Origin: an uncultured Ureaplasma sp.
GTDB lineage: Bacteria; Bacillota_I; Bacilli_A; Mycoplasmatales; Mycoplasmoidaceae
Assembly (NCBI GenBank): GCA_947039515.1
Contig: CAMQYY010000001.1
Location: forward strand, 1 to 64,000
Direction of reading: 5' to 3'
DNA length: 64,000 bases
Shown here: positions 1-64,000 of the stretch, piece after piece
How the letters are laid out: each line of letters starts with the position of its first letter
Numbering within the stretch: position 1 is the first letter of the stretch
The notes under the pieces: model-generated
Database searches by the model: none
Told to the model about the DNA's origin: nothing
The model's input: only the letters and a program-made list of their open reading frames with translations
Program-made: the position numbers and the translations under genes

Positions 1-893
<893 letters not shown>

Positions 894-928
894 TAAAGTA
901 ATTGAAAATAATAATGACCTGATTAATT

Positions 929-1759
929 ATGAATAAAAAATTAGAAAAATATATTGAAACTTTAACATTAACAAATAGAACATTAGATCAACTTGTTGAT
1001 GTTTATAAAGTTCAAAATAATATGAATAAAATCCAAATGGATTTAAATGCTTTAAATTATATTTTAGGAAATTCAGTTGAAGAAACTATGAATAAAATAG
1101 ATCACTTATGAGAAAGCAATAAAGAATGTTTTAAAACACTATTATTAATTCTAGCAATTAAAGAAAATAAGATGCTTGTTGTTGAAGATGGTATTGATGT
1201 TGAAATCTTAGAATTTATCAAAACAAAAGAAGGTGTTAAAAATTTACTTAATAAAACTAATATGATTAGTTTATTATCAAATGGAAGTATTAAAAATTTA
1301 GTTGATTATTGTTATGGTATAGAAGTTGGAATGGATACTAATGCTCGTAAAAATAGAGGTGGTTTAAAACCTGAATTATATATTGAAACTGAATTAAGAA
1401 ATATATTTAAAGACCGAAAAGAAATAATAATAAACACTCAATCTATTGTTTTAAAAAATGGTGAGATTGAATTATTAGATAATAAAAGGTTTGATTTAGT
1501 AATTAAAAATATTGAGACTAATAAAATAATCTTAATTGAAAGTTCATGATTTAATGCTGGTGGTTCTAAAATAAATTCAAATGCTAAAGAATATAATGAA
1601 TATAATGAATTAATTAAAAAAATTGATAATTTAAAATTTATTTGATTAGCAGATGGTAAGGGAATGACTAGTATTAAAAAGAATTTAGAGAAATTTATTG
1701 ATAATGATTTCATCTATAATCACGATCAATTCTTAGCTAAGATTAAGAAATTAATTTAA
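929..1759 (+). CDS. DpnII-family type II restriction endonuclease
   Basis: Predicted GATC-cleaving nuclease, 276 aa, reading through UGA-Trp codons at 1109, 1547 and 1643. The C-terminal half matches the DpnII/MboI family: KRFDLVIKNIE, IILIESSWFNAGGSK (ESSW with the GGSK loop), AKEYNEYNEL and FIWLADGKGM, the family's W(A/T)DGxGW element. The PD-(D/E)XK-like core is D...E-S-S. A start at 914 (MTWLIM) is possible in frame; neither has a clear Shine-Dalgarno. It lies directly downstream of the methylase in the same orientation, so the two form an R-M operon. The nuclease has no repeat tract of its own, so a methylase switched off by slippage would leave it unopposed unless another methylase exists. 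Confidence 0.88.
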
Positions 1760-1867
1760 AATATAATATTAAAAATTGAAAAATCTTGCTTTTTTTCATT
1801 TTTTTTATTTTTTTAATTTTTTACAACTATAATTATTTTGTTTAATATTTAAATAAAAAGGAAAAAT

Positions 1868-2242
1868 ATGAGTGAGCAAATAAAACAAGATAATTCTTTT
1901 TTTGTAAAAAAACTTCAAATTATTATGATACTATCAATTATTTCAATAGTTGGAATCCCTTTTGGCGGAATACTTTTTTTATTCTTACCAATTATGTTAG
2001 CATGATTAGGTTGAGTAGTATTATCAATTTTTTCTATTATTCCATTTATTTTAGGAATCTTGATATTGGCTACTGATTGAAAAAATGATGTAGTTAATAA
2101 TAGTAAAATTCTATGAGGAATTTTTTCAATAGTTCTATTAGGACCAATAGCTTCATTAGTATTTTCTGTTCAATCTAGAAAAATATATCTATATGATGAT
2201 AGTATTATTGTTGATGTAGAAGATGATGATACTGAAGAATAA
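1868..2242 (+). CDS. Small membrane protein, copy 1 of six-member tandem family
   Basis: 124-aa protein of unknown function, preceded by AAGGAAAA. Three hydrophobic segments (about residues 17-40, 43-66 and 82-104) are interrupted by a conserved polar loop ATDWKNDVVN and followed by KILWGIFSIVLLGPIASLVF. The C-terminus is acidic (VEDDDTEE). The loop T-D-W-K-N and the LLGPIASLVF helix recur in five neighbouring genes, which makes this a tandem paralogous family. I recognise no characterised domain. Trp codons are partly UGA. A strong hairpin terminator follows at once. Confidence 0.85.
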
Positions 2243-2253
2243 TTAAAAGATTA

Positions 2254-2330
2254 TAAAATAAATAAGTAAAAAAAAAAGAATATAGGTAAAATAGATTACT
2301 TATATTCTTTTTTTTTACTTATTTATTTTA
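2254..2330. terminator. Long A/T-rich hairpin, probable bidirectional terminator
   Basis: About 30 bases (2254-2284) are nearly perfectly repeated inverted at 2300-2330, with long A and T runs in the arms and a loop of about 15 nt. It lies just downstream of membrane protein copy 1. The rest of 2243-2514 shows no supportable gene. Confidence 0.75.
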
Positions 2331-2514
2331 AATATTTTTAGAAGTATAAAAGATAGGAATTTAAATAAATGAATAACATAATCATAATCAAGGAAAAAGA
2401 AACATATGAATAATCTTAAAAATAAAATAATTATTTATATTATAATTGATAATGTTTATTAAGAAAATTGAATAATACATTTCAATGCATTATTTTAAAA
2501 AGAAATGATTAAAA

Positions 2515-2970
2515 ATGAATCAAATTATAAATATTAAAAAAGAATCTTTAATGAAAAAACTTTCTATTTTTATAATATTATCGATTATTTCAATATGTAC
2601 AATTCCTTTAGCTATAGTACTTATGATTGTAATTATTGCTGTTGTAGATCATCCTGATTATATGTTAAGTCCACTACTAATGATAATACCTTATTTCTTA
2701 TTTTCAATTACTCCACTTCTTAATTTTATTTTAGGAATTATAATTTTAGCTACTGATTGAAAAAATGAAGAAATTAATAGTAAAAAAATTCTATGAGGAA
2801 TTCTAACGTTACTTTTATTAGGACCAATAGCTTCATTAGTATTTTCTGTTCAATCTAGAAAAATTTATAAATCTATTGATGGTATTTTAGATGATGAAAC
2901 ATATAAAAAAGAAGAACCTAAATATAATCAAATAATCGAAAATGATGAAGAAGATTATGAAGATGAATAG
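2515..2970 (+). CDS. Small membrane protein, copy 2 of tandem family
   Basis: 151 aa. A short N-terminal extension (an internal ATG at 2551, MKKLSIF, could be the real start) precedes three hydrophobic segments. The family elements are plain: ILATDWKNEEINSKKILWG, then LLLLGPIASLVFSVQSRKIY, nearly identical to copy 1, followed by a long acidic tail ending EEDYEDE. The near-identity of the 3' part to copy 1 suggests recent duplication or gene conversion. Function unknown; a membrane location is predicted. Confidence 0.82.
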
Positions 2971-3119
2971 AGTTAAAAATAAAATAATTATTATCAAAAT
3001 TCATTACTTATTAACTTTTTTCTAATATTGCTTTATATAAATTAGATAAAAATACTATAATTTATAAGTTAAATAATTTAATAATTTCATTATTTTATTT
3101 TTTTAAAAAGGATATATAA

Positions 3120-3551
3120 ATGAGCAGAATGACAGAAGATGAAAAATCATATTTATTAAAAAAAATTATTATTATGTTAGTAATATCAATTTTTTTAACA
3201 TTTACGCTTACATTAGGTTGAATATTGTGTTTCTCTTTTAATAAATCTAATATTCCTCCTGGTGGTGATATTTATACTTATAATCCCGGTTTTATTACAG
3301 GTGCTTTTTTTGTAACTATTTCTGCTATTATTAACTTCTTTGTTTTTGGAATTATAATTATTACTACTAATTGAAAAAATAATGAAGTGAATTATTTAAA
3401 AAGAGCAAGTTTTGGACATGTATTAATTTTTCTTATATTAGGTCCCGTAGCTTCTTTAATATTTTGTATTAAATCTATGAATATTTATAAATCTATTGAA
3501 ATTGATCGATCTATTGATGATTTCTTTCCTGAAGATTTTGAAAGAATCTAA
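3120..3551 (+). CDS. Small membrane protein, copy 3 of tandem family
   Basis: 143 aa, preceded by AAAAAGGATAT at good spacing. Hydrophobic segments lie at about 17-38, 58-80 and 98-118. It has the family loop as TTNWKNNEVN and the helix FLILGPVASLIFC. It differs from the others by a Gly/Pro-rich loop (NIPPGGDIYTYNPG) between the first two segments, which would face the opposite side of the membrane from the WKN loop. Unknown function. Confidence 0.82.
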
Positions 3552-3604
3552 TTATATAATAAAGAAAATAGTTTTTTAATAATATGAATATGAGGTATTA
3601 AAAT

Positions 3605-3889
3605 ATGGAATCAGAAAATTTAGAAATAGTTGCTAATCCACTTATTGAGGAAGCAACTAAAATAAGAACTTTATCAATTGTTGGCATTGTCCTTATTTTT
3701 ACAATTATTGGAATTTTTGTAACAGTTATTATTTCTATAGTATTAGGTATTAAAATAATATCTATTGACTGACAAAATAAACAAATAAATGATGATAAAT
3801 TACTATGAGGTTTATTAACATTATTATTATTGGGACCAATATCTTCTTTTATTTTTGCTACTACTGCTTTAGATAAATTAGAGAAATAA
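3605..3889 (+). CDS. Small membrane protein, copy 4 of tandem family (short)
   Basis: 94 aa, the shortest member. It lacks one hydrophobic segment: after a soluble N-terminus there is one segment (about 24-47), the loop SIDWQNKQIN, then LLWGLLTLLLLGPISSFIFA. The next gene starts one base after its stop codon (3891), so copies 4 and 5 are almost certainly co-transcribed and translationally linked. Unknown function. Confidence 0.8.
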
Positions 3890-3890
3890 A

Positions 3891-4256
3891 ATGGATGTTA
3901 TTAAAAAAGATCTTAATAAGATTAAAAATATTTCAATTATTTCAGTAATTTTTATGATTGCTATTTTTATATCTGCAATCGTTAAAATAAGTCTTTACTT
4001 TGTTGAATATCCAGAAACTTGACAAAGTTTTACAATTTATTGAACAATAATAGGATTTTTTATTTTAATGGGTACTATTTTTGATATTTATTTAGCTGTT
4101 AAAATAGTAAAAACAGATTGAAAAAATGAAGAAATTAATCTTAAAAAAAGAAAATTAGGATTAATGAATATATCAATATTGGGACCTATACCTTCTTTTA
4201 TCTTTGTTAAAAAAAGTAATGAAATTTTAGAAAATAATACAAGTATTGATAATTAA
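3891..4256 (+). CDS. Small membrane protein, copy 5 of tandem family
   Basis: 121 aa with hydrophobic segments at about 13-34 and 46-68 plus a terminal one. It carries KTDWKNEEINLKKRKLG and ISILGPIPSFIFVKK, the same two family elements as its neighbours. It starts immediately after the stop of copy 4. Several UGA codons are read as Trp. Unknown function. Confidence 0.8.
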
Positions 4257-4295
4257 TAAATCATTGAATTTAAATTATAAAAGAGATGTAATAAA

Positions 4296-4670
4296 ATGAA
4301 AAATAAATCTATTAAAGAACAACTAAAAAATATCAAAATAACATCATATATTATGCTTCCTATTATTCTTATCTTTGAAATTACAGGGGCTATTTTAACC
4401 GCATTTGCTAATACTAATACTGCTGGAACTATTCTTATAGTAATTGGATTAATAATATTATTTGTTCATGATATTGAATTAGCTTTTAAAATTATTATTA
4501 CCGATTGAAAAAATGAAGAAATCAATAAGGATAAAATGCTTTGAGTAGTAATGACTATTATTATTCAAGGAGCAGCAGCTTCTATTATTTTTGCTATTAA
4601 AGCTGAAAAAATATTAAAAAAATTAGAAGAAAGAAAAGAAGAAGTTTTAGAGGTAGAAAATAATCTTTAA
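4296..4670 (+). CDS. Small membrane protein, copy 6 of tandem family
   Basis: 124 aa, preceded by AAGAGATG. Two strong hydrophobic segments (about 18-38 and 43-66) precede the family loop IITDWKNEEINKDKMLW, followed by IIIQGAAASIIFAIKAEKI, in which the usual LGPIAS is QGAAAS. The charged tail (KKLEERKEE) looks helical. This is the last member of the run before the GHKL gene; 4671-4878 shows no supportable gene. Confidence 0.82.
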
Positions 4671-4878
4671 TTTTATTATTCTTTATTTTATTGATTAGAT
4701 TTTGATATAAATAAACATGGCTCTTTCCGACATTAAGAAAAAATTTTTCTTAGAAAACTATATTCATTGTCTATAAAGGAGTAAAAATAGTTATTTATTT
4801 TTTTAAAAATGAACATGAAAAATATGATATTGAAAAAGAAATTATAGAACTTAAAATTATAAAAAAAGGAATAAAAAT

Positions 4879-6258
4879 ATGAACAACGAAGAAAATAATA
4901 TTTTTGATTTAAACATTAAAGACATTTTAAGTGATTGGAATGTTTGAGACGCTTTGAGAGAATTGATAGCAAATGCAATTGATGAAAGTGTAATAACAAA
5001 AACAAAATTTCCAATAATTGATTGAAATAAAGAAAGTAAAATTTTAACTATCGAAGACTTTGGTAGAGGTTTAAATTCTAATGATTTTATTCAAAATGAA
5101 AATAATGAAAAAAAACAAACAAAAGGAATAATAGGTAAATTTGGTATCGGACTTAAAGATGCTATTGCTGTTTTAACAAATAACAAAAAAAGTGTTGTTT
5201 TTCAAAGTAAAAATGGATTTTTTTCACCAACATCAGAAATTAAAAAAGGTATGGTTGAAGAAATAAAAACTCTACATATTCAGCGTGATATAACTAATAA
5301 AATTGAATTTGGAACAAAAATTATTATTGAAAATATTAGTGAAGAAGAATATAAAAAAACATTATCTAACTTTTTAAAGCTAAATGATAATATAAAACTT
5401 TCTTCAAGTGAAAAAGGTGAGGTTTATTTAAAAAAAGAAATTGCTGAAATTTATGTTAATGGTATGAAAATATCAACAGATGAAAATTTTTTATTTTCTT
5501 ATAATATTATAGAAGTTAATAATAAATTAAATAAATCTTTAAATAGGGAAAGAAAAAATGTATCAAGAGATGCTTTTAGGGATAATGTAATTTCAATTTT
5601 GAAATCAAATATTAACAAGAGTAGTCAAGATTTAATTGATCGATTAATAAATACAAGAGATGATTATGATAAAGGTGAGTGAAGTTTAATTGATGTTAAA
5701 AAATTAGTTTTAAAAAATTCTAAAAGAAAGTTATTAGTAGGTTCAAAAGATAATTTAAAAAATCCTGCTTTTGAAAGTTATGCACTTGATAAAAGTTACG
5801 AAGTCATTTGAATTAATTCAAATGATTATAAAAATTTGGAAAAAGATGGAATATATGAAAAATATACTTTAAATAATTTTGGAAATGATTTTATTAGTAA
5901 TTATAATGTTGAAGAAGTTGAAAATAGTGATTTAGGGAATGATGAACTTAAAAATTGAGATTGAGTTATTAAAAAAACAAAGGAATTAAGCATTTATTGA
6001 CCTGAGTGAAAAAAAATATCTTCATCGATAACATTTGAGAAAATTAAAGATCATCCGAACGCTATTGGTTTGTATTCACCAGAAGAGAATAAAATAAAAA
6101 TAGTACAAAAAATACTTCATAGTAAAAAAGAATTATTCAATACAATTATTCATGAAATAGCACATGTTATTAGTGGAGAAAGTGATGCTACTATTAAATT
6201 TGAAAATACTTTAACATCTGCTTATTACCATGTTCTTCAATTATCTCAATTTGATTAA
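4879..6258 (+). CDS. GHKL (Hsp90-like) ATPase fused to a C-terminal HExxH metallopeptidase motif
   Basis: 459 aa in one frame with UGA as Trp. The N-terminus has all GHKL ATP-binding boxes: RELIANAIDE (N box, about 26-35), IEDFGRGL (G1) and GKFGIGLKDA (G2). A middle part contains NRERKNVSRDAFR, typical of the ATPase transducer region. The last 60 residues hold NTIIHEIAHVISGESD, a zincin HExxH motif with a downstream Glu as possible third ligand. Preceded by AAAAAAAGGA. The ATPase call is solid; the peptidase call rests on one motif. GHKL ATPases occur in several R-M linked and anti-phage systems; the role here is inferred from the defence-rich setting only. Confidence 0.8.
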
Positions 6259-6395
6259 AAATAAGAAGAAATAATCAATTATTTTTGAATACTTAAACAA
6301 TGATTTGAATATATATACTTCATAAGTATTAAAATATAAATTTGATTTAGTTAAATATAAAATTACTAATCTAATAGATATTGATGAAAAATAAT

Positions 6396-6428
6396 AAAAA
6401 CTAAATTCTTTATAAGAATTTAGTTTTT
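6396..6428. terminator. Hairpin between convergent genes
   Basis: Perfect arms AAAAACTAAATTCTT and AAGAATTTAGTTTTT with a 3-nt loop, flanked by A and T runs, so it can terminate the GHKL gene on the plus strand and the HEPN-like gene on the minus strand. Confidence 0.8.
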
Positions 6429-6452
6429 ATTAATATTGGTTTTTTAAAAGAA

Positions 6453-7211
6453 TTAATCTAATATATCTTCCTTATTAAAAAAATTAACTAAAGAAAAATC
6501 AAATTTCAATATTTTATCAATAATTTTTTCTAACTCTTCTTTATTCTCTAAAGAAATTTCTTCAGTTTTTTCAATTGTTTTTTTTCATTGATCATCAAAA
6601 GAATCTCAATTTTTTTCTAATCTTGGAATTGATAATTTTTCATGTAAAAAATATTTTAATAATTCTTTTATTTCTAAAATATTTGTAACTTGATTTTTTT
6701 CATCTTTTTTATCTTTTTGTTCTTTCTTATACATATATAAGAAAAACAAATCTATGTGAGAAATCCAATTTCTCAAATTTATTATTTTATCTAAATAAAT
6801 TTTATATTCTTCAATTGATTTAAATGTGTTTATTTTTTTAATTTTATTATAAATATTAAAAAAATCATCTTTTTTAAAAAAATATTTTGCTTTGTCACTG
6901 AATGATTTTTTACAAAGTATTTTTTTTAATGATTTACTTTTATTTTTAATATTATCAACATAAATACCTGTTAAATTATCTTCAATATAATTAGTTCATT
7001 TAAAAATAAAACGTCTCATTCTAATAAAGAAAATATAAACTTCTAAATAAATATTTGAATCATCACTTTTCATTTCAATTTTATTGTCAATCAAATCGTA
7101 TATAAAACATAATTTTGTTTCTCCTCTTGAAAGAAAAATATTTTCTAATTCACTATTTTTCTTTCAATGTTCATTTATTTTATTTAATAAATCTGTATTC
7201 TTTTTTTCCAT
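6453..7211 (-). CDS. Unknown protein with HEPN-like RNxxxH motif
   Basis: 252 aa, charged and mostly helical by composition, no signal peptide. About two thirds in there is INLRNWISHIDLFF, which fits the R-N-x3-H catalytic motif of HEPN ribonucleases (family knowledge). The C-terminus is a Lys/Glu-rich segment. It is divergent from the nucleotidyltransferase-like gene at 7257 with a 45-nt gap, so the two probably share a promoter region. HEPN and minimal nucleotidyltransferase proteins are a known toxin/antitoxin pairing, usually in one operon rather than divergent. The motif is short, so the assignment is tentative. Confidence 0.55.
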
Positions 7212-7256
7212 AGTTTATAATTTTATATTAATAAAAAATTAAAATAAGGAATATGT

Positions 7257-7916
7257 ATGTTTAAATTATTAACTAATGAAGAAACAAAAGTAGCAAGAAA
7301 TGAATTTATCCAAATAATAAAAGAAGTTAGAGAATTATTAAATAGAAAATATAAATTTATTATAAAAAGTGCTGGATCTGATAAATATAATTTTAATATT
7401 AAAAATAGTAATGGAGAATATGATCTTGACTATTTAATGATTCTGACAAAAAATTCTGAATCTGAATCTTATCCAAAAAACCCAACAAAAATAAGAAATG
7501 AAATTTTTAAAGTTTTTCAAGATGTCATACAAAGAAAAAAATATCAAACTTATAATACTGAAGAATCAACAAGTGTTATAACACTAATTAAAATGAATCA
7601 AAATAAAAGAAAATGAAGTTATGATATTTGTATTACAAAAGAATTTTCAAATAATAAAGATGCTAATATGGAAATTATAGTAAGAAACTCACAAGGAAAT
7701 GATAATGATGGCGGGAATACTTATACTTGAAACCAATTAGGTTTGATTAATAAAGGTGAAAAGTGATTTGATAACCTTAAACCTGAGAAAAGAAAAGAAA
7801 TAGTAGATGAAATTATTAAAAAGAAAATCCAATCTAAAAAAATAAGTAATAAAAATGATTCTCAATATAAAACTACTTCTCAAATTTTCTTAGAAGTTTA
7901 TAATGAAAATAAATAA
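7257..7916 (+). CDS. Nucleotidyltransferase-like protein (Pol beta fold)
   Basis: 219 aa. The catalytic signature of the nucleotidyltransferase superfamily seems present: IIKSAGSDKYNF (GS element), then EYDLDYLMIL (D-x-D on a strand) and a later acid in KWSYDICI. A Lys-rich tail follows. Starts at ATG 7257 after AAAATAAGGAATATGT. It lies divergent from a HEPN-like gene, which favours a toxin-antitoxin or antiphage role over RNA metabolism, but this is inference. It could alternatively be a CD-NTase-like enzyme; no effector gene is adjacent. Confidence 0.55.
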
Positions 7917-7924
7917 ATATTAAA

Positions 7925-8019
7925 ATGAGGATTAAATAATTTATTAAAATTAGGTTTTAGACCTTTTATTATCTTTGTTATTAAAGCTAAAAAATATCAA
8001 AAACAAAAGAAAAATTAGA
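7925..8019 (+). pseudogene. Decayed 3' end of a seventh small membrane protein copy
   Basis: One frame here reads LGFRPFIIFVIKAKKY before a stop, matching the end of copies 5 and 6 (LGPIPSFIFV and IIFAIKAEKI). The upstream part, AAAATGAGGATTAAAT, resembles the region after the WKN loop but contains stops in that frame. No start or ribosome site. A remnant is the best reading. The remainder of 7917-8109 is empty. Confidence 0.6.
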
Positions 8020-8109
8020 AATATAAAATAATATTAACTAAAAAATAAAGAGTATAGAAAATATGAATTTTTAATATATTATAAATATAAAAAGGATTAA
8101 AAAAATAAA

Positions 8110-8400
8110 ATGATAAATAAAAATAATGAAATAGTAATTACTACATTATCTGATATTCCATATAAAGATTATAAAACTATTGGACTAATAGGAACTTCTA
8201 TGCGTTGTTCTCCTGGTAATTTTTATTTAACTTTAAAAGATCTTAAAAATGAATTAAGACAAATTGCAAGTGGAAGCAATTATAAAACTATCGATAACTT
8301 TGATTGTAATGCTATTATTGACGTTAAAATATTTTTTGAAAATCAAGAATTATATATTACTGGTATGGCGATCTATATGCTAGGTATATACAATATATAA
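8110..8400 (+). CDS. YbjQ/DUF74-like small protein
   Basis: 96 aa, preceded by AAAAAGGATT. The pattern ITTLSDIPYKDYKTIGLIG, then LKDLKNELRQIA and FDCNAIIDVKIFF matches the YbjQ family order (ITT..I.G..I, a helix, then A.AI..V), although the alanine-rich helix is lengthened and the N-terminus extended. A clearer member is at 24701. The family forms pentameric beta-rich assemblies of unknown function. Moderate confidence. Confidence 0.55.
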   Translation: MINKNNEIVITTLSDIPYKDYKTIGLIGTSMRCSPGNFYLTLKDLKNELRQIASGSNYKTIDNFDCNAIIDVKIFFENQELYITGMAIYMLGIYNI

Positions 8401-8703
8401 AAAATATTGGGATGATATTTAATAATGAGTTTTTAAAAAATAAAATACTTAATTTTTTGAGAATTTCTTCATTTACCTCAATTGATAAACATAATTATAT
8501 TATGAAATAAAATATTAAAAATAATAATAGTGATGAATATTTAAATTATATAAAGGATAATTTTTTTTCATAAATATTATCTAAAATTAATCAATTTTTT
8601 TTCTTAAAAAATAATAGTAAGAATTTAATTATTAAATTCATAAAAATGGTGATATATTTTTTATATATAATTAAATTTTTAAAATAAAAATAAAGGAATA
8701 AAT
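8401..8703. other. 303-bp gene-free stretch
   Basis: Very AT-rich, stops in all frames, no hairpin or repeat that I can support. The last bases (AAAATAAAGGAATAAAT) hold the ribosome site of the next gene. Confidence 0.6.
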
Positions 8704-9987
8704 ATGAGTAACTTAAACGTAGTATTAGCAAGAAATACTGACAAAGCAGCTAAGGGGATTTGTGATTTTTCACAAACAGTAGCTTTTAGTCATTATAACC
8801 ATCTTTCAGCTCAACTACCATTAGATTCAAAAACAAATGAATTAGTAAGTGGTGGAATTAAAGAACAAGCAATTCAATCATTTAAAAATCTTGAAGAAGT
8901 TATTAAAAGTATTAACCATGTAATGGATGATATTATTAGAATTACAATCTTTACTAAAAATATTAAAGATATGGAAGCTGTTGAAGAAGTTTATAAAACA
9001 ATCTTTAAATCTCATTTACCAACTTTAACAGATGTAATTGTTAAAGATATCCCATTAAATGCTTTAGTTCAAATTGAAGCAGTTATTACTTGTGGAGAAG
9101 GAACTATTCCTAATGCACCTCAAGCTGGTGATCTTGTTCAAGTTATTACTAATACTGAAAACGCTCCTAAATGTGAATTATCTTCACAATCAATTGCTTT
9201 TAGTCATTATAATAACATTACAACTCAATTTCCAATTGATTCAAAAACTGGAAAAATAGTTGGTAGTACAGCTAAAGAACAATTAAAACAAGCTTTAACA
9301 AATGTTAAAAATGTTTTATTAAACATTGATGTTCCATTTGATGACATTGTAAAAGTAAACATTTATACAAAAGATTTAAAAGAAACAGTTGCTATTAAAG
9401 AAATGTATAGAACATTCTTCCCAGATTCAGCTATTGCAAGAGCAGTTGATTACTTTCCTGCATTATCTATTATTGAAGTTGTTGACTTAGCTCATGGTGC
9501 TTTAGTATCAGTTGAAACAGTTATTTCACATGGTGATGGAACACCTCCTCAACTTGTAGAAGACCGTCACGGAATTATTATTGAAGCTACTAATTCTAGT
9601 AAAGTTCATAGATGTAGACATTTATCTCATTCAGTTGCTTTTAGTCACTATAATAATATTTCTTCTCAATTTCCAGTTGATGCTGATAATAAATTAGTAA
9701 GTGGTGGAATTAAAGAACAAACTACTCAATGTTTAGAAAATATGAAACATATTGTTGAAAATATTGAACATGAAATGGCTGATGTTGTTAAATTAAATAT
9801 TTTTGTTAAAAATATTTCAGATGTTGATGCGATTTCAGAAGTTTTAAAAACTTTCTTCCCTAAATTAATTCCAGCTGGAAGAATTGTTGAAGTTGCTAAT
9901 ATTGCTCATGATGCATTAGTTCAAATTGATGCTGTTGTTGGTAATGCTGAAGGAACTCCTCCAGTTGCTAAACAATGTTGTAAATAA
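8704..9987 (+). CDS. Triple-domain RidA/YjgF protein
   Basis: 427 aa made of three tandem RidA domains (about 1-135, 145-283, 293-427). Each opens with a near-identical block: VAFSHYNHLSAQLPLD, IAFSHYNNITTQFPID and VAFSHYNNISSQFPVD, and each ends with a strand of the type ALVQIEAVI. RidA enzymes hydrolyse reactive enamine/imine intermediates as trimers with active sites between subunits; this protein could be a covalent trimer. Aligned by eye, the Arg that binds the substrate carboxylate in E. coli RidA (R105, PARSCVEV) is replaced (PTLTDVIV, PALSIIEV, PAGRIVEV), so classical imine deaminase activity is doubtful. Ends before a clear terminator. Confidence 0.88.
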   Translation: MSNLNVVLARNTDKAAKGICDFSQTVAFSHYNHLSAQLPLDSKTNELVSGGIKEQAIQSFKNLEEVIKSINHVMDDIIRITIFTKNIKDMEAVEEVYKTIFKSHLPTLTDVIVKDIPLNALVQIEAVITCGEGTIPNAPQAGDLVQVITNTENAPKCELSSQSIAFSHYNNITTQFPIDSKTGKIVGSTAKEQLKQALTNVKNVLLNIDVPFDDIVKVNIYTKDLKETVAIKEMYRTFFPDSAIARAVDYFPALSIIEVVDLAHGALVSVETVISHGDGTPPQLVEDRHGIIIEATNSSKVHRCRHLSHSVAFSHYNNISSQFPVDADNKLVSGGIKEQTTQCLENMKHIVENIEHEMADVVKLNIFVKNISDVDAISEVLKTFFPKLIPAGRIVEVANIAHDALVQIDAVVGNAEGTPPVAKQCCK

Positions 9988-10015
9988 TTTAATTATTAAT
10001 AATTAAATAAAACTT

Positions 10016-10050
10016 AAAAATCACACTAATTATTAATTAGTGTGATTTTT
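10016..10050 (+). terminator. Rho-independent terminator of the RidA gene
   Basis: Perfect 15-bp stem AAAAATCACACTAAT / ATTAGTGTGATTTTT with a 5-nt loop and a T-run. Confidence 0.9.
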
Positions 10051-10120
10051 ATTTATATTATAGATTGAGTTATAATAAGTATAAGAAATTACATAAATTT
10101 TTTTATTAAGGATCAAAATA

Positions 10121-12457
10121 ATGATAATACCTTTAACAAATGAACAAATTAATATAAAAATATCTCAAACTGAAGATTATTGTATTTTTAGTAATGAACT
10201 TAATAAAAGAATTAATGATTGGAAGTCTGAAAAAAAACATCCTAAAAAATCAATTATGTCAGGTTTTTTAGATTCTAATCCAAATCATTTTTATTTATGA
10301 GGAAAATCAGGTTCTGGCAAAACTGTATATCTAGAAATATGAAAAAATAATAAAGACAATATTAAAGAAATTAAAAAATTATCAGAAATCGAAAATGAAG
10401 GCATTTATATATTTGACGGTGTTAATGAATCATCAAATTTCTCAGAAGAAGAATTAGAAAAAAAATTAAATAATAAAAAAATTTTTATTATTTATGCAGG
10501 ATGATATTCATCAAAAAAAAATTTTGGTCATAATATTAATCCTTCTGAAGAAATTATTAGGTTAAGTGGATGGGATAGATTTAAGGAATTTTATGAAATT
10601 AATGAATATTTTTCAATTCGTGAAAAATATTTAATGTGTTCAATAGAAAATTTTAATAAAATAAAGAAAAAAGAAAAACACTCATTAATTTGAAAGGCAT
10701 TTGAAAACATAATGACTTCTGAATATTTAAATTATTATAAAGAAATAATAATAAAAAATCCGATATCAATAAAATGAGAATCAAATGCTGAATTTGAATA
10801 TTTATTAAAAAAAAATATAATTCAATGAAATGATGAAAATGGTAAATTTATATATTCTCATCCTAATATTGTTGCTCATTTGTATCTTAGAAATCATGTT
10901 GAAGAAATTAAAAATTTATCTTTTGAATTAAATACTACTATTGACTTAATAAAAGAAAATCCAACACAATTTATTTATTGGTGATTACAAGTTAAAAAAG
11001 ATGGTGATATATTTTATTTTTTTAAAAAAAATAAAATATCAATATCAGTTGAAGATCATCAATTAATTGATGAAAAGTTAGATGATGATGAAATTTTATA
11101 CTCAAAATTAACTTTTAATGCTTTAAAAATATTATCGAATAAAGAAAAATATCAAAGAATTTATATTGAATATCTTCAAGAAAATATAGATACAAATAAA
11201 ATTTTAAATAGTAATGATTTATATGAAAAGGATATAGCATATTTTGTATATTCAATTATAAGTCCAATTAGAAATGGTGGTGATGATTTATACCCTTCTA
11301 TAATGAATTCTATGAAAAAATCAGGATTTGAGAAAAAAATAAAATGATCAAATAAAAATTATAGACATAGAATGCTTAATTACATTTTAGGACGTTATAT
11401 TCAAGGATATATAGATAATAATTTTTCCTCTTTAGATGTTTCAGAACTTCATGATATTATTTTTTGTAATTGAGATCATAATAATCATTTTCAATTTTAT
11501 GATTTTGTAAATAAATATTGAGAGGAAATTGAAAAAAAATCTTTAAAAAGAGAAGCAGAATATTTTGATGGTGTTTTAAATTGCGGAAAAGGAAGAACAT
11601 CAATTTTAGGAGCTTCTCGTAAATATAAAAATTTTGATAAAAGATTTAATACATCAAGAAATGCTTCTGGATTAGGTATTTTTTCAAATGGTCATAAGAG
11701 TATTAATTACTCAATGTATTTAAAATTTGAAGATGAAAAAAATAAAATTGAAATTGAAGAAATGAAAATATATTATGAAAAACAATATGGTATAGGAACA
11801 TTTTATTCTGGAAAAGATATATCTGATATTTTTCAAAAATTTATGATTCTTCTTTTAAATAGATATATCTATCATTTTAAAAATGAGCCTGTTTATATAG
11901 ATAAATTTGATTATAATATAAAAACCTTGCCAAAAGAATTACAACAGATATTTATTGAAAATAAAATTGAAAAAATATATTCTGAAATAAAAATATACCT
12001 CTCAGAAAACAAAAATTTAATTAGTCTTGAATGAGATATTGATAAAATAATAAGCAAAAATAAATCAAATTATATTTGAATAAGAAATCATGAATCTTAT
12101 TCTATTTATGACAACAATGCTCCTAAAAATTCAATACTTCAAGCTCAAGATATATATGATTCAAGTGGTACAAAATATACAATTAAAGATGGACAAACAA
12201 TTATTTTATCAAATCAAAAAAAATTTGATAAATTTATTATTTCATATAAATTAGAAGATCAAAATAAAGAGAGAGATTATGATGCTTCTTTTATTATAGA
12301 TTTTAATAATAAAGATGAAAAGTTAGAAACTATAGAATATGAAGATATAACCTCTTGACATATATCTGATGAAGAAATAGTTGAAAGAGAATATGAAAAA
12401 CATGAAGATGAATTATTGAATATTATAAAAATTACTGATTCTCTTGATAATTTTTAA
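10121..12457 (+). CDS. Large STAND-like P-loop ATPase, unknown function
   Basis: 778 aa in one frame (many UGA-Trp). Near the N-terminus FYLWGKSGSGKTVYL is a Walker A, followed at about residue 105 by GIYIFDGVNE, a Walker B of the hhhhDGxxE kind seen in NACHT/STAND NTPases. The remaining 600 residues show no motif that I recognise and may act as sensor or effector. A TATAAT at 10072-10077 and AAGGA at 10109 precede the ATG. The last 26 nt overlap the end of the convergent transporter gene. STAND ATPases are common in bacterial antiphage systems; that role is inferred here from type and setting. Confidence 0.7.
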
Positions 12458-14279
12458 TAAATTCACTCAAATATTGATTTTTTTCTAAAATAATGGGTTT
12501 TATATTAAAATCTTTTGCTTGATTATATGAATATTCAAAAGAACTTTCAGCCATTTCTTTTGTTAATGTTATTTCTCCTTCTGATTTTCTTTTATTTCAT
12601 TCTTCTGCATAAGATTCTGGGTCCCTAAGAATATAATTAATATTATGTCCATCAAGTATTAAAGAATCTATTTTTTCAATAAGTTCATTAGGTAAAATAG
12701 AAAAGAAAATATATTCATAATCTGATTTTATTAATTTCTTAAAAGAAATATTTATTAATTTTCTAGCAAGTTTTGGATCTTCTTTAAAAGAATTTCATTT
12801 TTCTTTATTTAATTCTGAATTTAAAGAATAAATACATTCTGAATCAAAAACATTATTATTTTGAGAAAAATATGTTTTACCAACAGTTGGCATTCCAAAA
12901 TATATATTTTTTACTTTTTTACTTTTAGGTTTTATAATAAAATTAATTTTTGTTCTTGTTATTATTATAAAAATAACAGTATTGATAATAAAACCAATTA
13001 ATAATGTCATTCCGAACATTATTGCAATTTGCATAACATCAGGTACTCAAATATTAGACATTAAAGCTGAAAAATAAGGAATATAAACTAAAATATTAAC
13101 TAGTATTGATTGATATAATGTAATATCACTTCTTCCTCAACCAATAATCATCGAGTTAATAATATTGTTTAAAGCAAAACAAATATAAAATGGCAATAAT
13201 ACTAGTACTATATTTGTTACTAAATCACTATTTTTAACATTTAAGATATTATGGATAAATAATTCATATGTTGGAATTGTAACTAGTCAAATTAAAATTA
13301 TTCCTAATGTAACTAAACCATAAATAAAAAGATATTTCATTAAATTATTTTTAGTTCCATCTCCTTCACTTTTTATTACATTACTTAGAGCAATAACAGG
13401 TAAAAGCATTCAAGTTCAAATAAAACCATTAGCTAATCAATAATCTCCAGCAGCACTTATTCCATTTAAAATTTTAAGAACCATAAATACAAAGAATAGA
13501 TTTCTTATTAATGATTCTAATCCTGAAAAAAAACCAATTTTTCAATAACTATAAGCTCATTCAAAATTTAAACCTTTCAAGTTTCATAGTTTTATTCTTA
13601 TTTTTAAAAATAAGAATATTATTAAAATTGATAATAAAATATTTGTTATTATATTTGAAATTCCAATTCCTTCTATAGATAATTTAAGCGAAAAAGTTAA
13701 GTTACTTATAAAAAAAGTATCAAAAAAAATAATTAAAATTGCTTGTGCCAAAAATATTAATCCTACAATAAGATGTTTTTTTAAAATAATAAAAATAACA
13801 ATTGAATATTGAACTATTGAGAAGAAAAATAAACTTGTTGTTTCTAGATACATATAACTTAAGCTTCTATTTAATAGATTAGGATCACTAATCATTAAAC
13901 TGGCTAATCAATTAAGAGAAACAAAAACAATTATTGTATAAATTAAATAAATTCCTATGTTGATTAATAAGCCAGATTTAATACGATTATCTGAAATTAA
14001 TTTGATATCTTTTCTTCTAGAAATTAAAAAAAATAAAGGTACTAAGATAGCTTCATTAATAATTTCATAAAAAATATTAAGTCATTGAATTTGAGCAGCA
14101 ATACTATATGCATAAGGATCATCCATTTCTCCTAATCAAAAAATTCTAGTTGTGGAATAAATTGCTGGTATTAAAGATGTTAATATTAGTATAAGAAAAA
14201 GTTTTCAATTAAATAATTTAAAAGATTCTTTAAATCAATCTTTAGATATTTTCCTTTCAATAGATAAATTATTTATTAT
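12432..14279 (-). CDS. MATE-like multi-pass transporter with a C-terminal P-loop domain
   Basis: 615 aa. Roughly the first 430 residues form about 12 hydrophobic segments with MATE/flippase-like features (LTSLIPAIYSTTRIFWLGE near the start; ISAAGDYWLANGFIWTW later). After a basic linker (KPKSKKVKN) comes a soluble P-loop domain: IYFGMPTVGKTYFS (Walker A, GxxxxGKT), FDSECIYSLN, and IFFSILPNELIEKI like the strand-2/3 region of small P-loop kinases. No ATG is available at the N-terminus; the best start is ATA at 14279, six bases after AGAGG, otherwise ATT at 14261. It converges on the STAND gene with a 26-nt overlap. I know of no family with this fusion. Confidence 0.75.
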
Positions 14280-14311
14280 TTTAAACCTCTTTTATTAAAA
14301 AATATTGATTG

Positions 14312-14344
14312 AAAAACCCTTTCTTTTTCAAGAAAGGGTTTTTT
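14312..14344. terminator. Strong hairpin in the divergent gap
   Basis: Arms AAAAACCCTTTCTT and AAGAAAGGGTTTTT with a TTTC loop; T-runs on both strands. It lies between two divergent starts (14279 and 14428), where an ordinary terminator is not expected. On the minus strand it ends 33 nt before the transporter start codon, so it may be a leader attenuator, or a relic. Confidence 0.75.
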
Positions 14345-14427
14345 CAAAATTAAGAACATGGCCTAATTTTTTTTACATAAATAATTATAATATTTTTTTA
14401 TATAATATAAATATTATAATTATTTAT

Positions 14428-14763
14428 ATGAAAAAAGATAGTGTTTGAATAAAATGTTTTGGCCAAGAAGAGAATGGTGAAGATGCATTTGGTGTGATAG
14501 TTAATTATTATGAGTATCAAACTAAATCTGATAAATCTTGAACTATTGATCATATTTGACCTTTAAGTTTAGAAGGTTCTAATGATATCAGAAATTGTCA
14601 AGTTTTAGCTTATTCTTCTAATCAAAAAAAGAAAAATTTATTACAAGGTAAAATTAATAATTTTCCTTTTTCTGTAAAAAAAATTACTAAAGATAAGAAT
14701 AAAATAATTGGAAGAACAAAAATAAAAATTAATGGCGAGTGATATTGAGCTTATAATGAGTAA
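14428..14763 (+). CDS. HNH endonuclease
   Basis: 111 aa. WTIDHIWPLSLEGSNDIRN and VLAYSSNQKKKNLL reproduce the HNH finger (D-H-I-x-P...G-x-N-D...N-x-Q...N-x-x-K). No accessory domain; a basic C-terminal part follows. It ends in the sequence ATGAGTAA, overlapping the start of the HEPN-like gene by 8 nt, so the two are translationally coupled. The pair stands just upstream of the CRISPR locus. A restriction or abortive role is inferred, not shown. Confidence 0.72.
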
Positions 14764-15373
14764 TTTTGATATTAATGAAAAAAAATTGAATAAAACAATT
14801 AGGAAATTAGTAGATAAAAAAATTTTATTAGTAAGAACTTGTTTAAATTTAGAATATCTTCTTGATTTAAAGATAGTTTATTTTTTTAATAATAAATTTA
14901 ATAAAAAAATAAATATTCAATTTGAAGAATTTTGATCTATTTTTGATAGAAGGGTTAACTTAGAAGAAGTTTTTAATGAAAATTTTAGAGAAAAAATAAT
15001 TAAAAATAAGGAATTTATTATTGTTGAAGAATTAACAAATTTAAGTTTTTATGAAAAAATATTGATAGTAAAAAATATTTATACTTCTGATTTAGATGAA
15101 TTATTTAGTGAATTTACTAATAAAAATGTTAATACTTATCTACTTATTGATTTTTTTGATAAGATGAGGAAAGTTAGAAATAAAGCTTGTCATACTTCAT
15201 CAATATCAAAAGAAAATTTTGATTCCTATTTTTTACCAATTAATAACAATATAAAAATAAAATATAAATATTCAGAAAATTCAAAATTAAATACATGCAT
15301 TTATTTATTATATACAATTGATTCAAAATTCTCAATAAATTTTAAATTGGAAGATTTCAAAAAAATATTTTAA
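14756..15373 (+). CDS. HEPN-domain protein (Abi-like)
   Basis: 205 aa from ATG 14756 (an in-frame ATG at 14732 would add 8 residues inside the HNH gene). DKMRKVRNKACHTSS contains an R-N-x3-H motif of HEPN RNases and is similar in setting to Abi-type proteins. The rest is helical and charged. Coupling to an HNH nuclease gives a candidate two-gene system. Function not established. Confidence 0.6.
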
Positions 15374-15474
15374 AAAAGAGAGCGAAAATTATAGCAAATT
15401 TACTCAATTAATTGATTTAATATAAAAGTCTAAATTATATAAAAAAATTAATTATTATCTTTTATTATTTATTT

Positions 15475-15503
15475 TTGATTTTCAAAAACTATTATTATAT
15501 AAT
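15475..15503 (+). promoter_or_regulatory. tracrRNA promoter
   Basis: TTGATT (15475-15480), 17-bp spacer, TATAAT (15498-15503). Predicted start at about 15510-15511, where the first stem of the tracrRNA begins. The remaining part of 15374-15474 holds no gene. Confidence 0.75.
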
Positions 15504-15510
15504 TATAAGA

Positions 15511-15625
15511 GTTAGAACTTATAGCTTGAGTTCTAACAAAAATTTTTAGCTTGATTAAGAATCTGAAAAATTAAAAATAAGGGTTTATCCCGTAAGTGCC
15601 TGTCTGAAATAAGATAGGTTTTTTT
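15511..15625 (+). ncRNA. tracrRNA of the type II-A CRISPR system
   Basis: Bases 15543-15566 are complementary to the 3' two thirds of the CRISPR repeat, and 15570-15579 (ATTAAAAATA) pairs with its first nine bases, leaving a small bulge as in known crRNA:tracrRNA duplexes. Downstream are a GGG-TTTA-TCCC nexus-like hairpin (15581-15591) and a CCTGTC/GATAGG hairpin followed by seven T (15599-15625), the terminator. Upstream, a perfect 9-bp stem (15511-15519 / 15529-15537) exposes TATAGCTTG in its loop. Complementarity shows that the array is read left to right, on the same strand as this RNA. It acts with Cas9 in crRNA maturation and cleavage. Confidence 0.92.
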
Positions 15626-15682
15626 ATTGGATATTTTCTTTATTTTATAAAAATAATGATGAAAATAAAGGAATAAATTAAA

Positions 15683-16576
15683 ATGGGTTGAAAGATAATA
15701 GATATTGAAAAAGAATGTTATTTAAAAATTTTTTTAGATAATTTAATTGTTATTAGAGATAAAAAAATATCAATTCCAATTACTGATATTGATACTATTA
15801 TTATTTGTAATAATAGAATCAATATTTCTGTTAATTTATTAAATGAATTATGTAGCAAAGGTGTTAATATTATTTTTTGTAATGATAAATTCATTCCCAA
15901 ATCATGTGTAGTTGGATTTAATGTAAAAAAACAAAGTCATAAAATTTTCTTAAATCAATTAAAATGAACAGATGACTTTAAATTTCAATGTTGAAAAATA
16001 ATTTTAATTAAAAAGATTTTAAATCAAATAAATTTTTTAAAAAAATATGGTTTAGATACTAATAATTGAGAACAAATCTTAGAATCTAAAGATATTGTTA
16101 ATGATAATACAGAAAGTCAAGTTGCAAATTTATTTTTTCATAGTTTATATGGTAGTCAATTCAATCGTGACTTAGATTGTGAAATTAATTATATTTTAAA
16201 TTTTGGTTATACTGTTTTAACATCAATGGTAACTAGAAGTATTATTAAAAAAGGGTTAAATCAGCATATTTCTTTTTTTCATGGAAGTGAATATTCACAA
16301 TTCCCTTTAGCTTATGACATAGTTGAACCATTTAGAATTATTGTTGATTTTTTTGTTAAAGAATTATTTGATAAAAAATATATTAGTATGAAAGATGTAT
16401 TTTTATCAAAACAAACTAAAGAATGTTTTTTAGATTATATAGCTAACTTTAAAATTATGATTGATGATAAATATCAATATTTAAATAATGCTATTGATAT
16501 TTATGTAGATTGAATTATTAAAGATGAATTGAAATTACATGATTTTAAAATAAACTTAGATGGAGAAATTATCTAA
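15683..16576 (+). CDS. cas1: CRISPR-associated integrase Cas1 (type II)
   Basis: 297 aa, usual size for type II Cas1. DNTESQVANLFFHSLYG carries the first metal-binding Glu; GLNQHISFFHG holds the His; and QFPLAYDIVEPFR carries the final Asp/Glu of the conserved helix. It integrates new spacers as a complex with Cas2. Starts at ATG 15683 behind AAAGGAATAAATTAAA. cas2 begins at the very end of cas1. First protein gene after tracrRNA; cas9 is not upstream as it would be in a standard II-A operon. Confidence 0.95.
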
Positions 16577-16577
16577 A

Positions 16578-16907
16578 ATGAGGAGCACTTATACATATAT
16601 GAGAATATTATTATTTTATGATTTACCCTTTGATAATAAAGCTGATACTAAACAATATACAAAATTTAGAAATAACCTTTTAAAACTTGGTTATACGTTA
16701 ATTCAATATTCAGTATATTCAAGAGTAGTTCAAACTAAATCAATGGTTGAACAACATATTAATAAAGTAAAGAAAATTTTACCTATTAATGGATCTGTTA
16801 GAGCTATTGTCTTAACAGAAAGACAATATAATGATATGTATATATTACGTGGAGAAGTTTTAGATAATGAAATTATTAATGATTGTAAAAGATATCGAAA
16901 AATATAA
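16578..16907 (+). CDS. cas2: CRISPR-associated protein Cas2
   Basis: 109 aa from ATG 16578 (MRSTYTYMRILLFYDLP), chosen because Cas2 proteins begin just before the MRxLLxFDLP strand and GGAG lies upstream; an in-frame ATG at 16560 overlapping cas1 is an alternative. Ferredoxin-like fold features: FYDLPFDN with the Asp, FRNNLLKLGYTLIQYSVYSR and VRAIVLTERQYNDMYIL. Structural partner of Cas1 in spacer acquisition. Confidence 0.95.
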   Translation: MRSTYTYMRILLFYDLPFDNKADTKQYTKFRNNLLKLGYTLIQYSVYSRVVQTKSMVEQHINKVKKILPINGSVRAIVLTERQYNDMYILRGEVLDNEIINDCKRYRKI

Positions 16908-16910
16908 ATT

Positions 16911-17630
16911 ATGAATAAAATAAATTTTAACTATTTTAATGAAGAAGAAATTGAAACTATTATTGAAAAATCAAAAATAAAAACAATGGACTATGCAACT
17001 ACTATTTCATTTAATTATTTAGATAACTACTATAATTTTGATTATCTTGGTATTAAAATAATAAAAAATGTTAATACAAATAAGTTAATAAGATCATTAT
17101 TAAATGATTATGAAATTAATAGCAATATCTCAATTAATAATCATCACGTTAAAAACAAAGATATTATAATCATTTCTCCATTTACTAAAATTAATGATAT
17201 TTTATCTTCTAAAACAAATGGTAATCTACATAATTTCTTAAAAGATGAGAAAGTTATTGATAGTAATTCAATCATTGAAAAAGCTATTACTAATGAATTT
17301 AACAAATTTACAATGATTGATGAACTAACTGATCTCAATTTATCAAAAGTAGATTTAATTAATTATTTAGATATAAATGATAATTTTGTTTCTGAAAAGA
17401 ATATTAAATTAATATTGAATATCTTAAAGAATACAACAAGTAAGAAACTTATCATTTTTAATGATGTTGAATATATTAAAATATCAGAACTAGATGAATA
17501 TATTTCATTTTTTAATTTTTTGTATGTTGTTAATGAATATGAAGAAAATTATAAAAATTTAATCGATTATAAATATTTCTTAATATTAGTTAAAAATAAT
17601 TTAATGTATGATCTTTTTTCTAAAAAATAG
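16911..17630 (+). CDS. csn2: Csn2-type protein, type II-A adaptation factor
   Basis: 239 aa, starting 4 nt after cas2. The second half follows Csn2 order: FNKFTMIDELTDLNLSKVDL, ILKNTTSKKLIIFNDVEYI, SELDEYISFFNFLYVV and DYKYFLILVKN, similar to the end of streptococcal Csn2. Csn2 forms a ring on DNA ends and is needed for spacer acquisition. Its presence assigns the locus to subtype II-A. No Walker A is evident, as expected for Csn2. Confidence 0.85.
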   Translation: MNKINFNYFNEEEIETIIEKSKIKTMDYATTISFNYLDNYYNFDYLGIKIIKNVNTNKLIRSLLNDYEINSNISINNHHVKNKDIIIISPFTKINDILSSKTNGNLHNFLKDEKVIDSNSIIEKAITNEFNKFTMIDELTDLNLSKVDLINYLDINDNFVSEKNIKLILNILKNTTSKKLIIFNDVEYIKISELDEYISFFNFLYVVNEYEENYKNLIDYKYFLILVKNNLMYDLFSKK

Positions 17631-17704
17631 ATAGAAAAATATGTTAAAATATAGTACTTTTAGCTTTATTTTGAAGAAGAAAAATTAAAAATTTCGAATT
17701 TTGG
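17631..17704 (+). promoter_or_regulatory. CRISPR leader
   Basis: 74-bp AT-rich stretch between the csn2 stop and the first repeat. Perfect repeats adjoin it and degenerate repeats are at the far end, which identifies this side as the leader and acquisition end. It contains TATAGT at 17651-17656 as a possible -10 element. Confidence 0.6.
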
Positions 17705-20700
17705 GTTTTTAATAAGTCAGATTCTTAATCAAGCTAAAACTATATATATAAAGAGTATTATAAAGGTATAGTTTTTAATAAGTCAGATTCTTAATCAAGC
17801 TAAAACATGAAAGGGCTAAATTAAAATGGGCAGAATGTTTTTAATAAGTCAGATTCTTAATCAAGCTAAAACAAATAATATATAAATATAGTAAGCAAAT
17901 GAGTTTTTAATAAGTCAGATTCTTAATCAAGCTAAAACCTAAAAATTGTTTACTATCTTTTAAACAGTGTTTTTAATAAGTCAGATTCTTAATCAAGCTA
18001 AAACTAGATTTGTTAATGTATTAAATCCAGCACAGTTTTTAATAAGTCAGATTCTTAATCAAGCTAAAACATTTAATAAAAAATATATTAATACTTCTGA
18101 GTTTTTAATAAGTCAGATTCTTAATCAAGCTAAAACTTTCCTTTAAGTTAAATACTTATATTATAAGTTTTTAATAAGTCAGATTCTTAATCAAGCTAAA
18201 ACTCTAGAAACCACAACTTTAAAGGTGCTAGGTTTTTAATAAGTCAGATTCTTAATCAAGCTAAAACAACGAAATAGACGCATATATTCAATATGATGTT
18301 TTTAATAAGTCAGATTCTTAATCAAGCTAAAACGGAAAAGAAAAGGTATTTATGGATTTTAATGTTTTTAATAAGTCAGATTCTTAATCAAGCTAAAACC
18401 GTCCTTATCTTCGGACCTTGTTCCACATAGTTTTTAATAAGTCAGATTCTTAATCAAGCTAAAACTCATATTCTGTTAGAATCTAATGTAATATTGTTTT
18501 TAATAAGTCAGATTCTTAATCAAGCTAAAACTATTTTAATTTTATCTTTTGATAATTCAACGTTTTTAATAAGTCAGATTCTTAATCAAGCTAAAACTAA
18601 TTGGATATGTTGCTAGCATATCAACATGTTTTTAATAAGTCAGATTCTTAATCAAGCTAAAACATAATACATTTACAGGAGAAAATACATTTAGTTTTTA
18701 ATAAGTCAGATTCTTAATCAAGCTAAAACAAATGTGCTTAATGTAAATTCTCTATATTCGTTTTTAATAAGTCAGATTCTTAATCAAGCTAAAACTATAT
18801 CTATGATATACCAACATAGCTCCACGTTTTTAATAAGTCAGATTCTTAATCAAGCTAAAACTTAAGGTTAGTAATACAATAATGTATATGTGTTTTTAAT
18901 AAGTCAGATTCTTAATCAAGCTAAAACATTAAAAAAGATTTACAATTTTTGATTAAAGTTTTTAATAAGTCAGATTCTTAATCAAGCTAAAACATCTAGA
19001 AACCACAACTCTAAAGGTGCTAGGTTTTTAATAAGTCAGATTCTTAATCAAGCTAAAACATTTTAAATTTGATTTTGATCCTTGCACTAGTTTTTAATAA
19101 GTCAGATTCTTAATCAAGCTAAAACACCGATGCTCTTCATCCCTAAAGCTTTACCGTTTTTAATAAGTCAGATTCTTAATCAAGCTAAAACAATAAAATT
19201 AAATATCTTTTAGGTAATAGCGTTTTTAATAAGTCAGATTCTTAATCAAGCTAAAACGAACTATTTTATTACCAGATTATTCAAGTGTTTTTAATAAGTC
19301 AGATTCTTAATCAAGCTAAAACAAATAAAAATTTATTTACAGAGGATGATATGTTTTTAATAAGTCAGATTCTTAATCAAGCTAAAACTATGTGTATCAG
19401 TCATAATCTCGTCATATCGTTTTTAATAAGTCAGATTCTTAATCAAGCTAAAACTAGCGAACTTAAATACAAAATATCGCAATTGTTTTTAATAAGTCAG
19501 ATTCTTAATCAAGCTAAAACTTAAAAACATTCAGCCCTGCTATTGAATTAGTTTTTAATAAGTCAGATTCTTAATCAAGCTAAAACCTATTGTCTCCATT
19601 TTAAAATATCTTAATCGTTTTTAATAAATCAGATTCTTAATCAAGCTAAAACTGTTATTAGAAATAAATTTTGTTGTTCCACGTTTTTAATAAGTCAGAT
19701 TCTTAATCAAGCTAAAACTATAGAAAGTATATTCAACTTTACCCCTAAGTTTTTAATAAGTCAGATTCTTAATCAAGCTAAAACATTCATAATGTATTTA
19801 TTGTTTATATGTTTTTAATAAGTCAGATTCTTAATCAAGCTAAAACGAACATCAATAAATTGTCTATGTCCCCTAAGTTTTTAATAAGTCAGATTCTTAA
19901 TCAAGCTAAAACATCTATAAATGAAAACTGAATTTGTATTAAGTTTTTAATAAGTCAGATTCTTAATCAAGCTAAAACGCCTCAACAACGAATATCGCAT
20001 TTAAACGAGTTTTTAATAAGTCAGATTCTTAATCAAGCTAAAACTTATGACGACCAAAAAGAGAAAGCGTTAATGTTTTTAATAAGTCAGATTCTTAATC
20101 AAGCTAAAACTTTAATCATTAATGATAAAAGAGATAAGAAGTTTTTAATAAGTCAGATTCTTAATCAAGCTAAAACTGTAGGACTTTATTTAGAGTTAGA
20201 AATAACGTTTTTAATAAGTCAGATTCTTAATCAAGCTAAAACAAATTTAACAACTGGAACAAGTAATTATATGTTTTTAATAAGTCAGATTCTTAATCAA
20301 GCTAAAACATTGTTGATACTTACCGAGTGAGTGATAATGTTTTTAATAAGTCAGATTCTTAATCAAGCTAAAACTATTTGATACATATTGTAAATATTCA
20401 CTGGGTTTTTAATAAGTCAGATTCTTAATCAAGCTAAAACTTTAGGTGTTCCTATTCCTATTCCGTTAAAGTTTTTAATAAGTCAGATTCTTAATCAAGC
20501 TAAAACCTTGAGTAAGGTATAAATATGAGTAATGTAGTTTTTAATAAGTCAGATTCTTAATCAAGCTAAAACGTTCATTTAATGAAAAGATTAAAAAAGA
20601 ATGTTTTTAATAAGTCAGATTCTTAATCAAGCTAAAACAACTCCCGGAAAATTCTCGTTAATATAATTGTTTTTAATAAGTCAGATTCTTAATCAAGCTA

Positions 20701-21099
20701 AAACGTTGAACGAATGAAGTTATTACCTGATGATGTTTTTAATAAGTCAGATTCTTAATCAAGCTAAAACTTTATATCCTTGTTCTTTTAAAACAACTAC
20801 GTTTTTAATAAGTCAGATTCTTAATCAAGCTAAAACTAGAATCACTTTAAAATGTCCTAAATGACTGTTTTTAATAAGTCAGATTCTTAATCAAGCTAAA
20901 ACTAATAAATATAATATTAATACTGACGTTATGTTTTTAATAAGTCGGATTCTTAATCAAGCTAAAACAGTCCATGAACTCTTATATCACTATGACTATT
21001 TTTTAATAAGTCAGATTCTTAATCAAGCTAAACTACATACTCTCTTGTTAATTATGTAATTACGTTTTTAATAAATCAGATTCTTAATCAAGCTAAAAT
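17705..21099 (+). CRISPR. CRISPR array, 52 repeats and 51 spacers
   Basis: 36-nt repeat beginning GTTTTTAATAAGTCAG and ending AATCAAGCTAAAAC, spacers nearly all 30 nt (period 66). Exceptions: 29-nt spacers before repeats 9 and 25, and before repeat 51 a 30-nt spacer followed by a damaged repeat; a 26-nt spacer before repeat 33. Variant repeats: number 30 (19617, G to A), 50 (20933, A to G), 51 (20999, first base T and one A lost) and 52 (21064, G to A and last C to T). Decay at the right end marks it as the old end. Transcription is left to right by tracrRNA complementarity. Spacers 8 and 20 are near-identical. Confidence 0.98.
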
Positions 21100-21125
21100 A
21101 TTGAAAAGTAAAAATGTAATTTATT

Positions 21126-24100
21126 TTAACTAATTTTGACAATATTTATTTTTTTAGAGTCCAATTTTGAAAAACTACTAAATGGTTTTCCTAGAATTTC
21201 TCTTTCTCCATCTATTCTTGTAAGAAATAATCTTTTATCTGTTTTATGACAACCTGTTATTCTATATAAAGAACCATCAATAGAATATATAGTTCCTATT
21301 TCTATAATATCAATAATTTTAGAACCATCATTATCAATTATTTTTTTACCTTCATTGAATCAATTTTCATTACGAAATTCTTTTTTACCTTCCTTGTTTT
21401 CAATTAAATAAATACATTTAGGAGTTAATCCTGTTATAAATGCATTATGAGAAATTTTTGATAAATTTATTCCACTTGATTTATTTCCATAAAATGTAAG
21501 TCTTGAAATATCTGCTTCCAAATTATTATCAATTATTTTTACACATCCTTTTAATCTAGCTATATTAAATTCTTTTTCATCACTATGATCATCCATATAT
21601 CTTATAAAGGGATTTGCTTTTGTATTGTTTTTATCATAATATTTGTTTCATATTTTTTGAAGTGATTCAAAATAATTATTAGGATTAAGACAAATGTTCT
21701 TGTCATATGGTTTTTCAAAAATAGCTTTTAATTGTGATATTTCAACATCTTTTAATTCCAATAAATGATAACGATCTTTAGTTCTTCCGTGTATATGACC
21801 ATATATTGTTTCATTAGATAATTTTTTAGGTGTTCATTTTTCTATTTCTTCTAATTTATCTTCAACTGTTTTTAACTTATTTAATTTACAAGAAGATTTA
21901 TGTGATAATCATCAATTAGATTTTGAAATACTTTTTGAAAGATTTTCTCATATTTCATGTTTAACTTTCGATTGATCAAAAATATCTATAGGTTTTCTGT
22001 CATTATAAAGTCATTTAGCTTCACCAGTTTCATCATCTATTGTTCTAATGAATGATTTTATTGTTTCTCTAAATTCATCTATTGTTCCTAAAACAGCACA
22101 AATAGAAGCATCGATACTATGATGTTCTGCTGAAATATTTCTATCTTTTTCTGGAAGATTTAAATATTTTTCTTTTCTTAATCTTTGAGTAACACTACCA
22201 CTTACAGTTATAATTTCTAAATCTTTTAACTTAATATAAATATTATTATCACTAATAAAATTTTGTTCCATATGAATTTTTCATGCTTCAAAAGCAATTT
22301 TAATTCTTCTCATAATATATTGAGTTTCAGTCAAATTACGAGCTATAAATGATCTTTCCTTCATAGAAAAATTATCCATTTCCATAAATTCTAATTTTTT
22401 ATGTTGTTCCTTTAGTATATCTTTTCATTGAATTTTCAAATCATTAAAATTAGATTTAGAAGATAATCACTCAATTGGTGTTTTATTTCCTTTACTACGA
22501 TTATTTTCAGTTTTGGTAATAACTTTGTTATCTTTACTATTATTTTGACTTCTAGATATTGGTAATATGTGATCAATTTCATAATTTGCAGGATTATTAA
22601 TAACATCTAATTCATTAATTGATTTACCATCATATAAATCTACACCTTCTTGTTTTCTTAGTAATATAATTTTTTCAATATTTACATCTTTAATAGAAGG
22701 ATGTTCTTTTTTAATTTCTTCTTTTTCTTTTTGGTTTCTTGTTTGTTCTTTTATAATTGTTTGATTATTTTCTAAACCATTTAAAGCGTATTTAGCATCA
22801 TCAGTTGTTTCAATGATAATTGCATCTAAATCATACATTGAACCATTATAAATATATTTTTTTAATACTTTATTTATTAGTTTACAACATTCACTCATAG
22901 TATTTTTAATATTTGGAGAAATAAAATCAACATTATCCATTAATCTGTTGTTTATATATTTACTATTATCTTTAAAGCTATATTGCTTCATTTCAAATGA
23001 ATTAGTTTGTTTTCTATAAAATGTTGACATTGATTTTGTATCATTAACATTCTTGTTGATATATTCCTTAAGTGCTAGTAATGAAAAAGTATGTGTCCCA
23101 CTAATATTATTTTTTTGGTAATTTTCAAGTTCTTTTGATATTGCTTCTTGACTCTTATTAGTATCATCTATTGGATTAAGACGACAATAAGCTTCATAAT
23201 TTTTAATTATTTTCTTTGTATCTTCTTTTTGAATTTTTGATATTGATAATTTATAGTCTTTATTAGCATTGATGATTTCATCTTTATTATAAAAGTGGAT
23301 TAAATGTTTCGATGTTAGTTTATCTACATAATAAATTTCTTCAATTGCTTTAGCAAAAGTAGTAAATATTAATATTTTTCTTTTATAAAGTCTGATTAAA
23401 TTTTCACATTTTTCAATGTTATGTTTTTTTCCATCTTTTGATTTAGGATAGTGTGTCAAACTATTTTTATCTAACTTTAATCAATTTATTATTCTAGTAT
23501 CAGTAGGTGCAGCAAGGTTTTTAATAACACATGCTATTACTTTTTCTTTTTGTTCAATTGTTAATTTTTCACCATGTATTTTCATTGAATTTAATTGTGA
23601 TAATAAATTAGCAATTTCTGGTAATGATTGGCATTTTAATGATCTTTGTTTTTCTGGATAAACTGGACATTTGCCAATAGATTCTTCTCATAAATTATTT
23701 ACTTGATGACCATCTTTTTTATATACACCATAATCAGTTTTTGATTTTTCACTTCCAGGACCTTGTGAAAAATCTCTTACTCTACTGAAAATACCATATT
23801 TGGTTTTAATATCTTCAGATTCATCATCTCCTAAAAAATCATTTTTAAAATTTGTACCTTTTAGATAAGAACAATTATCTATTATTCTTGCTAAGTCTTT
23901 TTTATTACGTTTAAGTGAAAACTGCAATGGAATTTTATTTTCACTTTTTTCTTCATCTTCTGAAATAACTCTTGCAGAAGGAGATCTTACTTTCTTATTT
24001 TTATTTAAAATATCTAATAATTCTTCTGCTACTGATATTTGTTTTTCATCTTCATTTGGCAAAGTAAAAGATACTCCTCTAAATGATAATTTAGAATATA

Positions 24101-24527
24101 ATACTTTAAATAGTTCTTGGGGTGTTAATTCACTTGTTAATCCTTTAACAGCTAATTCATAAATTGGATATGATATATTTTTTTCAATATTAGCATCAAA
24201 ATTAAATATTTCTTTATATTTTGGATTTGCTTTTCTAATTTCAGCTTTTTTATTTCCACTTTTTATTTCAGTGTCATTAATTAAAGATATGAAATCAAGT
24301 CTTCTTTGTTTTCTTCTTTGAATAGTTCTTCTTTGACGTCTTTTTTCACCTCTAGCACCTTGACCATATCCTCCTGGACTAGTTGGTGATTTTGGTTCTG
24401 ATAATATTTGAAATAAATGTGATTGACGATGAATAATTTTTTTAGTTTCTTTATCAACAACACTAATACCTACTGATGCAATACCTAAATCTAATCCAAT
24501 TATTAATTTTTTATTATTTTCACTCAT
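21126..24527 (-). CDS. cas9: CRISPR effector nuclease Cas9
   Basis: 1133 aa, compact, one frame with UGA-Trp. RuvC-I IIGLDLGIASVG (D13); Arg-rich bridge helix RGEKRRQRRTIQRRKQRR at about 60; RuvC-II DAIIIETTDD (E573); HNH YEIDHILPISRS (H653) and KTENNRSKGN; RuvC-III AEHHSIDASI (H803, D806). All catalytic residues are present, so it should be active. Start at ATG 24527 behind AAGGTAAT. It faces the array end to end (27 nt from the last repeat), separate from cas1-cas2-csn2. Its size is nearer to II-C Cas9s, but csn2 places the locus in II-A. PAM cannot be read from here. Confidence 0.97.
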
Positions 24528-24640
24528 ATTATTACCTTATATTTTTCATATTTTATCTCTATATTAAGTATATATTATTGAGATAAAATAATTTATTATT
24601 TAAAAAATTTATTCAAATATATTACTATATGTAATAAATA

Positions 24641-24670
24641 AAAAACCTTCTTTAATTAAAGAAGGTTTTT
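24641..24670 (-). terminator. Terminator of the YbjQ gene
   Basis: Perfect palindrome AAAAACCTTCTTTAA / TTAAAGAAGGTTTTT, downstream of the minus-strand gene at 24701 and upstream of cas9, so cas9 is transcribed from its own promoter within 24528-24640. Confidence 0.85.
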
Positions 24671-24700
24671 TATTTTTAAACATTATTTTAAATACAACTA

Positions 24701-24931
24701 TTAAACAAACTTTACAGCAGTTCCATACATAGCAGTTGAGTTATTAGATGTAGCAAAAAGTCTAACAGCAATAATAGCATCAGCTCCTAATTCTTCTGCT
24801 TCAGAAATTAGTTTATTTTTAACTTTTCTAATTTCCGTTTTAGCAAAAATACTTATAGTTCTATTCGCTGATACAAATCCAATTATTTCGTATTTTTTTC
24901 CTGGTATATTTTCAGATGTTATAACTAACAT
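24701..24931 (-). CDS. YbjQ/DUF74 family protein
   Basis: 76 aa, preceded by AAGGAGAAATAC. Family features in order: MLVITSENIPGKKYEIIGFV, a helix with IRKVKNKLISEAEELGADAIIAV, and a final strand MYGTAVKF. The pattern I..EA..LGADAIIAVR is the family hallmark. Pentameric fold; biochemical function unknown. Typical length 75-110 aa. Confidence 0.85.
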   Translation of the reverse strand: MLVITSENIPGKKYEIIGFVSANRTISIFAKTEIRKVKNKLISEAEELGADAIIAVRLFATSNNSTAMYGTAVKFV

Positions 24932-25022
24932 GTATTTCTCCTTGAGGTTTATTGATTACCTTTATCTTTAATAATATATTACATATATTTAATTTTTTTA
25001 TATTTAAAATAAAATATATTAA

Positions 25023-26264
25023 TTATTTATCTAACATTTTATATTCGTTGTATTTTATTAATGCATTAAAAAATGTTTCAATAATTTTAAGAATTATTTC
25101 TATTTCTTTTTTATGAATTCATCATCCTTCAAAATTTTCCAAATCATAATTATTTTTATGAATTGCATTATTTGTTATTGCACTACATAAATCTCAAACC
25201 TTTCACTCTTCTTTTGATAAAATTTTATTTTTAATAAAATCAATAATTTCACTATCTTTTTTTTGAAATTTAAAATTTTCAATATCTAAATCTTCAAATT
25301 TAGTATCCATAAAATAGATTGGGAGAGAAAAATATTTTTGTTTTTCATCAACTAATTTTATAGCTAATTTTATATATTCTTTTGAGGATAAATATATTTT
25401 TTTTATATTTTTTTTTATCTTTTCTTCAATTTCTTTCTCAATAGTTTTATTTGATTCATCTGGAATATTTATATTATTATTTTTTTCACATTCTAAACGG
25501 CTCAATAATAAATCTAATTCAGAAGAAATAGGAATAAAATAATCATCATATATAAAATCTAATATAGAATTTCTTAATATCCTCAAAGATCTTAATGCAT
25601 TTACAAAATCAGATTTTTTTATATTAAATTTAATAATTTCTATAACATCATGAATTCTTTTAGATGGATCTTTACCTAAGTTAGAAAAAATTTCTAAATT
25701 AAAAATTTCCTTTATTTTCTTTTCGATTCGAATATTAAAATCATTACTAAATGATTTAGAATTTAAAAAAATATTTTTGCTTTCATTGAAATCAAATTTA
25801 TAACTTATAAAATCTATAATTTTATTTTCAATCTTTTCTAGTTTTTCAATAATTTCTTGTTTTTTTAGAACACCATTTTCTATTTCAATATACGTTGATA
25901 TACATTTATTTTCATCAATTTTTTTATCAAATTCTACACAAAAAGAATTTGAAAAGGCAAAGGTCGATTTAGGACAATGGTATATATATTGTTTTGATTC
26001 ATCTATTCCTAAATAATTATGATTTTCTTTAAAATAGTAAATGATGCCTTTAAAATTAAGAAGTTCACATTCTTTTAAATCTTTTTCAATCAGTTGGTAT
26101 CTATTTAGAAATCCATTTTTTTGATAATTTGAAATATTATTTATAAATATTCATGAAAATATTATAAATTCTTTCTCTTTTCTTAAATCAGGATATATAT
26201 CTGAAATATAGCAAACTACATCGTTTATTTTTATAAATTTATTCTTAAATTTTTCTATTTTCAT
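25023..26264 (-). CDS. Unknown 413-aa protein
   Basis: I do not recognise it. No signal peptide or membrane segment. Charged and helix-rich in the C-terminal half, including a coiled-coil-like Lys/Glu run (KTIEKEIEEKIKKNIKK) and a final section with SAITNNAIHKNNYDLENFEGWW. The N-terminal third is more beta-like (VCYISDIY, STFAFSNSF). Start at ATG 26264. It shares orientation with the RuvC-like and GIY-YIG genes upstream (51 nt from the GIY-YIG 3' end), so it may be part of one transcription unit. Composition is as AT-rich as the rest of the region. Confidence 0.7.
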
Positions 26265-26314
26265 TATTTTCTATTTAGTTGTTCTTTTCAATTATTTTTT
26301 AATTGATAATAATT

Positions 26315-26786
26315 TTAATTATTACCTTGTGTTTTATTATATCCTCTAAATTTATTAGAACTTTTATATTTCTCTATAAACATTTTTTCTTTTTTGATTT
26401 AATTCTATTTCTGAACATTTATGAATAGTAACTTCAAATTGATCATTATATTTAAAATCAGCATAAACATCACCATTACCTTTTCCAGTAAAATGACATT
26501 TTACCCTTTTTAGTACAGTTTTTGATTGCCCTACATAGTAAAGCTCTTTTGTTTTATTTAAAATAATATAAATACCAGGGGAATCCATGCTTACAATAGA
26601 ACCATCTCTTCTTTTGGCTAAAGAATTATAATGATCTAGAAATTCATGAGCACTTTTAGTTATTGATTGATTTAACATTTCATCAATTTTTTGTTCTTGT
26701 GCTGCTTTTTCCTTGATATTATAAATAGCAAATAAAATAGCCCCTATTACAAATATAATAACAATGATAATTATTACTGCAGTCAT
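26315..26786 (-). pseudogene. Membrane-anchored GIY-YIG nuclease with a frameshift
   Basis: From ATG 26786: an N-terminal transmembrane helix (AVIIIIVIIFVIGAILFAI), a short linker, then a GIY-YIG domain: SPGIYIILN, ELYYVGQSKTVLKRV and FEVTIHKCSEIELNQ. The frame then meets A6-G-A6 (plus-strand T6 runs at 26383-26395) and stops at 26364 after YREI. One base out, the expected family ending continues: MFIEKYKSSNKFRGYNKTQGNN to a stop at 26315. One extra A in the first run explains it. It may be a pseudogene, a slippage-regulated gene or a sequencing error. It follows the RuvC-like gene by 31 nt. Confidence 0.8.
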
Positions 26787-26817
26787 AAATATATAATCCT
26801 TCTTATATCATTAATTA

Positions 26818-28101
26818 TTATTTAGTATTATTTCAAATTTTATGAGACTTATTTACTATTAAAATTGCTTCAGCTTCATCATCATTATTAATATCAGTTA
26901 AATTATGAGATATTTTTTTAATCTTATTTGTTTTATCAAGTGAAAAAATATTATCTTTATTAGATTCATCAAAGATTGAATCATATTCAATATAATAAAC
27001 TCTTCAATCATGAGCATAGATAAGTTTTATTTCATATTTATTTTTAAGTTCATCTAATAAAATATTAAAAGTCTCAATAATAAAATCTCTTTGAATTATT
27101 TCTCTTTTTTCATCTTTCTTAAATTGAGGTATTTCTATAATAATTCTAATGAATGAATCTTTTTTAATATATTTATTAAAAAATTCTTTAATTTTTTCAT
27201 AAGGTTCAGAATTAGGTTTTAAATCGTTTAAATCATATCTTAGGTTTTTGCTATTAATATGATCAAAATAATCGATATCACTATTATCATTATTAGGGTA
27301 ATTTAAAAAAGCAAAACCTGTTTTTTTAAGTCCTAAGTCAATTCCAACATATGTAATATTATCTAAATTATCTTCTTCATCATATATTTTATCTTTATAG
27401 GTGTTTGATAGCAAATTTAATATTTCTGCTTCATTTGGTTCTGAAATATTTTTAAATGTTCTTCTAGTATTATTTTCATTTAAAAAGAATGGATTCCAAG
27501 CATTAGTTCAAATTAAATGAGCTTTATTAACTATTAAAGTTGCTTCATTATTCTTATTATTAAAATTATGATTATTATATCCATAATGGTTGATTCAACT
27601 ATTATGATTAATAATTTTGATTTGATTATTAATATCAATTTCATTTAATAAATTTTTAAAACTTTTAATAATTGTTAAAGTTGCTGCTTTTTCTTTACTT
27701 TGATCATTTTTTAAAGAAGGTAATTCTATTACTAATCTAATATTTGCATTAGGTTTAATATTCTTTTTAAGAACATCTTTTATTAATTCATATGGAAGTG
27801 AATTAGAATTGAATTCACTTCTAGTATATTGAATATTTTCATTAATAATATTATTGAAATTATCGATATTATTATCAATTATCTTATTTTGATTATTTCA
27901 AAAAGCAATATCTATTTTTTTTAATCATAAATCAATGGCAATATAAGTAATATTTTGGTTTTGATTTTCTTCATTAGTTAAATCTCTTATTTTAAGATTT
28001 TCTTGATTCAATAAAAATAATGGATCAAAAGTAGAATTTAGAACATAATTTCTAAATTCTTTTTCTTTACCTACTAATTTATTTTTTTTCTTTTTAGACA
28101 T
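26818..28101 (-). CDS. Tandem RuvC-like (RNase H fold) protein A
   Basis: 427 aa with two related halves. The second half has an intact RuvC-like active site: NITYVGIDLGLKKTGFAF (D255), IIIEIPQFK (E323) and NNDDEAEAILIVN (D407/D408, E409), plus a conserved W-x-x-YY element (DWRVYYIEYD). The first half keeps the frame of the fold but is damaged: IAIDLWLKKIDIAF, LVIELPSLK and NKNNEATLIVN. Start at MSKKKK (28101); a TTG at 28140 is less likely. A close paralogue lies upstream. RuvC resolvases work as dimers, so one chain may be a catalytic/inactive pseudodimer (inference). I do not know a named family. Confidence 0.75.
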
Positions 28102-28247
28102 ATTAATATTATAGATAAAAGGATTAATATAATAAATCAATTTATTATTAATTTATCCAATTAAAAGATAAAAAAATATCATAAAGACACATCTTAATAT
28201 CATTTACTATATTTTATTCAATATCTTTTATCTAGTAAATAATTATC

Positions 28248-29765
28248 TTAAAAGATAATATCATCTTCATAGTTTATGATATTTCTTGTTTTTCTTACAA
28301 TAATAGATTTTCTATTACTATTTCCTTTAGGTTTTTTATTCTTTAAATCTTTTCAAATATTTTCAGCTTCATTAACTATTAATCAAGCTTCAGCTTCATC
28401 ATCATTTTCTATATTAGTTATATCTTGAGCAATCTGCTTTAATTTCTTTCTATTCTTAGGAAAATTAGGATCATAATCAGAATTATTAAAAAACAAATCA
28501 TATTTTTCATAATATTTTCTTCAATTACTAGCTGGAATAGATTTTATTTTATTATTAAGATTAATTTTATTTAATAATTCTTTAAAGAATTTAAGAATTA
28601 TTTTACGATTTAATTCATCTTCTTTATTCTCTTTAAATTTAGATGTTTCTATAATAACTTTAACTGATGATTCTGGGTCAATATTTTCTTTAAGAAAATC
28701 TTCTATTTTTCTATAAGTATAATTCTTAGGATTTAATTCTTTCTTTAAATCATTATGGATAAAGTTAGTGCTTTCTATTTTCTTATATTTAGGTTTATCT
28801 GTTCTATGGTTTCAAATAGCAATACCAGTTCTTTTTAAACCTAAATCAATTCCAATATAGGTAATATTTTTATATTCTTCTTCTTGGAAATAATCTTTAT
28901 AATTTAGAGATAATAAATTATCTATTTCAACTTTAGTTGGAAAAGCAATATTTTTATAACATCATTTTGAAAATCTCTTTTGATATTCAAAAAATGGATT
29001 TCAAGGATTAATTCAAATTTGATCAATACTATTAGCTATTAAAACTGTTTCTGCTTCATTAACATTTTTAATATCAGTTAAATCTTTTGCAATTTTTTCT
29101 GTTTCTTGTTTTCTAATTAATGATTCTTCATCAAATCCTTGTTCATCTCATCATGTATTATAATGAGAAGGATAATACATTTTTCAAATACCAAAATTAA
29201 TAACTTTAATTTCATTATTAGTATTAATTTCATTAAACATTTTTTTAAATGTTTCAAGAACAGGAATAATAGTTAACTTTTCTTTTTCCTTCTTTTCTAA
29301 AAGTGGTCTTAACTTCTTTTCAAATAAATGAATATTAAGATTTGGACCTATTTCTTTAAGTTCATTACTTTGAGGATTAAAAGATGGTAGTTCTATTACA
29401 ACTCTTGAAATTGAATTTGCAGGAATGTTTTGTTTTAAATAACTTTTAATATGTTCATAATAATTAGAATTTGGTGTTAAATCATACCTATTATAATGAA
29501 AGTTTTTTTTAGTAATATGATCAAACTTTTCTTCATCATTATCAGATATTTCATCATTATCATTTCAAAAAGCAATATCAGTTCTTTCTAATCCAAGACG
29601 AATACCAATATATGTAATATTTTTACAATTAATTTCTTTTTTTGTTAATTCTCTTATTAAAAATTTTTCTTTGTTGAAAGAAAAAAGCGTATCAAAATTA
29701 GAATGTAAGAAATACCTCTTAAGCTCTTTTCCTCTTTTAATTATTTTTTTCTTATTTTTAGACAT
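28248..29765 (-). CDS. Tandem RuvC-like (RNase H fold) protein B
   Basis: 505 aa, same plan as its downstream neighbour. Half 1 is degenerate: NITYIGIRLGLERTDIAFW (catalytic Asp replaced by Arg), VVIELPSFN, NVNEAETVLIAN. Half 2 is intact: NITYIGIDLGLKRTGIAIW, VIIETSKFK, NDDEAEAWLIVNEAE, with SNWRKYYEKYD. A basic tail follows (KPKGNSNRKSIIVRKTR). Between the halves both proteins share NPWNPFF and a YKNI...E...LLS...YKD linker. Start at MSKNKKK (29765) or at ATG 29789. Both are downstream of tuf's end but separated by a terminator, and 3' neighbours are GIY-YIG and an unknown gene. Confidence 0.75.
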
Positions 29766-29794
29766 ATAAAAATTATAAATAAAATACATAAAAA

Positions 29795-29824
29795 AAATAA
29801 ACTTATCTTGAGATAAGTTTATTT
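29795..29824 (-). terminator. tuf terminator
   Basis: Perfect 13-bp stem AAATAAACTTATC / GATAAGTTTATTT with loop TTGA, just past the tuf stop codon. Confidence 0.88.
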
Positions 29825-29838
29825 AAATTTAAATATAA

Positions 29839-31023
29839 TTATTTAATTATTTTAGTAATAGTTCCAGCACCAACAGTTTTTCCACCTTCTCTAATTGAGA
29901 ATTTAGAACCTAATTCAATAGCTACTGGTCTAATTAATTCAACTGTAATTGATGTATTATCACCAGGAAGAATCATATCTGAACCTTCTTTTAATTTAAT
30001 AGCACCTGTAACATCAGTTGTTCTAAAATAGAATTGTGGTCTATAACCATCCATAATTGGAGTGTGTCTTCCACCTTCTTCTTTTTTAAGAACATAGATT
30101 TCAGCTTCAACAATAGTATGAGGAGTAATTGATTTAGGTTTAGCTAATACTTGACCTCTTTCAACGTCTTCTTTTTTAACACCTCTTAATAAGATACCAG
30201 CGTTATCACCAGCTTCAGCATAGTCTAATTGTTTTCTAAACATTTCAATACCAGTTACAACAACTTTTTTAGTATCAGTTAATCCGATAATTTCAACTTC
30301 TTCATTAAGTTTTAATTGTCCTCTTTCAACTCTACCAGTTACAACAGTACCTCTACCAGAGATTGTAAAAACATCTTCAATAGCTAATAAGAATGGTTTA
30401 TCTTTTTCTCTTTCAGGAGTTGGGATATATGCATCAACTGCATCCATTAATTCATTAATATTTTTTTCATAAGCTTCATCACCTTGTAAAGCTTTAAGAG
30501 CAGAACCTCTAATGATTGGAGCATTATCACCATCAAATCCATATGATGATAATAATTCTCTAACTTCCATTTCAACTAATTCTTGCATTTCAGGGTCAGT
30601 CATAATATCACATTTGTTTAAGAATACTAAGATTTTAGGAACTCCTACTTGTCTTGCTAAAAGAATATGTTCTCTTGTTTGAGGCATAGGTCCGTCAGTT
30701 GCAGCAACAACTAAGATAGCTCCATCCATTTGAGCAGCACCAGTAATCATGTTTTTTACATAATCAGCATGTCCAGGACAATCAACGTGTGCATAATGTC
30801 TTGGTTCTGTTTCATATTCAACGTGAGCAGTATTAATAGTAATACCTCTTGCTTTTTCTTCAGGTGCTGAGTCAATAGCTGCATAACTCATTGCTTTAGA
30901 ATTCCCTTTTTTAGCTAAAACTGTACATATAGCAGCAGTTAAAGTAGTTTTACCATGGTCAATATGTCCTATAGTACCGATATTAACGTGAGTTTTACTT
31001 CTATCGAATTTTTGTTTTGCCAT
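29839..31023 (-). CDS. tuf: Translation elongation factor Tu
   Basis: 394 aa, standard length. GTPase motifs [10 protein letters not shown] (G1), [12 protein letters not shown] (G2), DCPGHADY (G3), NKCD (G4) and GSALKAL (G5), then domains 2 and 3 ending [16 protein letters not shown]. It delivers aminoacyl-tRNA to the ribosome. A GGAG ribosome site precedes the ATG, and a TATAAT lies on the minus strand at 31060-31055, so tuf has its own promoter besides possible read-through from fusA. Confidence 0.99.
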
Positions 31024-31096
31024 TTTTTGTCTCCATTTTTACTTATCAATAAGTATTATAATATATTTTTTATTTTTTTTATTTTTAAAATAGTAA

Positions 31097-33184
31097 CTAT
31101 TTTAGTTTGTCAGAAGCAATTTTTTCTGAAATAGATTTAGGTACTTGTGCATAGTGACTAAATTGCATAATATAAGTCCCTCTACCTTGAGTATTACTTC
31201 TTAAATCAGTTGCATAACCAAACATTTCACTTAAAGGAACTTTAGCTTTAACTGATTGAGCATTACCTCTTTGTTCTTGTCCTTCTAATAATCCTCTTCT
31301 TTTAGATAGATCACCTAGAACTGTTCCTAAATATTCATCAGGAGTAGTTACATCAACAGCCATCATTGGTTCAAGAAGAACAACTTTACAATTTTTAGCA
31401 GCTTCTTTTAAACACATTGATGCTGCTATTTTATAAGCCATACCAGATGAATCTACATCATGATAAGAACCATCAAATAATGTTGCTTGAATATCAATTA
31501 AAGGATAACCAGCAAATGGTCCTGCTTTCATAGCATCTTTAAGACCATTTTCAATTTCTTTAATATATTCACCAGGGATTTTACCACCAACAATTTTATT
31601 TTCAAAACTAAAACCTTTTTCATGGTTAGGAGAGAACTTGATTTTAACATGTCCATACTGACCTTTACCACCTGATTGTTTAATATATTTACCTTCAGCT
31701 TCATTTTCAACTGTAAAAGTTTCACGATATGATACTTGAGGAGCACCGATATTAACATCAACACTAAATTCTCTTCTCATTCTATCAACTAGAACATCAA
31801 GGTGAAGTTCACCCATTCCAGCAATAATAGTTTGACCAGTTTCTTCATCAGTAAATGTTTTAAAAGTTGGATCTTCTTCTGCTAATTTTTGTAAAGCAAT
31901 TCCCATTTTTTCTTGGTCATTTTTTGTTTTAGGTTCAACAGCAAGTGAAATAACTGGTTCAGCAAATTGCATTTTTTCTAAAATTATATGATTTTTTTCA
32001 TCACATAAAGTATTACCAGTAGTTGTATCTTTTAAACCAATAATAGCACAAATATCACCAGCTCTTATTTCATCTATTTCTTCTCTTTCATTAGCATTCA
32101 TTTTAACTAATCTAGAAACACGTTCTTTTTTTTCTTTTGAAGAGTTATAGATATAAGAACCTTTTGTTAATACACCTGAATAAAGTCTAATAAAAGTAAG
32201 TCTTCCAACAAATGGATCAGTCGCTACTTTAAAAGCTAATGCAGATAATGGTTCATTATCATCATTATTTCTAAAAGTTTCTTCTCCATTATCAAGAATA
32301 CCTTTAATACTTGCTACTTCAATTGGTGAAGGTAAGTATCAAACAATAGCATCTAATAAAGCTTTAACACCTTTGTTTTTAAAAGCAGTTCCACATAAAA
32401 CTGGGAATAAACCAATTGTTAAAACACCTTTTCTAATACAAGTTTTAATTTCTTCTTTAGAAATTTCTTTACCTTCAAGATATTTTTCAATTACTTGTTC
32501 ATCGAATTCAACAATGTCATCAAGCATTTTACTTCTTCATTCTTTTGCTTTTTCTAACATATCTGCTGGAATAGGTTTTATTTTGAAATCTTCATTATGT
32601 TCACCATCATAATAGATAGCATGCATTTCAATTAAATCAATAATTCCAATAAAGTCTTGTTCAGCACCAATTGGTAATTGAATTGGAGTTGCTTTAACTC
32701 CTAATCTATCTCTAATTGTTTTTACTGAATATTCAAAATCAGCACCTGTTTTATCCATTTTATTAATAAAGATAACTCTAGGTACATTATATTTACTTGC
32801 TTGTCTTCAAACAGTTTCAGTTTGTGGTTCAACACCATTTTGTCCATCAAGAACTGTAACAGCTCCATCAAGAACTCTTAGTGATCTTTCAACTTCAACA
32901 GTAAAATCAACGTGTCCTGGTGTGTCAATAACATTTAATTGATAAGCATTATCATCACCTTGAACTTTTCATTCAACATATGTAGCAGCTGATGTAATTG
33001 TAATTCCACGTTCTTTTTCTTGAGCCATTCAATCCATAGTTGATTGACCATCATGTGTTTCACCAATTTTATGTTTTTTACCTGAGTGAAATAAAATTCT
33101 TTCAGTAACAGTTGTTTTTCCAGCATCAATATGAGCCATAATACCAAAATTTCTAAAGGTATTAATTGAAAATTTTCTAGCCAT
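31097..33184 (-). CDS. fusA: Translation elongation factor G
   Basis: 695 aa, with several UGA-Trp codons (for example [13 protein letters not shown]). [25 protein letters not shown] (given here in part) opens the G domain; DTPGHVDF and INKMD follow; the C-terminal domains include [10 protein letters not shown] and [17 protein letters not shown]. It translocates tRNA-mRNA on the ribosome. Order rpsL-rpsG-fusA-tuf is the classic str operon. Confidence 0.98.
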
Positions 33185-33204
33185 TTTAAAATCCTAACTT
33201 AAAA

Positions 33205-33672
33205 TTATCATCTTAAATGTGCAAATGCTTTATTAGCTTCTGCCATTCTGTGTGTGTCTTCTTTTTTCTTAACAGAAGCTCCATTACCTTTAGAAGCATC
33301 GATAATTTCACCAGCTAGTCTTTCAACCATAGTTTTTTCATTTCTCAATCTAGCATATTGAGTTAATCATCTTAAACAAAGTGTTTTTTTTCTAACTGGA
33401 GAAACTTCAAGAGGAACTTGAACGTTACTACCAGCTATTCTTCTAACTTTTAATTCAAGAACAGGTGTAATGTTTTCAATTGCTTTTTCAAAAACATCAA
33501 TTGCTTTTTGACCTGTTTTTGCTTCAACTATTTCGAATGCATCATAAATTATTTTTTGAGCTTTTGATTTTTTACCATCTAACATAATTGAACTAATTAA
33601 TTTAGTAACTAGTTTTGATTTATAAATTGGATCTGGCAAAACATCTTTTTTAATTGGTTTAGACTTTCTCAT
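33205..33672 (-). CDS. rpsG: Ribosomal protein S7
   Basis: 155 aa. [15 protein letters not shown] at the start, [18 protein letters not shown] and [16 protein letters not shown] later are S7 signatures; the C-terminus AFAHLRW uses a UGA-Trp as the last residue. Binds the 3' domain of 16S rRNA and the E site. Separated from fusA by 20 nt. Confidence 0.98.
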
Positions 33673-33680
33673 TTTTTACC

Positions 33681-34100
33681 TTATTTCTTTTCTTTCGGAA
33701 CTTTAGCACCATAAAGTGAACGACTTTGTTTTCTATCTTTAACACCAGCAGTATCAGCAGTACCTCTTACGATATGATATCTAACACCTGGTAAATCTTT
33801 AACACGTCCGCCTCTAATCATAACAACGCTATGTTCTTGTAAATTATGACCTTCACCTGAGATATATGCTAAAACTTCTTGATTATTACTTAATTTTACT
33901 TTTGCATATTTTCTTAAAGCTGAGTTTGGTTTCTTTGGTGTCATCGTACCAACTCTAGTACAAACCCCTCTTTTAAATGGAGCTGGATTGTATTTTGTTT
34001 TTTTATCTAATGAATTATAAGTATTTAACAAAGCTGGTGATTTTGTTTTTTTAACTTTATCTTTTCTTTCATGAATAATTAATTGTGAAATTGTTGGCAT
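33681..34100 (-). CDS. rpsL: Ribosomal protein S12
   Basis: 139 aa. [20 protein letters not shown], then [20 protein letters not shown] and [16 protein letters not shown]. Lys at the two positions tied to streptomycin sensitivity in E. coli ([15 protein letters not shown]) appears unchanged. First gene of the str operon, 8 nt ahead of rpsG. Confidence 0.98.
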
Positions 34101-34195
34101 TTTTTTCTTTCTTTACTATTAAATTTTTAACTCTTATCAAACAACTTGTATGAGTGGATTTTTTTATTAAAAAATACCAAAAAAATATAACTTTT

Positions 34196-34201
34196 TTATT
34201 A
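34196..34201 (-). promoter_or_regulatory. Possible -10 element of the str operon
   Basis: Minus-strand TATAAT preceded by GG, about 95 nt before rpsL. No convincing -35 box. Read as a candidate only. Confidence 0.4.
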
Positions 34202-34233
34202 TACCCTAATAATTAGAAGATTAAATAAAAAAT

Positions 34234-34265
34234 TATCTTTCCATTAGATAAAAAACGGAAAGATA
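34234..34265 (-). terminator. Terminator of the nusA-infB operon
   Basis: Stem TATCTTTCC / GGAAAGATA (34234-34242 and 34257-34265) followed on the minus strand by ATTTTTTATTTAA. It overlaps the stop codon of the last gene, which lies in the loop. Confidence 0.7.
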
Positions 34266-34648
34266 GAGGCTCTAATCATTAAAACAGCAACACAAATTGC
34301 TATTAAAAATACAAATAAATAAATAGCTCACATAAAGATATGAAAGTTTTTATCACTACTAACCCCATTAACACCAGTCATCCACGATGAGAATAGTCAA
34401 ATTACTGGGGCAAATAATAAGGCAAAGCCAATAAATATTAAATAAGTAGCAGCATCAATATAACTAGCATTCCTAACAAAAATTATTTGTAGTTGCTCAT
34501 CAAAATTTCCATAAATAAAAATTAATGGGATTGAAAAACCAATGATGCTTAATATTAATAAGATAAAAGAATATAATCAAGATTTTTTAACACCATTTTT
34601 TGATTTTAAAAAACTATCAACAGATTCAGTAAAAGTTTTTTGTTCCAT
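34244..34648 (-). CDS. Small multi-pass membrane protein
   Basis: 134 aa with about four hydrophobic segments (SFILLILSIIGFSIPLIFIY, YLIFIGFALLFAPVIWLF, IFMWAIYLFVFLIAICVAVL and a short end piece). Unknown function. The ATG follows the rbfA stop TAG with no gap, so it belongs to the nusA-ylxR-infB-rbfA operon. Three UGA-Trp codons. Confidence 0.8.
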
Positions 34649-34996
34649 CTATTTTTCCTTATTATGAATGTCTTTTATAATATTATCAATTTTTTCAGCA
34701 TGTTCAATAGATAAGTCATGAAAAAATGTTATTTTAGGTGTTTTGAAAATATCAAGTTCACTAGCAACTTCAGCTCTGAAAAGAGCAGTTAGTTTCTGAA
34801 AGTTTTCTAAAATTTGAGTTTTTTCTTCTCTTTTTTGACAATCAAGATAAACTTTTGCATTATTTAAGTTTCGATCTAGTTTAACATAACTAACACGAGC
34901 CATTTTAATATATTTATTATTCACTTTAAAAACAATTGTTTTATTTATTTTGTCTTGAATGATTGATTCATATCTTTGAATTTTATAATTATTCAT
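34649..34996 (-). CDS. rbfA: Ribosome-binding factor A
   Basis: 115 aa. [39 protein letters not shown] and the final FFHDLSIEHAEKIDNII follow the RbfA KH-like layout. Aids 30S maturation. ATG 34996 overlaps the end of infB by 8 nt; a TTG at 35011 is a weaker option. Standard neighbour of infB. Confidence 0.92.
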   Translation of the reverse strand: MNNYKIQRYESIIQDKINKTIVFKVNNKYIKMARVSYVKLDRNLNNAKVYLDCQKREEKTQILENFQKLTALFRAEVASELDIFKTPKITFFHDLSIEHAEKIDNIIKDIHNKEK

Positions 34997-36833
34997 ATTG
35001 CTTTTTTTCAACTACTTCAAAAATTTCAATAACGTCATTCTCTTTAAGATCATTAAAGTTCTTAATAGTAAAACCACATTCTCTACCTTCTTTAACTTCA
35101 TTAACTGGATCTTTATTAGATCTTAAAGTTTTAATTTCAGAAGTATAGATAATAACGTCATTACGGATAACTCGAGCTTTAGCTCCTCTAACTATTTTTC
35201 CACTATCAACTTTAACACCACATATTGTTCCAATATCACTATGTTTTCAAATTTGTAAAACTTTAGCTTCACCAATAATTTTATCAATATAGATAAGGTC
35301 AAGAGAACCTTTTAAAATATTCTCTACTTCATCTTTAAGTTTATAGATAATATCAAAAGTTAAAATTTCTACATTACTTTGTTTAGCAATGTCTACTATT
35401 TTTTTATTTGGTCTAATATTAAAACCAATAATAAATGATTTTGTTGATTGAGCTAGTTTAACTTCACTTTCAGTAATTCCACCAATAGCAGCTCTAATAA
35501 TACTTGTTGTTGCTCCATTAACATCAATTTTACTAATAATGTTTTTAACAGCTTCAAGTGAACCATGAAAATCTGTTTTAACAATTAAATTAATATTTTT
35601 ATATTCACCTGAAATAATTTTTGCTCTAAGTTCATTACTTTGATTATTTAAATTAGCTTCAAGATTCTTCTTATTTTTTTGAATATCAGCAATTTTCTTT
35701 GCTTGTTTTTCATCTTTAAATGCTAAAAGATTCATTCCAGATTCTGGAATGATATCAAGTCCTGCTATTCTCACTGGTTTAGATGGTCCAGCTTTCATTA
35801 AAACTTTTTTATTTTCATCATGCATTACTTTGATTTTTCCAAAACTAGAACCAACAACAACGAAATCATCTTTATTTAAAGTTCCACCTTTAATTAAAAC
35901 AGTAGCAACTGGACCAAATCCTTTATCAAGATTTGATTCAATAACAATACCATTAGCAAAACGGTCTGGATTAGCTTTTAATTCAAGCATTTCGCTTGTT
36001 AAAATAATTGCATCTAGTAATTCATTTAAACCATCACCTGATTTAGCTGAACCTTTAATAACAATAGTATCACCGCCTCATTCTTCACTAACAACATTTT
36101 TTTCACTAAGTCTGCTTAATATTTTTTCAGGATTAGCATTTTCTTTATCCATTTTATTAATAAAAACAATTATTGGAACATTTGCTGCTTTAGCATGGTC
36201 TATTGCTTCTTCTGTTTGGGGTTTTAAACCATCATCAGCACCTATTACTAAAATGATAATATCAGTAATATTAGCACCTCTAGCTCTCATTTCACTGAAT
36301 ATTTCATGACCAGGAGTATCAATAAATGTTATTGTATGATTTTCTCTTTCAACTTGATAGGCACCAATATGTTGAGTAATACCACCAGCTTCAGAATCAA
36401 CTACTGATGTTTTTCTAATATTATCTAATAATGTCGTTTTACCATGATCAACATGGCCCATTATAGTAACAATAGGACTTCTTGGTTTCAAAGTTTTTTC
36501 AGTATCTTCTTTTTCAAAATTAATTAAATCAAGAATATTTTCATAATTTATTTCTTCATCTATTTGAAAATCAAGATCATTTTCAACACAAACTTCTGCA
36601 ATTTGATCTTTTGTTAAGATTGAATTTACATTTAGGACAATTGATGGACTTGAAAGAAAAAAGTATTTTAAAATTCTACCAGAAGGAATAGATAGTTTTT
36701 CTGATAAATCATTAACTGAAAGTGGTGATGTATATATGAAAACTTTATTTTTAATACCAATATCTACTTCTTTAATATAGTCATTAACATTAATTGATTT
36801 TCTATTGTCAAGTTTATTTTTATTCTTTTTCAT
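34989..36833 (-). CDS. infB: Translation initiation factor IF-2
   Basis: 614 aa, the short mollicute form with little N-terminal extension. An IF2_N-like segment ([20 protein letters not shown]), G domain with [32 protein letters not shown] and FINKMD, then the C-terminal initiator-tRNA binding part ending with [18 protein letters not shown]. Start at ATG 36833 behind GAGG; a GTG at 36845 is in frame. Overlaps ylxR by 14 nt. Confidence 0.97.
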
Positions 36834-37092
36834 ATATAACCTCACACATTTTTAGCATTTTATCAAAAGTTTCATCTTTTGTTATAATTTTAAACTTTTT
36901 TAAAAGCAAATCACTTTTTTTTAACTTTAAAATAAATGATTTATCTTTAAGGATATAAAATCCACGATGCTTCAAGGAATTATTATCATCAATAACAATT
37001 TCATTTTCATGAATTGTCAATCTAATTAAATTCTTTTTTTCAGTTTTAGTTCTTGAAATAATGCAAGTTCTATTATTCGTCTTTTTTATCAT
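36820..37092 (-). CDS. ylxR: YlxR (DUF448) RNA-binding protein
   Basis: 90 aa from ATG 37092. [19 protein letters not shown] is the YlxR signature (R.C..C/S...K..L.R) and [12 protein letters not shown] is the second strand block. In Firmicutes it lies between nusA and infB, as here, overlapping nusA by 20 nt and infB by 14 nt. Implicated in RNase P and transcription control in other bacteria. Confidence 0.88.
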
Positions 37093-38614
37093 TATCAATG
37101 TTATTGATTTCACTTAAAAATTCATCTTCAAGTTCTTTTAAATCATCTGAAAAGAAAAAGTTTTCTTGAGAATTATTATTAAAATCATTTTCATAATTTG
37201 AATAATCGACATTATTAGTATTTAAATTTGTTGCAAATATTTGATTTTTTTTATCATCTGAAAGTTCATTGTATGAATCCATAGCATCATTATTATTTTG
37301 ATAATCATATTTTGGTGGAACATAATTTAAATTACCAAATGATTCAATTGATTCAAATTCAATTCCTTCAAAATTAGCATCTTTTAAATTCTTTAAATCA
37401 ACTTTTAAATTTAATAATTGAGCAATTAATTTAATGTTTTTACCTTCTCTACCTAAAATAACAGGGAAAGATTCATTACTAACAATTACAATCATTTGAC
37501 TTTCATTAGGATTTTCTTTATCTTCAAGGTATTTTAAACCAATAACATTTTCAATACCACAAGCTAAAATTGTCATTTTTTTAATATCTTCATCATATCT
37601 AATGATTTCTATTTTTTCACCATTTAAAGCTTGAGATAGTTGTTTAACTCTACTACCGTTTGGTCCAATACAAATAGCTACTGGATTATGTGATATAAAG
37701 CTTGAACTAACTGCTATTTTAACTTTAAATCCAGCAATTCTACTAATTGCATTAATAACAATATCTCCATTTTGAATTTCAGGAACTAGTGTTGAATAAA
37801 TTTTCTTAACATAATTTTTATCAGCTCTTGATAAAATAACTGGTCAACCTTTACTATGTTCTTTAACTTCTTTTATTAAAAAGTTATAAGATTCACCTTC
37901 TTTTAAAATTTCTCCAGGAATTGCATCTTTCTTAGATAAATAACCAAATGTTTTTACATATTTTTCTCTATCTCTAACATTACTAGCTTTTGTTAAGTCA
38001 ATTAAAAATCCACTTGAACCATCTCTTCTATCAATAGAACATTTAATTATTTCACCAATTTTATCTTTTCATTCATCATAAACATTTTGGTTATTAATCT
38101 CATTTATTTGTTGTTTTAATTGTTGAAAAATATATAGAATATCTTTCTTTTGAAGATTTTTCTCATCATTAATATCATATAATTCTCGATATATATCACC
38201 AACTTTATAATCTTTTGAATGATCTTTTTGTTTCATATCAGAAACTTGGATTTCAAATAAGTCATCAATATCATTACCATCAGCAACAACATTATATAAT
38301 CTTTTACCATCAATAGAACCATTTTCATGATCTATTTTCATTTCTAAAATACATCTTTCTTCATTCATGATTTTATCGAAATTTTTAATAAAAATACTTT
38401 CAACAAGTTCACTAACTTTATTTCTTGAAATATTATGTTCCTTACTTAAAAGATTAATATAATCAACAGTTTTTTTATTTTTATATTCAATAACAGCTTC
38501 TCTAACATCATAGTTATGTTTTTCTAATAATTTTAGAGCAACATTATCATTAGTAATATCTGGTAATTTGATTTTTAGTTCTTTAATTATTTGTTTTAAT
38601 TTTGCATTTTGCAT
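37073..38614 (-). CDS. nusA: Transcription factor NusA with an N-terminal extension
   Basis: 513 aa from ATG 38614, six bases after GGAG. The NusA core is clear: N-terminal domain (YINLLSKEHNISRNKV), S1 part (VVADGNDIDDLFEIQVSD region), KH1 (HNPVAICIGPNGSRVKQL) and KH2 (SFPVILGREGKNIKLIAQL), then an acidic tail (DDLKELEDEFLSEIN). Unusual is the first 58 residues before the core, with NVALKLLEKHNYDVREAVIEY resembling a UBA/TS-N fold. Controls pausing, termination and antitermination. First gene of its operon. Confidence 0.95.
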
Positions 38615-38633
38615 AAACATCTCCGGTAAATAT

Positions 38634-38674
38634 AAAAAAATTAACACGGGTGTTTGAAGCCCATATTAATTTTT
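38634..38674 (-). terminator. rpoBC terminator
   Basis: Minus-strand hairpin AAAAAATTAATATGGGC...CCCGTGTTAATTTTTTT with T-run, between the rpoC stop and nusA. Confidence 0.8.
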
Positions 38675-38727
38675 TACGAATATTAAATTAACAATTTAAT
38701 ATTAACATAATTTTTAAAAGTTTAATT

Positions 38728-42603
<3,876 letters not shown>

Positions 42604-42616
42604 TTTAATTCCTTAA

Positions 42617-45600
42617 TTAATCTTCATAATTAGAATCATTTGATTCTTCTTGACTATTTGAATTTAATTCAGATTGTTCTGAATAATTTTCAAAAATTTG
42701 TTCATTAAAAATTTCTTCTTTATTTATGATTTCTTCATAAGTATTAGATTGATTATTATATTTCTCAATCTCAGGCTTTTTAAATGTTTCATAACCATAT
42801 ATTGAATTTCTTAGATTTTGGTTTTTAATGAAATCATTTGTATCTTGTTTAATTCCATCAGAATCAATAACAGTTGTATGAAGACATAAACCTTGCATTT
42901 GTTTAATTAGTAACTTAAATGATTCAGGAATATTTCCACTTGGAATTTCATGACCTTTAATAATTGAACTATAAGCTCTATTTCTACCACTAACATCATC
43001 AGATTTAATTGTTAAAATTTCTTTTAAGTTATGTGCAGCACCATATGCTTCAAGTGCTCAAACTTCCATTTCACCAAATCTTTGACCACCATTTTGGCTC
43101 TTACCACCTAATGGTTGTTGAGTAATTTTTGAATAAGGACCAACTGATCTTGCATGGATTTTGTCATCAACCATATGGTCAAGTTTTAACATATACATTA
43201 AACCAACAGAAATATCACCATCAAATGTATCACCAGTTTTACCATCTGTTAATTTGAATTTACCTTTTGTTTCAACAGGGTCAATTCCAGCTTCTAACAT
43301 AGTCTCTTCTAAATCTTGACGAGTAGCTCCACAGAATACAGGTGTTGCCATTTTATAACCTAAATCATCATAACTAATTCCAACTTTAGAAAGAATAATA
43401 TTAATATCAATTGTTTGAGTTTCACTTAATGCTTCTGCTTCAGTTTTAAAACCTCTATCTTTTATGTATGATTTAATTTCATTCATTAAATTTTCTGCAG
43501 TTGCATAATGTAAATCGAATAATTTTCTATAATCTTCTGATTTTGTTTTTGGGTCCATTGCTAAAGAAATAATTTTCTTTTTAGCGATTTCTCTAGAACT
43601 TATTCCTAAATGTAATTCAAAAATTTGTCCAATGTTCATTCTTGAAGGCACACCTAGTGGATTTAACATAATATCAATAGGAGTTCCATCAGGCATAAAT
43701 GGCATATCTTCACTCGGAACAATTATTGAAACAATACCTTTGTTTCCATGACGTCCAGCCATTTTATCACCAATTTGAATTTTTCTTTTTTGAACAACAT
43801 AAACTTTAATGATTTCAATAATATCATCACCAAGATTATGGAAAAAATTATCACTACTTCTAAATCTTTTAACATCAGCAACAACACCAGCTCCTGAATA
43901 AGGAACTTTTAAAGATGAATCTTTAATAGGTTTTGTTTTTTCACCAAAAATAGCTTCTAGTAATTTTTCTTCAGGACTTAAATCTATTTTTCCTCTTGGA
44001 GTAGTTTTACCAACTAAGATATCATTTTCTTTAACTTCAGAACCAATCATAATGATTCCATCATTATCTAAATATTTTTTAGCAGCTTCTGAAACATTTG
44101 GAATATCTCTTGTTATTTCTTCATCTCCATTTTTAGTACCAGAACATTTAATAGTATATTCATCAATACTAATTGAAGTATATACATCATCTTTAACTAA
44201 TCTATCAGAAATAATAATAGCATCTTCATAGTTATAACCTCTTCAAGTAGTAAAGGCTACAATAACATTTTGACCTAATGATAATTCTCCACTTTTCATA
44301 GCAGGACCATCAGCAATAATATCATCTTTTTTAACTTGTTCACCAACACGAACAATTGTTTTTTGATTATTACAAGTACTTTGATTTGTTTTTACATATT
44401 TAATCAATTTGCTTTCATGATCAACATTATCTTTATCTCTAACAACAATCTTAGTACTATCACTATAAACAACTTCACCATCAAATTCACTAACAACAGC
44501 CATTCCTGAATCATGAGCAATTTTATATTCACTACCAGTACCAACTACTGGTGCATATGGATTTATCAATGGAATAGATTGACGTTGCATATTAGCACCC
44601 ATCAAAGCTCTATTACCATCGTTATTTTCTAAAAATGGAATAATTGATGAAGCGATTGAAACAACTTGTTTTGGTAAAACATCAATAAAATCAATTTCTT
44701 TTGGTGAGAAAATTTCAGAAGAACCACGGTATCTTGCAACAACTTCATTTTGAATGATATTTTTATTTTCATCGATTTTAACACCTGATTCAGAAATAAT
44801 ATATTCATCATCTTGTAATGCTGTAAATCAATGAATTTCATCTGTTATTCTTCCATCAATAACTTTATAATAAGGTGTGATTAAAAACCCTCTATCATCA
44901 ACTTTTGTAAATGATGACAAAGACATAACAAGACCAATATTCATACCCTCAGGTGTTTCAATTGGACAAATTCTTCCATAATAAGAATAATGAACGTCTC
45001 TAACATCTAAGTTAGGATCATCTCTAGATATCCCATTAGGACCCATTGCTGAAATTCTTCTTTTATTTGTTAATTCAGAAAGTGGATTTTGTTGATCAAT
45101 AAATTGAATCAAAGGATGTGAATTAAAAAATTCTTTAACAGCTACTTGGAAAGTTTTAGTATTAACTAAAGTTTTAATAGAATGAGTTTTAACAACAACT
45201 GGAGCATTTTCTTCTTCAGAATTATTAATATTAGTTCCACCATCAAGAACGGCTAATTTTTCTTTAACATATTTTTCAATACGAATCATTCCTGCATTAA
45301 TTTTATTTTTTAATAATTCATGAACTAATTTAAGTCTCTTATTACCAATATGATCAATATCATCAAATTCACCAATATTAGAATTCATACAAATATTGTA
45401 TGAAATAATAGATAGTAAATCAGCTATTTGTAGAGTAGTATTTTCAACACTATTAACAACACCAATTATTTTAATTGTTTTATTGCCTTCATTATTTTTT
45501 TCATTATCTTCATAAATAGAAATTGATTCATATTGATATTTTAATTCTTTAAAATATTTTTCATCTTCTTTTATTAAAGGATTATTAGCTAAATTAATCG

Positions 45601-46978
45601 TTTTAACTATATCTAATTTACCTTCTTTTGATAAATTTTTAAAGTTTATTAATTGGTCATGGTTAATATATGTTCCACGCGGGAATTTAATTTCACCATC
45701 AGTTCCATAAATATCTTCAGCAATATATTTTTCAAAAATACGTTGAGAAATTCTCATCTTATTATTTATTTTATATCTACCAGCACTTGTAGTATTATAA
45801 TATCTATCACTGAAAAAATGTAATCATAATAAAGTTTGATATGAAATATTTTCATCATCAAAATGTTTATTATTATCAAATACTTTTGAACTTATATTAG
45901 TTTTAATAACAACTATTTTTGCTGATTTTTCAACAACTAGTTTTTTGATAATTTCATTATATTCACTTTGAACACTTTGGAATTCATTAGATTTTTCTTG
46001 ATTACGAGCAATTAAATCATTTTTAATATTTTCTAAATAATACAATTGAACAAATAATTTTTTAATTAGTTTTTCAATTTTATGCCCACGATTAATATAA
46101 AGATCAAAATCTTCTCTTGTAGGTTCTGATAGTTTCATATTTTTGATATATAATTTTAATTCAACTCATTCATCAGAAGATTCATAGTTATCAAAATTTT
46201 CATTAATATGATCATTTTCTAAACAATCTTCAATTAAAAAAGAATCTCCATAAATATTTTTAATTTCATTTGTTGAAAGACCAAAAGCTTTTAATAAATG
46301 TGTAACAGTAAAAATAGGTGCATTATCACCGATTGAATCTCTAAAAATTACCTGTAATTTTTCCTGTTTAGTTTTAGACCCTTGAATAGCGTCTTTCATC
46401 ATAGCAATGATCATCAAAGAACCTTTATATGGTAAAACTTCACAAACTTTACCTTTGATAATTCTTTTTCTAGCATTTGATAATCTAATTTGAGCTTTTG
46501 ATAAAGCATATGCTCCTGGTGATCTTACAATCTGAGAAACAATTACTTTTTCAATTCCGTTAATAATAAAAGTTGCTTTTTTAGTCATTAAAGGAATATC
46601 ACCAAAGAAAATTCCATCAGATTTCTTTTTACCAGCTTTATCTAATTTAGTAACTTCACCTGTTTCAGAGTCATATAATTCAACATCTACATATAAAGAA
46701 GTTGAATAAGTAATCCCGTTGTTTAATGCTTCTTCTTCTGTATATCTTGGTTCTTTTAAAGAAATTCCATTTATTTTAAATTGATATTTACCATGAATAA
46801 TAGGAGAAATATTTTTAATAACATTTTCTAATTCATATGATAAAAATTTTTTATAAGAATCAATTTGTGATTGTAATAAATCTGGACCAATGAATTTACT
46901 ATCTATTTTTGAATAATTTCTTCTAACAACTCTGTTTGTAATTTCTTCAATTTTAAAACTGTTTGTTTTATTGTTCAT
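42617..46978 (-). CDS. rpoB: RNA polymerase subunit beta
   Basis: 1453 aa, longer than most because of an acidic, Asn/Glu-rich C-terminal tail (from about 1370). Core signatures: [64 protein letters not shown] and [20 protein letters not shown]. At the E. coli H526 position the residue is Asn (N638, plus-strand bases 45065-45067), the natural state described for rifampicin-resistant mollicutes. Confidence 0.99.
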
Positions 46979-47074
46979 GATTTTCCTTATTGATTATGTT
47001 AAATACATAATATCGATATTGTTTTTTTGTTTATATAGATGAAAAATATTTAATATTCTTTTACGAAAATTAAA

Positions 47075-48142
47075 TTATTTTTTTTCAGTGGGTTTATATT
47101 CTCTATTTTTATTATAATTATTGTTATTATTCTTTCAGTTATTATTGTTATTTTTTCAAGTTTTTTTAACAGCTGGTGGCGGGAGAATTATTTCACTATC
47201 TTTTTTACCAACAAAATTTAATGGTTCTCCAAGAACGCTACAAATAGCATCATTTAAAACACCTAAAACAAAAGCAATTGAACGAATTGAATTATTGTTT
47301 AAAGGAACAATATAGTCAATTAAATCAGGATCAGCATTTGTATTTGCAAAAGCAATTATTGGAATATTTAATTTTCTAGCTTCAAGTACAGCATTTAAAT
47401 CATGAACTGGGTCTAGGATTAAAAGAACTGAAGGAAGTCTTCTCATTGTTCTAATTCCACCATAAAATTTTAATAATTTATCAGTATCTTTATGGATTTT
47501 GATTTGTTCATTTTTTGTATAATTATCAATTGAATTATCTTGAATAGTTTGTAAATTATCATTCATTTTATTAATTGAATTTTTAATAGTTTTAAAATTA
47601 GTTAGAGTACCACCTAATCATCTTTGATTAACATAATAAGAGTGAGATCTAGTTGCCTCATCTTTAATTAAATCGTTAATTTTATTTCCTTTAGTACCAA
47701 CAATTAAAACTTTTCCACCTTTTTGTGTTGTTTTAATTAAGAAATTATAAGCTTCATTTAAAGAACTTGCAATTTTTGGTAAATCAATAATATGATTTGA
47801 AGGTTTACTATAATTTGAAGGTCTTCTTTCAGAATTATTATCATCTGTTTTTGGACTTGGTTTTTTTGTAAAAATGTACTCAGCCATTTTTGGATTTCAT
47901 TTTTTAGGTTGAAGACCTATTGTTGCTCCAAGATCAAGTAACTTAGTTGGGTTTATAAGTTTTTGAACTTGTTCTGGTTTTGTTTCTTTGTTTGAATTAG
48001 CACTGACATTGTTATCTTTGTTTAAAGACGGTGTAATATTTGCATTTGCTATTTCGTTTGCGATATCTTGATCAATCTCAATTTCAATAGATTCAAACTG
48101 TTTTTTGTCATTAAATTTTTCCACTTTGGAATCACCTTTCAT
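47075..48142 (-). CDS. rpsB: Ribosomal protein S2 with extensions
   Basis: 355 aa against about 240 usually. S2 core: LLDLGATIGLQPKKWNPKMAEYIF, EAYNFLIKTTQKGGKVLIVGTKG, WLGGTLTNFKTI, LPSVLLILDPVHDLNAVLEA and NTNADPDLIDYIVPLN. Extra parts: about 57 residues before the core (acidic, then Ser/Asn-rich), a 20-residue insertion after YIFTKK, and an Asn-rich tail with WKNNNN repeats. Start ATG 48142; a GTG at 48124 has the better ribosome site (AAAGGTGATT). Confidence 0.95.
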
Positions 48143-48235
48143 GTGTTTTATAATACTTTGTAATTATACAATCATTTATTTTTTTTTATAATAAATAATT
48201 TTATAATGATAAATATTATTTGTTTGGAGACATAT

Positions 48236-48652
48236 ATGAGTGATAATTGTATTTTTTGTAAAATAGCTAATAAGAGCATAAATGCTAAAATAATTAAGGA
48301 AAATGATTATGCTATTGCTTTTTTAGATTTAAGCCCTATTAGTGAAGGTCATTGCCTAGTTATTCCAAAAAAGCATCATTTAGATTTAGTTACTTGTTTC
48401 AAGAAAGAATTAAATTCAATTATTGAATTAGTTCAAGAAACAGCAAGATTATTAGAGAGTACTAAATTAGAACCGTGAGGTTTTAACTATCTTTCTAATC
48501 AAGGAAAAATAGCAGGACAAGAAATAGGTCATTTCCATTTCCACATTATTCCTAAATATGAAAAAAATAGTGGTTTTATTCAAAATAACAATATAAATAA
48601 AAATGACCGTGATATTGAGGATATTTTTAGCATAATAAAGAAAAAACTTTAA
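48236..48652 (+). CDS. HIT family nucleotide hydrolase
   Basis: 138 aa. CIFCKIANKSINAKIIKEND at the start and EIGHFHFHIIPKY, the His triad HxHxHxx, near the end. Likely purine nucleoside phosphoramidase or dinucleotide hydrolase. Start at MSDNC (48236) with TTGGAGA upstream. Divergent from rpsB; the 93-nt gap holds both promoters. Confidence 0.93.
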
Positions 48653-48702
48653 TTTATAATACAATATTAATTACCCATTTATTATAAATGAATAGGAAAT
48701 TT

Positions 48703-49086
48703 ATGTTTAATGAACTTTTAAAATTATTGGATAATGCTCACGCTAAATATTCGAATTATAAGGTAGCTGCAATTTGTAGTTCTGAGAATAAAGAATATCG
48801 TGGTGTAAACATTGAAAATGCTGCATATCCTTTTACAATTTGTGCTGAAAGAGTTGCTATTTTTTCTGCTATTACAGACGGTAGAAAAAAAATAGATTCA
48901 GTATCACTTATTACACCAACTGAAACATTTACTTCACCATGTGGCGGATGTAGACAAGTAATGGCGGAATTTATGAATGAAGATGGTGAAATTACTATTT
49001 ATAATTCAAAAGGTGAATTTAAAAAATATACTTTAAAAGATTTACTTCCTTATTCATTTGTATCAGAAATATTAGAAAGTAAATAA
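48703..49086 (+). CDS. cdd: Cytidine deaminase
   Basis: 127 aa. YSNYKVAAICSSE, NIENAAYPFTICAERVAIFSA (Glu and first Cys ligand) and SPCGGCRQVMAEF (paired Cys) are the tetrameric CDA signatures. Converts cytidine and deoxycytidine to uridine forms for salvage. Start 48703 is preferred over 48688 because AGGAAA lies just upstream of it and the family starts there. Confidence 0.96.
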   Translation: MFNELLKLLDNAHAKYSNYKVAAICSSENKEYRGVNIENAAYPFTICAERVAIFSAITDGRKKIDSVSLITPTETFTSPCGGCRQVMAEFMNEDGEITIYNSKGEFKKYTLKDLLPYSFVSEILESK

Positions 49087-49097
49087 TCACGATAAAT

Positions 49098-50765
49098 ATG
49101 CAAAACAACGTAAAATATTGATTAGAAAATGAAAATGTTTCTAAAGAATTAAAAGATCAAATTTTAGAAATGAATAGTGATGATAAATCACTATCATTTA
49201 GTGATGATTTGATTAAATTTGGAACTGCTGGATATCGAGCAATTATGGGACCTGGTAATAAGTTCTTAAATGAATGAACCTATAAACAATTAACAAATGC
49301 ATATGCTAAATTTTTAAAAGAAAAATTTCCTAATAAAGAAACTATAAAAATATTAGTAGGACATGATAATCGTGAAAATGGAGTATTCTTTTCTGAAATC
49401 ATTGCAAGTACATTAATTAAATTAAATTTTGAAGTTTATTTTTATGATAATAATAATCCTATTGCAACTCCAATCATTTCTTATATTATTAAAAAAAATA
49501 ATCTTGATGGTGGGATTAATATAACAGCAAGCCATAATCCTAAAGAATATAATGGTTTTAAAGCTTATAACAATTTAGGTGGACAATTATTACCAACTGA
49601 ATCTGATCGTGTTTCAAATCTTTTAGAAAATTGAAAAAGAAATTTAGATGAACCTATTATTAATTCAGTTAATGAAGTTAAATACATTGATAAAAGTATT
49701 ATTCAAGATTATTTTAATGAAATAATTGATAAAACAATTTTTTCAAAGGATTTCAAAGATAATAATAAAATAAAATTAGTCTATACAGCGCACCATGGTG
49801 CTGCTAGTTTTGTTGCTGAAGAATTATTAAAAGACAAACTTAATTATGATGTTATAAAAGTAAAAGAACAATGCTTCTATGATAATTATTTTATTAATTC
49901 TCCTTATCCAAATCCAGAAGATGAAAAGTCATTTGATTTAGCTTTAAAATATGCTAAAGAAAATAATGCAAATATTATTCTTGGTTTTGACCCAGATGCT
50001 GATCGTTTAGGTATTGTAGTAAAACATAAAGATAAATGAAATTTCTTATCTGGGAATCAAGCTGGAACGCTTTTAAGTTATTACATTCTTAAAAATAAAG
50101 ATTTAGAAAATAAAACTGCTGCTATTATTTCTACTTATGTTTCAACTAATATTATTGATGAATTGAAAAAAATTAAAGATGTTAAAGTAATTAGAACAGG
50201 CACTGGTTTTAAATTTATTGCTGAAGCTATTGATTTATTAGATAAAGACAAACAAATCTATTGCATTGGTTTTGAAGAAGCTATTGGTTCATGTCCTAGT
50301 GATTTAAATCGTGATAAAGATGGATTTCAAACTGCTGCTTTAGTTATGGAAGTATATAAGAAATGTCAAGAAAATAATATGACATTGATTGATTATTTAA
50401 ATGATGAAATTTATCCTCAAATAGGTTTTATTGCTAATAGAACTATTTCAACAGTTATTAAAGGAAACGATTGATTAGAAAGGGCTGAAAGCTTAAAACA
50501 ATTAGCTCTAAAATATAATAAAAATGAACTTTTAAAAAGAAATATTATTGATATTAAATATAATGAAGCTGGTGAATGTATTGAATGACATTTAGAAAAT
50601 AATTCTTGAATTAAATTCAGAACATCTGGAACTGAACCTAAATTTAAAATGTACTTTAATTTAAGAAATGAAAACTATGATGGTGATAATGAATATATTA
50701 TTGAACAATTAAATGATGAAATAAATGAATTAAGAGATCATATTATCAATGAACTTAAAATCTAA
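49098..50765 (+). CDS. Phosphoglucomutase/phosphomannomutase family protein
   Basis: 555 aa. Active serine loop INITASHNPKEYNGFKAY, metal loop ILGFDPDADRLGIVV, sugar loop CIGFEEAIGSCP and phosphate loop FRTSGTEPKFKMY, all in the right order. Length fits the bacterial mutases that act on hexose or pentose 1/6-phosphates; exact substrate cannot be read. It overlaps the helicase gene by 17 nt. Confidence 0.95.
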
Positions 50766-52131
50766 AATAGATCTAAGACTTTATCAAAAAGAAGGTTTAG
50801 AATTAATTAAAAATAAAAAAAACTTTGGTCTTTTTTGACAACAAAGATTAGGCAAAACTATTGTTGCTATTAAATCTGTTGAAAATTATAACAAAGTTAT
50901 TTTTTCAGTACCTAACAATGTTTCTATTTATTGATATGAAGAAATTAAAAATAATCTTGATTTAGATTTTGATTGTAAAATAATTAATTCAAATAAAAAA
51001 AATCGTGAAAAAATATATCAAGAATTTAATGAAAAAGAAAAAATGTGAATCATTGTTTCTTATGATATATTATCGAGAGATTATTTAGAAAATCCTAATA
51101 TATTAAATGAATTTGATTATTTAGTATTAGATGAAGCTCATTTTTTAAGAAATAGAAAAACAGTTAGAAGTAAAAATATTTTAAAGGTTCGAAATAAAGC
51201 TAAATATGCTTTAGCTTTAAGTGGAACTCCTGCTGTTAATGGATCTTTAGATATTTTAAAAATATTTCAATTTTTATTTCCCCAAGCGAATTATGGATCA
51301 AGATATTATTATAAAAAGAAGTTCTTTCATCCTGAAAAAAATTCTAAAAATCAAAAAATTTGAGTTTTAAATGAAGACAAAAAAGCTGAATGAGAATCAT
51401 TTATTAATGGTTTCTGTGATATTAAAAAAACTCATGATTACTTAAAATGATTACCAAAAACAATTGAAAAAACAATTTCACTAGAAATGACTGGTCAACA
51501 ATTAAAACATTATAAAAAAATGTTACTTGAATCAAGAAGATTAATTGAAAATAGAAATACTGAAAAATATGAAAAAAATAAATTAGTTCAAATCAAAAGA
51601 TTACAACAAATTTGTTTAGATCCTAAACTTTTAGATTTAAATTCTAATTCAGTTAAAATTGATTGATTAAAGGAATATTTAAATAATACTCTTGAAGATG
51701 AAAGCGAATATATTATTGTTTTTACAAATTTTACAAGTTTATATAATAAAAATGATTTAAGTATTAAAAATCACTCATATGATTTTTTAACAGGACAACA
51801 AAATAGTATTCAAAAACAAGATGTTATAAAGAGATTTCAAAATAAAGAAATTAGAGTTTTATATGCAAATATGAAAGTAGCTGGTCTTGGTTTAACAATT
51901 GATACAGCAACAACAACTATTTTTCTTGATAAATCATGAAGTCCTGTTGATAATGAACAAGCTAGTTTTAGAATGGTTGATACAGTTGAAAGAAAAAACT
52001 TAGAACCGAAACTTTTAATTAATGTAATTTGTAATAATTCTATTGATGATAGAATTAATCAAGTTTTAAGTAATAAAAAATCAAATACTTCTTTTGTCTA
52101 TGAAATGGAAGAATATATTAAAAATAAATAA
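50749..52131 (+). CDS. SNF2-like DEAH helicase
   Basis: 460 aa. FGLFWQQRLGKTIVAIKSV (motif I, GKT), YLVLDEAHFLRNRKT (DEAH), ALSGTPAVNGSLD (SGTP), VFTNFTSLYNK and the C-terminal AGLGLTIDTATTTIFLDKSWSP / QASFRMVDTVER (motif V/VI with R finger). A compact SNF2 ATPase without accessory domains, common next to phosphomutase in mollicutes. Its 3' end is duplicated at 53622-53663. Confidence 0.9.
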
Positions 52132-52151
52132 TAGAGATAATTTTAGGATTA

Positions 52152-53471
52152 CTATTTAGAAATAAAATAATCTAATTCCTGTTTTATAGTATCAATATCT
52201 ACATTTTGATGATCAGAATTTATTTTTATTTTTATTTTTTCAATCTTTTTTTTTGCTTCTTCATCATTTGTATTTTTAGATAATTTATCCTTAAGATGAG
52301 ATAAAATATTTTTTGGAACACTATCTAATTCTATTCCTGTTTTATCCTTCACTATTTCAATTATTACATCTGGTAAAAAATAATCTTCTAATGTACCTTT
52401 TTTTAAAATATGCACATATATCAAGGGGTTATTAAGTTCGGAAATTTTCTTTTCATATGAAGTTCCTGCATTATCACCATCTACAATAATTTTAATAGAT
52501 AGATCATCTTCGAATTCATTCATCTGTTCTACAAGATATGGTAAATTACTACCACCACTAGAAATAAATAAGGTTTCTTTCCATATTTTTTGAAAAATAT
52601 TAGTATCTGATTTTCCTTCACAAATTATTGTTTTATTATTTAATAAAAAAATTGAAGGTATTTTTTCACCTATATTAAATACTTTTACTTGTGATGAATC
52701 TTTTTTTATTAATTTTAAAATTTCAGGTGAATGAGATGAAAAAAAATATTGTGTATTCTCATTTTTTATAAAATTATGAATAATTTTTGATAATGAATTA
52801 AGAGATAAAGAATTTTCAATTTCATCAATAACCAAATAATTTTGATTTTGTTCATTTGAAGATAGAGAATAATTATTCATAATAAATTCTTTTTGTTGTC
52901 CTAAACCTTTGTTCATAATATTAAATGGATTATTTTTATCAAAATCTGATTTAACTAATTTAGATCAATCTATATCGAAATCAAATTCATAATTATCATT
53001 ATCTTCATTTATAAAAGTTGTTTTTTTTATAATATCTTTTAATTCTTCTTTAAAAGAATTTATTTTTTTATCTAACTTATCAACAATTTCTTTATTTTCT
53101 ATAATTTGATTAATAAGTAAATTTTTAATTGAACTATTAATCTCATTAGCATTTGGGTGAGCTGATAAAAAACCATGGAAATTTTTTTCATGTTTATTAG
53201 AACTCTTTTCACTTGATCATTTTCATGTTTTTAAAGTTGTATCTAGAAATCAAATATTATTCTTATAATTAATTATTATTTTTGGTTTCATTTCACAATC
53301 TTTTATAGAATCAAATATTTTAATATCATTATTTAAAAAAGAGTTAATAAGTTCTAAAATAGTTGTTTTACCTGAATTATTTTCTCCAATAAAAATATTA
53401 ATTCCTTTTTTAAAATTAAATTCTCTATCAACTATTTTTTTATAATTTTTTATGTAAATACTTTCAATCAT
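52152..53471 (-). CDS. OLD-family ATPase-TOPRIM endonuclease
   Basis: 439 aa. N-terminal AAA domain: YIKNYKKIVDREFNFKKG, FIGENNSGKTTILELI (Walker A), YLVIDEIENSLSLNSL (Walker B with signature region) and FFSSHSPEILKLI (H-loop). C-terminal TOPRIM: TIICEGKSDTNIFQ (Glu) and IIVDGDNAGTSYE (DxD). OLD proteins are DNA nucleases in antiphage defence (P2 Old, GajA). No GajB-type UvrD helicase gene is adjacent; the neighbouring helicase is convergent and SNF2-like. It is alone on its strand. Confidence 0.88.
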
Positions 53472-53496
53472 TTTATTTCACCTTCATAACATTAGT

Positions 53497-53663
53497 ATTT
53501 TATATTTTATTTAACCAAAATCATAATAATTATTTTTATGTTTTTATGATATATATATTAAAAAAATAATATATATAAATTTTTAAATTATATGAATATG
53601 CAAATGGATTAAAAATATTCTGATTTTAAGCAAGAAAAATACTTCTTTTATTTATGAAATGGA
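53497..53663 (+). pseudogene. Decayed junction of DUF4420 gene start and helicase gene end
   Basis: 53497-53607 matches the promoter and first codons of the DUF4420-like gene (about 55504-55629; shared blocks TCATAATAATTATTTTTA and ATATGAATATG). 53622-53663 matches the end of the helicase gene (52062-52110; shared TACTTCTTTT and TATGAAATGGA). Both copies are in the plus direction and neither is coding. The order (gene start then helicase end) is what a tandem duplication junction would leave. Confidence 0.75.
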
Positions 53664-53671
53664 GTAGCGTA

Positions 53672-53713
53672 ATGAAGAAAAACAATAGTGAATTCACTAT
53701 TGTTTTTCTTCAT
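53672..53713. terminator. Perfect 42-nt palindrome, terminator
   Basis: ATGAAGAAAAACAATAGTGAA followed exactly by its reverse complement, no loop mismatch. It overlaps the last codons and stop of the restriction gene (stop at 53697). Probable terminator for that gene. Confidence 0.8.
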
Positions 53714-54479
53714 CTATTTTTTTAATAAAATCTAAAACTTTATTTTCTCTTTCTATTCTGTTTTCACCAAAAAAAGATTCTATTTTTTGTTTATTATTTT
53801 CATTTTTATAAGTAGAATATTTTTCAGCATGTTGATAAGCTATTCTAATATATGGACTAAATCCAAAATTATTTTTATTTTTTAATAGTTTTTTATTAAG
53901 TTCATCTTCCATATCATTAAGATTTTTTATAACACTAAAATAATCTATTAATTCGCTTCTAGTTTCATTGTCTAAAATATCATCACCTTTAAAAAAGGTG
54001 ACATATTTTCCTGAAACTCCATAGATATATATTGCGTTTGCTTTTGGTAAATTAGAATTTCACATAGGTTTTTCATTGTTACTTCTGCTTTTAGTTTTTG
54101 AAAATTTAATTTCTATTGTAATTATATATTTCTTATAAAAAACTAAAAAATCAGGAAATTCTTGACTTCCATTAGGTTGATAAATATAATTAGACGTTAT
54201 ATTTTGAAAATCATTTTTTAATATTTCAATATCATTTTTATTTTTTATTTTTTTCTTTATTGATGAATAAAATTCCTCGGCATCAATTTTATCAATATTT
54301 TCTTTATCAGCAATTACTTCTAATATTTTATCATTATTAAGAATTTGATAAATTCCATTTTTTCTGAATAAATCAAAAAATATTTCTTCAAATTTTTCAC
54401 CAGAATCTGCTGCACTATATTTGGAAGGATTATTTTTAATATCTTGAAAGAATAAAAATAAATTATTAGATAGTATCAT
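53697..54479 (-). CDS. PD-(D/E)XK restriction endonuclease
   Basis: 260 aa. SQEFPDFLVFYKKYIITIEIKFSKT contains the nuclease core: PD, then E-x-K after about a dozen residues. The N-terminal part (SGEKFEEIFFDLFRKNG) fits the helix before it, where a Glu often completes the site. Specificity unknown. Its ATG overlaps the end of the methylase gene by 14 nt, with AAGGAA ahead, so the two form one R-M operon. Confidence 0.75.
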
Positions 54480-55359
54480 ATATTTTTTCCTTAATATTAA
54501 TATATTCTTTTACAAAATCAGAAGTAGAAAATCCTAATATTTGAGTGTTTGTTTTTGATAATTTCTTAAAATCAATTTTTTTGATAATTTTTAAAGCGTC
54601 TTTATTTTTTACTTTAATGAAAAAATATTGTCTATTTTCTATTAATTCTTTTTCATCACGAATTCGAATAGAATAATCATAATAACCTTGTCTATGAACA
54701 GCAAAATTTCACTTATATTCTTTTTTATTAAAATATTTTAAAGTTTGTTTTGTATTGTTGTGAATATAAGTTTCGAAATCATCATGTCTAATAACTGGTG
54801 GTTTTTTTATTCTTTTATCAGATAATTTTGTTGGTGTTTTTACTCATATTTGAAAAACACAATTAACATTGTATTTTTTATTATTAAAAATAAAAGAATT
54901 TAAATCTAATGGTTCTGAAAATACTAATTTTGCAGATTCATCAATATTTTTTTGAATAGAGTATCTATTGAAAGTATTTGGCAATATAAAACAAACAATG
55001 TTTGATTCTTTTAAAGATTTATTAAGAAATTCTAATGCTAATTTTGCTCTTTTACCAAATGGTGGATTGCCTAAAACAATTCTCTTTTTATTAAATTCAA
55101 TATTAGTTTTTAAATAATCAGCTTTTTCAATTAAATTATTTTTAGGGTCTAAATCATATCCTTTAATATTTTCAATATTAATACCCCTCTTTTGAAGTGA
55201 TCATAAAAAATTTCCAGTTCCGGCAGATGGTTCTAAAAATATAGCTTTTTTAAATTCAATGGGAAATAATTCACTTATTTTTTCAACTAATTTATCAGAA
55301 ATTATTGGATTTGTATAAAATTGGTCTAATTCACACTTTTTTTCTATTTTTAATTCCAT
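54466..55359 (-). CDS. Adenine-specific DNA methyltransferase (NPPF type)
   Basis: 297 aa. FLEPSAGTGNFLWSL (motif I, AdoMet), GYDLDPKNN (motif II) and IVLGNPPFGKRAKLALEFL (motif IV NPPF) followed by VCFILPNTF are standard for gamma-type N6-adenine methylases; the C-terminal 130 residues should read the target site. First gene of the R-M operon, protecting against the nuclease downstream. Specificity cannot be told. Confidence 0.88.
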
Positions 55360-55594
55360 AATTCTCAATCTCTATAATAATTTTAGAATAAAATAATTAA
55401 TATGCCCAAATTTTTTATATTAAAGCTTTTAAAATTCATCAATACATTTATAAAAATATGATAATTACTGTCATTATATGGTCTATTGATCCTATTTTTT
55501 ATTATTTTATATTTTATTGGATCAAAACTCATAATAATTATTTTTAGGATCTTGTAATATGTTAAAAAATTAATGTAATTAAAAAGGATAATAT

Positions 55595-56455
55595 ATGGAA
55601 ATTTTTAAAATATATGAATATGTAAATGGCAGAGATTCTGGAATAATTTTTAATAATGAAATTGAATTAGGAGATTTATCTGCTCTTGATAGATATAAAT
55701 GAATTAAATATAGAGATGATATTAAAATTGAAAATAAGTTAGATCTTTATCAGGGAATAGCATTTAATAATGTTGATATAAGCTCTATTGAAATGATTAA
55801 AAATATTTTTAATAATAAATGATCAACAAAAAAATATTCTAATTTTACTGACTTATTTATTGATGTTGCTGATATTTTCAAAGAAATAAGAAGTAGTGAG
55901 GTTATTAATAAATATTTAGGTTTATTAGGTGAACTTGCGTTTATAAAAAAATCTCAAATGTTAGGAATAAATAACATATTAGATTTTTATTCAAATGGTC
56001 ATATTGACCGTTTTGATTTTCACTTTAAAGATAATCATCATTTAGATATTAAAATAGGAAATATTTTGAAAAGCTCTTTTAAATTAGGATTAAAGCAATT
56101 AGAAGATTTAACAAGTGAAAATAAAAAACATGATATTAGTATAATATTTCCTAATTGAGATTCTAAAAACGGAATGAACTTATTAGATTTATTTAATAGT
56201 ATTGATGGCATTAAAAGCTTTCAATATAAAAGAGATATGATTGATGAATTAAAAAATGAAAATATTGAAATATTTGAAAAGTTTAAAATTGTAATTGAGA
56301 AATCAAATTTTATTTTTTTTAATAAGGATTTATTACCTAAAATATCTGTCATTGAAAAAAATGTATTAATAAATGCTGCTTTTGAAATTTTTGCAGCTGA
56401 AAATACAAATATAGATTTTGAATTTAAAGTGAAGGAACTTACAAACAATGAGTAA
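55595..56455 (+). CDS. DUF4420-like PD-(D/E)XK protein
   Basis: 286 aa, preceded by AAAAAGGATAAT. LGLLGELAFIKKSQML, then DFHFKDNHHLDIKIGN gives a likely nuclease core (Asp, then D-x-K with a conserved hydrophobic lead). Position just before a Z1 gene, which its stop overlaps by 8 nt, is the recurrent place for DUF4420 family (PD-(D/E)XK motif) proteins. Assignment rests on the weak motif plus context. Likely the nuclease of a Z1/AIPR defence set. Confidence 0.65.
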
Positions 56456-58763
56456 ATTAATATCAAACCAAATTTCTCCTTTTGAAAAAGAAAATCAAAA
56501 TTTAGTTGAAAATATTTCTTTAAATAATGATGTAAAAATTACAGAAAATTTCTTTGAGAATCCAACAAAATTTTATGATAATTTTAGAAATAATTTAGAA
56601 AGAAAAGGAATTCCTAAACTTAGTATAGAAAAATTAGATCGAAAAATATCTAAAATTGTTAAACATCTTGATGGCACTGATAAAAATATTTTAATTGTTG
56701 GAAACGTTCAATCTGGAAAAACTAATTCATTTTTAGGAACAGTATCTAAATCTCTAGACCAAACTTCTAATTTAGTTTTTATTATGGGCGGAGTTGATAA
56801 TGATATTTATAATCAAAATTATGAAAGAGTTTTTGCTTTATTTAATGATTTATCTCTTAATAATGAAATAACTGTTTTTAACAAAAATGATTATAAAGAA
56901 GAAAATAAAAAAGAAGAAATTATTAAATTATTGAAAAATAATAAAAAAGTAATTATAGTTTCAATTAAAAATCATAAAGTTATAAGTGCATGAGCAAGTT
57001 TTTTAGAAGAAATTAATGAATATATTAAAAACTCAATTGTTGTTGATGATGAATCTGATCAATTTACTCCTAATAATATTAATCAAGAACAAAAAGGCGA
57101 AAGAGCTTCAACCAATAAAGCAGTCTATTCTTTATTAAAAATATTAAAAGATAAAAATACATTTGTTTCTGTAACAGCAACACCATATGTCCAAATACTT
57201 TTAGATGAAGAAGATTATTTAAAACCTGATTACGCTTTTTTAATAGAAGCTGGAAAAGGATATACTCCATTATCTTATTTTTTAAATGAAGATATCTACG
57301 ATAGAGATGATGTAACTAATGTTATTGACGATAATGAGATCGAACAATTTAAAGAAGGACAATATTTAGGAGAGAGTTTTTATGAAGCTATTCTAACTCA
57401 TATAATTCATTCAATTTTATTTTATTATTGATCTTTAAAAAATGAAAGTATTATTGATAAAATACCAAAAATGTTAATTAATCCTGGTAGAAAAAATGAT
57501 TCACATGATCAGGCTAAAAATAACCTTTTAAAGTTTATAGATATTAATATTTATCCAAAAATTGTTGAAAGAAATCCGAAGATTATTCATTTTATTCAAA
57601 ATAAATTAAATGATTTTAATAATTTTTTAATAAAAACTGATAATCCTATTGCGAATAAAATTTCTCTTGATGATTTAATTAATAAAATTGAATCTGAGTT
57701 AAAGAGTAATGACAATATTGATGTGCAAGTAATTAATAAAAATAAAAAAATAGAAGATAATAAAAAACTATTTACATTCTATATAGGTAGTAATAAATTA
57801 TCTCGTGGAATCACAATAAATTCTTTGATAACAACATTCTTTTTTGGAAGAACAAAAAGTGTTTCAAATGCTGATACTATTTCTCAAGCGGCAAGATGAT
57901 TAGGTTATAGAAATGATTATTTATTCTTTTTAACTATTTATTTATCAAGTGAATTATTAAAAGATTATTACAATATACAACATATAAATGAACAACTTTT
58001 TAGAGAAATTTCAAAATATGAAAAAGATGGAAAAAGCATTAAAGAACTACCTTATAAAATTTATTTAAATAGAGACCAAAATTTATCTATAGCAACTAGA
58101 ACATCAGCAGTAGCTCAAGAAATTATTTTATCAGAAGAAAAAAGTATTGAAACATTAGCAACTCTTAGATCTTTTTTCATTTCTCATGAATTATACAAAT
58201 CGGGTTTGGATAAGGCTGATAATCAAACATTATCAAAATTAGTTAATGAAATTATTTTGAAAAAAAATGATAAATATAATAATTTAAATAATTTATCAAA
58301 ATCAAAAAAATTAAAAGATTTTCCATTTCTTGAATTTGAAAATATAGAAAAATTTAAAGAAACTATAGGATGAAAAGATTTTGCTAACTTTCATAGAATG
58401 TTGGATATTGAAAAAATATTATTTGATAAAATGATAGAAAATAACAAAGATAAAAAAATATTATTAGCCTTCATGCAAACTGATTTAAACTCAAATAGTA
58501 TTAAAAATAAATATTATAATCGTATTATTACAGATGATAAAATAACTGAAATTCCAGTTGGTAAAACTCATAATTATACAGGAGATAAATATTGATTTGA
58601 TGATTTAAAATCTAGTGATTATTTAATATTTCAAATATATTTAATAAAATTACGTAATAATGATGAAGAACCATTTTATAAATTATCTGTAGTACAAAAA
58701 AATAGTTCTAACAATAAAATTATTGATAATAACTATTATATAACAAGAAAAAATTCATATTAA
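56448..58763 (+). CDS. Z1 domain helicase-like ATPase
   Basis: 771 aa. ILIVGNVQSGKTNSFLG is the Z1-type Walker A, SIVVDDESDQFTP the Walker B, FVSVTATPYVQI motif III, FTFYIGSNKLSRGITI and SQAARWLGYRND the C-terminal helicase motifs V and VI. Z1 proteins occur with DUF4420 and AIPR proteins in R-M-like defence loci. The ATG overlaps the DUF4420 gene end, so the two are coupled. Several UGA-Trp codons. Ends in a terminator shared with the AIPR gene. Confidence 0.88.
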
Positions 58764-58779
58764 TTATGAATTTTTTCTT
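58745..58779. terminator. Bidirectional terminator between Z1 and AIPR genes
   Basis: Perfect 15-bp stem AAGAAAAAATTCATA / TATGAATTTTTTCTT with a 5-nt loop. It contains the Z1 stop codon and abuts the AIPR stop. Confidence 0.9.
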
Positions 58780-60543
58780 TTATTCAAATAAAGCGTTTAA
58801 TAAATTTTCAATATCTTCATTAAATTTTGATTTTTTATCATATTCTTCAATAATTGCTTTTGTTACTCCTTGAAAGTGTTTATCTGTTTTTGAATAATTA
58901 GCAAATGTTCCACTTTTAGAATAAAAAGAATTTAGAAATGTTGGTTTAATAAAATCTGAAATTAATTCCGGTACTATATCTTCCAAATTTTCTATGATAT
59001 TTGAATTTCTAATTTTTAAAAAATCTTTATTTTTAGATTCTTCAATTAAAAAAGATTTTAAATTATTTTGTCACTTATTAAATTCATTTTCTTCTCTTAT
59101 AAGCTCTTTGAATTTATCATTTTTTCTAATCAATTCACAAACTAATAAAGTATTAAAAATAATTCATTGTCCTGTTGAATAGTATTGAATAAAAGAATTT
59201 GTCTTATCCATCCTTTTAAGTTCAGCATATTTATTTGATCTAAATTCATTTAATAAAAATCAAATTTTTCTTAAATTAGAATATAATTCTGCATATTCTT
59301 TATTAAAAATAACTTCAAAATTATCATCATTTCAAATTGCTTTTTTAGAACTTTTTGCACTACCTGGTGAAAATAGAATAAAACTTAAACCAAGTTGACC
59401 CACTTCAACAAGTGATAAATTTCTTCATTTTTCACTCTTCTTTTTCAAATCATCAGGTATTTTTGCACCTCTTCTTGAATTCAAATTAAGAAATGGCTTT
59501 AAATTTTTAAAAGTGGATTCCAAAATTTTTGTTTTTGGTTTATTAGCTTTTAAATCAGCTTCATTTATAGGTTTTTGCTTGTTTGTAGATTCTCCTATCT
59601 TAAAAGTAAATTCTAATTTATTTTTAGGATCTAAATTTTTAGTTGATATTATTTTTACTAATATATAAAAGTCTTCAAAAAATTCAGTTTCACCAATCAT
59701 ATATGATGTTTGACCACCATTAACAAATGAAAAATTCTTAATGGTTAATTCATTGCCTTTAACTTCCATGTCATCACAAACAATCACAATTCCATTATTT
59801 CTAAATCAAAATTCTTTACTTTGATGTTTAATACTATATCTAATATCATCATCTATTTTTTTATTATTAATGTGGTATCTTAAATTACTACCATATAAAG
59901 GACCGCAATTCTTTCCATATTGTTCATAAACTGCCTTTATAGATTTAGCAGAAATATTTGCAACAAATGATAAAACATCATTTGATTCAAACTCTAAAAT
60001 ATTATTACCTTCATCTAAGTCAAATTTAAATTCAGAAACATATGGTTTTTTATTTTTATTATTTTCATATGTTTTCTTCATGTCAGAAAAAATTACACTT
60101 TTAATATCAGTAATTTTAGTACCATTCTTTTTTAGATGATTAAGTAATGTTCTTCTCGTATTTTCTTTAATCTCTTTTGATGAAAAAATAACAAGTACTA
60201 CATTCTCTTCATATAAATCAATATTTTTGATATTTTCATTGACATAGTTATTAGCTTTTAAAATCAATTCATCTAATTCGTTTTGATTAGATGAAATATT
60301 GCCATAATATATGATAGAAATTTGCGTAATATTATCATCATCTATTTGTTCTTCGTTAATTGCTAAAAAATCTTCACAGTTATTTTTTATTTCTTCAAAA
60401 TTTGATTCCAATGGTTCTTCATCTTCATAATTTAAAATTGTTAATAATAATGACAAATAATCTTGACCAGCCGGAATCTCTGTTCATTTTTCTAAAATAC
60501 TATCTGCTCATTGTTTAAGTTCTAATTCATTATTATTTTCCAT
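58780..60543 (-). CDS. AIPR family protein (abortive infection phage resistance)
   Basis: 587 aa. FWFRNNGIVIVCDDM followed by LTIKNFSFVNGGQTSYMI is the AIPR core (W..NNGI.I.CD ... NG.QT). An N-terminal region of about 200 residues and a C-terminal helical region flank it. AIPR proteins were described in lactococcal abortive infection. Convergent with the Z1 gene, completing the DUF4420-Z1-AIPR set on both strands. Start at ATG 60543 with AGGAATTTC nearby. Confidence 0.85.
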
Positions 60544-60640
60544 GAAATTCCTCGATTTAAATATTTAAGTTTCTTCTAAAACCTTTTTAATTATTAGATC
60601 ATAAAAATAGAGATTTTTTTATAATATATGGGGTGTTGCT

Positions 60641-60660
60641 AGAACAACAATAGTTGTTCT
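60641..60660. promoter_or_regulatory. Inverted repeat near the AIPR promoter
   Basis: AGAACAAC-AATA-GTTGTTCT, perfect 8-bp arms. On the minus strand it overlaps a possible -35 (TTGTTC) with TATTAT some 17 nt later (about 60626-60620). Without a T-run it looks more like an operator than a terminator. The remainder of 60544-60710 is gene-free. Confidence 0.45.
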
Positions 60661-60710
60661 TAAGTAGAGAATAAAATTTTAATAAAATTAATAATAATTA
60701 TGAGTTAATT

Positions 60711-61913
60711 TTATGAGTAAACTATTTTTTGAATATCAAAAATATTATTTGAATATTTTTTAGATATTTTTTTAGCAATAAAGTAATAGAAATAGAAGAA
60801 TATTGTAAAAACAATAAGAAGTAAAAAAATGAAAGAGAATGCTCAATATTCACCATTTTGTTCAAGTAAAATAATTCCGTCTTTAACAAAAAAATAAATC
60901 ATTTCTGGATTTGCATTTGTTAATGTTGCATAAGGAGTAAATCTAACAAGAAATGGAAGAATGAAAACAATTACACCATATATTGCTGGATATACATAAC
61001 CACTTAATGATAATGTTTTGAATTTAATTGGATTATATAAATTAGTTCTAAAACTTGAAATTGCAAATCAAGAAAAAGTAATTGGAACTAATGTATGTGC
61101 TCATATTAATCTAACATCTTGAGCTACTGATCTTGCTTCAATGTGATAAACAGGGAATAAATATGCTCAATATATTAAACCTACAATTGTAATGTATGCT
61201 GATGTTGTTATTAAAATTGTATTGTTTCTAAAGATATTATTTTTAGGAGAAAATAACATAAATAATAATATAAAGAAACAAAGCATATTAGTAGTATTAG
61301 TAAAGTAACCAAATTTAGCAAATAAAAATATATTATTTGTTTCTACTGGATTATATGGAAATTCAATCATAATAAGACAAAATGAAGTTAAAGCAACTAG
61401 GAATGAAAAATAGAATAATAAAGTATTTCAAAATAATTTATCTTTTTTTCCTCTACTACTAACAAGTTTAAAAAAATGATTATGTGAAACAGTTGAATTT
61501 AAATCTGGATGAATATTTAATTTTAAATAAATAAAATATTCTTGAAAATAATTATTATTGATACTTTTTTTGAAAAAATAAGGAACTAAAAATAAAGAAA
61601 AAAATCCAAAAAAGGAAATTGCTTTAAATGATTCATCCTTTATTTTAGGAATTAATCTAAATTGAATATAAAGAGAAATAGATATATAAAAAATTAATAC
61701 ATATACTAAAAAACCTCTAATAAGTTGAGCATGATTAGTAATAGAATCATGATCGATATTATTAATTCCCCAACCAAACTCATTAAATGTTTGACTTGTT
61801 AAAACAGCAAAGCTGATTAACAAAATAAACATTATTAATTGCAATAATGAAAAAATACTTATTTTAGATCATCAGATGCTTGTATAGTCATTTTTATTTT
61901 TTATCAAGTTCAT
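60711..61913 (-). CDS. DUF1600-like multi-pass membrane protein, copy 1
   Basis: 400 aa, about eight hydrophobic segments. Distinct blocks: TSIWWSKISIFSLLQLIMF, FNEFGWGINNIDH, SHNHFFKLVSSRGKKDKLFWN, FAKFGYFTNTTNML and YNPIKFKTLSLSGYVYP. Length and layout resemble the DUF1600 membrane proteins of mollicutes; function unknown. A second copy lies at 62714. It is divergent from the SOD remnant with a 77-nt shared promoter gap. Confidence 0.78.
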
Positions 61914-61990
61914 ATTAAAAATAATTATATATTAAAAAAAATATATATTAAAATGATGGATATATTAAAACAAGGAATTCAAAAAATATA

Positions 61991-62578
61991 ATGTTTGAAC
62001 TAACGTCTTTAAAATATGAATTTAATGCATTAGAGCCATATTATAATGCTCAAACATTTGAAATCCATCATACAAAACATCATAAAGCTTATGTTAATAA
62101 TCTAAATAATGCTCTTGAAAAATTAGATCAATTTAAAAATTGAGATTTAAATAAAATTTTGACTTCATTAAATGAATTTTCCAAATGAAATAAAAACTAC
62201 AATTAGAAATAATACTGGTGCTATTTATAATCACGATTTATTCTGAGATCAATTTAGCAAAAATCCAAAATTTATTAGTGATAAATTTTTAAATTAATTG
62301 AAAAAGATTTTAAATCATTTGATAATTTTAAAAATGAATTTGATACAAAAGCAAAAACAAATTTTGGTAGTAGTTGAACTTTTTTAGTTTTAGATAATGA
62401 TGAACTAAAAATTGTAAATTTACCAAATCATGATTGTCCTATAAGTAATAACCAAAAACCTTTAATGGTTATTGACATCTGAGAACATGCTTATTATTTA
62501 AAGTTTCAAAATAGAAGAAATGAATGAATAGATAGTTTTTGAAATATAATTGACTGGGAAGTTGTTAAAAAAAATTAG
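61991..62578 (+). pseudogene. Fe/Mn superoxide dismutase, two frameshifts
   Basis: Full-length by size (588 nt) but broken. Start: [16 protein letters not shown], then [15 protein letters not shown] (metal His). At TTTT 62177-62180 one extra T throws the frame into a stop; the right frame continues NEIKTTIRNN, YNHDLFWDQF (metal His). Near 62291-62293 one A is missing and the first frame resumes: NFGSSWTFLVLDND and DIWEHAYYLKFQNRR (metal Asp and His). Net shift zero. Would otherwise detoxify superoxide. Confidence 0.88.
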
Positions 62579-62588
62579 ATAGATAATT

Positions 62589-62626
62589 AAAAATCTTATT
62601 ATATTAATCAATATAATAAGATTTTT
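62589..62626. terminator. Hairpin after the SOD remnant
   Basis: Perfect 17-bp stem AAAAATCTTATTATATT / AATATAATAAGATTTTT, loop AATC; lies between convergent SOD remnant and second DUF1600-like gene. Confidence 0.9.
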
Positions 62627-62713
62627 AATTTCATAGGAATTAATCGCTAATTATTTATTAGCTATTTATCTTTTTTTATGTCTATGAAATTTAAGATATA
62701 AAAATTAATCTTC

Positions 62714-63928
62714 TTAGACTTCTGTATGTAAAACAGTTCTTGAAATATCAAAAATATTATTTGAATATTTTTGAGATATTTTCTTAGCAATAAAGTAATA
62801 GAAATAGAAGAATAATGTAAAAATGACAACAAATAAAAACATAAAAGAAAATACTCAATATTCGCCATTTTGTTCAAGTTTAAGAATTCCATCTACAACA
62901 TGAAAATAAATCATTTCTGGATTTGTATTAGTTATAAATCCATAAGGAGTAAATCTAATAAAAAATGGAAGAATAAAAATAATAGCACCATATATTGTTG
63001 GATATACATACCCACTTAATGATAATGTTCTAAATTTAATTGGATTATATAAATTTGTTCTAAAACTTGAAATTGAAAATCAAATAAAAGTAATTGGAAC
63101 TAATGTATGTGTTCAAACAGATCTAGCATTTTGAGCAGGAGGTCTAGAATCAAAATCATTAGCAATAGGGAATAAATATGCTCAGTATATCAAACCTACA
63201 ATTGTAATGCATGCTGACATTATTATTAAAATTGTATTATTTCTAAATATATAATTTTTAGGAGAAAATAACATAAATAATAATATGAAAAAACAAATCA
63301 TATTAGTAGTATTAGTAAAATAACCAAATTTAGCAAATAAGAACATATTACTTGTTTCAGCAGGATCAGATGGCATTTGTATCATAATAAAACAAAATGA
63401 AATTAAAGCAACTAGAAATGTAAAATAAAATAATAAAGTATTTCAAAATAATCTATCTTTTTTTCCTCTAATACTAAAAAGCTTAAAGAAATGATTATGT
63501 GAAACTGTCGAATTTAAATCTGGATTAATATTTAATTTTAAGTAAAGAAAATAATCTTTAAAATAATTATTATTAATACTTCTTTTGAAAAAATAAGGAA
63601 CGAGAAGTCAAGAAATAAATCCTAATAAAGCAATGCTTTTGAAGCATTCATTTTTTATTTTTGGAATTAATCTAAATTGAATATAAAGAGAAATAGATAT
63701 ATAGAAGATTAATGTATAAACTAAAAAACCTCTAATAAGCTGAGCATGTGGACTAATAGCATCTACAAGAGGGCTATTGATTCCTCAACCAAATTCATTA
63801 AATGTTTGTGCTGTTAAAATAGCAAAACTTATTAATAGAATAAACATTATAAATTGTAATAATGAAAAAATACTTATTTTAGTTCATCAAATACTTGTAT
63901 AGTCATTTTTATTTTTCGATAAATTCAT
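62714..63928 (-). CDS. DUF1600-like multi-pass membrane protein, copy 2
   Basis: 404 aa, a close paralogue of copy 1 over its whole length (TSIWWTKISIFSLLQFIMF, FNEFGWGINSPLVD, FAKFGYFTNTTNMICF, YNPIKFRTLSLSGYVYP). Differences are concentrated in extracellular-type loops (SPLVDAISP; IANDFDSRPPAQ). C-terminal end has RTVLHTEV instead of KIVYS. Intact. Together with the upstream SOD it forms the duplicated unit. Function unknown. Confidence 0.78.
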
Positions 63929-63991
63929 ATTAAAAATAATTATATATTAATATGATGTAAAATATTAAAAATAAGGAATCTAAAAAATATA

Positions 63992-64000
63992 ATGTTAAAA
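63992..64000 (+). CDS. Start of a gene cut by the window edge, possibly a second SOD
   Basis: Only MLK is visible. The context AAGGAAT-CTAAAAAATATA-ATG is nearly the same as that before the SOD remnant at 61991, and the divergent partner is a DUF1600-like gene in both cases, so a second, perhaps intact SOD copy is inferred. Confidence 0.4.

Follow-up and report, generated by a model that had tools for sequence, protein, structure and literature searches.

A predicted lineage-specific variant of RuvC-type nucleases with a degenerate and an intact repeat in one chain, from a mollicute

RuvC resolvases are symmetric homodimers that make a coordinated pair of cuts. Live-plus-dead pairings of nucleases are represented by XPF-ERCC1 and Mus81-Eme1, in which an inactive nuclease domain is kept beside an active one; their folds are unrelated to that of the two proteins described here (A and B), and they are cited as an analogy without any claim of homology. 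In cellular RuvC (PF02075, E. coli RuvC) two single-domain chains of ~170 aa pair as a homodimer with two live sites, whereas A and B, which share its catalytic layout and expected fold, have one predicted live site per chain of 427-505 aa. The phage RuvC-type resolvases (phrog_1770, phrog_159; bIL67 RuvC, PDB 4KTW, PMC3864405) have the same order of motifs at similar spacing; A and B differ from them in carrying two repeats per chain, the first of them inactivated, and in a Glu as the fourth acid of the C-terminal repeat in place of the usual Asp, and pairwise similarity to them is not significant. RuvX/YqgF (PF03652) has a first hairpin (GLDLG-K) resembling that of A and B, and the RuvX of the same genome, which is encoded separately, lacks the strand-4 Glu. 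The RuvC domain of Cas9, encoded at the neighbouring locus, has an RNase H fold as well, but other domains interrupt it and, unlike in A and B, it is not repeated in tandem, and a comparison by eye found no similarity past the first motif. The presence of several RNase H-like domains in one protein is common, as in the familiar example of the retroviral connection domain and RNase H (PMC3985635); these domains of the reverse transcriptase are a functional analogue of A and B from another RNase H family, and homology is not claimed. In the open-access literature we found no report of a tandem RuvC protein with one inactive copy.

The stretch of DNA analysed, referred to as the window, comprises 64,000 nucleotides from an uncultured Ureaplasma sp., and its features are compared with those of one MAG of a sister species, G003 (Table 1). 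Reading frames were translated with the mollicute code 4 (TGA = Trp), under which A and B are both open, and the boundary between the repeats was set just before the conserved WNPFF junction in each protein. The TATAAT boxes, whose TATAAT-N6-start arrangement was read by eye, resemble leaderless-type promoters and would suit separate leaderless transcripts for A and B; in a scan with a consensus promoter, matches were no more frequent than in shuffled sequence.

Table 1. Features of the A/B region and the neighbouring CRISPR-Cas locus, in window coordinates.
Feature	Position	Strand	Basis or remark
cas1	15683-16576	+	Type II CRISPR-Cas locus (window 15683-24527)
cas2	16560-16907	+	Type II CRISPR-Cas locus
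239-aa unassigned protein	16911-17630	+	csn2 position
CRISPR array	from 18032		~47 repeats, 66-bp period
cas9, 1133 aa	21126-24527		Strand opposite to cas1/cas2
YbjQ-like small protein	24701-24931		Between 413-aa protein and cas9
413-aa protein without family	25023-26264		Past GIY-YIG
GIY-YIG frame	26364-26786		Next gene past A
Protein A, 427 aa, two RuvC-like repeats	26818-28101	-	ORF under code 4; G003 orthologue 71% identical
A C-terminal repeat (aa 202-427), intact quartet D255/E323/D408/E411	26818-27498	-	phrog_159, E 8.7e-4
A N-terminal repeat (aa 1-201), degenerate	27499-28101	-	Residue comparison
TATAAT box, exactly 6 nt upstream of A start codon	28108-28113	-	Sequence; same in G003
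Protein B, 505 aa, two RuvC-like repeats	28248-29765	-	ORF under code 4; G003 orthologue 82% identical
B C-terminal repeat (aa 255-505), intact quartet D307/E373/D456/E459, then basic C-terminal tail	28248-29003	-	phrog_1770, E 3.9e-6 over aa 302-381
B N-terminal repeat (aa 1-254), inactivated	29004-29765	-	Residues; dN/dS 0.26 (CI 0.15-0.43)
TATAAT box, exactly 6 nt upstream of B ATG	29772-29777	-	Sequence; same in G003
tuf	29839-31023		B and A lie downstream, minus strand

Each protein had been described as two tandem RuvC-like repeats, and this is borne out, the repeats aligning over their full length. Local alignment of the N- with the C-terminal repeat gave scores of 268 for A (500 shuffles: mean 58, maximum 114) and 283 for B (500 shuffles: mean 51, maximum 92), placing the similarity 19-29 sd above the shuffles. 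In a tree of the repeats of A and B from the two species, the N repeats cluster together and the C repeats cluster together (support 100/99), indicating that the repeat arose within the gene before the gene itself was duplicated, and that both events preceded the species split. We propose an origin in a RuvC-like gene with a single domain, which underwent tandem duplication within its reading frame; the N-terminal copy would then have lost catalysis, and the fused gene would in turn have duplicated, giving A and B, a step that on the evidence of the tree preceded the split of the two known host species.

All four C repeats (A and B, both species) keep GIDLG, IIE and NDDEAEA, the Asp lying in the first hairpin and the Glu at the end of strand 4, with W-x-x-Y following strand 5 and DDEAEA placed in the last helix; the four carboxylates stand in RuvC order and spacing in these repeats and not in the N repeats. 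The distance from the first Asp to the Glu is 66 residues in the C repeat of B and 68 in that of A, compared with 63 in bIL67 RuvC (ORF23), whose catalytic set is D8, E71, D145 and D149 (PMC3864405); the distance from the Glu to the Trp is 42, 43 and 40 residues, respectively, and that from Trp to Tyr is 3 in all. A spaced pattern, D ... E ... W-x-x-Y ... D-x(2,3)-[DE], which was devised after the sequences had been seen, matched only the C repeats of A and B and the c2-type phage RuvC among 404 distinct ORF frames, and was found in 1 of 200,000 shuffled C repeats; the N repeats fail its stricter form. The preliminary description held the first domain of both proteins to be dead and the second intact, which stands for the C repeats and for the N repeat of B, where R56 replaces the first Asp and N236 the third acid, E125, E239 and W-x-x-Y are kept, and ~26 aa are inserted after motif II. 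The N repeat of A is less dead than had been claimed: AIDLW was taken for a lost catalytic motif, but its D57 is the catalytic Asp and is still there, E126 and E186 are kept too, and the third acid is replaced by K183, with a stretch of ~30 residues deleted before that position. The N repeat of A in G003 has lost the Asp (GINLW), the Glu (LIKL) and the last acid (KNNSA), and no acid of the quartet is left in it.

Searches of A and B against Pfam, NCBIfam and PADLOC returned no family above cut-off, in line with the preliminary remark that they could not be matched to a described family, and no match was obtained with the Pfam RuvC models (including PF02075) or with the c2-type phage RuvC families PF07066 and phrog_827. 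The RuvX/YqgF model PF03652 gave a sub-threshold match of 22 residues (E 0.12; 13.2 bits against a cut-off of 29.2). By comparison with PHROG, phrog_1770 (Holliday junction resolvase) and phrog_159 (RuvC-like resolvase) match all four proteins, with best E values of 3.9e-6 (B) and 5.4e-4, over a span that covers motifs I and II only. As controls on phrog_1770, E. coli RuvC reached a comparable 1.4e-5 and the DnaK of the same genome 0.059, and its RuvX did not match. The other match to phrog_1770 in the genome, C1:194804, is this DnaK and was rejected as an artefact of the GIDLG motif; because DnaK also matches the model through GIDLG, motif I by itself is weak evidence. Comparison of profiles with hhalign, in which the profiles are shallow, gave Prob 1.8 against the c2-type phage RuvC and 3.5 against E. 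coli RuvC and did not extend past motif I, and pairwise scores against either were not above those of the best shuffles. The kinship with RuvC that had been suggested is supported by the PHROG HMMs, by the motif spacing and by the RNase H-like order of secondary structure. The further suggestion of an undescribed system is not upheld, since the matches to phage-type resolvases in PHROG make A and B a branch, specific to this lineage, of a superfamily already known; the preliminary description had named a match to a described phage resolvase as a finding that would speak against its suggestion, and these HMMs provide a weak one.

The AlphaFold models of A and B are of low confidence (mean pLDDT 46-48, pTM 0.32-0.34); at that confidence, strands and helices follow one another as in RNase H in both repeats, and the PDB fold matches of these models include both ASKHA ATPases and RuvC resolvases, among the latter phage 67 RuvC. 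For both models, NTPDase, exopolyphosphatase and ROK proteins head the PDB matches (best 8e-4 for A and 3.6e-3 for B), in keeping with an alternative in which A and B are two-domain actin-like (ASKHA) ATPases or sugar-kinase-like proteins. In ASKHA proteins, too, the chain comprises two domains of RNase H-like fold, and a D-x-G hairpin is present in each (the phosphate-1 and phosphate-2 motifs); the GIDLG hairpin of A and B is also found in DnaK. However, the C repeats conserve the strand-4 Glu and the last-helix DDEAEA, which are hallmarks of nucleases and not of ASKHA proteins, and the two repeats of A and B are clearly alike in sequence, as the halves of ASKHA proteins are not. No Pfam ASKHA family was matched and no adenosine motif was seen by eye, and the score of DnaK on the resolvase model is as low as reported above. 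The best viral fold matches are RuvC resolvases, Foldseek against a viral library placing a phage Holliday junction resolvase (6e-4) and a phage RuvC (7e-4) at the top for the B model. We regard the ASKHA alternative as distinctly improbable; the RuvC superfamily is the best assignment for A and B, with a two-domain ASKHA protein as its main structural rival.

Among the genomes sampled, orthologues of A and B are present in G003 only, and they are absent from the others (99 relatives and samples of 298 genomes from the order, 395 from the class, 95 from the family and 392 from the phylum). Profile searches of the order, class, family and phylum samples returned just the two genomes that carry A and B (G000 and G003), besides borderline matches at chance level; of two BLAST-level scans of genome contigs, the first returned none and the second the sister MAG only, and BLAST-level searches of phages, plasmids and viral contigs found no relative. 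Both genomes carrying A and B are incomplete, and in G003 the junction between contigs C28 and C7 falls within the end of A. The gene order (YbjQ-like protein, 413-aa protein, GIY-YIG, A, B, tuf) is kept in G003, and other members of the genus have different genes downstream of tuf. The G003 island contains the YbjQ-like protein twice (L050 442-675 and 2699-2905), flanking a segment that differs between the genomes, and genes downstream of tuf may be turned over by recombination there.

The restriction to two species, the variability across the genus of the region downstream of tuf, a GIY-YIG neighbour that is frame-shifted in both genomes, and first domains that are degenerate, with still fewer acids in the A N repeat of G003, would all fit a resolvase gene of phage or mobile-element origin that has lost its function and is decaying. 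Selection argues otherwise. All four genes are open in the two species despite a difference of 9-14% at non-synonymous sites, the quartet of the C domains is invariant in all four, and dN/dS, computed between the window and the G003 orthologues, is 0.46 for A N, 0.42 for A C, 0.26 for B N and 0.40 for B C, with confidence intervals below 1 in every domain (upper limits for the inactive domains, 0.43 in B N and 0.73 in A N). The inactive N domains are under purifying selection (dN/dS 0.26-0.46), and a functionless remnant appears quite unlikely. The lowest dN/dS belongs to the N repeat of B, its difference from B C not being significant (bootstrap 0.09). Synonymous divergence is 0.29-0.33 for A and B against 0.09-0.16 in tuf and fusA, which may reflect codon bias in tuf and fusA or a separate history.

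The position of cas9 just past this block of genes, with cas1, cas2 and a long CRISPR array farther on, would suit a defence module in which A and B act with Cas9, for example in processing invader DNA or spacer intermediates. G003 speaks against this, as it has the whole block up to tuf with no cas9 detected in this incomplete MAG, either at the block or elsewhere in the genome. The same gene order without detectable cas9 suggests that the link is coincidental; moreover, other genus members with cas9 relatives have no A or B, and neither protein had a PADLOC match. A and B look not to be part of the Cas9 system, and we give a joint module very little credence. In one genus member, G005, a second cas9-like stretch with an in-frame TAA was noted (C35:2413-4089, L013), in addition to a longer cas9-like frame on another contig.

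A GIY-YIG gene does lie next door, as had been reported, but its frame is broken before the segment with the catalytic Glu. The frameshifts lie within homopolymer runs, and their positions differ between the window and G003 (L050 4351-4796, mid-gene); they represent decay, phase variation or assembly error; as the frame is shifted in both genomes, the gene is unlikely to be a working partner of A and B unless both shifts are assembly errors. The 413-aa protein next to A and B is 73% conserved in G003 (L050 2985-4211). An anti-phage nuclease pair independent of cas9, residing in a variable island and acting on phage replication or recombination intermediates, would account for the accessory distribution, the island setting and the fast evolution of A and B (dN 0.15 and 0.10, respectively, against 0.003 in tuf and 0.006 in fusA). 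It is nevertheless very doubtful, given that no known defence family was matched in PADLOC and that rapid evolution, which the adjacent 413-aa protein also shows, is no particular mark of defence genes.

Judged from their sequences, A and B represent a genuine variant of RuvC-type nucleases, specific to one lineage and unusual in joining a dead to a live repeat, with a predicted function. We lean towards reading them as paralogous, lineage-specific branched-DNA endonucleases of the RuvC superfamily that hold a dead and a live repeat in one chain. What we infer of their repeat packing, metal catalysis, nicking, substrate and biological role would be as follows. The two repeats of one chain would fold together as the two subunits of a RuvC dimer do; the four carboxylates of the C-terminal repeat would bind two metal ions and cut one strand beside the branch point, and the N-terminal repeat would serve as scaffold and DNA-binding partner, supplying the role of the second subunit. 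One polypeptide would nick, as the preliminary description had suggested, and two (A + A, B + B or A + B) would be needed for the paired cuts that resolve a Holliday junction. A more specific proposal, that a complex of A and B with two live and two dead RuvC sites nicks branched DNA asymmetrically and in a strand-specific way, as the bacterial equivalent of XPF-ERCC1 with a RuvC fold, seems unlikely to us. RecU is described as the Holliday junction resolvase of mollicutes (PMC3364216), and the genome encodes RecU and RuvX at other loci. Since the cell already has both, the role of A and B is probably accessory, in recombination or in the handling of foreign DNA. If the reading as dead-plus-live RuvC nucleases is true, a RuvC-type nuclease would be added to the mollicutes, the fused dead and live halves would be a natural test of the share of each half in binding or cutting, and it could be tested whether RuvC chemistry is convertible to controlled nicking.
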